From positions 310,001 to 374,000 of the forward strand of contig NZ_CP047650.1 of the NCBI RefSeq assembly GCF_009906855.1: a stretch of 64,000 nucleotides of DNA. Direction: 5' to 3'. Under the pieces are notes generated by a model. It saw nothing but the letters and a program-made list of their open reading frames with translations. It did no database searches and had not been told where the DNA came from. The translations under genes were made by a program, and so were the position numbers. This DNA comes from Xylophilus rhododendri (GTDB lineage Bacteria > Pseudomonadota > Gammaproteobacteria > Burkholderiales > Burkholderiaceae_C). Within the stretch, counting starts at the first letter, position 1. Each line of letters begins with the position of its first letter. Positions 1 through 64,000 of the stretch are shown here, in pieces.

Positions 1-2691
1 GATCGGCGTGGTCAGCACGTACTGCGCGCGGGTGGACTTGAGGAAATGGCCGACCAGCTGGATGTTGCGCACGTCCAGGTGGGCGAAGGGCTCGTCGATG
101 AAGACGAAGCCGCCCGAGGATTCCTCGTCCTTCAGCAGCCCCACCAGCAGGATCAGCGACTTGATCACCTGCTGGCCGCCGGAGGCCTCGCCGTCGTTCA
201 GGCCGATCTGGCCCTTGCCGTCGAAGTTGAAGCTCACCTTCAGTTCGGCCTGGCGCAGCACCAGGTCGTCGTTGTCCAGGTGCGGCAGCTCGGCGCTGAC
301 CTCGACGCCGGCCAGCAGGCCCAGGTCGACGATGTTCTTGCGGTAGCGGCGCACCGTGGCGCGCAGCACGTCGATATAGCGTTCGCGGGCATTGTTCACC
401 GCCGTGGCCGCCGCCACGTTGCGCGCCTTGCAGGCATCGAGCCGTTCGGCCTGGCCGCCGACGGTGGCCTGCATCAGCACCTGCTTTTCCTCGACCGTGG
501 CATCGGTCTCCCACTGGCCCTGTTCCAGGTCGCGTTCGACCGAGTCGCTGCGCAGCCTGGCCTGGGTGGCGTTGCCGTAGCGCTCGCGCAGCACGGCGAT
601 CGCCTCGGCCGCGATCCAGCGCGCGGGAAAACGCTGCCTTTGCTCGCGCGAGACGACGGCGCGGTTGCGCTGCTCGTTGAGGCGGCCGCGCCATTCGCGC
701 TCGTGGCGCTCGGCATCGCGTTCGCTGTCGGAGAGCCGCTGCTGCATGTCGCGGTACTGCGAGCCCGCCGTGGTCTGATTGATGACGGCGGCGGTGTGCT
801 GCTGCTCCAGCTGCTGCCAGCGCTGGCTGGCGCCCACGCGGGCCTGCTTCAGGGCGGGCAGCTGCTGGCGGGCCAGCTCGAATTCCTCGCCACGCCGCGA
901 CAGTTCCTCGGCCGCGCGGTGGCCCTTGCCGGCCTCGATCGCGGCGCCGAGCTGGCGCTGCACGCTGTTCTGCTGCTGCGCCAGCTCGGAGAGTTCGGCG
1001 TCGAGCTGGGTCAGGCGCTTGTCGATGGAGGCCCTGCGGCCGGCCAGCGCCGCGGCGCCGAACTGGTGCTCGGACGCATCCACCCACACGCTGCGCCCGC
1101 CTCGGCCGTCGCGCCAGTAGGCCTGCGGCGTGATCCATTCGCCGCCGCGGGCAGCGCCGTCCTGGGTGGTCTCCACCCGGCGGATCTGCGCCAGCTGGCG
1201 CAGCAGCCAGCTGGGCGCGGGCGCCGAGAAACGCAGCACGGCCAGCAGGCTGTCGGCCTGCGGCTGGGCGGGCGCCGGGGCGGCGTCCGAGACCAGGTAA
1301 TGCCGGTAGCGTTCGCGTTCGGCCAGGGACATGGCGCGCGCTTCGTCGCTGTGCTTGTCGAGCACCACCACCCATCGGGCCGCGCGCAGCACGCCCTCGG
1401 CGGCGGCACGCCAGTGCTCGTCGACGATCTCGATCACGTCGGCCATCACATGGTGGCCGATGTCCTCCTGGCGCAGCACCCGCAGGAAACGCTGCACCTC
1501 CGGCGGCGGCGGCGCCTGGCGCTGGCCCTGCAGGCGGTCCAGGGCCTCCTGGGCCGCTTTGCGCTGGCCGCTCAGCGCGTGCCAGCGGCCGGCGAGTTCG
1601 GACTTGTCCTGTTCCAGCACCCGCACCCGTTCGGCGAGCTGGGCGGCGTCGCCTTCCACGGCGGCGAGCGCCTGCAGCTCGTCGGCGCGCCTGGCCAGCT
1701 CTTCCACCGGCCGCTCGGCATCGCGCGCCTGCGCCTGGGCCGCCTGCGCGGCGGCCTTGCCGGCCTCCAGCTCACGCACCCGCTCGCCCGCCAGGCGCTG
1801 CTCTTCCAGCAGGCGCAGCAGCGCGGCGTTGTCCAGCACACGCTGGCGCTTCTGGCTGGCGTAGTGCACCCGCTGGCGGTGCAGGTCGCGCAGGCGGGTG
1901 GTGACGTCCTGGCGCTCCTCATGCCAGGCCAGCACCGGGATGACCTCGGTGGCCAGCTGCTCGCGTTCGCGCAGCTTGGCCTGGTGCTGGCGGTACAGGT
2001 TGACGCGGGCTTCGAGCTGGGCGAGCTGGGCCCGGCCGTGCACCAGTTCGCGCTCGGCCGTCTCCACCTCCTCGGCCAGCTCGCGCTGGTGCTTGCGTGC
2101 TTCGTCGTAGCGGTCGAGCACATCCTGGTCGCCGAAGACGTCGAAGACCAGGCGCAGCAACTCCTTGGGCGAGTATTCGCAGAGCCGGTCGGTCTGGCCC
2201 TGCTCCAGCGCCAGCACCCGGGCGATGGCACGCGAGAGGCCCGCGCCTTCCAGGCGCCTGCGCCAGTGCTCGATGCCCAGCCAGTCCTTCTCGGGCAGCT
2301 GGATCAGGGTTTCGATGGCCACGTCGCCGTCGACCATCATGTAGCGGCGCTGCCAGTCGCCGCCGTTGCGGTCGATGCGGCAGACCAGGGTGACCTGGTC
2401 GGCATAAAGCAGGTTGCGGGCGAAGGGCCGGCTCGACGACTGGCGGCCGTGCGGCCGGTTGTCCACCGTGGCGCGCAGCCAGCTGGTGTCGGCGTTGGCA
2501 TGGCGGGCGTAGGTCTTGTAGCTGCGGCCGCCCGAGCATTCCAGGCCGAGCAGGGTGCGCATGGCGTCGAGCAGCGTGGTCTTGCCCGAGCCGTTGGGCC
2601 CGGCCACGGTGATGATGGCGCCGTCCAGCGGCAGGGTCAGGCGCTGGCAGTAGTCCCACTGCAGCAGTTCCAGGGATTGCAGATGGAACAT
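1..2691 (-). CDS. mksB: MksB/JetC-type SMC-like ATPase, 3' end cut by window edge
   Basis: This is the ATPase arm of a bacterial condensin-like complex (MukB/MksB/JetC family) that would bind and extrude DNA with its kleisin partners encoded just upstream. Seen directly over 897 codons: Walker A GPNGSGKT at about residues 31-38, a long middle rich in Glu/Arg/Gln/Leu consistent with two coiled-coil arms and a hinge, the ABC signature EASGGQQ at about 835-841, Walker B GGFVFIDEP at about 860-868 and a D-loop AHLD. The family usually ends shortly after this point, so only a few tens of residues are missing, which fits the compact MksB length better than the longer JetC. The ATG overlaps the TGA of mksE by one base (TGATG), so translation is probably coupled. 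Whether a JetD nuclease gene follows lies outside the window. Confidence 0.85.
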   Translation of the reverse strand, partial: MFHLQSLELLQWDYCQRLTLPLDGAIITVAGPNGSGKTTLLDAMRTLLGLECSGGRSYKTYARHANADTSWLRATVDNRPHGRQSSSRPFARNLLYADQVTLVCRIDRNGGDWQRRYMMVDGDVAIETLIQLPEKDWLGIEHWRRRLEGAGLSRAIARVLALEQGQTDRLCEYSPKELLRLVFDVFGDQDVLDRYDEARKHQRELAEEVETAERELVHGRAQLAQLEARVNLYRQHQAKLREREQLATEVIPVLAWHEERQDVTTRLRDLHRQRVHYASQKRQRVLDNAALLRLLEEQRLAGERVRELEAGKAAAQAAQAQARDAERPVEELARRADELQALAAVEGDAAQLAERVRVLEQDKSELAGRWHALSGQRKAAQEALDRLQGQRQAPPPPEVQRFLRVLRQEDIGHHVMADVIEIVDEHWRAAAEGVLRAARWVVVLDKHSDEARAMSLAERERYRHYLVSDAAPAPAQPQADSLLAVLRFSAPAPSWLLRQLAQIRRVETTQDGAARGGEWITPQAYWRDGRGGRSVWVDASEHQFGAAALAGRRASIDKRLTQLDAELSELAQQQNSVQRQLGAAIEAGKGHRAAEELSRRGEEFELARQQLPALKQARVGASQRWQQLEQQHTAAVINQTTAGSQYRDMQQRLSDSERDAERHEREWRGRLNEQRNRAVVSREQRQRFPARWIAAEAIAVLRERYGNATQARLRSDSVERDLEQGQWETDATVEEKQVLMQATVGGQAERLDACKARNVAAATAVNNARERYIDVLRATVRRYRKNIVDLGLLAGVEVSAELPHLDNDDLVLRQAELKVSFNFDGKGQIGLNDGEASGGQQVIKSLILLVGLLKDEESSGGFVFIDEPFAHLDVRNIQLVGHFLKSTRAQYVLTTPI

Positions 2692-3389
2692 CAGTCTTGG
2701 GTACTTTCGTGGGCCTCGGCGGCCTGGGCGGCCTCGGCTTTTTCGCGGGTGCGGGCCAGCACGTCGCCCAGGGCGCCGTCGAGGATGCGCGGGGCCAGGC
2801 TGTCGTAGTCGAGCAGCAGGTCGAGCAGCGGTCCCTCGGCGATGTCCTCGCCGCGGCGCACGATGAAGCCGTGCGTCTCCAGCCGCTTGAGGTTGGCATC
2901 CATGCGGGTCTTCTTGCCCAGCTGGGTGCCGAAGTCCGCCAGCAGCGCCTTGTAGGAAACCAGCGGGCTCACATCGGCCGCGCTGGGCATGGGGCGTTCG
3001 GCGACGAACATCTCGTCCTGCGCCTCGGCTTCGGCCGTGGCCGCGCGCGCCGCCTGGCGCTCGCGCTTGGGCAGCACGATCAGCGACCACAGCACCACCA
3101 GCAGGGAGACGCCGTCGCGCGGCAGCTCGGTGTTGTTGTTGGCGTTCAAACCGGCCTCGCCGAACACGGTGGCTTCGGCACGGCGCAGCAGCGCCACGCT
3201 GACATGGTCGGCATGGATGTTGTCGATCAGGCGCAGGCCGACCTGGGCCAGCCGGTCCTGCACCGCCTGCCACAGCTCGGCATCCACCAGCGCGCGGCGC
3301 ACCCGCTTGTGCTGCCGGGGCAGCCAGCGGCGGGCCAGCAGTTCCGCGGCCAGCAGGGCCGCGTCGTCCAGGGCTTCATTCATGGTCAT
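2691..3389 (-). CDS. mksE: MksE/JetB-like subunit (DUF4194 type)
   Basis: About 232 residues. It resembles the small winged-helix MukE/MksE/JetB subunits that clamp the kleisin in SMC-like complexes. The sequence has a helical N-terminus (from MNEALDDAALLAAELL), a central segment with LLVVLWSLIVLPKRERQ, and a C-terminal winged-helix-like stretch with KTRMDANLKRLETHGFIVRRGED. The size matches the family. The start is not certain: ATG at 3389 or 3383 are both in frame, and both lie inside the last codons of mksF, so the genes overlap by about 8-14 bases. It sits between mksF and mksB, the order expected for this operon. The acidic Glu/Ala-rich tail looks disordered. Family assignment rests on operon position, length and fold-level resemblance. 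Confidence 0.75.
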   Translation of the reverse strand: MTMNEALDDAALLAAELLARRWLPRQHKRVRRALVDAELWQAVQDRLAQVGLRLIDNIHADHVSVALLRRAEATVFGEAGLNANNNTELPRDGVSLLVVLWSLIVLPKRERQAARAATAEAEAQDEMFVAERPMPSAADVSPLVSYKALLADFGTQLGKKTRMDANLKRLETHGFIVRRGEDIAEGPLLDLLLDYDSLAPRILDGALGDVLARTREKAEAAQAAEAHESTQD

Positions 3390-4692
3390 CGTCGAAGGGA
3401 TCGGGTTGGAGCCGGCCCTGGCTGATGGTGGCGACTTCTGCGTCGTCCACCGTCTCCACGGCCGGCAGCAGAAGCACCTGCCAGGGCGAGCGGGCCAGTT
3501 CGCCCGTCTTGCCATTGAGGGTGCGGGCCTGGGCATCGCCCAGCAGCGGCAGCAGCTGCATGCGATAGGCGGCCTGGGCGTAGCGGCCGCCGAGCACGGC
3601 GGCCGAGACCGGGCGGTCCGCCGGCGCCTGGCCGGACGGCTCCGAGCGCCAGCCGGCCAGCTGGCCGATCAGCGCGTCGAGTTCCTCGGGCATGCGCAGG
3701 GATTCGAGTGTGCCCAGGGCAGCCTCGGCCGAAGGCGGCAGGCCCTCGGCGAGCCGGGCGCCGGGGCGGTCGCGCGCCAGTTCGCTCTCGGCCACGTCGA
3801 GCAGGTCGTGGCCGCTCACGAAGACCGGGCGCAGGCCGGCGGACAAGGCGTCGCCGGCCAGCTGGTGCAGCGCCGCATGCGACTGCAGCCACTGCCGCAC
3901 ATCGGAACTGGTGATGCCGGTGCTGCCGAGCGTGACCCGCTGGCGGTCGGCCTGCTGCAGCGCCCGGGTGAACTGGCTGGCCATGGCCAGCAGCCGCGCC
4001 TGGCCGTGGCCCAGCGCGCGCGCCTCGCGCTCCAGGCGGGGATCGTCGTGTTCGCTGCGGATCAGGGCGGTGAGCGCCTCGCCGGCGCGGTCCACCAGCT
4101 CCAGCGCCCGGTCGAAGCGCGGCTGGGCCTCGCGCAGGCGGGCTTCGGAGCCGCTGGCGATCGCGTCGGCGAACTCGTCGTAGCGGCGTGCCAGCTGGGC
4201 ATGCAGGTGCTTGATCTGGCCGGCATCCGACAGGCCCAGCGCCTGCGCGCCGGCCACCTGGGCCAGCAGCGCGGCCATTTCGTCGTCCTCGTCCGCCGCG
4301 CTGCGCGCCAGGGGGGCGAGCAGGCCCTGCACCTGCTGGGCGATCGGCGGCAGGTGGTAGTCCTGCGCCGTGGCGTCCCACACCAGCAGGCCGACGTCGC
4401 GCAGGCGCTTCAGGGCGAAGTCCAGCGCCTCGGGCTTCAGGCTGTGAAAGAGCTGGTTGAGGTCCTCGCGCTGCAGCCGGCCCTGCGGCAGCGCCGCCAG
4501 CTCCAGGAACACCCACAGCCGCAGCCGCGCCGCCGCCGCGCCGCCCGAGAACAGGCCGCGCAAGGCGTCCAGCAAAGGCTGGCGCTGTCCCAGCGACCAG
4601 GCCAGCGGCGCCTCGGCGGCGAAGGCGGGGTCGCGGAAATATCCCTCGAACGAACCGGATTCCTGCTCGTCGATCACTTGTGGCAAACCCAT
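3376..4692 (-). CDS. mksF: MksF/JetA-like kleisin subunit
   Basis: About 438 residues from the ATG at 4692 (MGLPQVIDEQ). It is the first gene of the three-gene condensin-like operon and would be the kleisin bridging the ATPase heads, like MukF/MksF or JetA of Wadjet. It shows an N-terminal winged-helix-like part (about 1-130), a long central helical region rich in Leu/Ala/Arg/Glu (about 150-330) and a C-terminal domain, but no enzymatic motif. An in-frame TTG/ATG exists upstream at 4749/4746. I prefer 4692 because a terminator-like hairpin and T-run end directly on the 4746 codon and the extra residues are Pro/Ala-rich. The gene overlaps mksE. Function is inferred mainly from the neighbouring SMC-like ATPase. 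Confidence 0.7.
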   Translation of the reverse strand: MGLPQVIDEQESGSFEGYFRDPAFAAEAPLAWSLGQRQPLLDALRGLFSGGAAAARLRLWVFLELAALPQGRLQREDLNQLFHSLKPEALDFALKRLRDVGLLVWDATAQDYHLPPIAQQVQGLLAPLARSAADEDDEMAALLAQVAGAQALGLSDAGQIKHLHAQLARRYDEFADAIASGSEARLREAQPRFDRALELVDRAGEALTALIRSEHDDPRLEREARALGHGQARLLAMASQFTRALQQADRQRVTLGSTGITSSDVRQWLQSHAALHQLAGDALSAGLRPVFVSGHDLLDVAESELARDRPGARLAEGLPPSAEAALGTLESLRMPEELDALIGQLAGWRSEPSGQAPADRPVSAAVLGGRYAQAAYRMQLLPLLGDAQARTLNGKTGELARSPWQVLLLPAVETVDDAEVATISQGRLQPDPFDDDHE

Positions 4693-4747
4693 TTCAAGAA
4701 GCGCTGCGCCGGCCCGCGGCACAGGTGGCGCGGCGGGTGGTCGCATC

Positions 4748-4773
4748 AAAAAGAAAGCGCCGCAGAACGGCGC
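4748..4773 (-). terminator. Terminator-like hairpin in mksF leader (proximal)
   Basis: On the minus strand the stem GCGCCG / CGGCGC with a 5-base loop is followed by TTTCTTTTT. It lies about 55 bases before the preferred mksF start and abuts the alternative ATG at 4746. Read in the plus direction it would be preceded, not followed, by the A/T run, so only minus-strand transcription would be stopped. Confidence 0.5.
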
Positions 4774-4794
4774 CCTCGCACAAAAGCACCGAAC

Positions 4795-4831
4795 AAAAAG
4801 CCCGCGGCCTGCTGTTCGCGGACCACGGGCT
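4795..4831 (-). terminator. Intrinsic terminator in mksF leader (distal)
   Basis: On the minus strand an 11-bp stem, AGCCCGTGGTC pairing with GGCCGCGGGCT and including two G-T wobble pairs, closes an 11-base loop and is followed by five T residues. No minus-strand gene is visible upstream of it, so it would stop the mksFEB transcript itself or a short antisense RNA arising in the patatin promoter region. It may act as an attenuator. Confidence 0.6.
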
Positions 4832-4952
4832 CGGGGGCTGGGCGCGGATTTTAACGCCTGCGATCGGGCCGGCCGGCCCCGGCGGCGCGCTGCGCCCGGC
4901 AGGGGCGGCCGATAAACTCCCCCGCTTGCCCACAGCGTCTTCCTGTCCCTGC

Positions 4953-6035
4953 ATGCGCCTGAACGTTCCGACCGCCTCCACCCTTTTGCGCGCCCTGCGC
5001 CGGCCCCTGGCGCTGCTGGCGGTCACGGCCGTCGCCGCCTGCGGCAGCACGCCGCCCGTCGGCTCGGCGGCGGCACCGGCCGCTTCCGCCGCACCCGCCG
5101 CGCCGGCCTCCCCCGCTTCGGCCGCCGGCGGCATCAAGGTGGGCATCGCCCTGGGCGGCGGCGCGGCCAAGGGCTTCGCGCACATCGGTGTCATCAAGAT
5201 GCTGGAAGCCAACGGCTTGGCGCCGGCGGTGGTGGCCGGCACCAGCGCGGGCAGCGTGGTCGGCGCCCTGTATGCCAGCGGCATGAACGCCTTCGAGCTG
5301 CAGGAGAAGGCCGTCGCGCTCGACGAGACCAGCATCCGCGACCTGCAGCTGTCCTCCGGCGGCCTGGTGCTGGGGCAGAAGCTCGAGGACTATGTCAACG
5401 AACAGGTGCACCGCCGACCCCTGGAGCGGCTGGCCAAACCCTTCGCCGCCGTCGCCACCCGGCTGGAAGACGGCGAACGCACCGTCTTCGCCCGCGGCAA
5501 CACCGGACAGGCGGTGCGCGCCTCCAGCAGCGTGCCGGGCGTGTTCCAGCCGGTGGCCATCGGCAAATTCCATTTCGTCGATGGCGGCGTGGTCAGCCCG
5601 GTGCCGGTCGATGCGGCGCGCCAGCTGGGCGCCGACATCGTGATCGCGGTGGACATCTCCAGCAAGGCGCGCGGCCAGACGCCCGCCGGCATGCTGGCCA
5701 CGCTGGGCCAGTCCATCGCCATCATGGGTCAGAAACTCGGCCAGGCCGAGCTGGCGCGGGCCGATGTCATCGTGCGGCCCCAGGTGCTGGACATCGGCGC
5801 GGCCGACTTCACCCAGCGCGCCGGCGCCATCCTGGAGGGCGAGAAAGCCGCGCTGGCCGCCATGCCGCAAATCCGCGCGCGCATCGCGCAGCTGCAGGCG
5901 ACACGCGAGCAGGTCACCCGCCTGGCCCAGCAGCAGGCGGCCGAGGCGCAGTACCAGGCCTGCCTGGAGCAGCGCTCGCGGCTGCAGAAACTGGCCGGAT
6001 TCGCGGGGCTGGACGGTAGCTGCGCTGCGCCATAG
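4953..6035 (+). CDS. Patatin-like phospholipase, predicted lipoprotein
   Basis: About 360 residues, of the RssA/NTE-type bacterial patatin family (serine lipid acyl hydrolases). The start at 4953 gives a lipoprotein signal with lipobox LLAVTAVAAC-G, predicting an acylated Cys and an envelope location. An Ala/Pro linker follows, then the patatin domain with the oxyanion-hole glycine loop GGGAAKGFAHIG, the nucleophile elbow GTSAGS (Ser98) and the dyad aspartate in VDGGVVSPVP (Asp210). All catalytic elements are therefore present. The C-terminal 60 residues are a Gln/Arg-rich helix that may be a coiled coil. It is transcribed divergently from mksF. The physiological lipid substrate cannot be told from sequence. 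Confidence 0.85.
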   Translation: MRLNVPTASTLLRALRRPLALLAVTAVAACGSTPPVGSAAAPAASAAPAAPASPASAAGGIKVGIALGGGAAKGFAHIGVIKMLEANGLAPAVVAGTSAGSVVGALYASGMNAFELQEKAVALDETSIRDLQLSSGGLVLGQKLEDYVNEQVHRRPLERLAKPFAAVATRLEDGERTVFARGNTGQAVRASSSVPGVFQPVAIGKFHFVDGGVVSPVPVDAARQLGADIVIAVDISSKARGQTPAGMLATLGQSIAIMGQKLGQAELARADVIVRPQVLDIGAADFTQRAGAILEGEKAALAAMPQIRARIAQLQATREQVTRLAQQQAAEAQYQACLEQRSRLQKLAGFAGLDGSCAAP

Positions 6036-6062
6036 TCACCCGATTTTCCAAGGAGTCTTTCC

Positions 6063-7172
6063 GTGACACGCCTCGAAGCCCTTCAAGTCACACCTTCCCA
6101 GGACCACACGACACTGTCGCCAGCGCAGAAGCGGTTCAACAGCCTGATCAAGCAGATCGCGAAACAGCGCCAGACCCTGGCCGCCTGGGCTAAGAACACC
6201 GAGCATTACCGGCAGGTGCATGCCGAGACGGTGCAGCCGCTGATCAAGCAGCTGGCAAACGGCCAACGGCCATGGGTGTTCGCGCTCGATGCCGCACTCG
6301 ACCGACATGCCCTGACACCGGCCGAACGCGAGCTGCTGCGCGAGATGATCGTCGAGGCGGCCGGCGAACTGCTGGAAGCGCATGGCCCCGATGCCGACCT
6401 CGATGCCCTCTTCCTCAAGCACGCCGAGATCGACTTCGCCACCGACCAGCGCGAACGCATGCGCGAGATGAAAGGCATGACCGAAAACCTGACCGGCCTG
6501 GACCTGGGCGACGAGGAAGGCCTCGCATCGGACCAGGACCTGGCCGAGCGCCTGCGGCAGGCCATGCAGCGACAAGCGGCCGAGCAGCAGGCGCATCTCG
6601 ACGAGAAGAACGCCAAACGACGCAAGACCGCCGCCCAGCAGCGCCGCGAGGACGAGGACCATCAGGCCACGCAGTCGGTGCGCGAGATCTACCGCAAGCT
6701 GGCCAGCGCATTGCATCCGGATCGCGAGCCCGATGCCGGCCAGCGCCAGGCCAAGACGGAGATGATGAAACGCGTCAACCAGGCCTACGAGGCCAACAAC
6801 CTGCTCGCGCTGCTGGAGCTGCAGCTGGAGATCGAGCAGATCGACGAAAGCCACATCGCCAACGCCAGCCAGGAGCGGCTGAAGCACTACAACAAGGTGC
6901 TGGGCGAGCAGCTGTCCGGCATCAAGGCCGAGGTCGAGCATGCCGAGATCGCCTTCCGCATGGAGTTCGGCCTGCTGCCCAGCGTGGGGGTGGATCCCCG
7001 CTACATCGGCCCGCTGTTCGACGACGTCCTCAGCCGCTGGGTGGATGCGCTGGAGCGCCAGCAGCAGGAGCTGCGCATCCTGGACGACGCCAAGGCCACC
7101 AAACGCTGGCTCAAGCAGCAACAGAAGGCTAAGCAGCGGCGGGAGAACGACTTCGACTTTCCGATGTTCTGA
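6063..7172 (+). CDS. J-domain (DnaJ-like) protein with long helical flanks
   Basis: 369 residues beginning at a GTG 7 bases after a good AAGGAG ribosome site. A J-domain-like segment lies unusually far into the protein: REIYRKLASALHPDREPD carries the HPD triad at residues 218-220 that in known J proteins stimulates DnaK ATPase. Residues 1-200 and 250-369 are strongly helical and rich in Glu/Gln/Arg, consistent with coiled coil. There is no Gly/Phe region, zinc centre or signal peptide, so it would be a cytoplasmic co-chaperone with a specialised client. It sits 27 bases after the patatin gene on the same strand and may be co-transcribed with it. Confidence 0.8.
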   Translation: MTRLEALQVTPSQDHTTLSPAQKRFNSLIKQIAKQRQTLAAWAKNTEHYRQVHAETVQPLIKQLANGQRPWVFALDAALDRHALTPAERELLREMIVEAAGELLEAHGPDADLDALFLKHAEIDFATDQRERMREMKGMTENLTGLDLGDEEGLASDQDLAERLRQAMQRQAAEQQAHLDEKNAKRRKTAAQQRREDEDHQATQSVREIYRKLASALHPDREPDAGQRQAKTEMMKRVNQAYEANNLLALLELQLEIEQIDESHIANASQERLKHYNKVLGEQLSGIKAEVEHAEIAFRMEFGLLPSVGVDPRYIGPLFDDVLSRWVDALERQQQELRILDDAKATKRWLKQQQKAKQRRENDFDFPMF

Positions 7173-7218
7173 GAGGCGACCGACCCCTGGCCTCCAGCCA
7201 TATAATTCCAGAATACCG

Positions 7219-7246
7219 TTGATAAATCTGCAAAATTTGATTTAAT
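7219..7246 (+). promoter_or_regulatory. Candidate hipBA promoter, probably leaderless mRNA
   Basis: An AT-rich island (about 7200-7256) in GC-rich surroundings holds a -35-like TTGATA (7219-7224), a 16-base spacer and a -10-like TTTAAT (7241-7246). Transcription would start at or within a few bases of the hipB ATG at 7257, and no Shine-Dalgarno sequence is visible. Related GATAA/TTATC elements in inverted orientation overlap the hexamers and could be HipB operator half-sites. Confidence 0.5.
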
Positions 7247-7256
7247 TATCGTATTC

Positions 7257-7571
7257 ATGGATTTATCGTTCATAAAACCGGAAGAGCTCGTCAAGCTCCT
7301 GGCCGAGCGCCTGCGCCAGGAACGGCTGGTGCAGCAAATGACCCAATCCGAGCTGGCGGCCCGCTCGGGTATCGGCGTCACCACCCTGTCCAACCTGGAG
7401 GCCGGGCGCAACACCGCCTTCGAAGGGCTGGTGCGCGTGGCCATGGCGTTGGGGCGCCGCGACGAACTGGAAGCCCTGTTCAAGCCCAGGCTGGACAGCC
7501 TGGACGACATCCGCCGCTACGAGAGCGGCGTCAAGCGCAAGCGCATCAAGAAGAAGTCCGGCGATGCCTGA
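7257..7571 (+). CDS. hipB: HipB-like XRE-family antitoxin and repressor
   Basis: 104 residues. A Cro/C1-type helix-turn-helix is evident: residues about 15-72 include QMTQSELAARSGIGVTTLSNLEAG followed by the usual third and fourth helices. In known HipBA systems HipB neutralises the HipA kinase and represses the operon. The C-terminus is a basic tail (KRKRIKKKSG), possibly disordered. The gene overlaps hipA by 8 bases, the classic arrangement for this pair. The start was chosen because it is the only ATG before the HTH and lies directly after a promoter-like element; the absence of a ribosome site suggests leaderless translation. Confidence 0.85.
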   Translation: MDLSFIKPEELVKLLAERLRQERLVQQMTQSELAARSGIGVTTLSNLEAGRNTAFEGLVRVAMALGRRDELEALFKPRLDSLDDIRRYESGVKRKRIKKKSGDA

Positions 7572-8826
7572 GCAGGTGGACGTCTGGTACGAAGGCTGGG
7601 GCGAGCGCTGGCGATGGGGCTCGCTCATGTCGTCGACCGCCATCAACGGACGCCCCTGGATCGCTTTCGAGTACAGCGACGAAGCCCTGAGCCGGGGACT
7701 GGAGCTGTCGGCATACACCCTGCCGCTGCGGGGCCCGAAGCTGCGCAAGGACTTCCCCGCCCATCAGCTGCAATTGCCCGGGCCGGTCTACGACTCCCTG
7801 CCCGATGGCTGGGGCATGCTGCTGATGGATCGCCTTTTCAGGCAGCGCGGCCTTCAGGCAGCCCGCATCGGGCCGCTGGAACGGTTGAGCTTCGTCGGCT
7901 CGCATGCCATGGGGGCGATGTCCTATGTGCCCGTCGCACCGGAGATGTCGGGCCCGTCCGAAAGCGTCTGCCTGCCGGAGCTGGCGGCGCAGGTGCAGAC
8001 GGTGTTGCAAGGCGAAGGCGCGGCCTTCCTGCAGCAGCTGTTGCAGATGGGCGGATCTCCCCAGGGCGCACGTCCCAAGGCATTGCTGTACCGCGATGCT
8101 GCCAGCGGCCTTTTCAGCACCGCTGCGGCACCCGGCCTGGAGCCCTGGCTGGTCAAGTTCCCCGCGCACCGGGAGCATCCGGAAGTGTGTGCCGTCGAGA
8201 CGGTCTACGCCCACTGCCTGCGTGCCTGCGGCATCGCCACACCGGACACGGAATTCTTCGCGTTGCCCAACGGACAGGCCGCCTTTGCCTCCAGGCGATT
8301 CGACCGCCAGGACGGAATGCGTGTGCCCATGCAGAGCCTGGCTGCCTTCACCGGCGCCGACTACCGTGCGCCCGGTGCCCTGGACTACACGAACTTCCTG
8401 CGGGCCACGCAGATGTGCACCAACGATGTCCGGCAAAAGGCGGTCGCGTTCGAGCGCGCCGTGTTCAACGTCACGTTCAACAACCGTGACGATCACACCA
8501 AGAACTTCTGCTTCCTCATGTCGCCCGCGGGCGGGTGGAGTCTCGCCCCGGCCTACGACGTGACCTTCTGCGAAGGCCCGGGCGGCTACCACCAGATGGA
8601 TGTCATGGGCGAAGCCTTGAACATCGAGCGCAAACACCTGCTCGCGCTGGGCGAGCGGGAAGCGGAGCTGTCGGCCCAGGCCGCCGGTGCCGTCATCGAC
8701 CGCATTGGCGAAGTCGCCTGCCGCTTCAGCGCGCTTGCAGAAGAACTGCTGCCCGGCCGGATCACCGGCGAGAGCTTGCGATCCATCCAGCGCCGCATCG
8801 ACGACAAGCTCGGCCTGCTTCGCTAG
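7564..8826 (+). CDS. hipA: HipA-like serine/threonine kinase toxin
   Basis: 420 residues, the normal size for HipA. In known systems HipA phosphorylates glutamyl-tRNA synthetase or related targets and induces growth arrest. The N-terminal subdomain has the LPDGWG motif near residue 80. The regulatory Ser-containing loop appears as GGSPQGARPK (Ser165). The kinase core shows NNRDDHTKN with catalytic Asp309, and APAYDVTF with the metal-binding Asp332. All key residues are present, so the toxin is probably active. It overlaps hipB and is followed by a convergent recombinase gene. The pair's GC content is a little lower than that of the surrounding housekeeping genes. Confidence 0.88.
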   Translation: MPEQVDVWYEGWGERWRWGSLMSSTAINGRPWIAFEYSDEALSRGLELSAYTLPLRGPKLRKDFPAHQLQLPGPVYDSLPDGWGMLLMDRLFRQRGLQAARIGPLERLSFVGSHAMGAMSYVPVAPEMSGPSESVCLPELAAQVQTVLQGEGAAFLQQLLQMGGSPQGARPKALLYRDAASGLFSTAAAPGLEPWLVKFPAHREHPEVCAVETVYAHCLRACGIATPDTEFFALPNGQAAFASRRFDRQDGMRVPMQSLAAFTGADYRAPGALDYTNFLRATQMCTNDVRQKAVAFERAVFNVTFNNRDDHTKNFCFLMSPAGGWSLAPAYDVTFCEGPGGYHQMDVMGEALNIERKHLLALGEREAELSAQAAGAVIDRIGEVACRFSALAEELLPGRITGESLRSIQRRIDDKLGLLR

Positions 8827-8899
8827 GCGCCTGGGCGGCGTCCGCCAATCTTCCCGCTAATGCGGCAAACACCGGAAGAACCACCCGCCGCCGCGGCCG

Positions 8900-9646
8900 C
8901 TAGACCATGCCCCGCGCCAGCTCCGAATCCGAGAAATCGCTGGCATGACGCAAGGCGCGGCGGGCCACGGGAAGTGCCTTGCTCCAGGCCTCGGCGGGCG
9001 AGTCCCGGGGGTCGGGTCCCGCGCCCGATTCCGCCCCGCCCTCGTCGTCTTCGAAGCCCGGTTCGTCGTCGCGGTAGCGCCGCACCAGGCGGTTGAGGGT
9101 GCGGGGCGTGACATCGAACCGGAGCGCCACTTCGTCCACCCCGATGCCGCTCGACAGCAGGCTCTCGGCCCGCTCGCATTGCGAGGGACTGAGCGATGGC
9201 CGGCGCCCCAGGTGCTTGCCGCGCGCACGGGCGGCGGCCATGCCGGCGCGGGTGCGTTCGCTGATGAGGGAGCGCTCGAATTCGGCAAGCGCGGCCATCA
9301 TGTGGAAGACCAGCCGCCCGCCCGAGGAACCGGTGTCGATGTACTCGCAGAGCGAGCGGAAGCTGATGCCGCACTTGCCAAGTTTCTCCAGCAGCTGGAT
9401 CAGGTTGAGCAGGGAGCGGCCGAGCCGGTCCAGGCGCCACACAACCAGCTTGTCGCCCTTGCGCAGGCTGGTCAGGGCGCGGTCCAGCCCGGGGCGCGAC
9501 GCGGTGCTGCCGGACACCCCGCGGTCGGCGTAGATCACATCGCAGCCGGCCTGGTTCAGGGCCTGGATCTGCAGGTCCAGATTCTGTTCATCGGTCGATA
9601 CGCGTGCGTAGCCGATCTTCTTCTGGATGTTCTTGTTCGATTGCAT
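8900..9646 (-). CDS. Serine recombinase (resolvase/invertase family)
   Basis: 248 residues. The start at 9646 is preceded by GAGGAAG at good spacing; earlier in-frame codons lack this. The catalytic domain covers about residues 10-150, with the nucleophile in GYARVSTDEQ (Ser17), the DRGVSGS loop and the arginine-bearing WRLDRLGRSLLNL. The long E-helix (FERSLISERTRAGMAAARARG) and a C-terminal HTH (about 160-190, ending TPRTLNRLVRR) follow. About 60 extra acidic residues after the HTH are unusual for small resolvases. It could act as a DNA invertase, a plasmid/transposon resolvase remnant, or a stand-alone accessory recombinase. No transposase is seen nearby. It is divergent from the EAL gene. 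Confidence 0.88.
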   Translation of the reverse strand: MQSNKNIQKKIGYARVSTDEQNLDLQIQALNQAGCDVIYADRGVSGSTASRPGLDRALTSLRKGDKLVVWRLDRLGRSLLNLIQLLEKLGKCGISFRSLCEYIDTGSSGGRLVFHMMAALAEFERSLISERTRAGMAAARARGKHLGRRPSLSPSQCERAESLLSSGIGVDEVALRFDVTPRTLNRLVRRYRDDEPGFEDDEGGAESGAGPDPRDSPAEAWSKALPVARRALRHASDFSDSELARGMV

Positions 9647-9764
9647 TGCTTCCTCGCAGTGAATCGCACCTCCGTCCAACGTTTGCGGCCCGTGATCGGG
9701 GCCGCGGCCGGCCGGCTCTTGCGCCGCCGGTCTCGCACGGAAATGGGGTTTCACTCTTGACATA

Positions 9765-9792
9765 AACGGGTCCCTTTGCGCGGCACCCCGTT
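9765..9792. repeat. Inverted repeat between recombinase and EAL genes
   Basis: AACGGG and CCCGTT form 6-bp arms separated by 16 bases within the 259-bp divergent spacer 9647-9905. It could be a recombinase binding site, an operator, or chance in this composition. The rest of the spacer holds only likely ribosome sites and no recognisable gene. Confidence 0.3.
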
Positions 9793-9905
9793 GAACCCTT
9801 TGCTGCCAGCTCTGGCGCAGCGAAATCGGTTTTTTTACCCTCAGTTACCAGTCTGCATGAAAGGACCCCTTCGTGTATCAGAACACGTGCCGAGAAAGGG
9901 TCGCC

Positions 9906-11399
9906 ATGCATGCACACACACCATTCGAATCCGCTGCGATTGCAGCAGCGAAACCTGACCGGCGCGTGGCATCCATCGATCGTCATCGACCGGGCAGGCG
10001 ACCCACGAAAACAAATCCGCGCGAGCCGGCCCGCGCGGAAACCCTGCTGATCTTCATCAGCGGTTTTCATGCCCTGCAGGCGATCGACGGGCATGCCCTT
10101 CGGTGGGCGGGCCGGGCGGCCGTGCATCGAGCGCTGGTGGCCGCCGGCATTGCCGAAAGCGCCATCCACTCGCACGGCGACCTGTTCCTGATCGACCTGC
10201 TGACCATAAGCATTGAGCAGTTTTCATGCCGCCTCGAAATCGACCGGCTGATGCTGCGCCTGCAGGCGGCCATCGGCCGCGAGCCGGTGGAGATCGGCGC
10301 ACGCCGGGCCTACCTGCAGGTGGGCATGGACCTGCTCTACCAGAGCGCCGAGGGCGTGGCGACCGATGTGCAGGAAGCCTTCCTCGCCGAAATGCCGCAT
10401 GCGGCGGACGATGCGGCCGGCCATTACCTGGAACGTCGCCTCAGCTTCCAGCCGGCCCGGCAGCTCGGCTACCGGCTGCTCGACGAGCTGCGTGAAGGCA
10501 GCCTGCGCCTGGCCTTCCAGCCGGTGGTGCGCATGACCGAAACAGGCGTGGGCGACTGCCTCTACCACGAGGTCCTGCTGCGCCGCGACCCGGCCGGCCA
10601 GGCGCAGCAGGGCTCGGTGGCCGATGCCATCGCGGCGCTGGAGCGGCTGGGCCTGGTCGGCCGGCTGGACTGCAGCGTGATGTGGACCACCCTGCAGCTG
10701 CTGGAGCTGTACCCGCAGCAGCGCCTGGGCTGCAATGTCTCGGCCCGGTCCTTCGCCGACAGCGCCTGGTGGCGGCTGCTGCTGGGCTGGCTCGAAGCAC
10801 GGCGCGGTATCGCCGAACGGCTCACGGTGGAGATCACCGAGACCAGCCCGCTGGGCGGTCGCGAGCCCGCGCTGGCCCTGATAGGCCGGCTTCAGGCCTG
10901 CGGCGTGCGGCTGGCGGTGGACGATTTCGGCGCCGGCCACAGCACCCTGGAATTCCTCTCGCAGGCGCGTGCCGACGTGGTGAAGATCGACCGCTCGGTG
11001 CTGCTGCGCAGCCGCGACACCCGCCATTCGCCCGACCTGCTGCGCAACCTGGCGCGGGTCTGCGCCGACTACAGCCCCTGCGTGGTCGTCGAAGGCGTGG
11101 AGACCGACGCGGAACTCGACGCGGCCCGCCGGGCCGGCGCCAACGGCGTGCAGGGTTTTCTCATCGAGCGGCCCGACACGCGGCCCGCGTGGCTGACCCA
11201 TGGCGTGGCCCTCGTCGCGGACGCCCATGGCCTGCGGCAGCCCGGCAATGCGATCGACACGCTCGCGCCCCGCAAGGCCAGGGGCCGCAGGCCCAAGCCT
11301 GCTTTTTCCTCTGCTTCTCCCCCCGCTTCATCCCAGACCATGTCGCCACCGGCAGGCAGCGCCATGGTTTCCATCACCGCCTGCCATGCACACGACTAG
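9906..11399 (+). CDS. EAL-domain cyclic-di-GMP phosphodiesterase
   Basis: 497 residues. The start at 9906 follows AAAGGG at 5 bases; a GTG at 9873 is an alternative. The N-terminal ~200 residues look like a degenerate GGDEF-type domain with no GGDEF motif. The EAL domain starts near 205 and keeps the catalytic set: Glu222 in YHEVLLR, Asn277 in NVS, Glu309 in EITET, Asp339-Asp340 in DDFGAG, Lys360 in VVKIDRS, Glu396 in VVEGVET and Gln416 in QGFLIERP. It should hydrolyse c-di-GMP. The last 60 residues are basic and Pro/Ser-rich. It ends 37 bases before the pilin-like gene, so it may be the first gene of the chaperone-usher operon. No membrane segments are seen. Confidence 0.9.
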   Translation: MHAHTPFESAAIAAAKPDRRVASIDRHRPGRRPTKTNPREPARAETLLIFISGFHALQAIDGHALRWAGRAAVHRALVAAGIAESAIHSHGDLFLIDLLTISIEQFSCRLEIDRLMLRLQAAIGREPVEIGARRAYLQVGMDLLYQSAEGVATDVQEAFLAEMPHAADDAAGHYLERRLSFQPARQLGYRLLDELREGSLRLAFQPVVRMTETGVGDCLYHEVLLRRDPAGQAQQGSVADAIAALERLGLVGRLDCSVMWTTLQLLELYPQQRLGCNVSARSFADSAWWRLLLGWLEARRGIAERLTVEITETSPLGGREPALALIGRLQACGVRLAVDDFGAGHSTLEFLSQARADVVKIDRSVLLRSRDTRHSPDLLRNLARVCADYSPCVVVEGVETDAELDAARRAGANGVQGFLIERPDTRPAWLTHGVALVADAHGLRQPGNAIDTLAPRKARGRRPKPAFSSASPPASSQTMSPPAGSAMVSITACHAHD

Positions 11400-11436
11400 G
11401 GGCCGATCCGGCTCCGCTCATTTCAAGGAATCCACC

Positions 11437-12015
11437 ATGTTCAAGACCCTTGCCCTCGGCGGCATCGCCGCCGCCCTGGCGCTGGCCGGCTTCACCGCCG
11501 ACGCGGCCACCACGGCCAACGTCAATGTCTCGCTCAGCGTCACCGCCGGCTGCCAGCTCTTCGTGGGCGCGGCCAGCGCCACCGCCGGCAGCGCCGACCT
11601 GGACCTGGGCGCGCTGGTCAATTACGGCGCCGGCGTGGTCGACCGCAGCGTGGTCGACGGCTCCACCGGCAGCGGTACAGCGGGCACGGCCAACGTCATC
11701 GGCGTGAGCTGCGGCGACAACGGCGCCACCGCGCTGACGCCGGTGCTCACCGTGACCAGCGGCACCAACGACCTGCAGGGCGCGCGGCGCCTGGCCAGCG
11801 GCACCAGCTTCATCGGCTACACCCTGCATTCCGATGCCAGCACCGACGCCGGCTCGCTGCTGGCCAACGGCGATGCGGTGCCCCTGACCGGAACGGCAGG
11901 CGGCGTGGGCGGCGGCAGCTCGGCGGCGGCGCTGTTCGCCCGGGTGACCGATCCGACGGCGGTGCCGGCAGCCGGCACCTACACCGACACCATCCTCCTG
12001 ACCCTGACCTTCTGA
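11437..12015 (+). CDS. Spore coat U (SCPU) domain pilin-like subunit
   Basis: 192 residues with a clear Sec signal (MFKTLALGG...ADA-A). The mature part fits one SCPU domain: an early Cys in SVTAGCQLFVG, a second Cys in GVSCGDNG, and a closing beta strand TYTDTILLTLTF. SCPU proteins are secreted by the archaic-type chaperone-usher route and build thin fibres. It is first in a run of subunit, chaperone, usher and two more subunits, so it is a candidate major pilin. A ribosome site AAGGAA precedes the ATG. The high Ala/Gly/Thr content is typical of the family. Confidence 0.85.
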   Translation: MFKTLALGGIAAALALAGFTADAATTANVNVSLSVTAGCQLFVGAASATAGSADLDLGALVNYGAGVVDRSVVDGSTGSGTAGTANVIGVSCGDNGATALTPVLTVTSGTNDLQGARRLASGTSFIGYTLHSDASTDAGSLLANGDAVPLTGTAGGVGGGSSAAALFARVTDPTAVPAAGTYTDTILLTLTF

Positions 12016-12027
12016 GCGGACGGCGCC

Positions 12028-12759
12028 ATGCATCCCGGACGGTTCGCGGCGAAATGCCTGGCGCTCTTCCTCGCCGCTGCTGCGGCCTCGGCCGCATCGC
12101 TGGCCATCGCGCCGGTGGGCCTGGACCTGCCGGCCTCGCAGAAGGCGGCGCGGCTGAGCCTGGCCAACAACGCGCCGACGCCGCTCAACGTGCAGGTGCG
12201 GGTCTTCCAGTGGCGGCAGGTGGATGGCCAGGACCGCCTGCTGCCCACGCAGGACGTGGTGGCCAGCCCGCCGGCCACCACCATCCCGCCAGGCCAGACC
12301 TATGTGATCCGCGTGGCGCGGCTGTCGCCCGCGCCGGTGCTCGCGGAGGAGAGCTATCGCCTGCTGATCGACGAGATCGCGCCGGCCGCCGACGATCAGG
12401 CCGGCAAGGGCGTGGCCATGGTGCTGCGCACCTCGCTGCCGGTGTTCTTCGGCGATCCGCAAGCCGCGGCCGTGCTGCAGTGGCGCGTGTTCCAGAACGG
12501 CACGGAGCTGGTCGCCGAGGCCAGCAACCGCAGCCGGCGCCACGTGAAGCTGAGCGATCTGGCGGCCCGCTCGGGCGACAGCAGCCTGCGTTTTTCCAGC
12601 GGGCTGACCGGTTATGTGCTGCCGGGCTCGACACGCCGGTTCCGGGTCGCCATCCCCGCGGCGGACGAAGCAGCCTTCGCCCGCGGCACCGACATCACCC
12701 TGACCGGGCGTGCCGGCGCCGCCATGGTGCAGGAACCGGTCCATGTGCTGGGCCGATAG
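12028..12759 (+). CDS. PapD-like periplasmic pilus chaperone
   Basis: 243 residues with an N-terminal signal peptide (cleavage after ASAAS region). It has two Ig-like halves typical of usher-pathway chaperones: the edge-strand segment RLSLANNAPTPLNVQVRVF, the conserved strand TYVIRVARLSP, EESYRLLIDEI and later SLPVFF. These match the archaic-type chaperones that accompany SCPU pilins. It would donate a beta strand to subunits in the periplasm and deliver them to the usher encoded next. It starts 12 bases after the first SCPU gene; the usher's proposed start lies within its last codons. Confidence 0.87.
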   Translation: MHPGRFAAKCLALFLAAAAASAASLAIAPVGLDLPASQKAARLSLANNAPTPLNVQVRVFQWRQVDGQDRLLPTQDVVASPPATTIPPGQTYVIRVARLSPAPVLAEESYRLLIDEIAPAADDQAGKGVAMVLRTSLPVFFGDPQAAAVLQWRVFQNGTELVAEASNRSRRHVKLSDLAARSGDSSLRFSSGLTGYVLPGSTRRFRVAIPAADEAAFARGTDITLTGRAGAAMVQEPVHVLGR

Positions 12760-15133
12760 GCATGGGCCGGCTCTTCGTCTCTTCCGGCTGCTGTCCGCCA
12801 CCGCCCTCCTCGCCGCGGCGGGCATCGCCGATGCGGCGGCGCCGGTCTTCATGGTGCTGGACGCATCCGTCAACGGCGCGCCCAGCCGCCTGCTCATGAC
12901 CGTGATCCGCCATCCCGACGGCAGCTTCCAGGCCAAGGCCGGCGAGCTGCGTGCGCTGCGCATCCGGGTGGATGGCGCCACCGGCGACGAACGCTGGGTG
13001 GCGCTCGACGCCATCCCCGGCCTGCGCGCCCGCTACGACGAGCAGCACCAGGCGATCGACCTGCAGGTGGCCGACATCTCGCTGGCGCCCTATGTGCTGG
13101 GCCTGGGCGGCCGGCGCCGGGTGACCGACCTGTCGCTGATCCGGCCGACGCCGGGCGTGGTGCTCAACTACGGGCTCTTCGCGGCGGCAGCCTCGCAGCA
13201 GCCCTCGACGCTCAGCGGCAACTTCGAGGCCATCGGCATGACGCCGCTGGGCAACCTCTCCACCAGCGCGCTCTACAACAGCCAGGCAGGCAGCCAGTCC
13301 GCCGGCCAGCAAGAGCGCACCGTGCGGCTGGACTCGGCCTGGCGCCGGGTCGATCCGCAAGCCGTGCGCTCTTATGCGGTGGGCGACTTCGTGTCAGGCG
13401 CGCTGGGCTGGTCGTCCGCCATCCGCATGGCGGGCCTGCAGGTGCAGAGCGCCTTTCGCCAGCGGGCCGACCTGGTGACCTGGGCCCTGCCGCAGTTCTC
13501 CGGCTCGGCCGCCCTGCCCTCCACGCTGGACATGTACGTCAACAGCATGAAGGTGTTCAGCGGCCAGGTGCCGGTCGGGCCCTTCGAGCTGCAGGCCCCG
13601 CCCTTCATCAGCGGCGGCGATGTGCGCATCGTCACCACCGACGCCAATGGCCGGCAGCTGGAAGTGACGCAGCCCTATTACGTGGCGCCCGGCCTGCTGC
13701 GCGCGGGCCTGTCGGAATATTCGCTGGACATCGGCGCGCCCCGCCGCCGCTACGGCAGCGCATCGGCGGACTACGACGCGCTGCTGGCCGGCGCCGGCTC
13801 CTGGCGCCTGGGACTGGACGAGCGCACCACCGTCGACACCAACGTCCAGGCCACCACCGACGGCCTGCGCCTGGCCGGCCTGGGCCTGGTGCGCGCGGTG
13901 GGCGGCTACGGCGCGGTGACGCTGGCCGGCAGCACCAGCAGCTACCGGTCGGAGACGGCCGGCTATCTCAAGATCCAGGGCGATGCCCAGTTCCACGGCG
14001 TGCGGGCCTATCTGGGCGCCGAACGGGCCGGCGAGCGCTACTACGACCTGGCCCGTGTCAGCCTGCTGCGCGAGGCCCTGCAGCGCCAAAGCGCCGAACC
14101 CTGGACCGATCTGTCCGCACGCGCCTCGGCCATCGACCGGGCGGGCCTGAACTTCCAGCCCTGGTTCGATGCAGCCACCAGCATCGGCCTGAACTACTCC
14201 CGCATCGAAGGCCCGCAGCAGCGCTTTCGCATGCTCAACCTCTCGGTGGCCCGCCGGCTGGGCGCGGGCCTGTCGGCCTACCTCACCGCCTATCGCGACC
14301 TGGAGGACAGGCGCAACTACGGTCTCTACGCCACGCTCAGTTTCACGCTGGGCGGCAACGCCCGGGGCAGCGTGGGCGTGGAACGCTCGGGCGGGCGCAA
14401 CAGCCTGGCCCAGCAGCTCTCGGGCAATACCGGCAGCGGCCAGGGCACGCTGAACTGGCAGCTCTCCGACCGGGAATACAGCCAGGGCGATGCCTGGCGT
14501 TCGGCGGCCCTGGGCTGGCGGGCCTCCTTCGCGGACCTGCGGGCCCAGGTCGACCGCATCGGTCCGCTCACCCGCACCAGCGCCCAGGTCAACGGCTCCC
14601 TGGTGGCGGCGGGCGGCGATGTGTTCGCCGCCAACCGCATCGGCGAGGCCTTCGCCATCGTGCACAACGCCGGCCCGGACACCGAGATCCGCCAGGGCGG
14701 CGCCCGCGTCGCCGTGGCCAACAGCCGGGGCAATGCCCTGCTGCCGCAGCTGCAGCCCTACAGCGAGACGACGATCAGCATCGACCCGACCGGCCTGCCG
14801 GTCGGCTGGGAGCCGGAGGCCACGCAGCGGGTGGTGGCCGCCGCCTGGCGGCAGGGCTCTATCGCCGATTTCGGCGTGAAGCCCTCCTTCGGCGCGGTGG
14901 TGGTGCTGCAGGATCCGCTGGGCCAGCCGCTGCCGGTGGGCCGCATGGTGCAGGTCGAAGGCTCGGCCCAGGCCGCCATGCTCGGCCACGACGGCGAGGT
15001 CTACCTCAAGGGCCTGGCTGCGGACAACCGCGTGAGCGTGGACCTGGGCGCGGGTGCCTCGTGCAGCGCCGCCTTCGCCTACCGGGCCGACGACCGCACC
15101 CTGCCTTCCATCGGGCCGCTGACATGCCGATGA
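12743..15133 (+). CDS. Outer-membrane fimbrial usher
   Basis: About 796 residues from the ATG at 12743, which overlaps the chaperone end by 17 bases and follows AGGAA; it yields a signal peptide (LLSATALLAAAGIADA). The body is a long alternation of beta-strand-like segments with many Tyr/Arg/Gly, as expected for the 24-strand usher barrel. A plug-like region lies around residues 200-310, and a C-terminal domain with a conserved late Cys pair (ASCSAAF ... GPLTC) is present. Its role is to assemble and secrete the SCPU fibre. The C-terminus overlaps the next SCPU gene by ATGA, implying coupled translation. Confidence 0.88.
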   Translation: MCWADRHGPALRLFRLLSATALLAAAGIADAAAPVFMVLDASVNGAPSRLLMTVIRHPDGSFQAKAGELRALRIRVDGATGDERWVALDAIPGLRARYDEQHQAIDLQVADISLAPYVLGLGGRRRVTDLSLIRPTPGVVLNYGLFAAAASQQPSTLSGNFEAIGMTPLGNLSTSALYNSQAGSQSAGQQERTVRLDSAWRRVDPQAVRSYAVGDFVSGALGWSSAIRMAGLQVQSAFRQRADLVTWALPQFSGSAALPSTLDMYVNSMKVFSGQVPVGPFELQAPPFISGGDVRIVTTDANGRQLEVTQPYYVAPGLLRAGLSEYSLDIGAPRRRYGSASADYDALLAGAGSWRLGLDERTTVDTNVQATTDGLRLAGLGLVRAVGGYGAVTLAGSTSSYRSETAGYLKIQGDAQFHGVRAYLGAERAGERYYDLARVSLLREALQRQSAEPWTDLSARASAIDRAGLNFQPWFDAATSIGLNYSRIEGPQQRFRMLNLSVARRLGAGLSAYLTAYRDLEDRRNYGLYATLSFTLGGNARGSVGVERSGGRNSLAQQLSGNTGSGQGTLNWQLSDREYSQGDAWRSAALGWRASFADLRAQVDRIGPLTRTSAQVNGSLVAAGGDVFAANRIGEAFAIVHNAGPDTEIRQGGARVAVANSRGNALLPQLQPYSETTISIDPTGLPVGWEPEATQRVVAAAWRQGSIADFGVKPSFGAVVVLQDPLGQPLPVGRMVQVEGSAQAAMLGHDGEVYLKGLAADNRVSVDLGAGASCSAAFAYRADDRTLPSIGPLTCR

Positions 15134-16167
15134 GCCGCCTGCTTTTTCTGGCGTTCACCCTGGCGCTGCTGGCGGGCTCGGCCCATGCGGCCGTCAGCTG
15201 CACGGCCAGCCCGGCGGGCGCCGTTTCGGTCGATGCCACCGTGTCGAACACCAGCTCCACCACGCCCATCGCCCAGGCCCGCGCGGCCAGCGACATCACC
15301 GTCAGTTGCACCGGCGACGCCGGCGAGACCTTCGCCGCGATGCAGCTGTGTTCGATGTATGCAGGCCTGAGCACCCAATCGCCTTACCCCTTCACCCTGG
15401 AACGCACAGACGGCCGCAGCCTCGCCGGCTCGCTGGACAACCGGCTGGCCGTATACCCGCTCACCGCCAGCCTGCACCGGGTCGACAGCGCCGGCAGCTG
15501 GGCGGGCGATGCGGCGGGAACGCTGGTCTCGGGCGGTGCCGGAGCAGGCGTCACCAGCGTGGCCCTGCTGATGGACATCGAGGCGCCCCCGGGCGCGATG
15601 GTGGAGAGCGGCAGCTACAGCGGCACGCTGCAGTACACACTCAAGCTGGTGCGCCTGTCCGGCGCGGCGGCCAACGATGCCTGCAACGAGGCCTATCCGC
15701 TGGACCAGGTGATCGCGACTTCGCTCTCGACACCGATCACGGTGACGGTGCCTGCGCAATGCACGATGACCCAGCCCTCCACGCTGGACTTCGGCCAGCA
15801 GGACAGCGGCAGCTCGGGCAGCCTGGCCGCCGGTGTCAGCGGCGTCTCGTCGAGCTTTCGCGCCAGCTGCAACAACAACGCCGAGAAGTTCAACGTCTGG
15901 ATCGACGGCGGCGAGAACAGCCTCGCCGGCCAGCGCCGCCTCAAGCGCGCCGGCTCGGACGACTTCATCGCCTACGAGCTGCTGGACGCCGGCAACACCG
16001 CTTTCCCCACCGCCGCCACCGGCAACGCCGCATCGCAGGGCGCCTACACCCGCAGCGTGGCGGGCGTGGACGTGAGCATCAACGGCAGGATCCCGCCGGT
16101 GGGCGATGCGGCCGCGCTGCGCTCGGGCTTCTATACCGACAGGGTGACGGTGCATGTGGAGTACTAG
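15130..16167 (+). CDS. Secreted protein with two SCPU domains
   Basis: 345 residues with a Sec signal ending SAHA-A. Two SCPU-like domains follow one another: the first with Cys pairs in VSCTASP, VSCTGDAG and LCSMY, the second from about residue 205 with AQCTMTQP and ASCNNNAEKF and the final strand GFYTDRVTVHVEY. Tandem SCPU proteins encoded after the usher are plausible tip or adaptor subunits; this is inference from position. The ATG at 15130 overlaps the usher TGA (ATGA); 15124 is an alternative start two codons earlier. Confidence 0.82.
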   Translation: MSRLLFLAFTLALLAGSAHAAVSCTASPAGAVSVDATVSNTSSTTPIAQARAASDITVSCTGDAGETFAAMQLCSMYAGLSTQSPYPFTLERTDGRSLAGSLDNRLAVYPLTASLHRVDSAGSWAGDAAGTLVSGGAGAGVTSVALLMDIEAPPGAMVESGSYSGTLQYTLKLVRLSGAAANDACNEAYPLDQVIATSLSTPITVTVPAQCTMTQPSTLDFGQQDSGSSGSLAAGVSGVSSSFRASCNNNAEKFNVWIDGGENSLAGQRRLKRAGSDDFIAYELLDAGNTAFPTAATGNAASQGAYTRSVAGVDVSINGRIPPVGDAAALRSGFYTDRVTVHVEY

Positions 16168-16696
16168 CCGCGCCCGGGGGATGCAGGCCCTGCTGCTGTG
16201 CGCCGCCATGGCCGGCGGCAGCGCCCTGCCCCATGGCGCGGCGGCGGCCGACGCCAGCCAGGGCATGGATGTGCGGCTGGAAGTGCGCTCGCGCTGCGTG
16301 CTGTCCAGCGCCTCGGCGGCGGTGGATCTGTCTTTCGGCACGCACATCAGCTTCGGCGGCGAGCCGACCGACGCGCCCATCGACGGCCAGGCCGCAGTGC
16401 AGCTCACATGCGATTCCGCCATGGACTGGAGCGTGTACGCCGACCTCGGCCAGAACGCCGCGGGCAGCGCCCAGCGCCAGCTGCTCGACAGCACCAGCGG
16501 CGCCCTGCTGGCCTACGGCCTCTATGCCGACGCGGGCCGCAGCCAGCCGCTGGGCTCGACCCCGGCCGGCGCCCTCTCCGGCAGCGGCACCGGCGCCGAA
16601 CAGACGCTGCTGCTCTACGGCCGCATCCCGACCGGCACCCGCCTGCCAGCGGCCGGCAGCTACCGCGACACGGTCGTGTTGACCTTTTGGTTCTAG
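16154..16696 (+). CDS. SCPU domain subunit, last of pilus operon
   Basis: 180 residues. A signal peptide (LLLCAAMAGGSALPHGAAAA) precedes a single SCPU domain: Cys in SRCVLSS, Cys in QLTCDSAMDWSVY, LLLYGRIP, and the terminal strand YRDTVVLTFWF, which ends in the aromatic residue pattern expected of a donor/acceptor strand. The start overlaps the previous gene by 14 bases. It may be a minor pilin. Together with the two other SCPU genes it gives the operon three distinct subunits for one chaperone and usher. Confidence 0.82.
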   Translation: MWSTSRARGMQALLLCAAMAGGSALPHGAAAADASQGMDVRLEVRSRCVLSSASAAVDLSFGTHISFGGEPTDAPIDGQAAVQLTCDSAMDWSVYADLGQNAAGSAQRQLLDSTSGALLAYGLYADAGRSQPLGSTPAGALSGSGTGAEQTLLLYGRIPTGTRLPAAGSYRDTVVLTFWF

Positions 16697-16720
16697 GCCT
16701 CAGGAAGGCACGGAGAAACC

Positions 16721-17149
16721 ATGCAAGAACTCAGCGCATACGCCCCGGCCCTGCCGGCCGGCCAGCTCGGCATCGGCGAGGAGCTGCTGGACGTGGCCCG
16801 CACCGGCATCTGCATCTGGGCCCTGGACACCCTGGATCCGCCGGACCTGAAGGCCTGCGCCACGCCGCTCGACCAGGCCCGCCGGCAGATGGACCACGGG
16901 TCGCGCCTGATCCATGACTTCCGCGGCTCGACCGCAGGCGACGAGCAGGCGATCGAGGCCTACCAGGCCGGTGTGGCGCTGGGCTTCTACGAGCTACAGT
17001 CGAGCCGCATCGAGGGCTCCTCGATACCGATCGCCGGATCGGTCTGGCACTCGCACCAGCTCCAGCGGCTGCGGCATATCGGCATGCGTCACGGGGCGCG
17101 TTTCCGGGGGCTCATGGGGACGGCGGCACCGTCCGAGTTCCGGCCTTGA
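16721..17149 (+). CDS. Hypothetical protein, 142 residues
   Basis: I do not recognise a family. The ATG follows GGAGA at good spacing and comes 24 bases after the last pilus gene, so co-transcription is likely. No signal peptide or membrane helix is apparent. The N-terminal half is acidic and helical (GIGEELLDVARTG) and the middle has GSRLIHDFRG and GFYELQSSRIEGSSIP; the C-terminus is basic. Its last 38 bases overlap the 3' end of the convergent MFS gene. The start signal and operon position make it a probable real gene, but the function is unknown. Confidence 0.55.
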   Translation: MQELSAYAPALPAGQLGIGEELLDVARTGICIWALDTLDPPDLKACATPLDQARRQMDHGSRLIHDFRGSTAGDEQAIEAYQAGVALGFYELQSSRIEGSSIPIAGSVWHSHQLQRLRHIGMRHGARFRGLMGTAAPSEFRP

Positions 17150-18326
17150 GCGGCGGCGCAGCGCGCCCGGCGCCGGGCATGCCGGCCGCCGCCAGACAGG
17201 TCAGGACCAGCAAGACCAGCACCGCCCATGGCAAGGCGCCCGCCCCGTAGCGCGGCAGCAGCAGCGCACCCAGCAGGCCGCCGCCCGCCATGCCGGCATT
17301 CCACACCGTCACCAGCATCGACTGCGCCAGGTCCCCCGCCTCGCCCGCGGCCCGGGCCGAGGCAGTCTGGAACAGCGTGGCGGTGCCGCCGAAGGCCAGG
17401 CCCCAGCAGGCGATGCAGGCCAGCAGCACGACGGCCGACTGCCCCATCAGGCCAGCCACCAGCGCCGCGGCGGCGAAGAGCGCGATGCTGGCCCACACCA
17501 GCGGCTGCAGCCAGCGGTCCACCAGCATGCCGGTCAGCCAGATGCCGCCCAGCGCCGCCACGCCGAAGGCCAACAGCGCGCTATCCACCCGCACGCCCGC
17601 CTGCAGATGCGCCAGCCAGGGCGCCACATAGGTGTAGAGCAGGTTGTGCGCCAGCACATAGAGCAGCGTCAGCGCCAGGATGGGCCGCAGGCCCGGCAGG
17701 CGCAGGGCCTGTACGACACCCGGCCCGTCGCCGCCCGCCCGCCCCGCGAAGTCCGGCAGGCCCAGCCGCACCCAGGCGAACAGCAGCACCGACAGCAGCG
17801 ACATCACGCCAAAGGCCCAGCGCCAGCCTACCGCCGCGCCCAGCAGCGTGCCCGCCGGAATGCCCAGCGACAGCGCCAGCGGCGTGCCCACCATCGCCAC
17901 CGCGATGGCCCGGCCCTGCCAGGCCGCCGGCACCATGCGGCTGGCATGCCCGGCCAGCAGCGCCCACAGCAGGCCGGCGAACACCCCCGCGCCGAAGCGC
18001 GCCGCCAGCGTCAACGCATACGAGGTGGACAGGGCCGTCACCAGATTCACCACACTGAAGCCGCCGATGGCCAGCAGCAGCAACGGCCGGCGCCGCCAGG
18101 CCTGCGTGGCACGGACCAGCGGGATCGCGGCCATCAGCGAGCCGAGGGCGTACAGCGTGACCAGCTGGCCCGCCTGCGCGACGGAAATGCCCAGGTCGGC
18201 GGCAATGCCCGGCAGCAGGCCAGCCGGCAACGCCTCGCTCAGGATGGTGATGAAACCCGCCCCGGCCAGGGCCAGCAGGCCCCACCAGGGAAAACGTGTC
18301 GGGGGAGTGCTGCGAGATGGAGCCAC
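17112..18326 (-). CDS. MFS transporter (DHA1-like drug/sugar efflux)
   Basis: 404 residues from a GTG at 18326 preceded by CAGGAAA; upstream in-frame codons run into the LysR promoter. About twelve hydrophobic segments are visible. The first loop has the pattern LGISVAQAGQLVTLYALG and the motif-A-like RATQAWRRRPLLLLA. It resembles the AraJ/YdhP-type exporters of the major facilitator superfamily. It is divergently transcribed from a LysR regulator, a common arrangement where the regulator controls the exporter in response to the exported compound. The substrate cannot be deduced. Confidence 0.85.
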   Translation of the reverse strand: MAPSRSTPPTRFPWWGLLALAGAGFITILSEALPAGLLPGIAADLGISVAQAGQLVTLYALGSLMAAIPLVRATQAWRRRPLLLLAIGGFSVVNLVTALSTSYALTLAARFGAGVFAGLLWALLAGHASRMVPAAWQGRAIAVAMVGTPLALSLGIPAGTLLGAAVGWRWAFGVMSLLSVLLFAWVRLGLPDFAGRAGGDGPGVVQALRLPGLRPILALTLLYVLAHNLLYTYVAPWLAHLQAGVRVDSALLAFGVAALGGIWLTGMLVDRWLQPLVWASIALFAAAALVAGLMGQSAVVLLACIACWGLAFGGTATLFQTASARAAGEAGDLAQSMLVTVWNAGMAGGGLLGALLLPRYGAGALPWAVLVLLVLTCLAAAGMPGAGRAAPPLKAGTRTVPPSP

Positions 18327-18340
18327 GGTGTTTCCTGCGA

Positions 18341-18360
18341 TCGAAAGAAGAGGCCTTCGA
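18341..18360. promoter_or_regulatory. Dyad in MFS/LysR divergent spacer
   Basis: TCGAA and TTCGA form an inverted repeat with a 10-base centre between the divergent starts. LysR proteins typically bind interrupted dyads close to both promoters, so this is a candidate operator. It was found by eye, and the T-N11-A core is not perfect. Confidence 0.35.
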
Positions 18361-18429
18361 CGATAGGCAGAAGCCCACTGCGGATAAAGACGGTTAGATT
18401 TCCGGTCTTTCATGACGGGAGTGTCCGCA

Positions 18430-19326
18430 ATGGGCAAGACCAGCCTCGACAGCCTGGAGGACTTCGCCGTGTTCGTGCAGGTCGCCGAGACCCGCAGCTT
18501 CGCCCAGACCGCGCGGCTGGGCGGCGTTTCGGCCTCGGCCGTGGCCAAACGCATGGCGCGGCTGGAAGAGCGCCTGAAGGTGCGGCTGCTCCACCGCAGC
18601 ACCCGCAGCGTCACCCTGACGGCCGAGGGCGCGATGTTCCTGGCGCGCAGCCGCCGGGTGCTCGACGAGGTGCAGGGGGCGGAGCTGGAGCTGTCGCAGG
18701 CCTCGCGCACCCCACGCGGCCGGCTGCGGCTGAGCCTGCCGATGGTCGCCTCGCTCTTCCTGCCGCAACTCGCCGAATTCATGCGCCGCCATCCGGCCAT
18801 CGACCTGCACCTGGACCTGAGCGACCGCCTGGTCGACGTCATCGAGGAAGGCTTCGACGCCGTCATCCGCACCGGCGAGCACGACAGCTCGGGCCTCACC
18901 GCCCGGCGCCTGGGCAGCTGGCCGATGCTGCTGGTGGCCTCGCCCGCCTACCTGGCCGCGCGCGGCCGGCCGCAGCGCCCCGGCGACCTGGCGGCGCACA
19001 GCTGCCTGCACCACTGCTTCACCAAGACCGGCAAGCTGGAGCCCTGGCCGCTGGACTGGTCGGCGGACGATCCCGAGATCGCCCTGCCGGTCACCATGGT
19101 CAGCAACACACTCGATGCGCGTGTGTGTTTCGCCGAGCAGGGACTGGGCATCGCCCTGCTGCCCGAGTTCTCGGTGCGCGAGGGCCTGGCCGCCGGCCGG
19201 CTGCAGGCCGTGCTGCCGGACTTCACCGTGGCGCGCGAAACCACCTTCCGCATCTATTGGCCATCGGGCAGGCACGCCTCGCCCAAGGTGCGGGCCCTGG
19301 TCGACTTCCTGGTGTCCACCCACTGA
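18430..19326 (+). CDS. LysR-family transcriptional regulator
   Basis: 298 residues from the ATG at 18430 (GGGAG 8 bases upstream); an ATG at 18412 would add six residues. The N-terminal winged HTH is clear (FVQVAETRSFAQTARLGGVSASAVAKRMARLEERL, shown in part here, then LLHRSTRSVTLTAEG). The C-terminal periplasmic-binding-like effector domain spans about 90-298 (RLRLSLPMVASLFLPQL, GEHDSSGLTARRLG, AEQGLGIALLP). It belongs to the CrgA/DsdC-like group by pattern. It probably regulates the divergent MFS exporter and possibly itself. Confidence 0.9.
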   Translation: MGKTSLDSLEDFAVFVQVAETRSFAQTARLGGVSASAVAKRMARLEERLKVRLLHRSTRSVTLTAEGAMFLARSRRVLDEVQGAELELSQASRTPRGRLRLSLPMVASLFLPQLAEFMRRHPAIDLHLDLSDRLVDVIEEGFDAVIRTGEHDSSGLTARRLGSWPMLLVASPAYLAARGRPQRPGDLAAHSCLHHCFTKTGKLEPWPLDWSADDPEIALPVTMVSNTLDARVCFAEQGLGIALLPEFSVREGLAAGRLQAVLPDFTVARETTFRIYWPSGRHASPKVRALVDFLVSTH

Positions 19327-19428
19327 AGCTTCTTGTCCTACCCCTGGCGTTGGAATCGCCACTACAAGCCACGTCGCGAGGCCGCCTCAAGGTCAGGCCT
19401 TTCCAACGAACCGACGAAGGCAGAAGAC

Positions 19429-19983
19429 ATGTCCGACAGCAAGAACCTCAGCGGCAAGAAGGTGGCGATCCTCGTGACCGACGGCTTCGAACAGGCAGAA
19501 CTGACCGGCCCCAAGCAAGCCCTGGAAGCCGCCGGCGCGACGACGCAGATCGTGGCCCCGAGCGCCGGCAAGGTGCAGGGCTTCCACCACACCGACAAGG
19601 GCGACAGCTTCACCGTCGATGTGACGCTGGACACCGCCGCCCCCGAGGAGTTCGACGCCGTGCTGCTGCCCGGCGGCGTGCAGAACGCCGACGCACTGCG
19701 CACCGACGAACATGCCCGCACCTTCGTGCAGAAGATCGTGCGCCTGCAGAAGCCGGTGGCCGTCATCTGCCACGGCTCCTGGCTGCTGGTGGACGCTGAA
19801 CTGGTGCGCGGCAAGACACTGACCAGCTGGCCCAGCCTTCAAGTGGACCTGCAGAATGCCGGCGCCATCTGGGTGGACGAGGAAGTCCACGTCGATGGCC
19901 TGCTGATCAGCAGCCGCAAGCCGGATGACATTCCGGCATTCAGCGCGAAGTTCAAGGAAGTGCTGGCTGCTCCGGCAGGCTGA
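19429..19983 (+). CDS. DJ-1/PfpI family protein
   Basis: 184 residues of the class I glutamine-amidotransferase-like superfamily, PfpI branch (YhbO/YajL-type glyoxalase, deglycase or protease-like proteins). Visible features are the start KKVAILVTDGFEQAELTGP containing the conserved Glu, LLPGGVQNADALR, and the nucleophile elbow VICHGSWLL with the reactive Cys. It is a soluble cytoplasmic protein, commonly stress-induced. It lies about 100 bases after the LysR gene. Among the several debated activities of this family the sequence does not decide. Confidence 0.88.
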   Translation: MSDSKNLSGKKVAILVTDGFEQAELTGPKQALEAAGATTQIVAPSAGKVQGFHHTDKGDSFTVDVTLDTAAPEEFDAVLLPGGVQNADALRTDEHARTFVQKIVRLQKPVAVICHGSWLLVDAELVRGKTLTSWPSLQVDLQNAGAIWVDEEVHVDGLLISSRKPDDIPAFSAKFKEVLAAPAG

Positions 19984-19987
19984 GGCC

Positions 19988-20773
19988 TCATGCCGCCTTT
20001 GGCGGCGGCCATGGAATTTCATAGGCCTGGGCGATGCGGGCCAGCAGTTTTTCGCCCGGCAGATTTCCGAGCTGAAGCGTTTTGGGATCGATCGTCTTAT
20101 CAGCCAATGCAGCGACCAGAAACCGGCTCATGTCATCGCCGATCTTCCCGGCCAGCGGCATGCGGGTAGCGGGCGTCAGAAGCAGGGAAAGGCGCAGCAC
20201 ATCGTTGAGGTGCTTGCGCACGTCCTTCGCGTCCACCTGGGCGCCCCGTGCTTTGCGTTGCGTCAGTTCCAGCCAGGCGATGGCCTTGAGCGGGATCAGG
20301 CGGTCTTCACCCACCCAGCACAGGCCATCCGCCTCGCGGCGCCCTGCCATGATGAAGGCGCAGTAGGTCTCGTCCAGCAGAATGGCGGACAAGCTGGACA
20401 CGGCTTCTTCGAGCGGTATCGGGGTGAGTTGGCTGCCCTCGGCGGGCGTCAAGCCGTGGGGCGCTCTGGCGAACAGCTCGAGCATTGCCGGATAACGCGC
20501 GTCGGCCGGCTTCTGGAAGCGGTAGAAGACCGGCTTTCCGGTTTCGCTGGCCTGCCGGACTTCATAGCCACCCGCTGCCACGAAGGTCCAGAAAGCTTGG
20601 CCGAATGAGGGCGTCAGCGCTTCGACATGCAGGACGATGTCGAGGTCTTTGGTGGCGCGGAAGTCCAGCCCGGCCGCCTCCATCGTCAAGCTCGCCGCCG
20701 TGCCGCCGATCAGCACGAACTGATCGGCATAGGCCGCAAATTTCTGCCGAAAAATTTCCAGCCCCTTCACCAT
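19988..20773 (-). CDS. AbiEii-like nucleotidyltransferase toxin
   Basis: 261 residues. The N-terminus carries the nucleotidyltransferase signature of AbiEii/MenA toxins: VLIGGTAASL (Gly23-Gly24) followed by RATKDLDIVLHV with the metal-binding Asp43 and Asp45. The rest is helical. Family members act as NTP transferases, in some cases on tRNA 3' ends, and form bacteriostatic toxins active in phage abortive infection. It overlaps the upstream partner gene by 7 bases, as expected for a toxin-antitoxin pair. There is no typical GSX10DXD extension beyond this, so substrate specificity is open. Confidence 0.78.
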   Translation of the reverse strand: MVKGLEIFRQKFAAYADQFVLIGGTAASLTMEAAGLDFRATKDLDIVLHVEALTPSFGQAFWTFVAAGGYEVRQASETGKPVFYRFQKPADARYPAMLELFARAPHGLTPAEGSQLTPIPLEEAVSSLSAILLDETYCAFIMAGRREADGLCWVGEDRLIPLKAIAWLELTQRKARGAQVDAKDVRKHLNDVLRLSLLLTPATRMPLAGKIGDDMSRFLVAALADKTIDPKTLQLGNLPGEKLLARIAQAYEIPWPPPKAA

Positions 20774-21792
20774 GGGAACTGCTCCTTCAACTCTTCCAGC
20801 GCGAGCTGGATCCGGTCATCGGTTTTTTCTCGCAGGCTGAGCGTCAACGAGAGCGGATCCACCGTGACGGCGTTCGGATCCAGGGCCGGGCTGTAGTTCC
20901 AAAGCTGCCATTCCTGGGCGCCCGGTTCGGGCTCTGGCAGTTCCTGCACGCCGGCATCGATCGCGTGCTTCCAGTCGGCGATGGTCAACGCATAGACCGG
21001 CGATATCGGCTCGGCCAGCATGGAATGGTGCGCCAGCGCGCTCAAGCCCGCGATACGGGCAAACGCCGGCGCGGCGGGCCCCGGCGCGGCTACCCAGACC
21101 GTGCGCCTGACCGGCGTTCGCAAGGCCGGCATCGCACGCTCCCAGATCTGCGCTGGCGGAAGTTCCATGCGCAGCCAGCGCGACCGGCCGACCGTGTAGG
21201 CCGTCGCCAGGCCGCTCGCGGTCAGCTCCTTGACGGCGCGCGACAAGGTCATCGGCGTATAGCCCAGGGCTGTCGCGAGCTCCGAAGCTTGCCAGTCGGC
21301 CTGCCAGGGCTGGCGAAGCAAGGCCGCGATCAGCATGGCCTGCGCCGACGGGCTCAGCGCCGCAGCTGTCGCCGGGGCGCGCTGGCGGAAGTACTCGCGC
21401 AGGTCCAGGCCCAGGTCCGGCAGGTAGAGCTGGTTGCCAGGCACGAGGAAGGAGACCTTCTGTTCGATCAGCCGCCTGCGGTCGTAGGACGCCAGTGCCT
21501 GCGTGACATACACCGCCGGCTGACCGGCCAGCGCCTTGACCTTGTCCAGCCCGGTCCGGACTTCGCTGAGCGACTGCTTGCCGCCTCCGCGCCCCACCGC
21601 CAGGACGACGGTCTGCCCGAGCAACTGAAGTTCGCAGAACTCGAAGGCATCACGCAGGAAATAAGGCAGTTCGTCGGCACGCGCCCAAGGCTTCGCACCG
21701 GTCGCGGCAATGCCCAAGACCTCCTGAAGGTATGCCAGGACGGCGGGAATCGAAGGGGACAAGGCACCTAGCCAATAACTTGATTTATGCAC
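20767..21792 (-). CDS. AbiEi-like winged-helix antitoxin/regulator
   Basis: About 341 residues from a GTG at 21792; a TTG at 21819 and later codons are also possible because no clear ribosome site exists. A winged-helix segment is seen near residues 150-200 (ASELATALGYTPMTLSRAVKELTASG, shown in parts: WQASELATAL, TPMTLSRAVKEL). The C-terminal half resembles the large regulatory domain of AbiEi/MarR-like partners. It is encoded directly upstream of and overlapping the nucleotidyltransferase, so it should be the cognate antitoxin and autorepressor. The upstream region is AT-rich with TAATGTTAT-type sequence. Confidence 0.65.
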   Translation of the reverse strand: MHKSSYWLGALSPSIPAVLAYLQEVLGIAATGAKPWARADELPYFLRDAFEFCELQLLGQTVVLAVGRGGGKQSLSEVRTGLDKVKALAGQPAVYVTQALASYDRRRLIEQKVSFLVPGNQLYLPDLGLDLREYFRQRAPATAAALSPSAQAMLIAALLRQPWQADWQASELATALGYTPMTLSRAVKELTASGLATAYTVGRSRWLRMELPPAQIWERAMPALRTPVRRTVWVAAPGPAAPAFARIAGLSALAHHSMLAEPISPVYALTIADWKHAIDAGVQELPEPEPGAQEWQLWNYSPALDPNAVTVDPLSLTLSLREKTDDRIQLALEELKEQFPW

Positions 21793-21847
21793 GATAACAT
21801 TACAGCCGTTACCATGCAAATTCGCGTTATGTGGAGCCTGCGGGTGC

Positions 21848-22576
21848 TCATGGCTGGTCCGCGGGTGAAGCGGCGCTGGCCAGCCGGTCCAGGAAACCGA
21901 ACAGCGTCCGGTTCATCGCGCCATAGTCGTGGGCCCGCAAGGCCGCAGGCTGCTGCACGAAGCGGTGCGAGCGCAGCGCTTCGAACTCATGGGCCGAGGC
22001 GGCGATCAACAGCTCGACCACTTCGGGCGTCAGCTCCAGGTGGCACTGGAACCCAAACACCAGCGGCCGGTACTCGACGATCTGGCGGGGGCAGCCTTCG
22101 CTGAAGGCGAGCACCCTGGCGTCCGGCGTCAGGCCGGGCATGTCGCCGTGCCAGTGGCCGGAGTCGAACGTGGCCGGGAAATCGGCGAACCAGGGGTGGG
22201 CCTGGCCGGCGGCCGTCATGGTGATCGGGAACTTGCCGATCTCCTTCTCGGGGCTGTGGCCGCAGGGCGCGCCGAGCGCCTCGCCGATCAGCTGGGCGCC
22301 CAGGCAGACGCCGATCACCACCTTGCCGGCATCGGCCGCGCCGGCGATCAGCGCGCATTCGGCAGCCGCATCGAAATGAGGGCATTCGGCCAGGGTGGTG
22401 GACGGCGATTGCGGCCCGCCCATCACGACCAGCATGTCGATCTGCGCCAGCGATGCGGGAAGGGCATCGCCGGCATAGACACGCGAGTAGCTGGCGCGGT
22501 GGCCGCGTTCGCGGATCCATTGCTCGTAGGCGCCGGGTGCCTCGAAAGCCTCGTGGATGACGAAATGGACGTTCAT
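21848..22576 (-). CDS. Class I glutamine amidotransferase-like protein
   Basis: 242 residues. The catalytic triad of class I amidotransferase domains is visible: Cys in VIGVCLGAQLIGE, and His and Glu in FQCHLELTPE. It also has VVMGGPQSPS. There is no attached synthase domain, so it is a stand-alone type like the GMP-synthase-like or gamma-glutamyl-hydrolase proteins often annotated in proteobacteria. GGAGGAACC precedes the ATG. It lies 40 bases after the M16 peptidase on the same strand. The physiological substrate is unknown. Confidence 0.82.
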   Translation of the reverse strand: MNVHFVIHEAFEAPGAYEQWIRERGHRASYSRVYAGDALPASLAQIDMLVVMGGPQSPSTTLAECPHFDAAAECALIAGAADAGKVVIGVCLGAQLIGEALGAPCGHSPEKEIGKFPITMTAAGQAHPWFADFPATFDSGHWHGDMPGLTPDARVLAFSEGCPRQIVEYRPLVFGFQCHLELTPEVVELLIAASAHEFEALRSHRFVQQPAALRAHDYGAMNRTLFGFLDRLASAASPADQP

Positions 22577-22616
22577 GGTTTCCGGTTCCTCCGGGAGTCG
22601 GATCACGGGGCCCCGG

Positions 22617-23924
22617 TCAGGCCGCCAGGCTGGCGGCGAGCCTGCGCGCGGCCTTGGCACTGGCGCCCTTTCCCGTCATCGCCAGGGCCGGGGGATGGGC
22701 CAGCATACGCACGAAGACCTCCCGCACCTCCTCCGCGCCGATGTCTTCGATCAGCGCCAGCGTGCGGGCCATGGGTGTCACCGCGCCGCTGGCGAAAAGC
22801 TCCTCGACGGCCTGCTCCATGGTGGCGTAGCTGCGTTCGGCGGCGCGCACGCGGGAGACGGTCAGCTGGTTGCGGGCGCGTTCCAGTTGCACCGGATCGA
22901 TGGCCTCGGCCTGCGCGCGCAGCAGGCGGCCGGTCGCTTCCAGCAGCGCATCGAGCTTGTCGGGCGTGGTGACCGCATGCACGATGAAGTTGGCCCAGCA
23001 GTCGCCGCTCTCCATCGTGGCGTAGGCCGTGTAGGCCAGGCCGAGCTGCTCGCGCACGGTGTCGACCAGGGGCGAGGACATGCCCTCGCCGAACACATGG
23101 GCCGCCAGCGAGGCGGCCAGGCGCCAGCGCAGCCGGGCTTCCTCCTGCGCCGGCGCGGGCATCAGCGGATAGGCCAGGTTCACGAACACCTGCGAGACCT
23201 GGGTGAAGCGCCGGGCCAGCGCCTGGCCGACGTACTTCGCCGGCAGGGGCGGCTTCCAGGCGGACGGATCGGCCGACGCCGGCATGCCGGCAAACAGTTC
23301 CGCCGCCTGCGCCATCCAGGCCTCGACATCGAAATGGCCGGCCGCCGCCACGATGGTCTTGCCCGCCACATAGTGCTGCCGCACATGGCCCAGCAGGTCC
23401 TGCCGGGTGAAACCCTCGATGTTGGCGACGGTGCCGATCACCGGCATGCCCATCGGGTCCTCGCCCCAGATGGCGCGGTCGAGCAGCTCGCTGGAGCTGT
23501 CCTCGGGATCCTCGTCGTACTCGATGGCCTCCTGGCGGATCACATCGAGCTCGCGCTGCAGCTCCTGCTCGGGATAGGTGCTGTTGAGCACGATGTCGGC
23601 CGTCATGCGCAGCAGCGCGGGCGTGTGGCGGCCCAGGCCGGTCATGAAGTAGCCGGTGGTGTCCTTGCCGGTGAAGGCATTGACCTCCGCGCCCAGGCGT
23701 TCCGCATCCAGGTTGATCGCCTGCACCGTGCGGGTATGGGTGCCCTTGAAGGCCATGTGCTCGAGCACATGGCTGATGCCGTTGCTGGCGGCCGTTTCGT
23801 CGCGCGATCCCACCCGCAGGAAGACGCCGACGCTGGCGCTCTGCAGATGGGGCATGGGCATGGCCAGCAGCCGCACCCCGTTGGGCAGGGTGCGCAGGAC
23901 CGCGGCCGCAAGGCCGGGCCTCAT
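22617..23924 (-). CDS. M16 family zinc metallopeptidase
   Basis: 435 residues. The inverted zinc motif HVLEH gives His52, Glu55 and His56, and the third ligand Glu132 follows exactly 76 residues after His56 in [15 protein letters not shown]. The C-terminal half contains the non-catalytic M16 domain ([21 protein letters not shown] region). It resembles single-chain processing-peptidase/PqqL-type enzymes. No signal peptide is seen, so it is probably cytosolic. The ATG overlaps the guaA stop by ATGA, meaning that expression of this peptidase is coupled to GMP synthase. Confidence 0.9.
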
Positions 23925-25540
23925 TCCCACTCGATCGTCGCCGGCGGCTTGCTGCTCACGTCGTAGGTCACGCGGTTGATGCCGCGCACCTCGTTGATGA
24001 TGCGGCCCGAGACCTTCTTGAGCAGCGCATAGGGCAGCTCGGCCCAGTCGGCCGTCATGAAGTCGCTGGTCTGCACCGCGCGCAGGGCCACCACGTATTC
24101 GTAGGTGCGGCCGTCGCCCATCACACCCACGCTCTTGACCGGCAGGAAGACGGTGAAGGCCTGGCTGGTGAGCTGGTACCAGGTCTTGCCGCTGGCCTCG
24201 TCGCGGAAGTTGCGCAGCTCCTCGATGAAGATGGCATCGGCACGGCGCAGCAGGTCGGCGTATTCCTTCTTCACCTCGCCCAGGATGCGCACACCCAGGC
24301 CGGGGCCGGGGAAGGGGTGGCGATACACCATCTCCGGCGGCAGGCCGAGCGCCACGCCGAGTTCGCGGACTTCGTCCTTGAACAGCTCGCGCAGCGGCTC
24401 CAGCAGCTTCAGGCCCAGCTGCTCCGGCAGGCCGCCCACGTTGTGGTGGCTCTTGATGGTGACGGCCTTCTTGCTCTTGGCACCGCCGGACTCGATCACG
24501 TCCGGATAGATGGTGCCCTGGGCCAGCCACTGCGCGCCCTTGAGCGCGCCGTCGGCGCCGGCCTTCAGCCGCGCGGCCTCGGCCTTGAAGACCTCGACGA
24601 ACTCGCGGCCGATGATCTTGCGTTTGGCCTCCGGATCGGACACGCCGGCCAGCTTGCCCAGGAACAGCTCGGCCGCATCCACCCGCACGACCTTGGCGTG
24701 CAGCTTGCCGCTGAACATGTCCATCACCATGTCGCCCTCGTTCAGGCGCAGCAGGCCGTGGTCGACGAAGACGCAGATCAGCTGGTCGCCGATGGCGCGG
24801 TGGATCAGCGCGGCCGCCACCGAGGAATCGACGCCGCCGGACAGGCCCAGGATGACTTCCTCGTCGCCCACCTGCTCGCGGATGCGGGCCACGGCTTCCT
24901 CGATGTAGTCGCCCATCACCCAGTCCGGCCGGGTGGCGCAGACGCCGAGCACGAAGCGCTCCAGCAAGGCCTGGCCCTGCTTGGTATGCGTGACCTCGGG
25001 GTGGAACTGCACGCCGTAGAAGCCGCGCGCCTCGTCGGCCATGCCGGCGATCGGGCAGCTGGGCGTGCTGGCCATGAGCTTGAAGCCGGGCGGCAGCTCG
25101 GTGACCTTGTCGCCATGGCTCATCCACACATCCAGCATGCCGTGGCCTTCGGCGGTGGCGTGGTCCTGGATGCCTTCGAGCAGTTTGGTATGGCCATGCG
25201 CGCGGACTTCGGCGAAACCGAATTCGCGGGTATGGCCGCCCTCGACCTTGCCGCCGAGCTGGTGCGCCATGGTCTGCATGCCGTAGCAGATGCCCAGCAC
25301 CGGCACGCCCAGGTCGAACACGGCCTGGGGCGCCTTGTCGGTGCTTTCCTCGTAGACGCTGGCATGGCTGCCGGAGAGGATCACGCCCTTCAGCTGGCCG
25401 TCGGCCGCATAGGCGCGCACCCAGTCGTCGCTGACGTCGCAGGGATGGACTTCGCAGAACACATGCGCCTCGCGCACGCGGCGTGCGATCAGCTGGGTGA
25501 CCTGGGAGCCGAAATCGAGGATGAGGATCTTCTGGTGCAT
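23921..25540 (-). CDS. guaA: GMP synthase (glutamine-hydrolysing)
   Basis: 539 residues. It converts XMP to GMP using ATP and glutamine. The amidotransferase domain (about 1-200) has the Cys nucleophile in [11 protein letters not shown] and the His/Glu pair in [10 protein letters not shown]. The ATP-pyrophosphatase domain has the P-loop [17 protein letters not shown]. The C-terminal dimerisation domain follows, ending KPPATIEWE as is usual. It follows guaB on the same strand, with an intrinsic terminator in the 91-bp spacer, and is followed by the coupled M16 peptidase. Confidence 0.97.
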
Positions 25541-25576
25541 GGCGGGCGGCCTCGGGTGGGTGGGGCGGTACGTCAG

Positions 25577-25609
25577 AAAAAAGAACGCCGCCGCGAGGGT
25601 TCGCGGCGG
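25577..25609 (-). terminator. Intrinsic terminator between guaB and guaA
   Basis: On the minus strand a perfect 9-bp stem CCGCCGCGA / TCGCGGCGG with loop ACCC is followed, after CGTTC, by six T residues. It lies just after the guaB stop and 37 bases before guaA, so it should reduce read-through and lower guaA relative to guaB. Confidence 0.75.
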
Positions 25610-25631
25610 CTGTGGTGCTTGCGGCGGTGGA

Positions 25632-27104
<1,473 letters not shown>

Positions 27105-27123
27105 TCAAAGCTCCAAAAAAACG

Positions 27124-27129
27124 ATTGTA
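27124..27129 (-). promoter_or_regulatory. Possible -10 element of guaB promoter
   Basis: TACAAT on the minus strand, 23 bases before the guaB ATG and followed by a T-rich leader that carries GGAG. No convincing -35 hexamer is seen at standard spacing. Confidence 0.35.
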
Positions 27130-27185
27130 CCCGCCTGGGCGTTACCGTTTGTCTCGGCGGCCTATCGGCGGGCTACACTGCCGCG

Positions 27186-27710
27186 ATGACCGTCGCCCCC
27201 GCCGCCCGTTACCTCGTCATGTTCACCCTGGCCTGCGCCGCGGGCGCCGCCTCGGCGCAGTACATGTGGCTCGACGCCGCGGGACGCAAGGTCTACAGCG
27301 ACCGCCCGCCGCCGATCGAGGTGCCCGAGCGCAGCATCCTGCGCAAGCCCCGGGGGCCGTCCACCGCCGATCCGGCGCCCGTGGCGGCGCCCGCGCCAGC
27401 GCCCACGGCAGCCGCCACGCCCGGCAAGCCTGGTGCCCCCGCCAAACCCGGCGGCAAGGACAGCGAACTCGAAGAGCGCCGCAAGCAGGCCGAAGCCGCC
27501 GACGCCGCCAAGCGCCAGGCCGAGGAAGCCAGGAACGCCGCCGCCCGCGCCGACAACTGCCAGCGCGCTCAGCAGTCGGCCGCCACGCTCAACTCGGGCG
27601 TGCGCATCTCGCAGATCAATGCCCAGGGCGAACGCAGCTACATGGACGAGCAGACCCGCGCCGCCGAAGCCCAGCGCGCCCAGTCCCTCATCGCCAGCGA
27701 ATGCCGCTGA
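27186..27710 (+). CDS. DUF4124 domain secreted protein
   Basis: 174 residues. A signal peptide (LVMFTLACAAGAASA-Q) is followed by the DUF4124 pattern YMWLDAAGRKVYSDRPPP at residues 23-40, which in this family is a small beta-hairpin-like envelope motif. A Pro/Ala linker and a Glu/Lys/Ala-rich coiled-coil (about 98-125) complete it. It is transcribed divergently from guaB. Many Burkholderiales carry such a gene next to guaB; its function is unknown. TACACT lies 12 bases upstream of the ATG and may be a -10. Confidence 0.8.
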   Translation: MTVAPAARYLVMFTLACAAGAASAQYMWLDAAGRKVYSDRPPPIEVPERSILRKPRGPSTADPAPVAAPAPAPTAAATPGKPGAPAKPGGKDSELEERRKQAEAADAAKRQAEEARNAAARADNCQRAQQSAATLNSGVRISQINAQGERSYMDEQTRAAEAQRAQSLIASECR

Positions 27711-27719
27711 ACAGCGGCC

Positions 27720-28025
27720 TCAGTCGCGCTGCTTGAATAGCCCCGTGGTGCGGGCGCCCTGCCGCTTGAAGCGTTCGCGCCGCGCCACCTTGGGATCGAC
27801 CCGCAGCGGCCGGTAGACCTCCACCCGGTCGCCTGGCGCAAGCGGTGTATCGAAGGGCAGTGTCTTGCCCCAGATGCCGGCCTCCTCGGCCGACACCCGC
27901 GCCGCCGCCAGGGCATCGCCCAGGCAGGCGCCCGCCGGCAATGCAAGAGGAAGCTCCTCGACACGGTGCGCCCCGTGGTCCACCGCCACGACGATGTTCA
28001 GCACCGCGCCAGGCTCATTCGCCAT
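27720..28025 (-). CDS. rnfH: RnfH/RatB family ubiquitin-like protein
   Basis: 101 residues from the ATG at 28025, which overlaps the ratA stop by 11 bases. It is a small beta-grasp protein with the family pattern [39 protein letters not shown] and [10 protein letters not shown] near the end. Despite the name, its link to the Rnf complex is not established; the conserved neighbour is ratA, as here. It is cytoplasmic with no signal. Confidence 0.88.
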
Positions 28026-28458
28026 AGACCTCGTCGGCCCGCTTGACGAAGGCATCGACCATGCTGCCGGCGATGCGGTCGAACACCGGCCCGATCAGCG
28101 TGGCCAGCGCGATGTTGGAAAAGCCGTAGCGCAGTTCGAACTCGATGCGGCAAGCGCGCTGGTCGCCCTCGCCCACCGGCAGGAATTTCCACTGGCCTTC
28201 GAGCTGGGAGAAGGGCCCGTCCACCAGTTGCATGTGCACCTCGCGGCCGGGCACATGGGTGTTGCGGGTGGTGAAGGTCTGGCGGATGCCGGAAAAAGAG
28301 ATGCCGACCTGGGCGGTCATGCCGCCCTCGTCCTGCGACAGGACGGCGGCGCGGTCGCACCATGGCAGGAACTTCGGGTACTGGGGCACGTCCGTGACCA
28401 GCTTGAACATTTCTTCCGGGCTGTACCAGATCAGGACGGACTTGGTGACGGTTTTCAT
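28015..28458 (-). CDS. ratA: RatA/COQ10-like START-domain protein
   Basis: 147 residues of the polyketide-cyclase/START superfamily. It carries the typical start [21 protein letters not shown] and the segment [15 protein letters not shown], then [16 protein letters not shown]. coli RatA was reported as a toxin blocking 70S formation, while homologues bind ubiquinone (COQ10 role); sequence does not choose between them. It is divergent from smpB and overlaps rnfH, the conserved ratA-rnfH-smpB neighbourhood. Confidence 0.9.
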
Positions 28459-28526
28459 AGAATCGCAGGCTCCCTGTCTTGCCGGCCATTGTAGAAACCT
28501 GGCAGAGCGCCCCCATATCCCCGACC

Positions 28527-29003
28527 ATGGCCACCAAGAAACCCAATACCGACAGCCGCATCGCCGAGAACAAGAAGGCGGGCTTCAACTATTTCATCGA
28601 GGAACGCTTCGAGGCCGGCATGGTGCTGCAGGGCTGGGAGGTGAAGGCCGTGCGCGAGGGCAAGGTGCAGCTGACCGACGGCTATGTGGTGGTGCGCGAG
28701 GGCGAGCTCTTCATCATCGGCTGCCAGATCAATCCGCTGAAGTCGGCCTCCACGCATGTCTCGCCCGACGCCGTGCGCACCAAGAAGCTGCTGCTGCACA
28801 AGGCGCAGATCAAGCGGCTGATGGGCAAGTCCGACCAGAAGGGCTACACCATCGTGCCGCTGAACCTGCACTGGAAGGCCGGCAAGGTGAAGTGCGAGAT
28901 CGGCCTGGGCAAGGGCAAGGCCGAGCACGACAAGCGCGACGTGATCAAGGACCGCGAAGGCAAGCGCGAGGTGGAGCGCGCGATGAAGGTCCACAGCCGC
29001 TGA
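28527..29003 (+). CDS. smpB: SsrA-binding protein SmpB
   Basis: 158 residues. It binds tmRNA and brings it to stalled ribosomes for trans-translation. The sequence shows the conserved start [21 protein letters not shown], shown in part here, then [16 protein letters not shown] and [10 protein letters not shown], and the basic C-terminal tail [16 protein letters not shown] that reads the empty mRNA channel. The length is normal. It is divergent from ratA and convergent with the amidase gene. Confidence 0.96.
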
Positions 29004-29012
29004 CCGGAGCCG

Positions 29013-29046
29013 GCGGCCGGGCCCTCTGCGTTCAGCCGGCCGCTTT
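29013..29046 (+). terminator. Possible terminator between smpB and amidase
   Basis: An 8-bp inverted repeat GCGGCCGG / CCGGCCGC with a 15-base loop is followed by TTT on the plus strand. It sits in the 28-bp convergent spacer and runs into the amidase stop codon. The T-run is short. Confidence 0.4.
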
Positions 29047-30582
29047 GGTCAGCACGGGCGCCTGGCGGTGCCGGGTGGCCGTCTCGTAGGCGTAGGCATA
29101 GGCCAGCAGCCCGGCCTCGCTCCATTGCCGGCCCAGGAACAGCAGGCCGAAAGGCGCGCCGGAGGCGTAATAGCCGGCCGGCACGGTCACTGCCGGCAGG
29201 CCGGCGATATTGAGTTCGCCCACCGTGGTCTCCTGGATGGCGCCGGTGCGCACCGCGGGCAGTTCCTCGCGCATCTGCGGGAAGACCAGGCCGTCGAGCT
29301 GGTGGCGCTGGAACACGTCCTCCACGATGCGCAGGTAGGCGTCCTTCAGCGCGATGAATTCCGGCAGCGCCGGTGGCGTGCCGGGCGAACCCAGGCAGGC
29401 CACGAAGTCGGGCAGCCGGTGCATGAAATGCAGCACGCCGCCGGGGCCGAAGGCCGACTGCGCGGCGGTCGCCTCGGCGAACTCGGCGAAGGTCTTGAGC
29501 GCCGCATCCGGGCCCAGGCGCTCCAGGTATTTCTGCAGGTCGTAGGGCACCGACTCCATGCCGCGCGCGTCGAAGTTGCCGGCGGTGGGCTCACGCAGGT
29601 CGGCGAAGCCGGAGCCGGCGAAGGGGTCGTCCACCAGGATGGCGCCCTGGGCGCGCAGCTCGTCGGCGGCGCGGTCATAGAGCTTCTGCGCATCGGCCGA
29701 CAGCGGCTGGGCGCGCCAGCCCGGGCCGTAGAGACCCAGTCGAACGCCCTTCAGCGCATCCCGACGCAGCCCGGCGGTGTAGCCGCCCGCGGGCTGCTTG
29801 CCGACGCCGGCCAGGGTCTTGGGATCCTCGGCGCTGTATCCGGCCAGCGCGTCCAGGCACAGGGCTGCGTCGCGCACATTGCGGGCGATGGGGCCGACCA
29901 CGTCGCGGTTGCCTGAGAGCGGCATCACCCCCGCGTTCGGCACCAGGCCGATGGTGGGCTTGATGCCGACCAGGTCCTGGGCCGAGGCCGGGTTCTGGAT
30001 CGATCCGCCGGTCTCTTCCGCCAGGCCCAGCACGGCCATGCTGGCGGCCACGGCCGCCGCGGTGCCGGCGCTGCTGCCGCCGGGCACCCGGCCGGCCATG
30101 GCCACGTTGAGGGTCGGGCCGGCCCAGCTGTCGTCGGCATGGGTGCCGGTGTGGCTGAGGATGGGCACGTTCGTCTTGCCCAGGATCACCGTGCCGGCCG
30201 CGCGCATGCGGGCGACCACCGGCGAATCGGTGGCGGGATACAGGTCGACGCCGCCGCTCTTGCCGTGCAGCAGCGACCAGCCGGCGGTGGTGGGAAAGCC
30301 CACCATGTCCATCGGATCCTTCACCACCACCGGCACGCCGGCCAGGGGGCCGAGCTTCTCGCCGGCGGCGCGCCGGACGTCGATGGCGCGGGCGTCCGCC
30401 AGGGCCGCGTCGTTGAGGAAGACGATCGCGTTGTAGTGCGAGTTATAGGCCTCGATCTGGCGCAGGCAGGCGTGCGCCAGGCTCTCGGCGGTGAAGGCGC
30501 CGCTGGCGAAGCCTTGCTGCACGGCCTCCACGGTGAGGGCGGTCAGGTCCAGGTCCTGCAGGGTCGATTCGGTAGCGTTCAC
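29032..30582 (-). CDS. Amidase-signature hydrolase
   Basis: 516 residues from a GTG preceded by AAGGAG. It belongs to the amidase signature (AS) family: catalytic Lys in VPVVVKDPMDM, the Gly/Ser-rich GRVPGGSSAGTAAAVA containing the Ser pair, and GGSIQNPA. It would hydrolyse an amide to acid and ammonia. It is the last gene after urtABCDE in an amide-inducible cluster, so its substrate is probably the imported amide. It is unrelated to the nitrilase-fold AmiE of the Pseudomonas ami operon, whose regulators AmiC/AmiR are encoded upstream here. GatA is an alternative reading, but no gatB/gatC are adjacent. Confidence 0.88.
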   Translation of the reverse strand: MNATESTLQDLDLTALTVEAVQQGFASGAFTAESLAHACLRQIEAYNSHYNAIVFLNDAALADARAIDVRRAAGEKLGPLAGVPVVVKDPMDMVGFPTTAGWSLLHGKSGGVDLYPATDSPVVARMRAAGTVILGKTNVPILSHTGTHADDSWAGPTLNVAMAGRVPGGSSAGTAAAVAASMAVLGLAEETGGSIQNPASAQDLVGIKPTIGLVPNAGVMPLSGNRDVVGPIARNVRDAALCLDALAGYSAEDPKTLAGVGKQPAGGYTAGLRRDALKGVRLGLYGPGWRAQPLSADAQKLYDRAADELRAQGAILVDDPFAGSGFADLREPTAGNFDARGMESVPYDLQKYLERLGPDAALKTFAEFAEATAAQSAFGPGGVLHFMHRLPDFVACLGSPGTPPALPEFIALKDAYLRIVEDVFQRHQLDGLVFPQMREELPAVRTGAIQETTVGELNIAGLPAVTVPAGYYASGAPFGLLFLGRQWSEAGLLAYAYAYETATRHRQAPVLTKAAG

Positions 30583-30616
30583 GTTGGAGCTCCTTGTGAA
30601 GATGCGGATGGGGGTT

Positions 30617-31309
30617 TCAGAAGGCCATGTGGCGGTCGATGAGCTCGTCGGTCAGCGCGGCGATCGGCCCGCTCTGCACGATCGCGCCCTTCTCGAACAT
30701 GGCGAAGCGGCTGGCCACGCGGCGGGCGAAATCGATGTTCTGCTCCACCAGCACCATGGTCATGCCGAACTCGCGGTTGAGCCGCAGGATGGCCGCCTCG
30801 ATCTCCTCGACGACCGAGGGCTGTATGCCCTCGTTGGGCTCGTCGAGCAGCATCAGCTGCGGATGCGCGGCCAGCGCGCGCGCCAGGGCCAGCTGCTGCT
30901 GCTGGCCGCCCGAGAGCACGCCGCCGGGCCGGTCGAGGTTGGCCGCGAGGTAGGGGAACAGCTCCAGCGCCAGCGGCGGGATCGCCACCGGCCCGCGGCC
31001 GGCGAAGCAGCCCATCAGGATGTTCTGACGCACGCTGAAGTCCGCGATGATTTCCCGGCCCTGCGGCACATAGGCGATGCCGCCGCGCGCCCGGCGGTGG
31101 GTGGGCTGGCCGTCGATGCGCTGCCCGGCCAGCTCGATCGCGCCGGTGGAGCGCACCATGCTGCCCATCAGCGTGCGCAGCAGCGTGGTCTTGCCCATGC
31201 CGTTGCGGCCGAGGATGGCGGTGACCTCGCCCCGGGGCACGGCCAGGCTCACATCCTGCAGCGCATGGCTGCGGCCGTAGAAGCTGTTGACGTTGGTGAG
31301 TTTCAGCAT
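30617..31309 (-). CDS. urtE: Urea/amide ABC transporter ATPase UrtE
   Basis: 230 residues, LivF/UrtE type. It has Walker A LGRNGMGKTT, Q-loop PQGREI, signature LSGGQQQQLALARAL and Walker B LMLLDEPNEGIQPS; the NEGIQPS variation after Walker B is typical of UrtE. It pairs with UrtD to energise import through UrtB/UrtC. The start overlaps the urtD end by 7 bases. Confidence 0.9.
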   Translation of the reverse strand: MLKLTNVNSFYGRSHALQDVSLAVPRGEVTAILGRNGMGKTTLLRTLMGSMVRSTGAIELAGQRIDGQPTHRRARGGIAYVPQGREIIADFSVRQNILMGCFAGRGPVAIPPLALELFPYLAANLDRPGGVLSGGQQQQLALARALAAHPQLMLLDEPNEGIQPSVVEEIEAAILRLNREFGMTMVLVEQNIDFARRVASRFAMFEKGAIVQSGPIAALTDELIDRHMAF

Positions 31310-32061
31310 GGCGTGGCGATCCCATGGGAGCCGAGGTAGGCCTGGCGGACCTTGGGGTCGCGCTCGATCTCGGTGACGCTGCCCTCGGCCAGCACCCGGC
31401 CCAGATGCAGCACGGTGATGCGTTCGGCGATGTCGCGCACGAAGGCCATGTCGTGCTCCACCACCAGGATGGTCTGGCGGCCGCGCAGGGCCATCAGGAT
31501 CTGCGCGGTCTTGCGCGTCTCCGCCTGCGTCATGCCGGCGGTCGGTTCGTCGAGCAGGATCACCCGGGGTTTCTGCGCGATCAGCAGGCCCAGCTCCAGC
31601 CACTGCGTCTGGCCGTGGCTGAGGTCGGCGGCCTGGCGGTGCTGCAGCCCTGCCAGGCCGATCAGGTCCAGGATCTCGTCGATGCCCTTGTCCGTCTGCC
31701 GGCCGAAGCCCCAGCGCAGGTTGCGCAGGATGGAAGGCTCGCGGGTGGCCGCCACGCCCAGGTTCTGGCGCACCGTGAGTTCGCGGAACACGCTGGGGAT
31801 CTGGAACTTGCGTCCGATGCCGGCGCGCGCCACCCGGAACTCGGCGCGGTTGGTGATGTCGCTGCCGCTCAGCAGCACCTGGCCGTGCGAGCTGCGGGTC
31901 TTGCCGGAGATCAGGTCCATCAGCGTGGTCTTGCCGGCGCCGTTGGCGCCCAGCAGCACCCGCAGTTCGCCTTCGGCCACCTGCAGGCTGACGCCGTCCA
32001 CGGCCTTGAAGCCGCCGAAGCTCACGCCCAGGTCCTTCAATTCGAGTGCGAAGGCGCTCAT
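31303..32061 (-). CDS. urtD: Urea/amide ABC transporter ATPase UrtD
   Basis: 252 residues, LivG/UrtD type. Walker A is LLGANGAGKTTLMDLI, Walker B VILLDEPTAGM, and the unusual signature LSHGQTQWLELG (instead of LSGGQ) is characteristic of UrtD proteins. The H-loop VVEHDMAFVR is present. The ATG overlaps the urtC stop by ATGA. Confidence 0.92.
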   Translation of the reverse strand: MSAFALELKDLGVSFGGFKAVDGVSLQVAEGELRVLLGANGAGKTTLMDLISGKTRSSHGQVLLSGSDITNRAEFRVARAGIGRKFQIPSVFRELTVRQNLGVAATREPSILRNLRWGFGRQTDKGIDEILDLIGLAGLQHRQAADLSHGQTQWLELGLLIAQKPRVILLDEPTAGMTQAETRKTAQILMALRGRQTILVVEHDMAFVRDIAERITVLHLGRVLAEGSVTEIERDPKVRQAYLGSHGIATPC

Positions 32062-33167
32062 TCGGCGGCCCTCCCCGTGCGGCCCCAGCGGGCCAGCATG
32101 TCGTGGGCCCAGCCCCCGATGCCCTTGGGCAGGTAGAGCACCACCAGCACGAAGGCCAGGCCGACGATCACCCGCCAGGCCTCCACCAGCGACTGGGTCT
32201 CGCTGGCGGTCGATTCCAGCATGTTGATCAGGATCGCGCCCAGGCAGGCACCGAGCAGCGAGCCGCGCCCGCCCACCGCCGCCCAGACCACCATGGTGAT
32301 CGAGAAGGCCAGGTCCAGGAAGGTCGGCGAGGCGAACTCGGCCACCACCACATACAGCATCCCGGCCAGCGCGGCGATGCCGGCCGACAGCGAGAAGAAG
32401 AAGATCTGGTAGTGCGCCACATCGAAGCCCAGGTAGCGTGCCCGCTGCGGATCGCCCGAAGTGGCCCGCAGGATCAGCCCGGCCCGGGTGGCCAGCAGCA
32501 GCCGCGAGCCCACCAGCACCAGGGCCAGCACGGCGGCGATCAGGTAGTAGGTGGCGAGGCCGTAGGGGTCGAACTCGAAGCCGCCGAACCTCAGCCAGGC
32601 CAGGTCCGACAGGCCGTTGAAGCCGTTGGTCAGCGGCTGCGCATCCACCAGCAGCAGGCGCACCAGCAGCACCAGGGCCAGGGTGACGATGGAGACGAAC
32701 ACGCCGGCAATGCGTTTCCTGAACACCACCGTGCCGAGCAGGAAGGCCACGGCCACCGGCAGCACCACCCCCATCAGGATGCCGAAGGACTGGTGCCGGA
32801 ACGGCGACCAGACGAAGGCCAGGGGGTTGATGCAGCAGAGGTCGATCTTGGCGCCCGGCTCGGCGTTCGACAGCATGAAGTCCGGCACCGGCCCGCTGCC
32901 GCCGTGCTGCAGGCTGGCCGGGCTCGCCATCTTCAGCGACATGGCCAGCATGTAGGCGCCGATGCCGAAGAACAGCCCCTGCCCCAGGTTGAGGATGCCG
33001 GCATAGCCCCAGCACATCGCGATGGCCACGCCGAGCATCCCGTACACCAGGTACTTGGCCAGCCGGTTGAGCCAGAAGCCGTCGAGCACCAGAGGCGCCA
33101 GCGCCACCAACGCCAGGAAGACCGCATAGGCCGCGAAGGTCGCGCGCCTGTCCAGTGAGGAAACCAT
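32058..33167 (-). CDS. urtC: Urea/amide ABC transporter permease UrtC
   Basis: 369 residues, LivM-like inner-membrane permease with about ten hydrophobic helices. It has the family loop CWGYAGILNLGQGLFFGIGAY near the start and, later, ATSGDPQRARYLGFDV, the coupling region facing the ATPases. Length and gene order identify it as UrtC rather than an amino-acid LivM. It starts 4 bases after urtB and overlaps urtD. Confidence 0.9.
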   Translation of the reverse strand: MVSSLDRRATFAAYAVFLALVALAPLVLDGFWLNRLAKYLVYGMLGVAIAMCWGYAGILNLGQGLFFGIGAYMLAMSLKMASPASLQHGGSGPVPDFMLSNAEPGAKIDLCCINPLAFVWSPFRHQSFGILMGVVLPVAVAFLLGTVVFRKRIAGVFVSIVTLALVLLVRLLLVDAQPLTNGFNGLSDLAWLRFGGFEFDPYGLATYYLIAAVLALVLVGSRLLLATRAGLILRATSGDPQRARYLGFDVAHYQIFFFSLSAGIAALAGMLYVVVAEFASPTFLDLAFSITMVVWAAVGGRGSLLGACLGAILINMLESTASETQSLVEAWRVIVGLAFVLVVLYLPKGIGGWAHDMLARWGRTGRAAE

Positions 33168-33171
33168 GGCG

Positions 33172-34065
33172 TCAGCGCCCCTTGAATGAAAAAAGGCCCT
33201 GCGGCCGGACGATGATCAGCAGGATCACCAGGCCGAACATGGCGGCGCGCGCCACGATGTCGTTGCTCAGCGCCGCGACCACGCCGTTGATCTCGCCCAG
33301 GCCCACGGCCGTGAGCACAGCGCCCAGCAGGCTGCCGACGCCGCCGGCCACCACCACCAGGAAGCTGTCGACCACCAGCGAGGTGCCCATGTCGGGCGAG
33401 ACCGTCTTGAAGCCCGCCACCAGCACGCCGGTGACGCCGGCCAGGCCCGCGCCGAAGGCGAAGGTCCAGGCATTGACCCGCTCCACGTCGATGCCGCAGG
33501 CCGCCGCCATGCGCGGGTTGCGGATGATGGCGCGCACCTGCATGCCCATGCGGGTGCGGTACATCAGCAGCCAGGTCAGCAGCGTCAGCACCAGGGTGCT
33601 GGCCACGATGAAGGCCCGGTAGGCGTTGATCGAGGTGCCTCCCACCAGGAAGGCGCCCTGCAGCTCCGGCGGCACCGGCATGTTCTGCAGCCCCGGGCCC
33701 AGGCCCTGGATGTGGATGCCGAAGAAGGCCAGGCCCCCTTCGAGCCGCACCGCCTGCTGCACCAGGATGGCCACGCCCCAGGTGGCCAGCAGGGTGTCGC
33801 CCAGGCGGCCGTAGAGCCTGCGCACCACGCAGCGCTCGATCAGGAAGCCGAGCAGCGCGGCCACGCAGAAGGCGATCGGGATGGCGGCATACAGGCTCCA
33901 GCCGAGCCAGATCTGCGTCATCACCGCCGCATAGGCGCCGACCATGACCATCTCGCCGTGGGCCATGTTCACCACGCCCATGGCACCGTAGATGATGACC
34001 AGGCCGAGCGAGGCCAATAGAAGGATCGAGCCCACGCTCAGGCCGATCAGAAGTACGTCCAGCAT
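33172..34065 (-). CDS. urtB: Urea/amide ABC transporter permease UrtB
   Basis: 297 residues, LivH-like permease. It shows the typical start GLSVGSILLLASLGLVIIYG, NMAHGEMVMVGAYAA and the coupling segment RAIIRNPRMAAACGIDVERV. Short UrtB proteins without the extra N-terminal domain of cyanobacterial UrtB are usual in proteobacteria. A strong hairpin lies between urtA and this gene. Confidence 0.9.
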   Translation of the reverse strand: MLDVLLIGLSVGSILLLASLGLVIIYGAMGVVNMAHGEMVMVGAYAAVMTQIWLGWSLYAAIPIAFCVAALLGFLIERCVVRRLYGRLGDTLLATWGVAILVQQAVRLEGGLAFFGIHIQGLGPGLQNMPVPPELQGAFLVGGTSINAYRAFIVASTLVLTLLTWLLMYRTRMGMQVRAIIRNPRMAAACGIDVERVNAWTFAFGAGLAGVTGVLVAGFKTVSPDMGTSLVVDSFLVVVAGGVGSLLGAVLTAVGLGEINGVVAALSNDIVARAAMFGLVILLIIVRPQGLFSFKGR

Positions 34066-34089
34066 CTTGGAGTTTTCCGGGTTGGGCGC

Positions 34090-34126
34090 GGCTCTCCCCC
34101 GGCGCGGCGCGCCGGGCCGGGGAGCC
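34090..34126 (-). promoter_or_regulatory. Intercistronic hairpin between urtA and urtB
   Basis: A GC-rich stem of about 14 bp with one 2-base bulge (outer arms GGCTC/GAGCC, inner arms CCCGGC/GCCGGG, 7-base loop) fills the 69-base gap. There is no T-run, so it is not a terminator. Such hairpins after binding-protein genes commonly protect the upstream mRNA and raise binding protein above permease levels. Confidence 0.55.
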
Positions 34127-34134
34127 GGACGCCG

Positions 34135-35382
34135 TCAGACCTTGACTTGCGCCGCGCCCTTGGTGGTGCACATCAGGTTGCTGTCGGTCTCGCCGTAGGC
34201 GAAGTACGGCAGCGGGCGGATCGGCTGCGCGGCCGCGTCCACCACCTTGCTCTGGCCGTCGGCCTGCCACTGGCCGATGCGTGGGGTGACCCAGGCGTGC
34301 AGGCTCTCGGCATCGATGCGCACCTTGCCGCCGGGCGCGTCGTAGGTCTGGCCGCCGATGTGGGCGCGGATCGAATCGGCCGTGGTCGACTTGCCCGCCT
34401 CCACCGCCTGCTTCCACAGGAAGACCTGGAAGTAGGCCGCTTCCAGCGAGTGGTAGGTGACGGCCTTGGGGTCGTTGACGAACTTGCGGTAGCGCTCGAT
34501 GAAGGACTTGTTGGCCGGCGTGTCGATCGACATGAAGTACGGCACCGAGGTGTAGCTGCCGGCGGCGTATTCGGCGCCCATGGCGGCGATCTCGATCTCG
34601 CTGGTCACGGTGGCGCAGATCGGCACCGCGGCCTGCGACATGCCCTGGTTCTTGTACTCGCGGTAGAAGGCCACCAGCGAATCGCCGACCACGTTGGACA
34701 GCACCACGTCAGCGCCCGACTCCTTGATCTTGCGGACCATGCTGGCCCATTCCGAATGGCCCAGTTCCAGGTATTCGTCGGCCACCCAGCTGGCGCCGGA
34801 CTGCTCGATCAGCTTCTTGCTGACCTTGGACATCTCGCGCGGATAGACATAGTTGGAGCCGACGATGAAGAACTTCTTCTTGCCCAGCTTCTGCACGATC
34901 CAGGGGATGTAGTTGCCCAGCTGCTGGTTGGCCACCGCGCCGCTGTAGACCACGTTCTTCGAGCACTCGAAGCCCTCGTAGTGGGTCTGGTAGAACAGCA
35001 TGGCGTTGCGCCGCTCGAAGACCGGCAGCACCGCCTTGCGGCTGGCCGAGGTGTGGCAGCCGAACACCGTCTCGATGCGGTCGCGGGTGACCAGCTTGGA
35101 GGCCTTCTCGTTGAAGGTCTTGGGATCGGAGGCGCCGTCTTCCAGCACCACCTCGACCTGGCGGCCCATCACGCCGCCGGCGGCGTTGATCTCGGAGACG
35201 GCCAGGCGCACGGCGTTGGCCAGCATCTTCTCGACGATGGAGAGCCCGCCGGTCTGCGAATAGAGCGCGCCGACCTTGATCTTGTCGGCGGCGAAGGCCG
35301 GACGCACCCAGGCGGGCGCGGCGACGGCGGCTGCCGTGGCGGCGGAAGAGACGAGCAGGCGGCGGCGTGAGGAAGTCAACAT
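34135..35382 (-). CDS. urtA: Urea/short-chain amide binding protein
   Basis: 415 residues. A twin-arginine-type leader (SSRRRLLVSSAATAA...FA-A) precedes a type I periplasmic binding protein of the UrtA/FmdD group: KIKVGALYSQTGGLS, FGCHTSASRKAVLPVFE, LFYQTHYEGFECSKN and FIVGSNYVYPREMSK. It is closely similar in layout to AmiC encoded in the same cluster, consistent with shared ligand class and duplication. It is the first gene after the ANTAR-type leader at 35383-35652. Confidence 0.9.
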   Translation of the reverse strand: MLTSSRRRLLVSSAATAAAVAAPAWVRPAFAADKIKVGALYSQTGGLSIVEKMLANAVRLAVSEINAAGGVMGRQVEVVLEDGASDPKTFNEKASKLVTRDRIETVFGCHTSASRKAVLPVFERRNAMLFYQTHYEGFECSKNVVYSGAVANQQLGNYIPWIVQKLGKKKFFIVGSNYVYPREMSKVSKKLIEQSGASWVADEYLELGHSEWASMVRKIKESGADVVLSNVVGDSLVAFYREYKNQGMSQAAVPICATVTSEIEIAAMGAEYAAGSYTSVPYFMSIDTPANKSFIERYRKFVNDPKAVTYHSLEAAYFQVFLWKQAVEAGKSTTADSIRAHIGGQTYDAPGGKVRIDAESLHAWVTPRIGQWQADGQSKVVDAAAQPIRPLPYFAYGETDSNLMCTTKGAAQVKV

Positions 35383-35483
35383 GGTGGAACCCTTAAGACG
35401 TGGGGCGTCCGTGTTCGACGGACGCCGGAAGTTGGAAAACCCGTATCAAGCGAAACCAGTCGACGGCACTGTCGAGCGCGAGC

Positions 35484-35522
35484 AAAAAAAAACCCACAGC
35501 GCAGCGTGGGCTGCGTTGTGGG
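35484..35522 (-). terminator. Leader terminator upstream of urtA
   Basis: On the minus strand CCCACAACGCAGC pairs with GCTGCGCTGTGGG (12 of 13 pairs, one A-C mismatch) around loop CCAC, followed by nine T residues. It lies about 100 bases before the urtA ATG and after amiR, so it would stop transcription of the importer unless overridden. Confidence 0.8.
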
Positions 35523-35532
35523 CTTCATTGCC
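35521..35532 (-). promoter_or_regulatory. ANTAR-type hexaloop hairpin, urtA leader
   Basis: The RNA GGC-AATGAA-GCC forms a small hairpin whose six-base loop has A at position 1 and G at position 4, the consensus for ANTAR protein targets. Its 3' arm shares two bases with the terminator 5' arm. A longer hairpin (35538-35567, loop of 7) stands just upstream where the first ANTAR hairpin would be, but its loop does not fit the consensus. The stem here is only 3 bp. Confidence 0.5.
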
Positions 35533-35652
35533 GGGGGTTCCAGAGCGACTGACATCGTCGTCTGGAAGAACCGCACCAGGCCTGAGGATCAAGGGTGGTG
35601 TGGCCACTGCGCGATGGAGATCCAGCGGCACAGTGGCGTCGATCTTAGCGGC

Positions 35653-36252
35653 TCAATTTGCAGCTTGCAACAAACTTTCCATGTTGATGATGGAGCTGGC
35701 GATCTGCTCCATCGACAGGCGCTTGGCCATGGCCTGGGCGCGTATCGCCTGGTAGGCCTCGCCCTCGCTGATGCCCTTGGAGGCCATCAGGATGGTCTTG
35801 GCCCGGCTCATGGCCTGGTCGCTGGTGATCTTGCGGCGCAGCTTGCGGTTCTCCTTGAGCAGGGTCTGTTGCTCGGTCCACATGCTGCGCGCCGCGACCA
35901 GGCTGGCCAGCAGGCCGAAGGGCTTGATCGGCTTCTGCACCACGGCGAAGGCGCTGCTCTCCAGCACCAGCTGCAGCGTCGTCGGATCCTCGTAGTTGAC
36001 GATGGCGATGACCGTCGGCCCCGGCTTGGGCAGGGACTTCAGCAACTGTTCGATGGCTTGGCGGCGCTCGCCCTCGGTGAGCAGGAAGAGCACATCGGCA
36101 TTCGAGGCGAGCGAAGCCGGCACCGGCCAGGCCACGCTCACCATGCAGCCGACCCGGCGCAGGTGGCTGACCAGGGCCTCGCCCTCCTCGTCCGGCGGAT
36201 GCACGACGACGACCTTCAGCTCCGGCAGCTCGCGCAATAGCGATATGGGCAT
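35653..36252 (-). CDS. amiR: AmiR-like ANTAR antiterminator
   Basis: 199 residues. The N-terminal part (about 1-120) is a receiver-like fold without a conventional phospho-acceptor pattern (VVVVHPPDEEGEALVSHL, then NYEDPTTLQLVLES). A helical linker is followed by the C-terminal ANTAR RNA-binding domain: AMSRAKTILMASKGISEGEA and YQAIRAQAMAKRLSMEQIAS. AmiR binds leader hairpins and prevents termination; AmiC holds it inactive until an amide binds. It lies 12 bases after amiC and immediately before the urtA leader terminator. Confidence 0.9.
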   Translation of the reverse strand: MPISLLRELPELKVVVVHPPDEEGEALVSHLRRVGCMVSVAWPVPASLASNADVLFLLTEGERRQAIEQLLKSLPKPGPTVIAIVNYEDPTTLQLVLESSAFAVVQKPIKPFGLLASLVAARSMWTEQQTLLKENRKLRRKITSDQAMSRAKTILMASKGISEGEAYQAIRAQAMAKRLSMEQIASSIINMESLLQAAN

Positions 36253-36264
36253 GCGTGGCTCTCC

Positions 36265-37410
36265 TCAGGCGGCCCGGCCCGCGAGCGGGTCGAAGCGGCT
36301 CTCGAACATGTAAGGGTCGGGCTTGACGCGGATGCCCGGGTCGTCGACCACCTGGAACTGCCCCCCGGCATCGACTCGCGCGACGCGCGGCCACAGGTAG
36401 GTGTGGTGGTTTTCCTTGTCGATGCGCACCCGGCCCTGCGGCGCGTCGAACTCGTGTTCGTGCAGGTGCGGCAGCATGGCGTCGAGCCGGTCGTCGCCGG
36501 CGCGCTCCAGGGTCTGGGCATAGAGCTTGACCTGGAAGTAGGCGGCTTCGGCATTGGCGGTGATCGGCAGGTCCGGGCCGAAGCGCTGGCGCCAGGCCTG
36601 CACGAAGCGCCGGTTAGCCGGCGTGTCGATGGTGGAAAAATACGGCGCGGCGGTGATGCTGCCTTCGGCCACTTCGGGCGGCATCTGCGCGATCTCGGCT
36701 TCCTGCGTGGACTGGCTGGCGATCGGATGGGTGCGCTGGTCGAAGCCGGCCTCGCGGTAGGCCTGGTAGAACTGGGCGATGCTGTCGCCCACCATGGTCG
36801 AATAGATCACGTCGGGCTGGGCCGCCTTGATGCGGCGGATCACCTTGGCCATGTCGCTCTCGCCGATCAACAGCGGCACGTAGAGCTCGTCGAGCAGCTG
36901 GCCGCCGGACTGGCGGAACAGGTCGCCGATGATGCGGTTGGACTCGTAGGGATAGACATAGTCGGAGCCCACCAGGAACAGGCGCTTGCCGAAGTTCTGC
37001 GTGAGGTAGCGCACCAGCTGGACGGAGTTCTGGTTGGGCGCGGCGCCGGTGTAGACGCAGTTGGGCGAGTACTCGAAGCCCTCGTAGAGCGTCGGGTAGA
37101 ACAGCAGCGCCCGGTGCGCCTCCACCACCGGCAGCACCGCCTTGCGGGTGCTGGACATGTGGCAGCCGAAGATGACCCGCACGCCCTCCACGTCGCACAG
37201 CTGCCGGGCCAGCTCGCCGTAGCGCTTGGGCCGCGAGGCCGGGTCGCAGAGGACCGGCTCGATCGGCGCGCCGAGCACGCCCCCGGCCGCGTTGATCTCC
37301 TCGATCGCGAGCAGGGTGGCCGCCTGTTGCGTTCGCTCCACCGCCGCGGTCACGCCTGTGTTGGAGAACAGGACGCCGACCCGCCAGGTTCGCGTTTGGG
37401 TTGTGCTCAC
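36265..37410 (-). CDS. amiC: AmiC-like amide sensor (negative regulator)
   Basis: 381 residues from a GTG at 37410 with GGAG ten bases upstream. It is a type I binding-protein fold without signal peptide, hence cytoplasmic: WRVGVLFSNTGVTAAVERT, FGCHMSSTRKAVLPVVE, YPTLYEGFEYSPN and FLVGSDYVYPYESNR. This matches AmiC, which binds small aliphatic amides and releases AmiR. It shares motif order with the neighbouring UrtA, so sensor and importer probably see the same ligand. Its own leader has a terminator and ANTAR-type hairpin. Confidence 0.9.
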   Translation of the reverse strand: MSTTQTRTWRVGVLFSNTGVTAAVERTQQAATLLAIEEINAAGGVLGAPIEPVLCDPASRPKRYGELARQLCDVEGVRVIFGCHMSSTRKAVLPVVEAHRALLFYPTLYEGFEYSPNCVYTGAAPNQNSVQLVRYLTQNFGKRLFLVGSDYVYPYESNRIIGDLFRQSGGQLLDELYVPLLIGESDMAKVIRRIKAAQPDVIYSTMVGDSIAQFYQAYREAGFDQRTHPIASQSTQEAEIAQMPPEVAEGSITAAPYFSTIDTPANRRFVQAWRQRFGPDLPITANAEAAYFQVKLYAQTLERAGDDRLDAMLPHLHEHEFDAPQGRVRIDKENHHTYLWPRVARVDAGGQFQVVDDPGIRVKPDPYMFESRFDPLAGRAA

Positions 37411-37424
37411 GCTTTTCAATCTCC

Positions 37425-37467
37425 AAAAAAAAAGCTCCCAACGACCGCGATACGGGTCGTTGGGAGC
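37425..37467 (-). terminator. Leader terminator upstream of amiC
   Basis: On the minus strand a perfect 13-bp stem GCTCCCAACGACC / GGTCGTTGGGAGC with an 8-base loop is followed by nine T residues, then directly by the GGAG ribosome site of amiC. It ends only 14 bases before the start codon and cannot serve an upstream gene, since the next gene upstream is on the other strand. It must act on amiC-amiR transcription. Confidence 0.85.
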
Positions 37468-37478
37468 CTCACTGCTCC
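37463..37478 (-). promoter_or_regulatory. ANTAR-type hexaloop hairpin, amiC leader
   Basis: The RNA GGAGC-AGTGAG-GCTCC is a 5-bp hairpin with a hexaloop having A at position 1 and G at position 4. Its 3' arm GCTCC is the first five bases of the terminator stem, so the two structures exclude each other, as in known ANTAR antitermination leaders. A second hairpin further upstream (about 37491-37511, loop of 5) does not match the loop consensus. Confidence 0.65.
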
Positions 37479-37680
37479 GAAGTTCATGGGGGCGATGCCG
37501 TGGAGGCGATCGCAATCGCGCCACTTTAACAGCGTCCCGGGATAACCCGAAGCTTGCCGGACCGCCGCTGCCACGCCCGGGGCATTTGCGACACCGGCCT
37601 ACAGGGCAGGTCATGCACCGGTGCCACAGTGCCTGCGGTGCCGTCGGCGCCCCGTATCCCCCGTCCCAAGGAGCACAAGA

Positions 37681-39003
37681 ATGTCCATGCGTTTGACCGG
37701 CCTGGCCGCCGCCAGCCTCGCCTGCCTGCTGGCCGCCTGCGGCGAGCACGCCCTGCTGCCCGAATCCGCCGGCATCGGCCCGAGCCCGACGCTTCCCGCG
37801 CCCACCAAGCCCCTCATCCCCACCCTGCACATCGCCCCGGCCAAGGGCTGGCGCGACGGCGCCATGCCGCAGCCGGTGGCCGGCACGGTGCTCACCAAAT
37901 TCGCAGAAGGCCTGGAACACCCCCGCTGGGTCTACGTGCTGCCCAACGGCGACGTGCTGGTCGCCGAGAGCGACGCGCCGGCCAAGGACGAGAAGGAAAA
38001 GCACAACGGCCCCAAAGCCTGGGTGCAGGGCCTGGTGATGAAACGCGCTGGCTCGCATGTGCCCAGCGCCGACCGCATCACCCTGCTGCGCGACGCCGAT
38101 GGCGACGGCGTGGCCGAAACCCGCAATACCTACGTCGCCAACCTCAAGTCACCCTACGGCATGGTGCTGGTCGGCAACGAGCTCTTCATTGCCAACGCCG
38201 ATGCGCTGGTCAAGCTGCCCTACCAGGCAGGCGCCACCAGCCTGCCCGGCACGCCCACCAAGGTCATCGACCTGCCGGGCGGCATCAACCACCACTGGAC
38301 CAAGAACGTGATCGCCAGCGAGGACGGCAGCAAGCTCTATGTCTCGGTCGGCTCCAACAGCAATGTCGGCGAGAACGGCCTGGACAAGGAAGAAGGCCGC
38401 GCCGCCATCTGGGAGGTGGACCGCGCCAGCGGCCAGCACCGCATCTTCGCCAGCGGCCTGCGCAACCCCAACGGCATGGGCTGGGAGCCCACCACCAAGG
38501 CGCTCTGGACCGTGGTCAACGAACGCGACGAACTCGGCAGCGACCTGGTGCCCGACTACCTCACCTCGGTGAAGGACGGCGGCTTCTACGGCTGGCCCTT
38601 CAGCTACTGGGGCCAGAACGTGGACGAGCGGCCGCAGCCGCCCAACCCCGCCCTGGTGGCCAAGGCCATCAAGCCCGACTACGGCCTGGGCAACCATGTG
38701 GCGCCGCTGGGCATGGCCTTCGCCACCGGCAACCAGCTGCCGCCGCAGTTCGCCAGCGGTGTCTTCGTGGGCGAGCACGGCTCCTGGAACCGCAAGCCGC
38801 GCGCCGGCTACAAGGTGGTGTTCATCCCCTTCGTCGATGGCATGCCCAAAGGCCAGCCGATCGATGTGCTGACCGGTTTCGTCGACAGCGAAGGCAATGC
38901 CAGCGGCCGGCCGGTGGGCGTGGCCATCGACCGCAAAGGCGGCCTGCTGGTGGCCGACGACGTGGGCAATACCGTCTGGCGGGTGAGTGGGATGGTTCGC
39001 TGA
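37681..39003 (+). CDS. Sorbosone-dehydrogenase-like beta-propeller lipoprotein
   Basis: 440 residues; AAGGAG is placed 7 bases before the ATG. The lipobox LACLLAAC-G predicts a lipoprotein. The mature part resembles the PQQ-dependent soluble aldose/L-sorbosone dehydrogenase propeller: GLEHPRWVYVLPNGDVLVAES, shown in part, LPGGINHHWTKNVIAS, FASGLRNPNGMGWEP, and EHGSWNRKPRAGYKVVF. The WTKN and HGSWNR segments are typical of this family. Cofactor binding and substrate are not proven by sequence. It is divergent from amiC. Confidence 0.85.
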   Translation: MSMRLTGLAAASLACLLAACGEHALLPESAGIGPSPTLPAPTKPLIPTLHIAPAKGWRDGAMPQPVAGTVLTKFAEGLEHPRWVYVLPNGDVLVAESDAPAKDEKEKHNGPKAWVQGLVMKRAGSHVPSADRITLLRDADGDGVAETRNTYVANLKSPYGMVLVGNELFIANADALVKLPYQAGATSLPGTPTKVIDLPGGINHHWTKNVIASEDGSKLYVSVGSNSNVGENGLDKEEGRAAIWEVDRASGQHRIFASGLRNPNGMGWEPTTKALWTVVNERDELGSDLVPDYLTSVKDGGFYGWPFSYWGQNVDERPQPPNPALVAKAIKPDYGLGNHVAPLGMAFATGNQLPPQFASGVFVGEHGSWNRKPRAGYKVVFIPFVDGMPKGQPIDVLTGFVDSEGNASGRPVGVAIDRKGGLLVADDVGNTVWRVSGMVR

Positions 39004-39155
39004 ACGGTTGGACTTCGCCTGCCAGGGTGCTGTTTCGCACCACGGTGGCGGTGCCTGGGGCGGCCGCCGAAGAATCCTCGGCCTGCCAACCAGGAGCAGC
39101 CGTGGATCTGCCCGTACCGAATGCCCGGCGCCCCGGCGGCGCATGCCCACCGACC

Positions 39156-40001
39156 ATGGACGCAACGCGGCCTCGCCCGGCCGCGCCGCGAAGCCGCTCC
39201 GGCGTCCATCCCGCCGGCTGCCTGCTCGAAGGCCTGCCACTGCGGCAGCAACTCAGCGCCGAGCCGGGCAGCTGGTGCGATTACTTCATGATCCGGCTGT
39301 TCGGCTTCAGCACGGATGCCGAGACGCTCAACGATGCCACCCGGATCTTCGGCGAACTTCACCACATCATGCGCACGCTGCCCCGGCATTGCGCGCATCG
39401 GTCGCTGCAGCTGGAACTCGATGCCATGCGCGGATCGGCCGATGAGCTGTTCGGGACGCGCTACACGCTGCCGAAGCCGGGCCGCTCGCGCGACGTCTGG
39501 GTCGTCGCCATGGCCCGCTTGCTCAATGAGCTGCGCAGCCTGCAGGGGCGCCTCGACAGGCTGGACGAAGCCATAGGCACACGCCGGCGCGCGGCGCGCA
39601 TGAATGCCGCTCCGGCGCTGCCCGCCGCGAGCTGCCAACAAACCGTGCGCTCAGCATCGGCAGAAGACTCCGCGACCGCGGCCGGGCCGATTGGAATCGA
39701 GCCCGCAGTCCTGTCCGCCCAGCAGGACCAGCGCCTGCAGCTCGCGCTGCGGCTCGCCCGGCGTTCGGCCGACGAGGCCGGCCGCATACCCGACCGGCAG
39801 GCCCGGCAACTGGCGTCGGCCATCGAAACCCTGTTCGAGGACGAATCCCCTGCCCCGCCCGCCGAGCGGGCGCGCGACCTGAACCGCAGCGGCACCGTGG
39901 TGTCGGCCGTCGAGCAGGGGCTGGCATCGGCACGCCTCGATGAAGCGCAGCGCGGCGCGGTACGCGCCCGGCTGGCGGCTTGGGTCAAGAAGACCGCGTG
40001 A
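39156..40001 (+). CDS. Hypothetical protein, 281 residues
   Basis: I do not recognise a family. The frame is open well upstream, and the ATG at 39156 is the best start I see, though no strong ribosome site precedes it. The protein is helical and Arg/Ala/Leu-rich, with no signal peptide or membrane span. It has a central segment from FMIRLFGFSTDAETLNDATR to RDVWVVAMARLLNELRSL, a low-complexity linker, and a C-terminal helical part (QRLQLALRLARRSADEAGRI). Strand asymmetry and codon pattern fit coding. The preceding 152 bases hold nothing I can name. Confidence 0.5.
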   Translation: MDATRPRPAAPRSRSGVHPAGCLLEGLPLRQQLSAEPGSWCDYFMIRLFGFSTDAETLNDATRIFGELHHIMRTLPRHCAHRSLQLELDAMRGSADELFGTRYTLPKPGRSRDVWVVAMARLLNELRSLQGRLDRLDEAIGTRRRAARMNAAPALPAASCQQTVRSASAEDSATAAGPIGIEPAVLSAQQDQRLQLALRLARRSADEAGRIPDRQARQLASAIETLFEDESPAPPAERARDLNRSGTVVSAVEQGLASARLDEAQRGAVRARLAAWVKKTA

Positions 40002-40085
40002 CGATTCTTTCCCCTGAGACCGCAGAGTCGGAATGGAGCATGCTGTTCATCTATTTTCGATGGCAACCAGACCGGGATTTTTCAG

Positions 40086-40847
40086 ATGAATGTCAATCCG
40101 ACCCTTGATAGCGGACTTCGTGTGGCGCTGGTGACGGGCTCCACCTCCGGCATCGGCGCAGCCATCGCCCGCAGGCTGAGCCACGCCGGCTATGCGGTGA
40201 TCCTTCATTCGCGCAGCTCCGAGGCGGCAGGTCGGGCAATGGCGGCAGGAATGAAGCAGGCTGTCTACATCCAGGCCGATCTCGCGCTGGAGGCCGACAG
40301 GGTCCGGCTTGTCAGCGAGGCCATCGCTTCCTGGGGCCAGCTGGACGTGCTGGTCAACAACGCGGGCATCAGCAGAGTCATTCCGCATGGCGACCTTGCT
40401 TCGGCGACTTCCGCGGTCTGGCGGGAGCTCCATGAGGTCAATGTCCTGGCGCCCTTCCATCTCGTCGCATTGGCCGAGTCGGCCTTGCGCGAAGCCGCAA
40501 GGTCCCGCCGGGCGGGCAGCGTGGTCAACATCAGCTCGCATGCAGGCGTTCGTCCCAAGGGTGCATCCATTCCCTACGCGGCCAGCAAGGCTGCACTCAA
40601 TCACGTGACGCGCCTGCTCGCGCTATCACTGGGGCCCGACATTCGCGTGAATGCCGTCGCGCCGGGCCTGGTCGATACGCCCTTGACTGCCGAATGGCAT
40701 GGCGCACAGGCCTTGTGGCGCGAGCAGTCTCCGATGCGCCGCGCCGCAAGTCCGGACGACATCGCAGATGCAGTTGCCATGCTGGTTGCCTCGGATTACC
40801 TGACGGGCGAAGTGCTGCTGTCGGACGGCGGCTTGAATCTGACCTAG
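40086..40847 (+). CDS. Short-chain dehydrogenase/reductase
   Basis: 253 residues of the classical SDR family. The cofactor loop is TGSTSGIG at residues 17-24, followed by NNAG, the catalytic Ser in SVVNISSHAG and YAASKAALNHV with the Tyr-Lys pair. HSRSS after strand 2 points to NADP preference (Arg/Ser). The C-terminus ends LLSDGGLNLT as usual. An AT-richer 84-base leader precedes it, and its codon use is less GC-biased than its neighbours, which hints at later acquisition. The substrate is unknown. Confidence 0.88.
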   Translation: MNVNPTLDSGLRVALVTGSTSGIGAAIARRLSHAGYAVILHSRSSEAAGRAMAAGMKQAVYIQADLALEADRVRLVSEAIASWGQLDVLVNNAGISRVIPHGDLASATSAVWRELHEVNVLAPFHLVALAESALREAARSRRAGSVVNISSHAGVRPKGASIPYAASKAALNHVTRLLALSLGPDIRVNAVAPGLVDTPLTAEWHGAQALWREQSPMRRAASPDDIADAVAMLVASDYLTGEVLLSDGGLNLT

Positions 40848-40886
40848 CGTGCTGCTCCGGGTGCCACGACTTCATCGGCGCCCATG

Positions 40887-40916
40887 AAAAAAGGCAGCGC
40901 CACGCGCTGCCTTTTT
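40887..40916. terminator. Bidirectional terminator between SDR gene and typA
   Basis: A perfect 8-bp stem GGCAGCGC / GCGCTGCC with a 3-base loop is flanked by six A residues on one side and five T residues on the other. It can stop the SDR transcript from the left and the long rimP-typA transcript from the right. Confidence 0.85.
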
Positions 40917-40948
40917 GTCTCGTTTCGCCCCGCAGAGCGAAGCCTGGC

Positions 40949-42772
40949 TTAGCCGCGGCCCGCGCGCTTGCGGTCGCTTTCCTTCAGGTGGCGCTTGCGC
41001 AGGCGCACCGACTTGGGCGTGATCTCGACCAGCTCGTCGTCCTCGATGAACTCCACGCCGTATTCCAGCGTCAGGTCGATCGGGGGCGTGATCTTGATCG
41101 CGTCTTCCTTGCCGCTGACACGGAAGTTGGTCAGCTGCTTGGTGCGGGTGGCGTTGACCACCAGGTCGTTGTCGCGGCTGTGGATGCCGACGATCATGCC
41201 TTCGTACACCGGGTCGTTGGCCTTGACGAACATGCGGCCGCGGTCGTCGAGCTTGCCCAGGGCGTAGGTGAAGATTTCACCGTCGTCCATCGAGATCAGC
41301 ACGCCGTTCTTGCGGCCGCCGATGTCGCCCTTGTGCGGCTCGTAGCTGTCGAAGATGTTGCTGATCAGGCCGGAGCCGCGGGTCAGGTTCAGGAACTCGT
41401 TGGTGAAACCGATCAGGCCACGGGCCGGGATGCGGTATTCCAGGCGCACGCGGCCACGGCCGTCGGACTCCATGTTGACCAGCTCGCCCTTGCGCTCGCC
41501 CAGGGCCTGCATCACGCCGCCTTGATGGATTTCCTCGATGTCGGCCGTCACCAGCTCGATAGGCTCGTTGCGCTCGCCGTTGATGTCGCGGAACACCACG
41601 CGCGGCTTCGAAACAGCCATCTCGTAGCCTTCGCGGCGCATGTTTTCCAGCAGGATGGTCAGGTGCAGTTCGCCGCGGCCCATGACTTCGAAGATGCCTT
41701 CTTCGTCGGTCTCGTTCACGCGCAGGGCCACGTTGTGCTGCAGTTCCTTCTGCAGGCGGTCCCAGATCTGGCGGCTGGTGACGAACTTGCCTTCGCGGCC
41801 GGCCAGCGGGCTGGTGTTGACGCAGAAGTTCATGGTCAGGGTCGGCTCGTCGACCTTGAGCATGGGCAGCGGTGCCGGCTTGACCGGGTCGGTCACGGTG
41901 ACGCCGATGTTCAGGTCGGCGATGCCGTTGATCAGCACGATCTCGCCGGGGCCGGCTTCGGTCGACTGCACGCGCTCCAGGCCCTGGAAGGTCAGCACCT
42001 GGTTGACCTTGCCCTTGATGGCCTTGCCGTCCGGGCCTTCCATCACGACGACTTCCTGCATCGGACGCAGGGTGCCCTGGCTGATGCGGCCGACGCCGAT
42101 GCGGCCGACGAAGGTGGAGAAGTCCAGCGCGGAGATCTGCAGCTGCAGCGGCGCCGCCGGGTCGCCCTTTTGCGAGGGGACGTGCTTCAGGATGGTGTTG
42201 AACAGGGCCGACATGTCGGGGCCCCACTGCTCGCCGGGCTTGCCTTCGTCGAGCGAGGACCAGCCGTTGATGCCGGAGGCGTAGACCACCGGGAAGTCGA
42301 GCTGTTCGTCGGTCGCGCCGAGCTTGTCGAACAGGTCGAAGGCGGCGTTGACGACCTTGTCCGGGTTGGCGCCGGGCTTGTCGACCTTGTTCACCACCAG
42401 GATGGGGCGCAGGCCCAGGGCCAGGGCCTTCTTGGTCACGAAACGCGTCTGGGGCATGGGGCCCTCCTGCGCGTCGATCAGCAGCACCACGCCGTCGACC
42501 ATGGACAGCGCGCGCTCGACCTCACCGCCGAAGTCCGCGTGGCCCGGGGTGTCGACGATGTTGATGTGGGTGCCTTCCCAGCTGACGGCGCAGTTCTTGG
42601 CCAGGATCGTGATGCCACGTTCCTTTTCGATGGCGTTGTTGTCCATCACCGTGTCCACGACTTTCTCGTGTTCGGCGAAGGTGCCCGACTGGCGCAGCAG
42701 TTGGTCGACCATGGTGGTTTTGCCGTGGTCGACGTGGGCGATGATGGCGATGTTGCGGATTTGCTTGCTCAT
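40949..42772 (-). CDS. typA: Ribosome-associated GTPase TypA/BipA
   Basis: 607 residues. It is a translational GTPase important for 50S assembly at low temperature and stress. The G domain shows HVDHGKTTMVDQLL (G1), RGITI (G2), DTPGHADF (G3), NKVDKPGA (G4); EF-Tu-like and EF-G-like domains follow, with the BipA-specific C-terminus (TPKSVRLRKRHLKESDRKR). The start overlaps the truB stop by ATGA, so it is the last gene of the rimP operon. Confidence 0.97.
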   Translation of the reverse strand: MSKQIRNIAIIAHVDHGKTTMVDQLLRQSGTFAEHEKVVDTVMDNNAIEKERGITILAKNCAVSWEGTHINIVDTPGHADFGGEVERALSMVDGVVLLIDAQEGPMPQTRFVTKKALALGLRPILVVNKVDKPGANPDKVVNAAFDLFDKLGATDEQLDFPVVYASGINGWSSLDEGKPGEQWGPDMSALFNTILKHVPSQKGDPAAPLQLQISALDFSTFVGRIGVGRISQGTLRPMQEVVVMEGPDGKAIKGKVNQVLTFQGLERVQSTEAGPGEIVLINGIADLNIGVTVTDPVKPAPLPMLKVDEPTLTMNFCVNTSPLAGREGKFVTSRQIWDRLQKELQHNVALRVNETDEEGIFEVMGRGELHLTILLENMRREGYEMAVSKPRVVFRDINGERNEPIELVTADIEEIHQGGVMQALGERKGELVNMESDGRGRVRLEYRIPARGLIGFTNEFLNLTRGSGLISNIFDSYEPHKGDIGGRKNGVLISMDDGEIFTYALGKLDDRGRMFVKANDPVYEGMIVGIHSRDNDLVVNATRTKQLTNFRVSGKEDAIKITPPIDLTLEYGVEFIEDDELVEITPKSVRLRKRHLKESDRKRAGRG

Positions 42773-43767
42773 AGGGTTTCCTCGATACCCGGGGCCTGCG
42801 GGGCGCCTTCGGGCGTGCTCTCTTTCTGCAAAATTTGCTGGATCTCGATGGGGCTCAGCAGGCGCGTGGGGATCAGCTCGCCGGCCTGGGTACGGGCAGC
42901 GCCCAGCAGTGCCTGGGGTTCGCTGCCGAACACGGCGACACGCTCCGAATCGGGCCAGGCGCCGCGGCGCCGCAATCCCGAGAGAAAACGTGCCGCATCT
43001 TCCGTGCCCAATATGACGCGCTCATGGTCGGCCAGCAGCGATTCGGCCGGCAGCAGGCGTTCGAGACGCGCCTCCGGCTCCATCGCCTCCAGCTCGGCCA
43101 GGCTCATGGCCTGCGCCACGCCGTAGTGGCCGGTGGCCGTGCGGCGCAGCATGACGAGGTGACCGCCGCAGCCCAGGGCTTCGCCGATGTCCTCGCCCAG
43201 GGTGCGGATGTAGGTGCCCTTGCTGCAGGCCACCTGCATGTGGATGGCCGGCTGGCCGTCCTCGGTCTGGCTGAAGGCCAGTTCGAGGGCGTGGATGGTC
43301 ACCGCCCTCGCCTCGCGCTCGACTTCGATGCCGGCGCGTGCGTATTCGTAGAGTGCCTTGCCGTCGCGCTTGAGGGCGCTGTGCATGGGCGGAACCTGCC
43401 GGATGGGGCCGGTGAAGCGCTCGGCCACCGCGGCCAGTTGCCCGGCGGTGATGACCGGCACCTCGCGCGTCTGCAGCACCTCGCCTTCGGCATCGGCCGT
43501 GGCGGTGGTCACGCCGAGCTTCAACAAGGCCTCGTAGCGCTTGGGCGCATCGAGCTGGAGCTGGCTGAACTTGGTGGCCGCGCCGAAACACAGGGGCAGG
43601 ACGCCGCTGGCGAGCGGATCGAGCGTGCCGGTATGGCCCGCTTTTTCCGCACGCAAAAGCCACTTGGCCTTCTGCAACGCGTCGTTGCTGGAAAAGCCCA
43701 GTGGTTTGTCGAGCAAAAGCACCCCGTGCACAGGGCGCCGTTGCACCCTGGTGCGCGGCGCGTTCAT
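42769..43767 (-). CDS. truB: tRNA pseudouridine-55 synthase
   Basis: 332 residues. It makes pseudouridine 55 in the T-loop of tRNAs. The family start GVLLLDKPLGFSSNDALQK and the catalytic Asp in KAGHTGTLDPLASGVLPL are clear, as are RFTGPIRQVPPMHSALK and CSKGTYIRTL. The C-terminal PUA-like part is present. It is 2 bases after rbfA and overlaps typA. Confidence 0.96.
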   Translation of the reverse strand: MNAPRTRVQRRPVHGVLLLDKPLGFSSNDALQKAKWLLRAEKAGHTGTLDPLASGVLPLCFGAATKFSQLQLDAPKRYEALLKLGVTTATADAEGEVLQTREVPVITAGQLAAVAERFTGPIRQVPPMHSALKRDGKALYEYARAGIEVEREARAVTIHALELAFSQTEDGQPAIHMQVACSKGTYIRTLGEDIGEALGCGGHLVMLRRTATGHYGVAQAMSLAELEAMEPEARLERLLPAESLLADHERVILGTEDAARFLSGLRRRGAWPDSERVAVFGSEPQALLGAARTQAGELIPTRLLSPIEIQQILQKESTPEGAPQAPGIEETL

Positions 43768-43769
43768 GC

Positions 43770-44141
43770 TCAGTCGTCCTTGGAGCGCGAGGCGACGGCC
43801 TGCGCGATCAGGGCATTCATGTCCGAGGCCCGCTCGGGCGTGCGGTCGAACTGGAAATGCAGCGTGGGCACGGTGTGGATGTGCAGGCGCTTGAACAGGC
43901 CGGCGCGCAGGAAACCCGCCGCCTGGTTCAGGCCTTCGAGCGCATCGTCCTTGTCGCCGGTCAGCACGCTGAAGAACACCTTGGCGTGCGCATAGTCGGG
44001 CGTGACCTCGACCGCCTGGATCGTGACCATGCCCACCCGCGGGTCCTTCAACTCGCGGGCGATCAGTTCCGCCAGATCGCGCTGGATCTGGTCGGCCACC
44101 CGGAAGCCGCGGTTGGGGACGGACGATTTCTTTTTCGGCAT
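43770..44141 (-). CDS. rbfA: Ribosome-binding factor A
   Basis: 123 residues, a KH-fold maturation factor of the 30S subunit. Motifs include [29 protein letters not shown], the Ala-kinked [10 protein letters not shown], and [20 protein letters not shown] near the end. Length is normal. It lies between infB and truB, the standard order. Confidence 0.95.
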
Positions 44142-44165
44142 CTCGTGGATCGCTGATCGGGCGCC

Positions 44166-47048
44166 TTACAGCGTCCGGGCGATTTCCTTGATCTCGAAGA
44201 ACTCGAGCTGGTCGAGCTCGCGGATGTCGTTGTAGTTGCGCAGCTTGATACCGCACTCGAAGCCTTCCTTGACTTCGCGCACATCGTCCTTGAGGCGACG
44301 CACGGACTCGACTTCACCCGTGTAGATGACCACGTTCTCGCGCAGCAGGCGGAACTTGCAGTTGCGCGTGACCTGGCCGGAGGTGACATAGGAACCCGCC
44401 ACCGTGCCGATCTTCGAAGCCACGAACACCGTGCGGATCTCGGCCGTGCCGATGACCTCTTCGCGCTGCTCGGGAGCCAGCATGCCGGACATGGCGGCCT
44501 TCAGCTCGTCGACAGCGTCATAGATGATGTCGTAGTAGCGGATCTGCACGCCGTTGCTCTCGGCCGTCTTGCGCGCGCCGGCATCGGCACGCACGTTGAA
44601 GCCGATCACCACCGCCTTGGACGCGATGCCCAGGTTGATGTCGCTCTCGCTGATGCCGCCGACGCCGGCCATCACGATCTGCACCCGCACCTCTTCGGTG
44701 GAGAGCTTGAGCAGCGAGGCGGCCAGCGCTTCCTGCGAGCCCTGCACGTCGGCCTTGATGATGACGGGCAAGGTCTTGACCTCGCCTGCCGTCATGTCGG
44801 AGAACATGTTCTCCAGCTTGGCCGCCTGCATCTTCGCCAGCTTGGTGTTGCGGAACTTGCCGGCACGGTAAGTCGCGACTTCACGGGCACGGCGTTCGTC
44901 GGCCAGCACCATGAACTCGTCGCCGGCTTGCGGCACTTCGGTCAGGCCCTGGATTTCCACCGGGATGGACGGACCGGCGCTCTTGGTGACACGGCCGTTC
45001 TCGTCGACCATGGCACGCACGCGGCCGTATGTCTGGCCGGCCAGCACGATGTCGCCGGTCTTGAGCGTTCCGGACTGCACCAGGATGGTGGCGACCGGGC
45101 CGCGGCCCTTGTCGAGCTGGGCTTCGATCACCAGGCCCTTGGCGGCGGCATCGACCGGCGCCTTGAGTTCCAGCACTTCGGCCTGCAGCAGCACCTGTTC
45201 GAGCAGCTCGTCGATGCCCTGGCCGGTCTTGGCCGAGACGTTGACGAAAGGCGACTCGCCGCCGTATTCCTCGGGCACGACTTCCTCGACCACCAGCTCC
45301 TGCTTGACGCGCTCGGGGTTGGAGTCGGGCTTGTCGATCTTGTTGACCGCGACCACGATCGGCACACCGGCAGCTTTCGCATGCTTGATGGCTTCCTTGG
45401 TCTGCGGCATCACGCCGTCGTCCGCCGCCACCACCAGGATGACGATGTCGGTGGCCTGGGCGCCGCGGGCACGCATGGCCGTGAAGGCTTCGTGGCCGGG
45501 GGTGTCCAGGAAGGACACCATGCCGCGCTCGGTCTCGACGTGGTAGGCGCCGATGTGCTGGGTGATGCCGCCGGCTTCGCCCGCAGCGACCTTGGCGCGG
45601 CGGATGTAGTCCAGCAGCGAGGTCTTGCCGTGGTCGACGTGGCCCATGACGGTGACGACAGGGGCGCGGGGCAGCAGTTCGCCGGCATAGGCGACCACGT
45701 CCTCGTCAGTGAAGGCTTCCGGATCGTCCAGCGCCGCCACCACCGCCTTGTGGCCGAACTCTTCCACCACGATCATGGCGGTGTCCTGGTCCAGCGGCTG
45801 GTTCATGGTGACCATCTGGCCGAGCTTCATCAACTGCTTGATGACCTCTGCCGCCTTGACGGACATCTTGTGCGCCAGCTCGGCGACCGTGATGGTCTCC
45901 GGCACGTGCACTTCGATGACGCGGGCTTCGGTCGGCTGCTGCTGGGCGAAATCGTCGCGCTGGTCGCCGCGCTGGTCGCCACGGCGGCCACGCGGACCGC
46001 CACGCCAGCTGTTGCGGCCGACGCCGCCGGAGCTGTCGCCACGGGTCTTGATTTCTTTCTTCTTGGCCGGATCGCCCGCCCAGCTGGAGGACAGCTTGGC
46101 CGACTTGACTTCCTTGCCGGCACCGGCTGCGGCGCCAGGCGCGGCGGGCGCACCGGGACGTGCCGCGGCACCGCTGCCGACGGCAGGCTTGTGCAGCGTG
46201 CCCTTGACGGCCGGCTTGGCCGGCTCGGGCTTGACCGGCTCTTCCGGCTTCTTGGCGACCAGCACCTTCTTGGGCGCGGCCATCATCGAGCGGATCGCGG
46301 CGGCTTCGGCCTCGGCCTTGCGGCGGCGGGCATCGAGGTCGTTGGCGCGGGCCGACTCTTCGGCGGCACGGGCGCGCGACTCGGCCTCGGCCGCTTCACG
46401 CGCTTCGGTCTGGGCCTTCAGTCGGGCGGCGTTCTGCTCGGCCACTTCGCGGGTGGCTTCGGCGCGCTCGGCCTGGACCTGGGCGCGCTTGGCCTGTTCC
46501 TGAGCGAGGTAGGCGGCGGCACGGTCGGCGGCTTCGCGTTCGCGGCGCTCGCGGGCTTCGCGCTCACGGCGTTCATCGGCCAGCTCCTGCTCCTCGCGGC
46601 GCAGCTGGTCGGCCTGGTTCACGGCCTCGACCTCGCGGCGTTGCAGGTCCAGGTCGACGGCGCTGGGCGCGCTGTCCTGTTCGACTTCGACCGACTCCTG
46701 GGCATCCATGGCCTGGGACTCGCCGGACTCGCCCGCGCCATCGCCCTCGTCGCGCTTGATGAAGGTGCGCTTCTTGCGCACTTCCACCTGGATCGTGCGG
46801 GCACGTCCGGTGGCGTCGGCCTGCTTGATCTCGCTGGTCGACTTCTTGACCAGGGTGATCTTCTTGCGGTCGGCCGCGACGGTGCCGTGGCTGGCCTGCA
46901 GATAGCCCAGGAGCTTCTGCTTGTCACCCTCGGTCAGCACGTCGGATGAAGTGCCCTTGCTCACGCCCGCCGAGCGGAGCTGGTCGAGCAGGGTTTCAGT
47001 GGACTTCTTGAGTTCGCTGGCGAACTCGGCTACGGTTGTACTGGACAT
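44166..47048 (-). CDS. infB: Translation initiation factor IF-2
   Basis: 960 residues. It brings fMet-tRNA to the ribosome. The N-terminus starts [19 protein letters not shown] (IF2_N). A long charged Ala/Glu/Arg-rich helical linker (about 130-290) and an Arg/Gly patch ([17 protein letters not shown]) follow. The G domain has [29 protein letters not shown] and [12 protein letters not shown]; the remaining domains end with [16 protein letters not shown]. The long linker is common in beta-proteobacteria. It is 24 bases after nusA. Confidence 0.97.
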
Positions 47049-47072
47049 ATTCTTTTCGGTCCTCCACGCGCC

Positions 47073-48557
47073 TCACTCTTGACCCGCGAACCAGTGTTCG
47101 CGTGCCTTGAGAATCAGGTTCTTGGCTTCATCGGCGGACTGGCCGGTGATATCAGTGAGTTCGTCGACACCCAGGTCGGCCAGGTCGTCGCGTGTATTCA
47201 CGCCGGCCTCGGTCAACTTGGCAATCAGTTCCGGCGTGAGACCTTCGAGGTCGCGCAGGTCCTGCGATACACCGCCAGCGTCTTCCTCGCGGGCGATCTC
47301 CATGGTCAGCAGGGCATCCTTGGCACGTGAACGCAGTTCGTTGACCGTGTCCGCGTCGAAGCTTTCGATGTCGAGCATTTCCTGAATCGGCACATAGGCC
47401 ACCTCTTCCAGGCTGGTGAAACCTTCCTGGATGAGGATGTCGGCGATTTCCTCGTCGACGTCGAGCTTTTCCATGAACAGCTGGCGGCCGGCCGAGGTTT
47501 CGTCGGCCTGCTTCTGGGCCGACTCGGCGGCGTCCATGATGTTGATCTTCCAGCCGGTCAGGTCGGACGCCAGGCGCACGTTCTGGCCGCCGCGGCCGAT
47601 GGCGATGGCGAGGTTTTCCTCGTCGACCACCACGTCCATGGCGTGCTTCTCTTCGTCGACGACGATGGAGGACACATTGGCCGGGGCCAGGGCGCCGATC
47701 ACGAACTGGGCCGGATCCTCGCTCCACAGCACGATGTCGACCCGCTCGCCGGCCAGCTCGTTGGTCACCGCGTTCACACGGGTGCCGCGCACGCCGACGC
47801 AGGTGCCGATCGGGTCCACGCGCTTGTCGTAGGAGATGACGGCGATCTTGGCGCGGCTGCCGGGGTCGCGGGCGCAGGACTTGATCTCCAGCAGGCCTTG
47901 TTCGATCTCGGGCACTTCGTTGCGGAAGAGCTCCATCATGAACTCGGGGGCCGAGCGCGACAGGATGATGGGCGCGCCACGCAGGTTCAGGTCGACCTCC
48001 ATGATCATGGCCCGCACCCGGTCGCCGCTGCGCAAGTTTTCCTTGGGGATCATCTCGCCGCGGCGCAGACGGCCTTCGACACGGCCGGCCTCGACGATGA
48101 TGTCGCCCTTGTCCATGCGCTTGACGGTGCCGGTGAAGATCTTCTCGCCGCGCGACATGAAGTCGTTGAGCAGCATCTCGCGCTCGGCGTCGCGGATCTT
48201 CTGCAGGATCACCTGCTTGGCGGCCATGGCGCCGATGCGGCCGATCGGCACGGATTCGACCGCTTCCTCGATGTGCTCGTCGAGCTCGATGTCGGGAATC
48301 TGCTCGCGGGCTTCGAACAGGAGGATTTCCTGCTCGGGCAGCTGCAGGCCGGCCTCGTCCGGCACGACGTGCCAGCGGCGGAAGGTCTCGTAGACGCCGG
48401 TGTCCCGGTCGATGGCGACGCGGATGTCCACCTCGCCGCTGTACAGCTTCTTGGTTGCCTGAGCCAATGCGGATTCGACCGCGCCGAAAACCACGTCACG
48501 TTCGACGTTCTTCTCGCGCGAGATCGCCTCGACCAGCATCAACAGTTCGCGATTCAT
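47073..48557 (-). CDS. nusA: Transcription termination/antitermination factor NusA
   Basis: 494 residues. The RNA-polymerase-binding N-domain (about 1-130) is followed by an S1 domain ([21 protein letters not shown], shown in part), two KH domains ([16 protein letters not shown] and [15 protein letters not shown]) and two acidic C-terminal helix-hairpin-helix repeats typical of proteobacterial NusA. A good AGGAGAG site precedes the ATG. It is in the standard position between rimP and infB. Confidence 0.97.
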
Positions 48558-48638
48558 GCAACAACTCTCCTGTCCTGTACTTTTGTCTCCGACAACGGCC
48601 GCCCTTCGAAAAGGATGGCCGCAGCGGCAGCTTCATCT

Positions 48639-49262
48639 TCAGGCGCCGGTTTCGGCGGCTGATGCCGTGCCGTCTTCGTCGCCGCGGGACCGACGGCCCT
48701 TGAAATCCACAATGGGGGCGAGGCGCGCCTCGCGCAACTCCTCGAGCTTGAAGGCCATGGCGTGCAGCGCGACGGCTTCCAGCCGCTTCTTGCTGACGCG
48801 GGCACCGGGCTTGGCCTCGGGCTCGTCGCTCCAGACGATCTGCCAGCGCGTTTCGCCGCCTTCGGCCGCGCGTTCGAGCCGGCCCCGAAATTTTTTGCGG
48901 TTTGCCGCCACCTGTCCAGCACCGGCGGCGCCGATCGGCACCCGCAGCACCAGATCGATGATCTCGCCTTCGAAACGCTCGTAATCGCGCTCATGGCGCA
49001 GCGGGCGATCAATACCGGGCGAGGAAACCTCGAGCCGCTGGTATTCGGCGCCATCCACTTCCAGGGCGAACTGCAACTGGCGGGTGACTTTTTCGCAGTC
49101 TTCGACCGTCACGAACTGCTCGGGCAATCCGGTGTCTTCCACTTTCCCCTGCCAGGGCAGATCGATCGTGATGCGCAGCAGCCCACCCGCGGAGCGCTCG
49201 ATCTCCACGAGGTCATAACCCAGACCGGTAACGGTCGTCTCGACGATCTGCTGCAGTGCCAC
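48639..49262 (-). CDS. rimP: Ribosome maturation factor RimP
   Basis: 207 residues, slightly longer than usual because of an acidic, Arg/Gly-containing tail. The typical features are GLGYDLVEIERSAGGLLRI, the CEKVTRQLQFALEVD segment and EVSSPGIDRPLRHERDYERFEG region (here seen as SSPGIDRPLRHERDYERF). It supports 30S assembly. It is the first gene of the rimP-nusA-infB-rbfA-truB-typA operon. The leader 49263-49342 is AT-richer; I see no certain promoter. Confidence 0.95.
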   Translation of the reverse strand: MALQQIVETTVTGLGYDLVEIERSAGGLLRITIDLPWQGKVEDTGLPEQFVTVEDCEKVTRQLQFALEVDGAEYQRLEVSSPGIDRPLRHERDYERFEGEIIDLVLRVPIGAAGAGQVAANRKKFRGRLERAAEGGETRWQIVWSDEPEAKPGARVSKKRLEAVALHAMAFKLEELREARLAPIVDFKGRRSRGDEDGTASAAETGA

Positions 49263-49342
49263 GTGCTGGAAAGCCCGCCAATAAAAAGTGAATGAAAAAT
49301 CTGCCGACCCTGCATCGGCCCATCGAAAAACGATCGGCCAAT

Positions 49343-49371
49343 AAAAAACGGGCGGTGGTATCCGCCCGTTT
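49343..49371 (-). terminator. Intrinsic terminator after thioredoxin gene
   Basis: On the minus strand AAACGGGCGG pairs with CCGCCCGTTT around a 6-base loop, and T residues continue past the stem. It lies 19 bases after the thioredoxin stop and isolates that gene from the rimP operon. Confidence 0.75.
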
Positions 49372-49389
49372 GGGAGTCAGCCTGCAATT

Positions 49390-49752
49390 CTACTCCGCCG
49401 ACAGGTTTTGCGCAATGCGCTGACCGGGGCCACTCTCGATAATCCGCGCCAGAAGCGCCTGGGTGTCGGCGATTTCCGCACTTTCGGGCGCCAGGCTGCC
49501 CAGCAGGCGCTCCAGCAGGGCCGGCTGCGGCAGGATCGGCCCCAGGAAGAGCACCTTGCCTCCGCGGGCGATGAGCACCGTTGGGAAGGTTTCGACATCC
49601 AGGTCGCCGGCCACCTCGGACTCGTCCTCGACGTCGAGCCAGCGGAACTGGCCTTCGCCGTGGCGCCGCGCCACTTCGGCGAACGCGGTGCGCCAGTCGC
49701 GGCAGACGCCGCACCACTGCGCACACAGACTCACCACCAGCAGATCCTGCAT
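49390..49752 (-). CDS. Thioredoxin-family protein
   Basis: 120 residues from the ATG at 49752; a GTG two codons earlier is possible. The active site is WCGVC (Cys14, Cys17), and the cis-proline is in DVETFPTVLIARGG. The redox motif CGVC differs from CGPC of thioredoxin 1. No signal peptide is seen, so it acts in the cytoplasm. It lies between the yej ATPase and the rimP operon on the same strand and has its own terminator. Confidence 0.88.
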   Translation of the reverse strand: MQDLLVVSLCAQWCGVCRDWRTAFAEVARRHGEGQFRWLDVEDESEVAGDLDVETFPTVLIARGGKVLFLGPILPQPALLERLLGSLAPESAEIADTQALLARIIESGPGQRIAQNLSAE

Positions 49753-49810
49753 CGTCACCCCCGGCGGACCTGGCCGCCAAAGCCTGGAATCCTAGCGCAG
49801 CCGGCCCGCC

Positions 49811-51433
49811 TCAGGAAGCCGCGGCGGCCACCAGCCGCCGGGTGTAGGGATGGCTGGGCGCGCCGAGCACCTGGGCGACCGGGCCGGATTCCACCACCTG
49901 GCCGTCCTTCATCGCGATCACTTCGTGCGCCATGGCGCGCACCACGTCCATGTCGTGGGTGATCAGCAGATAGGCCAGGCCGTGTTCGCGCTGCAGGCGC
50001 TGCAGCAGGTCCAGCACCTGTTTCTGGATGGTGACGTCGAGCGCGCTGGTCGGCTCGTCGAGCACCAGCACCTGCGGGCGCACCACCAGGGCACGGGCGA
50101 TGGCCAGGCGCTGGCGCTGACCGCCGGAGAAGGCGTGCGGATAACGCTCCAGCAGCCCGGGGAACTGCGCTTCGGACAGGCCGACGTCGTCCAGCGCCGC
50201 CCTCACCTGCCGCTCACGCGCCGCGGCATCGAGTTCCGGTGCGTGGACACGCAGGCCCTCGCCGACGATCTCGCCGACCGTCATGCGCGGTGAGAGCGAT
50301 GAAAACGGATCCTGGAACACCACCTGGACCACCCGGCGCAAGGGCCGGTCCGCCGCCAGGCCGCCGTTCCAGGCCCGGCCATCGATGCGCAGCTCGCCCT
50401 CGTGCGGCTGCAGGCCGAGCACGGCCAGCGCCAGGCTGGACTTGCCGGAGCCCGACTCCCCCACCACACCCAGCGTTCGCCCCGCCTGCAAGCGCAAACC
50501 CACGTCCTGCACCGCCACGAAACTGTTCTTGCGGAACCAGCCCGCGATGCCCGGCCGCGCCACCGGATAACGCACGCCGAGATGCTCCGCCTCGATCAGC
50601 GCCCTGGCATCCGGCGACACCGGCGATTCGTCCACCGCCCGGCGCGGCACGCTGTCGAGCAGCTTGCGGGTGTAAGGGTGCTGCGGGTTGGCGAACACTT
50701 CGGCCACCGGCCCCTGCTCCACGATGTGGCCGCGCTCCATGACCGCCACCCGGTCGGCGAAGCGCTTGACCATCAGCAGGTCGTGCGTGATCAGCAGCAC
50801 CGCCATGCCGTGGCTGCGCTGCAGGTCCGACAGCAGGTCGAGGATCTGGCCGCGCAGCGTCACGTCCAGCGCGGTGGTCGGCTCGTCGGCCAGCAGCAGC
50901 CGGGGCTGGTTGGCCAGGGCCATGGCGATCATGGCGCGCTGGCGCTGGCCGCCGGAGAGCTGGTGCGGATAACTGCGGGCGCGCCTTGCCGGCTCGGGGA
51001 TGCCGGTGTCGGCCAGCAGCTTCACCGCCTGCTCCCAGGCCTGGCTGCCGGACATGGCGCGCTTGAGCTGCAGCACCTCGGCGATCTGCGCGCCCACGGT
51101 GAAGAGCGGGTTCAGCGCCGTCATCGGCTCCTGGAAGATCATCGCCACCTCGTCGCCGCGGATGGCGCGCAGTTCGCGCTCCGGCAGCGTCAGCAGGTTG
51201 CGGGCGGCACCGCCCTCGCGCGGTTGCAGCATGGCGCTGCCGCTGGCGGCCGCATCGGGCACCAGGCGCAGCAGGCTCATGGCGCTGATGGTCTTGCCGG
51301 AGCCGGATTCGCCGACCAGGGCCAGCTTCTCGCCGGCCTCCACCTGGAAATCGATGCCGTGCACCACCTCGGTATCGCCGAAGGCAATGCGCAGGCCGCG
51401 CACATCGAGCAAGGGAGTGCTGGCTGGGTTCAT
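49811..51433 (-). CDS. yejF: Peptide ABC transporter ATPase YejF (two domains fused)
   Basis: 540 residues containing two complete ABC modules. The first has GESGSGKTISAM, HQLSGGQRQRAMIAMAL and LLLADEPTTALD; the second has GESGSGKSSLALAVL, AFSGGQRQRLAIARAL and LVLDEPTSALD. Both include the oligopeptide-transporter C-terminal pattern (NPQHPYTRKLL and APSHPYTRRLV). It powers the YejABEF peptide (microcin C type) importer. The start overlaps the yejE stop by 4 bases. Confidence 0.93.
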   Translation of the reverse strand: MNPASTPLLDVRGLRIAFGDTEVVHGIDFQVEAGEKLALVGESGSGKTISAMSLLRLVPDAAASGSAMLQPREGGAARNLLTLPERELRAIRGDEVAMIFQEPMTALNPLFTVGAQIAEVLQLKRAMSGSQAWEQAVKLLADTGIPEPARRARSYPHQLSGGQRQRAMIAMALANQPRLLLADEPTTALDVTLRGQILDLLSDLQRSHGMAVLLITHDLLMVKRFADRVAVMERGHIVEQGPVAEVFANPQHPYTRKLLDSVPRRAVDESPVSPDARALIEAEHLGVRYPVARPGIAGWFRKNSFVAVQDVGLRLQAGRTLGVVGESGSGKSSLALAVLGLQPHEGELRIDGRAWNGGLAADRPLRRVVQVVFQDPFSSLSPRMTVGEIVGEGLRVHAPELDAAARERQVRAALDDVGLSEAQFPGLLERYPHAFSGGQRQRLAIARALVVRPQVLVLDEPTSALDVTIQKQVLDLLQRLQREHGLAYLLITHDMDVVRAMAHEVIAMKDGQVVESGPVAQVLGAPSHPYTRRLVAAAAS

Positions 51434-52476
51434 GTCTTGCGGGGGTCGAGTGCGTCGCGCAGTGCGTCGCCGGTGAAGGTCAGCAGCAGCAGGGTCACGG
51501 TCAGCACCGCGAAGGTGGACAGCGAGATCCACCAGGCATCGATATTGGCCTTGCCCTGGCTGAGCAGTTCGCCCAGCGATGGTGTACCGGCCGGCACACC
51601 CAGGCCCAGGAAGTCCAGCGAGGTCAGCGCCAGGATGGCCGCGCTCATGCGAAACGGCAGGAAGGTGACCACCGGCGTCAGGCTGTTGGGCAGGATGTGG
51701 CGCCAGACGATCTGGCCGTGCGACAGGCCCATGGCCCGTGCGGAGCGCACATAGTCGAGTTGCCTGTTGCGCAGGAACTCGGCCCGCACATAGTCCGACA
51801 GGCCCATCCAGCCGAAGAGCGACAGCAGCACCAGCAGCAGCGCCACGCTGGGCGAGAAGACGGCGCTGAAGATGGTCAGCAGGTAGAGCTCCGGCATCGA
51901 TCCCCAGATCTCGATGAAACGCTGGAAGGCCAGGTCGGTCCTGCCGCCGAAGTAGCCCTGCAGCGCGCCGGTGGCGATGCCCAGCAGCACGCCGATCGCC
52001 GTCAGCGCCACCCCGAAGAGCACGCTGAGCCGGAAGCCGTAGATCAGCTGGGCCAGCAGGTCGCGGCCGCGGTCGTCGGTGCCCAGGAAGTTCTCGCTCG
52101 ACGGCGCGGCCGGATTGGGCTGGCTGGCGAAGTAGTTCAGCGTGCGCGGACCGTAGCGGTTGGGCGCGAAGACGGCCCAGTTGGCGCCGGCGGTGATGCG
52201 GTCGCGGATGAAGGGGTCGAGGTAGTCGGCCGGCGTCTCGAAATCGCCACCGAAGGTCTTCTCGGAATAGTCGCGCAGCACCGGGAAATAGGTCTGGCCC
52301 TGGTAGCGCACCACCAGCGGTTTGTCGGTGGACAGCAGGTCGGCGAACAGGCTGCCCAGCACCATCGCCACGAAGAGCAGCATGCTCCAGAAGCCCAGCC
52401 GGTTGCGCCGGAAACGCCGCCAGGCGCGCTGTCCCGGCGAGGCGATGGCGGCGGGCTTTTGCGGTAGGTCTGCCAT
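51430..52476 (-). CDS. yejE: Peptide ABC transporter permease YejE
   Basis: 348 residues, DppC-type permease with an N-terminal helix, a large periplasmic loop (about 50-130, containing QTYFPVLRDYSEKTFGGDF) that is typical of YejE, then the core with FLGTDDRGRDLLAQLIYG and the coupling loop YVRSARAMGLSHGQIVWRHI. It pairs with YejB. It starts 1 base after the yejB stop. Confidence 0.92.
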   Translation of the reverse strand: MADLPQKPAAIASPGQRAWRRFRRNRLGFWSMLLFVAMVLGSLFADLLSTDKPLVVRYQGQTYFPVLRDYSEKTFGGDFETPADYLDPFIRDRITAGANWAVFAPNRYGPRTLNYFASQPNPAAPSSENFLGTDDRGRDLLAQLIYGFRLSVLFGVALTAIGVLLGIATGALQGYFGGRTDLAFQRFIEIWGSMPELYLLTIFSAVFSPSVALLLVLLSLFGWMGLSDYVRAEFLRNRQLDYVRSARAMGLSHGQIVWRHILPNSLTPVVTFLPFRMSAAILALTSLDFLGLGVPAGTPSLGELLSQGKANIDAWWISLSTFAVLTVTLLLLTFTGDALRDALDPRKT

Positions 52477-52477
52477 G

Positions 52478-53512
52478 TCAGTCGAAACGCACGCGCGGGT
52501 CCACCCACACGTAGCAGAGGTCGCCCACCAGCTTGGTCAGCAGACCGATCAGGGTGAACAGGTAGAGCGTGCCCAGCACCACCGGATAGTCGCGGCGGAT
52601 CACGCTCTCGTAGCTCAAGAGGCCGAGGCCGTCGAGCGAGAACAGGGTCTCGATCAGCAGCGAGCCGGTGAAGAAGGCGCCGATGAAGGCCGCCGGGAAG
52701 CCGGTGACGATGGGGATCAGCGCATTGCGCATCACATGGCGCCACAGCACCTGCCGCTCCGACAGGCCCTTGGCCCGCGCCACCAGCACGTACTGCTTGC
52801 GGATCTCTTCGAGAAAGGCGTTCTTGGTGAGCATGGCCGTCACCGCGAAGCTGCCGAAGACCATGGCCGTCACCGGCAGCACGATGTGCCAGAGATAGTC
52901 CACGATGCGCGCCGGCCAGGACAGGGCCTCCCAGTTGGCCGAGGTCAGCCCGCGCAGCGGAAACCACTGCAGCTGCCCGCCGAAGACCACCAGCAGCGCC
53001 ACGCCCAGCACGAAGCCCGGAATCGCATAGCCGACCAGCACGATCAGGGTGGTGACGAAGTCGAAGCGTGTGCCGGCCCGCACCGCCTTGCTCACGCCCA
53101 GCGGCACGGCGATCAGGTAGCTCAGGAAGAAGGTCCACAGGCCCAGGCTGGCCGACACCGGCAGCTTCTCCAGCACCAGCTGCCAGACATCCTTGCGCTG
53201 GTAGAAGCTCTGCCCCAGGTCGAAGCGGGCGAAGGATTTCATCATCAGCCAGAAGCGCTCCACCGGCGGCTTGTCGAAGCCGTAGAGCACCTTGATCTCC
53301 TCGATGCGTTTGGCGTCCAGCCCCTGCCGGCCGCGATAGCCCGCGCCGCTGCTGGCGGCCCGCTCGCCGCCGGAGTCGCGGCCCTGCAGCTGCGACACCA
53401 TCTGCTCCACCGGCCCGCCCGGCACGAACTGCACCACGGCGAAGGTCAGCAGCAGCACGCCGAACAGCGTGGGCACCATCAGCAGCAGGCGTTTGAGGAT
53501 GTAGACGAGCAT
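52478..53512 (-). CDS. yejB: Peptide ABC transporter permease YejB
   Basis: 344 residues, DppB-type permease. The N-terminal helix YILKRLLLMVPTLFGVLLLT and FVPGGPVEQM are followed by an insertion typical of YejB (about 45-70), and the coupling loop YVLVARAKGLSERQVLWRHV. It lies between yejA (13 bases upstream) and yejE. Together they form the inner-membrane channel for short peptides. Confidence 0.93.
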   Translation of the reverse strand: MLVYILKRLLLMVPTLFGVLLLTFAVVQFVPGGPVEQMVSQLQGRDSGGERAASSGAGYRGRQGLDAKRIEEIKVLYGFDKPPVERFWLMMKSFARFDLGQSFYQRKDVWQLVLEKLPVSASLGLWTFFLSYLIAVPLGVSKAVRAGTRFDFVTTLIVLVGYAIPGFVLGVALLVVFGGQLQWFPLRGLTSANWEALSWPARIVDYLWHIVLPVTAMVFGSFAVTAMLTKNAFLEEIRKQYVLVARAKGLSERQVLWRHVMRNALIPIVTGFPAAFIGAFFTGSLLIETLFSLDGLGLLSYESVIRRDYPVVLGTLYLFTLIGLLTKLVGDLCYVWVDPRVRFD

Positions 53513-53525
53513 GGTGGCGGCGGCT

Positions 53526-55334
53526 TCAGCGGTTCTCGGGCGAAGCCCACCAGGTGGACATGGCCCAGCTGTCGGCCTGGTAGTAGGGCGGGATCGTCGG
53601 CGGCAGCACGAAACGGTGCTGGCGGTAGCCGATCAGGAAGGCATCGCTGTAGTACTGCGGGATCGAGTAGTAGCCGTTGGACAGCACCCGGTCCAGCGCA
53701 CGCATCGCCGTGGCCAGCTCCGCGCGTGTCGTGGCCTTGACCACCCGGCCGAGCAGCGCATCCACCGCCGCATCCTTGATGCCCCAGATGTTGGCCGAAC
53801 CGTTGGTGTCCGCCGACTTCGAGCCGAAGTACTCGAACAGCTCGCCGCCCGGCGCGGTGCTGCCGGGGATGCGGATCGAGGACATCTCGAACTCGAAGTT
53901 GTCCATGCGCTGCTGGTAGAGCGAGGAATCGACGTTGCGGATCTCCAGCGTCACGCCCAGCTTCAGCAACGCCGCCTGCAGCGGCGCCACCACCCGGCTG
54001 AGCGAAGGCTGGTTGTTGAGCAGCTCGATGTTCATCGGCTCGCCCCTGGCGTTGCGCAGCGCGCCGTCGCGGTAGGTCCAGCCGGCCTGGGCCAGCAGGT
54101 CGCGCGCCTTCCTCAGGTTGTCGCGCAGGCTAGAAGGCGGTGCGGTGCTGGGCGAAACCGGTGCCGGGCCGAACACCGCCGGCGAGAGTTTGGCCCGCAG
54201 CGGCTCCAGCAGGGCCAGCTCGTCCGCGCCCGGCAGGTCGTGGGCGTGGAAGTCGCTGTTGGGAAAGTAGCCGTCCACCCGCTTGTAGATGCCGAAGAAG
54301 AGCTGGCGGTTGAGCCATTCGAAATCGAAGGCCAGGCCCAGCGCCTGGCGCACCCGCGCGTCCTGGAACTTGGGGTTGCGCACATTGAAGACATAGCCCT
54401 GGAAGTCCCCCGGGTTGTGCGACTCGAAGGCGCGTTTCTTCAACTCGCCGCGATCGAAGACCTTGCCCTTGTATTGCCGCGCCCAGTTGCGCGAGGTGAA
54501 CTCGCGCATGAAGTCGAACTCGCCGGCCTTCAGGCCTTCGAACTTGGCCGTGTCGTCCAGATAGAGCTTGAAGCTGATGCGGTCGAAGTTGTAGTGGCCC
54601 TTGCGCACCGGCAGGTTCACCGCCCAGTACTTCGGATCGCGCTGGTAGCCGATGTCCCGGCCCAGGCGCGCGCTCATCGGCCGGTAGGGGCCGGAGGCGA
54701 TCGGCAGGTCGGTGGTGATCTGGTCGAAGGGCTTGCCGCCGCCCCACTTGCGGCTGAAGACCGGCATGCCGCCCACCACCAGCGGCAGCTCGGCATTGGG
54801 GCTGGCGAAGTCGAAGCGCAGCAGGCCCGGCCCAAGCACGGCCACGCCCTTGACCTCGGCATAGATGGTGCGGAACTGCGGCGCGGCCAGCGGACCGGTG
54901 AGGGTGTCGAAGGAGAACTTCACATCCTCGGCCTGCACCGTGCTGCCGTCGTTGAACCGCGCGGCCGGGTTCAGGCGGAAGGTGGCCGAGAGCTTGTCCG
55001 GCGCCACCTCCACATCCTCGGCCAGCAGTCCGTAGGCGGTGGTCGGCTCCTCGGCATTGCCGGCCAGCAGGCTCTCGAACATCAGCGATGCGATGCCCGG
55101 CGGCGCGGTGCCCTTGAGCGTGAAGGGATTGAACTTGTCGAAGTTGGTGGGCGTGGTGCCCGGCACCAGCCGGAACTCGCCGCCCTTGGGCGCATCCGGA
55201 TTCACATAGTCGAAATGCGTGAAACCCGGCGGGTACTTCACATCGCCGAACTGCGCGTAGGCATGCGCGGCCCAGGCCGGAACGGCCGCGACCAGCACTC
55301 CCCAAACCACCGCCAAAGGCATCCAAACCCGCAT
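53526..55334 (-). CDS. yejA: Extracellular peptide-binding protein YejA
   Basis: 602 residues with a Sec signal ([22 protein letters not shown] region). It is a cluster C (family 5) binding protein, with the YejA-type start [20 protein letters not shown] and [11 protein letters not shown], and later FAPWFDHYNF-like regions replaced here by [14 protein letters not shown]. It delivers peptides to YejBEF in the periplasm. The start is divergent from fabI with only 46 bases between, so promoters overlap. Confidence 0.92.
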
Positions 55335-55380
55335 GCGACAATTCTGCGGGATTTTTCAAGCGTTTTCGGAGATTAGAAAA

Positions 55381-56172
55381 ATGGGTTTTCTCGCTGGCAA
55401 GAAGCTGCTGATCACGGGCGTGCTGAGCAACCGTTCCATCGCCTACGGCATCGCCAAGGCCTGCCATGAACAAGGCGCCGAGCTGGCCTTCAGCTATGTC
55501 GGCGAGCGTTTCAAGGGCCGCATCACCGAGTTCGCGGCCGACTTCGGCTCCAAGCTGATCTTCGACTGCGACGTGGGCGACGACACGCAGATCGAGAAGC
55601 TCTTCACCGACCTCTCCGCCACCTGGCCGAAGTTCGACGGCTTCGTGCACAGCATCGGCTACGCGCCGCGCGAGGCGATTGCCGGCGACTTCCTCGAAGG
55701 CCTCTCGCGCGAGGGCTTCAAGATCGCCCACGACATCAGCGCCTACAGCTTCCCCGCCATGGCCAAGGCCGCCCTACCCTATCTCAACGAGAAGGCCGCG
55801 CTGCTCACCCTGACCTACCTGGGCTCGGTGCGCACCGTCCCCAACTACAACACCATGGGCCTGGCCAAGGCATCGCTGGAAGCCTCGGTGCGTTATCTGG
55901 CCGAATCGCTCGGCCCCAAGGGCATGCGGGTCAACGGCATCAGCGCCGGCCCGATCAAGACCCTGGCCGCCAGCGGCATCAAGGGCTTCGGCAAGATCCT
56001 GTCGGTGGTGGCCGAGACCGCGCCGATCCGCCGCAACGTCACCATCGAGGACGTGGGCAATGTGGCCGCCTTCCTGCTGAGCGACCTGGCCGCGGGCGTG
56101 AGCGCCGAGATCACCTATGTGGACGGCGGCTTCAGCAATACCGTCGGCGGCATGGCCGAACCGGCGGCCTGA
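55381..56172 (+). CDS. fabI: Enoyl-[acyl-carrier-protein] reductase (NADH)
   Basis: 263 residues. It performs the last reductive step of each fatty-acid elongation cycle. The FabI cofactor pattern [18 protein letters not shown] is present, and the catalytic region has Tyr in LTYLGSVR and Tyr-Lys in [13 protein letters not shown], the FabI-type Y-X6-K spacing. GGAG lies 9 bases before the ATG. This is the triclosan-target class of reductase. It is followed closely by the ligase gene. Confidence 0.96.
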
Positions 56173-56216
56173 GCAGCTTGCGCACAGGTTTTCCCATCGT
56201 GCCGTCCTCGCCGCCG

Positions 56217-57059
56217 ATGCGGCGCCGCGCCTGGCTGGCCCTGGGCCTGGGCCTGCTGGCCGCCTGGCCCGCCGTTGCCGGCAACCCGCCGCCGCTGATG
56301 CTGGCCAATGTCTACCGGCCCGGCATGGGCCTGGCCGACTACTGGGTCAGCGAGAAGCTCGACGGCAACCGCGGCTACTGGGACGGAAAAAAGCTCTGGA
56401 CCCGCGGCGGCGAGGAAGTCTTCGCCCCCGCCTGGTTCATCGCCGGCTGGCCCACCGTGCCCATGGACGGCGAACTCTGGGCCGGCCGCGGCCAGTTCCA
56501 GAAAGCCGTCTCCATCACCCGCCAGCAGGCAGCCGGCGACGAGGCCTGGCGCGGCATGCGTTTCATGGTCTTCGACCTGCCGGCCGAGCCCGGCATCTTC
56601 ACCGAGCGGCTGGCGGTGCTCAACGGCCTGCTGTCCAAGCTGGACTCACCCTGGGCGCGGCCGGTGGCGCAATCGCGTGTCGCCACCCATGCGGCGCTGA
56701 TGGAGATGCTGCAGACCGTCGTGGAAAGCGGCGGCGAAGGCCTGGTGCTGCACCGGGGCAGCTCGGTCTACGCCGCCGGCCGCAGCGACGACCTGGTCAA
56801 GGTCAAACCCTTCGAAGACGCCGATGCGAAGGTGGTCGGCTATGCGCCCGGCCGCGGCAAGTACGCCGGCCTGACCGGCACACTGCTGGTGGAGACACGC
56901 GAAGGGCAGCGCCTGCGCATCGGCTCCGGCCTCAACGATGCCCTGCGGCGGCAGCCGCCGGTGATCGGGCACTGGATCAGCTATCGGTTCCGCGGCCACA
57001 CCGACGCCGGCCTGCCGCGCTTCGCCACCTTTGTGCGCGAACGGCCCGACCTGGACTAG
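56217..57059 (+). CDS. Periplasmic ATP-dependent DNA ligase (LigE type)
   Basis: 280 residues. The start at 56217 gives a signal peptide (RRRAWLALGLGLLAAWPAVAG). The nucleotidyltransferase motif I SEKLDGNRGYWDG carries the AMP-accepting Lys47; motifs III/IIIa are in FMVFDLPAEPGIF, motif IV is in GGEGLVLHRG and motif V in LVKVKPFEDADAKV. The OB domain completes it. This minimal ligase without extra domains is the Lig E class found in many proteobacteria and thought to work on DNA in the periplasm during uptake. GTG/TTG starts exist further upstream. Confidence 0.88.
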   Translation: MRRRAWLALGLGLLAAWPAVAGNPPPLMLANVYRPGMGLADYWVSEKLDGNRGYWDGKKLWTRGGEEVFAPAWFIAGWPTVPMDGELWAGRGQFQKAVSITRQQAAGDEAWRGMRFMVFDLPAEPGIFTERLAVLNGLLSKLDSPWARPVAQSRVATHAALMEMLQTVVESGGEGLVLHRGSSVYAAGRSDDLVKVKPFEDADAKVVGYAPGRGKYAGLTGTLLVETREGQRLRIGSGLNDALRRQPPVIGHWISYRFRGHTDAGLPRFATFVRERPDLD

Positions 57060-57086
57060 GCGAGCGCCGCCGTCCTGCAGGCCGGC

Positions 57087-60000
57087 TCACTGCCTGGAAG
57101 CCCAGACATCGTTTTCATCCTCGTGGATGTCGAACCAGACGCCGTAGCGGGTGCGTGTCTCATCACCCGCGGCGTTCAAGGTGCGGACCACACGCCCCAT
57201 GCCGTCGTAGAACATCGAGTCGTGAGGGGCGTGCTGCCTGAACGCCGCGTCATCGACGTAAGCCCGCGTGTTGACGAAATACGGCCGGTACACCCTGACC
57301 GGCAAAGCCTTCCAGCTGTATTCCACCCGGCCGGAGACCAGCCAGCGCTCCTGGCTCTCGGCTTCGGGCAAGCGGCCGTCCTCGACCATGAACGCCCCCT
57401 GCTCGTCGACCTGATAACAGGGCCCCGGCTCCACCCGCTGCTTGCTTTGCAAATCGCGGCCGAAACCATCGCATCTCAGCAGCGTGCAGCGAATCTGCCG
57501 TTTGGGGTCGTCCGGATAACGGTCATGCAGCAAGGTGACGCTGTGAACCGGCGCCCTGCGCACCGCCGCCAACGCCTGCTTCAGGCCCTGTTGCTCGCCG
57601 TCGGTGAATCGGCTCAGTCGCTGCTCCGTCCAGTGCAGGCTCCGCACGTGCGCTTCGCTATCCAGCAGGCCCAGAGACTTCAGCGTCTTCAGCAGTTCCT
57701 CTGAATTCTTCAAGCCGTGCTGCCTTAAAAAATCTGCGGACATCCGCCCCATCCAGCTCCACGGCTCATGGAAATAAGCAGCAGCCATCCGTCCAATCGC
57801 CTGGGCCGGGCGGTCGATGGCGTCATCGCATGAATCAGGCGAAGTGACATGGCTTTGCACCGGATCGAAACCGACGGAGCGCCCCTCCTCCGTGCCATGA
57901 AAGGAAGACACCCGAGGCCGCCCCAAGGCATCGAGGGAAATCTCCTGGATATTTCCATTGGGGTCCACCAGCCGCCAGGGCCGCAGCACGCGGTAATCGT
58001 GTTCAGCCCGCTGAGCCTGGCCCAAGGCATCGGTGACCTCGACCGCGAACAGCCTGGCCTGGTCGTAGTCGATCCGCGTCTCACCCCAAGAATCCACCTG
58101 CTTGCAGAGGCGATAAAACCCATTCAGCGGCAGGTAGTGGCTGCGCGGGCCGGGCCGCCAATACAGCCCGTCTTCCAGCAGATACCGCCCTTGCTCCATA
58201 AGGGCTGAGGCCTCCTCCCCCGAAATGAAATCCCGGCAATATTCCGACAAGGCCTCGGGTGTGATTTCCGCCTCGTGGCAATGGCTGAGCAGCCCCTCGG
58301 CAGTGGCTTGCCCCGACGCAAGCGCGACGCCGTCCTTGGAATAAAAATACCGAAGCCAGCTGCCCAACTCTCCGAAGCCGTCCTTCCAGGGGCCATCGGC
58401 ACCGGCCAGCACTTCGAAGCTCAACAGGCCCGAGAAAGCACGTGCCTGCGGCCAATCGCGTGCATATTTTTTCTGCTCGCAAGGCAAGCCCAGCCGCAGC
58501 GCATCCGCCTCCTGATCCAGGTGGATCCATTTTTCTTCCGTTCGATGGATCCACAGCACATGTTGCTGGGAGTCGTTGTATTCCGCCGGCGAGGAAGGAC
58601 CGGCGCGGCGGGGGTAATGGATGTTTGCGGTGCACACGGCAAAGCCATAACGATCCGATTCCAGCACCACTTGATGGGTGCACATGGGATCGGCAGGGTT
58701 TCGCTCGTAGACCCAATGGATCTCTTCCAGGGGCAAGGGCAGCACCACCGGACTTTCGCCCGAATGGATCACCCGGACTTGATAACGGTATTCACTGACG
58801 CGATAAGGAAATTCGGACAGCGAGCCTGCATCGAGACTGTACGATTCCTGGCGCCGTATTCTTGCGCGCAGCGACCGCCTGGCATGTTTCCACAGGACAG
58901 GAGATTGATCAGCATCCAGCAAACGATCACGCTCATCGACCATCCGAAGCGGGCCCAATTCCCACATCCTCGCATCGCTACGATTGAATCCCAGCCGGCT
59001 TTCATCAAAATCCGCGCCGACGCGGTACCAGGTGCGGGTTTCGAGGGTGGCAATGAATGGGTCCGCCTCGTCTTCGAGCGGCTGGCTGGAGGATTCGTTA
59101 TCCCGATGAATTACCAGTCCGAAACCACGGTATTCCCGCTCCTGCAAGTCGTGGAATCCCTTGCGGTACCGGAAACATTGAGTCAAAGTTTGCCGATTCA
59201 CCTCATCGAACGTCAGTTGCCGGGAAACGACCTGCACGGGAAAAGGGAGAAAACAGGCCCCGGCCCCCTCGCGCTTTTCATCCAGCCATTCCTGGGCGGA
59301 ACTTCGATAATCAAGCTGAGCGCTCATGCCCAGGTTATTGCTCATGCGCGTCAGCAGATAAGGCTTGCCGTTCCGGCTGAACCGGCATGCCCAATGCCGT
59401 ACCTGCATATGCGGGCAGGTGAAAATCATGGTCGCACAACCCATGCCGAACAGGTCCGCGAATTGAACGCGGCAGAAACGGTCATAACGCATTTCATCGG
59501 GAAACCGCACTTCGACGGGATCGTCGAATCCATTGCCACACCGATTCCTGAAAATCAACAAGCGGTCGCTTTCGACATACAGCAAGTCATTGGCGCCGGT
59601 GCCGTCGAGATCGGCCAGATGAACCCGCTGCGGATCGAAGCTGACGGCGTCGAATGGCAAAACAGCCAGCGTCATCGGCGAACCGAAGCGTCCGCGGCCC
59701 AGATTGGGCCAACATTCCAGCCTGTCGGCACGGACCCGAACCAGATGAGACTGCCCGCTGCCCAATACATCGGAAAACGCCACCAGTTCCGTTCGTGCCG
59801 CATCGAACAAGGGCAAGGCATCGGGGCCGTGAGCCACATCCACCGGTGCCGCAAAACCCGCTTCGCGACGGTTGGCATAAATCCGCACGCTGTGCGGACC
59901 TATCAGCGCCAGATCAGGAAACCCATTGCTGCTGATATCCACCAGCTGGGCTGCCATCGCCAGGAATTCCGTGGGAAATGCGGAGAACGGCGTGAATTGC

Positions 60001-61487
60001 TGCCATGTCCCATCCGAGCCCAGTGAAAAGAAGCCTGCATGGCCGGGCAAGCTGATCACCCAGTCCAGATGCCCGGTGCCGGTGACATCCACCAAGGCGC
60101 GATGCCCACGTTCAGCAAGGCCACCGGATGGCAGTTCGGGGAGGGGCTGCCATGGACCATAAGCGACAGCATCCGGATCGGTCGAACTCTCGTGCCTGCA
60201 AGGGGCTCGGTAAAGATAACTGCTCCCATCGCGATACAAGACGCCCGGCAATCCCTCGCCACCCACATCCACCAGCTGAAACGGTGCAGCGCTGTCGATG
60301 CCCTGCAGCGCGGCATAAGGTTCAAAGCGGACGTCGGTCAAATCGAAGCCGGAAAACTCAAGATCGATAGGCGGCGTAAAAATGGGTACATCTTCCTGAG
60401 ATGCCGAAGCCGGGTCAGGTCCATAAGCGACCAGGCTCGCGCCTCGCAGCTGGCTCAGATAAGGACTTTCGTCATATTCCAGTATCAACTGCCTGACCAG
60501 CACCGGCAAAGGCCCGAGTTCATCCGGAAAACAGTGGAACATCAAGACGCCGCGGCAAAGACGATGAGTGCGCACCTCAAAACCCGCCGCGAAGTCGGAA
60601 AAAGAGTCCTGCCGGACCGGCCAGATTCCCGACTCCTCGTACGCTGGCTTGTCACCGGGCCGCGGCTGGTGTTCGCCGTAGTCGAAGATCAATTCCATAT
60701 GCCAAAGCGCGGCCTCAAGTGCACTGTTGTCACCCGCAAGCAAATACAGGTCTTTGGACGCACTTTGATTGCAATAAAGCACACGCTTCAAATAGCGCTG
60801 CGTTGCATGGTCTCTGGACTTTTCCACGGGTGACGCCAGACTCACGCCCTGGCTATTTTCTGATTTGTATTGATAGAAAACATGTTCACCCGTGACGGAA
60901 ACACTTTCGGCCAACAGCCAACTCAAGACCTTTCCCTGGACATCGACGGCTTCGATCGTGCCGGTGTGCCGGGATGCAAGTCCATTTCCAAACAGTTGAA
61001 CAGAGGCATCAGGGCCGAACCACAGCCAAAAGCTATTCGAGAGCGCGCCCTCCTCCAGCCAATGCTCCAGGCGACCGAACGAACTTTCAGTGCCTGGACG
61101 ATAAGCGACCACCGAATAAGACCTGGCATTTAAAGTGCGACGCCGTTTGACGATAATATCGCCATCACGCACCGGGACCAGGATATCGCCGCCCGGCCCC
61201 AGGAATTCGTCCGAATCGTCATAAGCAGGAACGCCTTTGCTCACCCGCCGACGGATGGCAGGCAAACTCAGCTCGAAACCGACGCCGAAAGGCCCGTTGC
61301 CAGCACTGCTGGAATAGTCAAGACTTAAAGCCGGTGCAAAACCGCGCCCTTCACTGAGCGGCAAGGGAATGTTGAGGCCCGCCACCCCGCTTTGTCCGCC
61401 TCCTGTCAAGGATTCTCCCATCCCCTTGATGGCGCCGCCCCCTTTGGGAAAACTCAATTCAGGCACCGTGACCGTCTCATTAGCCAT
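57087..61487 (-). CDS. Insecticidal toxin complex protein TcB (SpvB/TcdB-like)
   Basis: 1466 residues, the usual TcB size. It begins with the SpvB-type domain (LSFPKGGGAIKGMGESL, GGGQSGVAGLNIPLPLSEGR, SLDYSSSAGNGPFGVGFELS). FG-GAP/propeller-like repeats follow (LVDISSNGFPDLALIGP, HLADLDGTGANDLLYVESD, VQFADLFGMGC), then the TcdB middle domains and Rhs-like segments (DALGRPRVSSFHG) to the C-terminus (YDGMGRVVRTLNAAGDETRTRYG). In known complexes TcB forms a cocoon with TcC around the toxic domain and docks on TcA. TcC is not encoded after it; the next gene is fatty-acid/ligase related. GC content is lower than in flanking genes. Confidence 0.92.
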   Translation of the reverse strand: MANETVTVPELSFPKGGGAIKGMGESLTGGGQSGVAGLNIPLPLSEGRGFAPALSLDYSSSAGNGPFGVGFELSLPAIRRRVSKGVPAYDDSDEFLGPGGDILVPVRDGDIIVKRRRTLNARSYSVVAYRPGTESSFGRLEHWLEEGALSNSFWLWFGPDASVQLFGNGLASRHTGTIEAVDVQGKVLSWLLAESVSVTGEHVFYQYKSENSQGVSLASPVEKSRDHATQRYLKRVLYCNQSASKDLYLLAGDNSALEAALWHMELIFDYGEHQPRPGDKPAYEESGIWPVRQDSFSDFAAGFEVRTHRLCRGVLMFHCFPDELGPLPVLVRQLILEYDESPYLSQLRGASLVAYGPDPASASQEDVPIFTPPIDLEFSGFDLTDVRFEPYAALQGIDSAAPFQLVDVGGEGLPGVLYRDGSSYLYRAPCRHESSTDPDAVAYGPWQPLPELPSGGLAERGHRALVDVTGTGHLDWVISLPGHAGFFSLGSDGTWQQFTPFSAFPTEFLAMAAQLVDISSNGFPDLALIGPHSVRIYANRREAGFAAPVDVAHGPDALPLFDAARTELVAFSDVLGSGQSHLVRVRADRLECWPNLGRGRFGSPMTLAVLPFDAVSFDPQRVHLADLDGTGANDLLYVESDRLLIFRNRCGNGFDDPVEVRFPDEMRYDRFCRVQFADLFGMGCATMIFTCPHMQVRHWACRFSRNGKPYLLTRMSNNLGMSAQLDYRSSAQEWLDEKREGAGACFLPFPVQVVSRQLTFDEVNRQTLTQCFRYRKGFHDLQEREYRGFGLVIHRDNESSSQPLEDEADPFIATLETRTWYRVGADFDESRLGFNRSDARMWELGPLRMVDERDRLLDADQSPVLWKHARRSLRARIRRQESYSLDAGSLSEFPYRVSEYRYQVRVIHSGESPVVLPLPLEEIHWVYERNPADPMCTHQVVLESDRYGFAVCTANIHYPRRAGPSSPAEYNDSQQHVLWIHRTEEKWIHLDQEADALRLGLPCEQKKYARDWPQARAFSGLLSFEVLAGADGPWKDGFGELGSWLRYFYSKDGVALASGQATAEGLLSHCHEAEITPEALSEYCRDFISGEEASALMEQGRYLLEDGLYWRPGPRSHYLPLNGFYRLCKQVDSWGETRIDYDQARLFAVEVTDALGQAQRAEHDYRVLRPWRLVDPNGNIQEISLDALGRPRVSSFHGTEEGRSVGFDPVQSHVTSPDSCDDAIDRPAQAIGRMAAAYFHEPWSWMGRMSADFLRQHGLKNSEELLKTLKSLGLLDSEAHVRSLHWTEQRLSRFTDGEQQGLKQALAAVRRAPVHSVTLLHDRYPDDPKRQIRCTLLRCDGFGRDLQSKQRVEPGPCYQVDEQGAFMVEDGRLPEAESQERWLVSGRVEYSWKALPVRVYRPYFVNTRAYVDDAAFRQHAPHDSMFYDGMGRVVRTLNAAGDETRTRYGVWFDIHEDENDVWASRQ

Positions 61488-61526
61488 GATCCAAGCGTCC
61501 CAGAAAATATGACGATCGAAAAAACC

Positions 61527-64000
61527 TCACAAGGCCTTGACGAGTGCCTGGACCTTGTTCGAAAAATCGGCCCCGCCCTGCTTCGCCGTGTAGTGCACAC
61601 GCACGATCACGTCCGTCAAACTTTCCAGAATTCGCTGCTGATCCTGCGATTGGGGATTGGGAAATTCAAGTTGCCAGCTCGACACCGCGCCCGTGCCTTC
61701 AAACGGCAGATAACGCTCATCATTGAAATTCAGGACGAACATCCCGGAGTCGTCCATGCCGGTCGACAGCGCGATCTGCTGGCTTGCGCGTATCTGCCGC
61801 TTGACGTGGTCACCGGGGTCGGCTCCAGCTTTCAAGGGATTCAGCAGGTACGCAACACCGGCTTGATCGGCCTTGGTCAACAAATGGCTGTCCGTTTGCG
61901 TCAGGACCGCCCGCACATCCTGGTAAGGCGCCACCACCGCCGGCAATGAAACCGTGACGGCGGCAATCTGCCGAAGATAATGCCCCGGATAGTCGCGGTC
62001 ATACAATAACTCGGCAAAGGAAAAATCTACTTTCCCGGTACTCCTGAGTTGTGCCAGCGCTTTATCCCAAGGCGATTGCTTCCTGGCATCTCCGGCAATG
62101 GGCGCGGTGCCCAATAGATTTTTCACCGAAATCGTCTTGACGATCTCCAGCCGCCGCTCCCGTCCCATGACATAGGCATGATCCATGCGCAACAGCGAAA
62201 ACTTCAGGTGCTCTCCCGCCAGGAGCCCCTTGTAGCGGTCCTCCCAAGCGCCGCCCTGAATGAAGCGGCTGGTGAAGTCTCCCATTTCCACCTGCCATGC
62301 CGCCTCGGTCGCCAGGCATACGGACACGACGGCATCATGCGCCTGGTAGTAGAGGGCTGATATCCGGCTCAGCAACCATTGGTACAGGCTGGCCCCGCTG
62401 AAACGGGTGGACAGGAAATCGAGAGTTTCCTGCATCTGCTGCTTCTGCCGATGTAGCGACGACAGTTGCGTGCGATTGGCCAGCACCTGTTTTTCCTGCT
62501 GCTCGATTTGTTTGGCCAGCTGGTCGAGATCCCAGTCCGCCTGCCGGATCTGCAAACCCCATTCCTGGCGCCGTCGACGGTAAGTCTCTATCGTTTCCAC
62601 TCGCAGGGCGTTCATGTTGTTGATATCGCCGGCAATCTGCAGCGCACCGCCGAGCGCACGTACCGGCGCACCGAAATCGCCACCGCCGTTGGCCAGGCCA
62701 AACGTATTGGGCAATGCGCTCAGAATGCCGGCGGCAATATAGGAAATCGACGAAGTGACATTCCAGATGCCTGCCTCCAGACGCAAATCGAGCGCCTCCA
62801 TCTCGGAACTGGAAATATACTCATCGTAGAGTCGATGGTAATGGTGGCGCCTATCCTCGATGGCGCGCCTGCTGATTTTCATCCCTTCCAGGCTTATTTC
62901 GGCCATCGTGATGTGCTGCTGCTCAAGATCCAGGGTGAATTGAAAAATCTCCTGCTGCTGCCGTATCGTCAGTTCTTCACGGTGCGCCAGATCTTTACGT
63001 TCCAGGATATTCTGCAGCTGGCTGCCGTACTGGGTAAGCACGTCCACGGCCTGATGCGCCTTCGACAGCATCACCTGAAAACGATAAGGCGGAATCGCCG
63101 CCATCGCCAAAGCGACGCTCGCACCCGGGCCTGCATTTCCACCGCGCCCCTGCTCCAGCAGAACCTCCCGGGGGTCCATGGGAGTGGCGAAAGGTGATAA
63201 TGACAAGGGTTTGCCATCGATGGTGAAACCGTGGCGCAGATTGTATAAATCGCCGTCGAGCCCGTCCCAATATTCCTGCAACTGCGTATTCAGCGCCTTG
63301 CGAAACAAGCCGTCGGGCGCGCTTCCCAGCAACGCATCGTTCCCCATCGGCAGGACCTTCAAGCCTTCACCGAAACGCGCCTCCAATGCGCCCAATTCCT
63401 TCAGCAGCGTGTCGGATGCCCCTTTAAGGTCAGGCGATGGCCAGTTCGAAGTAAAGTTGACGTCCGGCCTTGGGCCCAACAGATCCAGCGCCGCGACATA
63501 CCACAGCTTTGCCGAGGAAAGGCCATCACGGGTCAATTCACGATATGCTGCGTTACCGCGGTCTCGCATATTCTTGATGTAAGCCAGAAAAACCGCTTTC
63601 CGGTAATGGATCGGTTTGGCCATTGCGATCGCGTCCGGATCGGCTGGGTTTTGATAGGGTGAAGTCTCCTTCGCGCCCCCTTCGCTAAGCGCTTGCGCCA
63701 AGGGACGAACGAACCAATAACGTTCGCTGCGGTTGTCACGGCGCATATCCGCCGCAGAGTCATATGGATTGAAAATATAGTGCAGCCACGATGCTGCCTC
63801 TTCGAAGCGCAACTCCTGATTCATGCGCCATGCCACCATGAATGCCAAGTGAAAAAACAGTTCCCAAAAATAAAGCCCGTTGGCGCCGTAAAAATCCATC
63901 ACGCCGCTCGCAGCAGCGACTGGCGGTTCCGGAATTAGCGGCTCTGGCAGTCGTTGCGTTTCCCAGTTCAACAAGTAATCGATTGACACATGCGCCCTGG
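61527..64000 (-). CDS. Tc toxin TcA, C-terminal part (5' end beyond window)
   Basis: 824 codons are visible and the frame stays open to the window edge, so the GTG at 63989 is not the true start; TcA proteins are typically far longer. The visible part matches the TcA C-terminal third: FWELFFHLAFMVAWRMNQ, the ALDLLGPRPDVNF segment, a long helical/linker region, the channel-forming stretch around SYIAAGILSALPNTFGLANG with GGGDFGAPVRALGGALQ, and the TcB-binding end (ALSTGMDDSGMFVLNFNDER, YLPFEGTGAVSSWQLEFP). TcA would be the pentameric, receptor-binding injection pore. tcB follows after 39 bases. Confidence 0.92.
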   Translation of the reverse strand, partial: RAHVSIDYLLNWETQRLPEPLIPEPPVAAASGVMDFYGANGLYFWELFFHLAFMVAWRMNQELRFEEAASWLHYIFNPYDSAADMRRDNRSERYWFVRPLAQALSEGGAKETSPYQNPADPDAIAMAKPIHYRKAVFLAYIKNMRDRGNAAYRELTRDGLSSAKLWYVAALDLLGPRPDVNFTSNWPSPDLKGASDTLLKELGALEARFGEGLKVLPMGNDALLGSAPDGLFRKALNTQLQEYWDGLDGDLYNLRHGFTIDGKPLSLSPFATPMDPREVLLEQGRGGNAGPGASVALAMAAIPPYRFQVMLSKAHQAVDVLTQYGSQLQNILERKDLAHREELTIRQQQEIFQFTLDLEQQHITMAEISLEGMKISRRAIEDRRHHYHRLYDEYISSSEMEALDLRLEAGIWNVTSSISYIAAGILSALPNTFGLANGGGDFGAPVRALGGALQIAGDINNMNALRVETIETYRRRRQEWGLQIRQADWDLDQLAKQIEQQEKQVLANRTQLSSLHRQKQQMQETLDFLSTRFSGASLYQWLLSRISALYYQAHDAVVSVCLATEAAWQVEMGDFTSRFIQGGAWEDRYKGLLAGEHLKFSLLRMDHAYVMGRERRLEIVKTISVKNLLGTAPIAGDARKQSPWDKALAQLRSTGKVDFSFAELLYDRDYPGHYLRQIAAVTVSLPAVVAPYQDVRAVLTQTDSHLLTKADQAGVAYLLNPLKAGADPGDHVKRQIRASQQIALSTGMDDSGMFVLNFNDERYLPFEGTGAVSSWQLEFPNPQSQDQQRILESLTDVIVRVHYTAKQGGADFSNKVQALVKAL

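Follow-up and report, generated by a model that had tools for sequence, protein, structure and literature searches.

The window (the whole 64,000-nt stretch of DNA analysed here) encodes, on its minus strand, homologs of the ligand sensor AmiC and the antiterminator AmiR, followed by a urea-type ABC importer and an amidase:

36265–37410, minus strand: amiC homolog starting with GTG, encoding the ligand sensor that presumably antagonizes AmiR (Pfam Peripla_BP_5; PDB AmiC 1pea)
35653–36252, minus strand: amiR homolog, ANTAR RNA-binding antiterminator (Pfam AmiR_N and ANTAR; PDB 1qo0_D)
34135–35382, minus strand: urtA-like substrate-binding protein gene (Peripla_BP_5; TIGR03407 below cut-off)
33172–34065, minus strand: urtB (TIGR03409 above cut-off)
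32058–33167, minus strand: urtC (TIGR03408 above cut-off)
31303–32061, minus strand: urtD-like ATPase gene (open reading frame; counterpart in Variovorax locus L142 annotated urtD)
30617–31309, minus strand: urtE-like ATPase gene (open reading frame; counterpart in Agrobacterium locus L144 annotated urtE)
29032–30582, minus strand: amidase (PF01425; Pfam match), last gene of the presumed operon

AmiR belongs to the pair of proteins that founded the ANTAR family, and the homolog in the window has the AmiR-type domain pair, matching Pfam AmiR_N (E 1e-40) and ANTAR (E 4e-13) and, over residues 4–191, the AmiR structure 1qo0_D (E 2e-26). The gene beside it, 12 nt away, encodes a protein whose best PDB match is P. 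aeruginosa AmiC (1pea, E 1e-110), and thus the amiC and amiR homologs claimed in the earlier note are borne out. The window's AmiR retains equivalents of EutV residues E160 and Y164, which contact G4 of the target loop, and of K149, R168, M172 and R175. Residue matching found no equivalents of EutV R142, K143, N173 and R177, and P. aeruginosa AmiR has a His at the Y164 place, so we give this matching little weight. The urtA-like product scores 408 bits against the UrtA equivalog model TIGR03407, whose cut-off is 492.75, and the importer's substrate may be something other than urea. The amidase is at the same place in seven of the eight named relatives, and no match to it was found in the other (L040).

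The leaders of amiC and urtA contain the following features:

37523–37531, minus strand: predicted amiC promoter, extended -10 element TGTTAAAGT (conservation)
37463–37478, minus strand: amiC leader P2, putative antiterminator hairpin GGAGC[AGTGAG]GCTCC (folding, scan, conservation)
37434–37467, minus strand: amiC leader intrinsic terminator stem-loop, its 5′ arm common to P2 (folding; compensatory changes)
37425–37433, minus strand: amiC leader T9 tract (direct reading)
35642–35670, minus strand: predicted internal promoter at the amiR 3′ end, TTGCAA-17-TAAGAT (sequence; conservation in clade)
35571–35604, minus strand: urtA leader upstream hairpin P0 (fold; similar hairpin by eye in a nine-leader alignment)
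35539–35566, minus strand: urtA leader P1-like hairpin, 7-nt loop GATGTCA with G at 4 and no A at 1 (folding; alignment)
35521–35532, minus strand: urtA leader P2, putative antiterminator hairpin GGC[AATGAA]GCC (folding, scan)
35493–35523, minus strand: urtA leader intrinsic terminator stem-loop (folding; compensatory changes)
35484–35492, minus strand: urtA leader T9 tract (direct reading)
35460–35475, minus strand: P3, hairpin TCGAC[AGTGCC]GTCGA after the urtA terminator, hexaloop with A at 1 and G at 4 (scan; covariation)

In full, both leaders fold into the terminator; cut before the terminator 3′ arm, they form the small P2 hairpin, and since P2 and terminator share the 5′ arm the two folds exclude each other. 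The picture given in the earlier note, of two terminators ending in nine T residues with AGTGAG and AATGAA hexaloops overlapping their 5′ arms in mutually exclusive folds, is thus confirmed by folding with and without the terminator.

When both strands of the window were scanned for hexaloops with A at position 1 and G at position 4 (A1/G4) inside a terminator 5′ arm, the matches were the two leaders and one plus-strand site at 44076. Twenty dinucleotide shuffles of the window gave 0–2 matches each (mean 0.7), so the number of matches in the window is not decisive by itself. This background, together with the position of the urtA-side terminator directly after amiR, would suit an explanation by plain terminators, the urtA-side one ending the amiC-amiR transcript and the amiC-side one insulating the operon, with the hexaloops there by chance. 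However, the gene adjoining amiC upstream (37681–39003) is divergent, so the amiC-side terminator is not owned by it, and this arrangement, with the conservation of both attenuators, loop included, in all eight named relatives, places the twin sites above chance; conservation in relatives was a test that the earlier note had set for its claim. Variovorax VAI-C has both too, as do the loci inspected from Rhizobium, Agrobacterium and Neorhizobium, whose AmiR is 57–59% identical; the P2 loop and both its arms are kept across two bacterial classes, whereas the flanks are not.

The wider comparison used 79 AmiR loci, namely the AmiR matches retrieved at length, duplicates apart. They take in the eight named relatives, 12 of 174 plasmid records and all places listed in the other AmiR searches, and leave out three mid-identity AmiR matches (G033, G147, and G079); rows L138–L140 were dropped as the same contigs as L033, L035, and L040. 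Thirty-three high-identity loci have an AmiR at least 46.5% identical to that of the window, a line drawn post hoc where identities leap from 43.8 to 46.7%. The window's clade (n = 10: the window, L033–L040, and L142) we take to be Comamonadaceae, its Variovorax member by its record and the rest by presumed kinship. All counts are of non-independent events, near kin including six Rhizobium/Agrobacterium/Neorhizobium leaders, two Shinella strains and two Aminobacter strains. A P2 scan demanding A1 misses loci whose P2 starts with T or G, and later scans relaxed A1; the attenuator scans of the 79 loci demanded G4 and were rerun with any hexaloop allowed, which brought up candidates without G4 on the transporter side in L124 and L125 and on the amiC side in L129. 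The amiC-side scan covered 220 nt before amiC; in L119 a hexaloop-terminator lies beyond this range, some 320 nt upstream of the gene.

The amiC-side attenuator is present in 21 of 33 high-identity loci and 0 of 44 more distant ones. In the window 14 nt lie between its T9 tract and the amiC GTG. Its P2 5′ arm is 100% conserved in the 10 clade loci, compared with 58% for the 20 columns upstream, and TGNTANAGT is present at the extended -10 place in all 10. Compensatory changes occur in the terminator across the 21 loci; the covariation score of the P2 stem was equalled in 500 of 500 shuffles, and its support is invariance instead. All 21 loops have G4, even with any hexaloop allowed, and 19 have A1, both Shinella amiC leaders having G there.

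The transporter-side attenuator is more widespread: 32 of the 33 high-identity loci have it, and so do 12 of the 46 with lower identity. G4 is present in 32/32 of the high-identity attenuators even in the rerun that did not demand it. Position 1 of P2 is A in 20 and T or G in 11 of the 31 leaders in alignments A2 and A3. The alignments omit L178, in which the scan found no P3, and L179, which lacks the attenuator, so that their rows were picked for having P3; the P2 register of L145 in A3 was set by hand, the scan having chosen another. At the predicted internal promoter, a TA-rich hexamer follows a -35-like element after 17 or 18 nt in all 10 clade loci; the window matches the consensus at only 8 of 12 positions, and in L040 a scan for a standard -10 fails. 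A promoter consensus scan gave none above threshold, and the promoters named here rest on conservation.

A canonical P1 with A1/G4 lies 21–23 nt before P2 in 10 of the 32 high-identity transporter-side leaders, none of them from the window's clade, and 23 and 25 nt before P2 in two of 21 amiC leaders (L176 and L177, respectively). It is found in 0 of the 10 clade loci in either leader. The earlier note's appeal to paired A1/G4 hexaloops therefore fails in the window, where P1 is without such a loop in both leaders, including the upstream partner in the amiC leader. Canonical P1 hairpins 21–23 nt before P2 in other transporter-side leaders, G4 loops that persist when not demanded, the retention of P2 and the divergent neighbor together make chance hexaloops on plain terminators decidedly improbable.

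Three counts suit the idea that the urtA-side site alone is an AmiR antiterminator and that the amiC-side terminator, blind to AmiR, fixes a low basal sensor level: 19 of 21 amiC leaders lack a canonical P1, an A1/G4 hairpin after the amiC-side T-run occurs in just one of 21 (L040), and 12 of 33 high-identity loci are missing the amiC-side attenuator. We nevertheless think this unlikely, given the constancy of G4 and near constancy of A1 in amiC-side loops and the full dual motif in the amiC leaders of L176 and L177. Nor do we give real credence to the leaders being targets of the other ANTAR protein of the window's genome (G000), NasR-like and encoded at C1:5645957, although it matches the Pfam model better than AmiR does. 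Near the NasR-like gene lies an attenuator of its own kind, TGGAC[AACGGC]GTCCA, and the leaders studied flank amiC-amiR (they were sought only there).

In the urtA leader a third hexaloop hairpin, P3, follows the terminator. Such a hairpin is present in 31 of 32 high-identity transporter-side leaders versus 1.17 expected, the background being 13 of 173 other terminators, and its loop lies 19–32 nt past the start of the T-run. The other loop positions (2, 3, 5, and 6) are variable, but A1 and G4, both demanded by the scan, are fixed in 31/31; the outer stem pairs show compensatory changes, and in L153, L176, and L177 P1 and P3 are almost identical hairpins. These features speak against reading P3 as a DNA operator, or as a structural hairpin of the mRNA, in place of an AmiR site. 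On the other hand, P3 lies beyond the T-run and so could not help the same polymerase at that terminator, and its invariant apex GAC/GT is also possible for a DNA site; a role of this kind is a possibility, though a doubtful one. As an AmiR site, P3 would form only after polymerase has cleared the urtA terminator, and its likeliest role would be to dock AmiR on the read-through RNA, titrating it or holding it near the gene; this is the weakest step of the scheme. We put at about even the chances of the combined proposal that P3 is a third AmiR-binding hexaloop acting after read-through (in retention, titration or message control) and that the sensor operon is self-gated.

Searches for further targets gave little. 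Covariance model R1 is not specific: it matched the window's amiC leader at E 0.014, but among congeners lacking a close AmiR its matches reach E 1.5e-5, so no regulon was drawn from it. On the window's genome it gave only weak matches beyond the urtA leader; one of these, C1:978668, has no T-run in the stretch inspected and is probably a chance match. A DNA pattern for further sites recovered the amiC leader only and is too narrow for the urtA leader.

Rfam gave 0 matches on the window at the gathering score and, at E ≤ 1, two matches only, far below their gathering scores. Among the features of the ANTAR dual-hexaloop target (Ramesh 2012), a P2 with A1 and G4 and the overlap of P2 with the terminator 5′ arm are both present, and P2 of both leaders and P3 have the single G4 hairpin of the single-hexaloop ANTAR criterion (PMC8934654). 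By their predicted structures, then, the window's leaders are a variant of the dual-hexaloop target and not strict members. According to PMC8934654, EutV binds each single hexaloop and contact with both is required; since the window's P1 lacks A1/G4, we hold our main reading less firmly than we otherwise would.

That reading, which we consider quite likely from the sequence comparisons above, is that two AmiR-controlled attenuators govern one amide-type regulon, consisting of amiC-amiR and the importer/amidase operon. By homology, AmiC would hold AmiR when no ligand is present and RNA polymerase would halt at both terminators. Binding of a small amide, the probable ligand by homology, would cause AmiC, presumably in the cytoplasm, to free AmiR, which would grip the P2 G4 hexaloop in each nascent leader and keep the terminator 5′ arm occupied; the terminators would be bypassed and transcription would enter both operons. 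Such a feedback loop would heighten sensitivity and limit itself once ligand is consumed, and because AmiC is co-produced with AmiR it would be self-checking.

The P. aeruginosa ami system likewise has homologous AmiC and AmiR and an AmiR attenuator ahead of target genes (its amiE leader P1/P2 is known here from papers). According to PMC5259723, however, that attenuator precedes amiE, and amiC and amiR lie downstream in the same operon, amiEBCRS; AmiR release lets the full operon be transcribed, so amiC and amiR are themselves induced and a positive loop exists there too. In the window, amiC-amiR comes first behind its own attenuator, and the importer and amidase-signature amidase lie behind the second. 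Thus the contrast drawn in the earlier note holds for the separate attenuator before amiC-amiR but not for the positive loop; what is new is the dedicated second attenuator, along with P3. The E. faecalis eut system resembles the window in a G4 hexaloop P2 overlapping the terminator and in several attenuators serving one regulator (PMC3369931, PMC8934654), but EutV targets have A1/G4 in both P1 and P2, whereas in the window P2 has it, P1 lacks it, and P3 is added beyond the terminator. Phosphorylation activates EutV, whereas AmiR has a non-phosphorylated pseudo-receiver (PMC3369936). Klebsiella nasF/NasR and Paracoccus NasS-NasT share ANTAR antitermination in nitrogen metabolism with the system proposed here but differ in ligand and genes. 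The passages of PMC3795266 consulted describe NasS-NasT as a sensor-antiterminator complex split by its ligand and make no mention of an attenuator before the sensor pair.

These loci give AmiR a naturally repeated set of putative targets, varying in loops and spacing, from which recognition rules may be read from evolution, and a sensor-antiterminator pair with its own attenuator would be a testable feedback design. P3 is a conserved hexaloop at a position to which the accepted mechanism assigns no function and, if our reading is true, would add a post-read-through step that is absent from the current two-hairpin ANTAR model.

On the minus strand the cluster runs amiC, amiR, a urtA-like binding protein gene, urtB, urtC, urtD, urtE and an amidase gene, with one attenuator on the amiC side (leader 1) and one on the transporter side, before the urtA-like gene (leader 2). 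The amiC and amiR homologues named in the earlier note are indeed present, as P. aeruginosa AmiC (E 1e-110) and AmiR (E 2e-26) are the nearest solved structures of their products. The features are:

37478-37463, minus: leader 1 P2, the antiterminator hexaloop hairpin GGAGC[AGTGAG]GCTCC
37467-37434, minus: leader 1 terminator
37433-37425, minus: leader 1 run of nine T, 14 nt from the GTG start codon of amiC
36265-37410, minus: amiC
35653-36252, minus: amiR
35532-35521, minus: leader 2 P2, GGC[AATGAA]GCC
35523-35493, minus: leader 2 terminator
35492-35484, minus: leader 2 run of nine T
35475-35460, minus: P3, TCGAC[AGTGCC]GTCGA, after the leader 2 T-run
34135-35382, minus: urtA-like binding protein gene
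29032-30582, minus: amidase gene

The binding protein does not reach the UrtA cut-off (UrtB and UrtC are above theirs) and an amidase gene lies downstream, so an amide seems a likelier substrate of the importer than urea.

In folding, both full-length leaders adopt the terminator, and both form P2 when truncated ahead of the terminator 3′ arm, which upholds the earlier claim of mutually exclusive folds. A mechanical scan for a hexaloop within a terminator gave three matches in the window, both leaders among them, against 0.7 in each shuffled window, and thus the case depends on position and conservation. The gene adjoining amiC upstream (37681-39003) is divergent, so leader 1 is not that gene's terminator. 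The third match, at 44076 (plus), lies within coding sequence and is probably due to chance. An upstream feature of the urtA leader is P0 (35571-35604, minus), a non-hexaloop hairpin kept in aligned relatives, with a Rhizobiaceae counterpart that is similar by eye.

Both attenuators are kept, in identical gene order, in eight named relatives (Variovorax, Pseudorhodoferax, Pseudacidovorax and Paracidovorax) and in V. paradoxus VAI-C; at L040, one of the eight, no amidase match was found. Among 79 AmiR loci surveyed, the identity of AmiR to the window's protein is 46.5% or more in 33 (high-identity) and 43.8% or less in 46 (low-identity). Between amiR and the genes that follow it, a terminator containing a hexaloop with G at position 4 (G4) is present in 32/33 high-identity and 12/46 low-identity loci. 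Of the 33 high-identity loci, 21 carry the amiC-side attenuator (ten in the window's clade, eight in Rhizobiaceae including Shinella, and L175-L177, three further genomes of the same phylum); none of the 44 low-identity loci that have amiC does, and two of these 44 have an incomplete upstream region. These counts indicate that the transporter-side attenuator is widespread and that the amiC-side one is a mark of part of this AmiR lineage. Since the initial scans had demanded G4, they were rerun allowing any hexaloop; G4 was still present in 32/32 transporter-side and 21/21 amiC-side attenuators, and three low-identity loci yielded candidates without it. Across the ten clade loci the 5′ arm of leader 1 P2 is 100% conserved, versus 58% in the preceding 20 columns; its stem is nearly invariant and lacks covariation support (score matched in 500/500 shuffles), and the terminators carry compensatory changes. 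Downstream of amiR, L124 and L125 have an AGGT[AACGGA]ACCT attenuator ahead of the importer, followed by an apparent second terminator.

All ten clade loci have a predicted extended -10 element, TGNTANAGT, directly upstream of leader 1. A TTGCAA-17-TAAGAT-like pair overlaps the amiR 3′ end; it falls under the consensus-scan threshold, and relatives have comparable elements spaced 17 or 18 nt, with L040 deviating. Should this prediction be right, the importer operon would have both a promoter and an attenuator of its own, and would not merely be read through from amiC.

The accepted model has two hexaloops with A at position 1 (A1) and G4 acting in tandem (PMC3369931). The earlier note cites such pairs as the known targets of ANTAR proteins. 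The window departs from this: P1, the upstream partner of P2, has no A1/G4 hexaloop there. Leader 2 has a P1-like hairpin, about rightly placed, with a 7-nt loop (GATGTCA in the window, CATGTGT in 7/10 clade loci), and the upstream hairpins of leader 1 have, by eye, other loops, none with A1/G4. A canonical P1 lies 21-23 nt before P2 in 10/32 high-identity transporter-side leaders. Two of 21 amiC leaders also have one, at 23 nt in L176 and 25 nt in L177, which suggests that the form seen in the window may be derived. A 2022 structure paper reduces the minimal binding site to a single hexaloop, in which G4 stacks on Tyr164 and A1 is uncontacted, but holds that preventing termination needs contact with both hexaloops (PMC8934654). 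The latter requirement weighs against the window's leaders being fully functional, unless the 7-nt P1 or some other hairpin takes that role. P2 position 1 is A in only 20/31 aligned transporter-side leaders, consistent with G4 as the contacted base. The window's AmiR retains equivalents of EutV E160, Y164, K149, R168, M172 and R175 and lacks those of R142, K143, N173 and R177; at the Y164 position, P. aeruginosa AmiR carries His. Eight low-identity loci (L082, L086-L089, L094, L117, L121) have a canonical P1 with loop AGGGCT or AGCGTT and T, not A, at P2 position 1.

The search for P3 covered 50 nt after the T-run and asked for an A1/G4 hexaloop closed by a stem of 4 or more pairs. It is found in 31/32 high-identity transporter-side leaders versus 1.17 expected from dinucleotide shuffles, in 0/12 low-identity ones (0.51 expected), after 13/173 other terminator-like sites of the same loci, and after only 1/21 amiC-leader T-runs (L040). 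Its loop starts 19-32 nt past the T-run start and varies at positions 2, 3, 5 and 6, and it is conserved in the window's clade and on Rhizobiales plasmids. Among 22 distinct rows, the outer stem has 7 compensatory cells versus 1.5 in shuffles (0/500 as high), and the count of pairs with compensatory change, two, is not unusual (152/500). RNAalifold yields P3 unprompted, from rows that had been selected for it. P1 and P3 are nearly identical in L153, L176 and L177, with apex GAC/GTC or GAC/GTT versus P2's GGC/GCC. P3 is transcribed only once polymerase is past the terminator and so cannot help that polymerase; our guess is that it offers a docking site on the read-through transcript.

Two other ANTAR-type sites were seen. 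A second, NasR-like ANTAR protein of this genome (G000) lies near a different attenuator, TGGAC[AACGGC]GTCCA (L101 4565, minus; C1:5639000-5653000). In a congener (L181; G152 C1:4229016-4229131, minus) an apparent nitrilase-type gene is preceded by an ANTAR-type leader whose loop resembles TATGAA; a distant AmiR is encoded some 8 kb away.

ANTAR matches upstream of urea transporters were previously reported by Ramesh et al. (PMC3369931). A plasmid operon comprising amiE, amiC, amiR and an ABC transporter is the subject of a 2026 paper whose text names no terminator (PMC13209695). Among the matches listed in searches of open-licence PMC papers, none reported that amiC-amiR have an attenuator of their own or that a hexaloop follows the terminator. 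In P. aeruginosa the steps are AmiC release, AmiR binding and read-through (PMC5259723; PMC3369936); on that model AmiC would let AmiR go here, and the freed AmiR would bind the leader RNA and give read-through. The window's leaders depart from the strict dual-hexaloop ANTAR definition, and the conserved P3 is additional to it. This is a conserved two-attenuator arrangement that, judged by its anatomy, would work in the manner of ANTAR antitermination.
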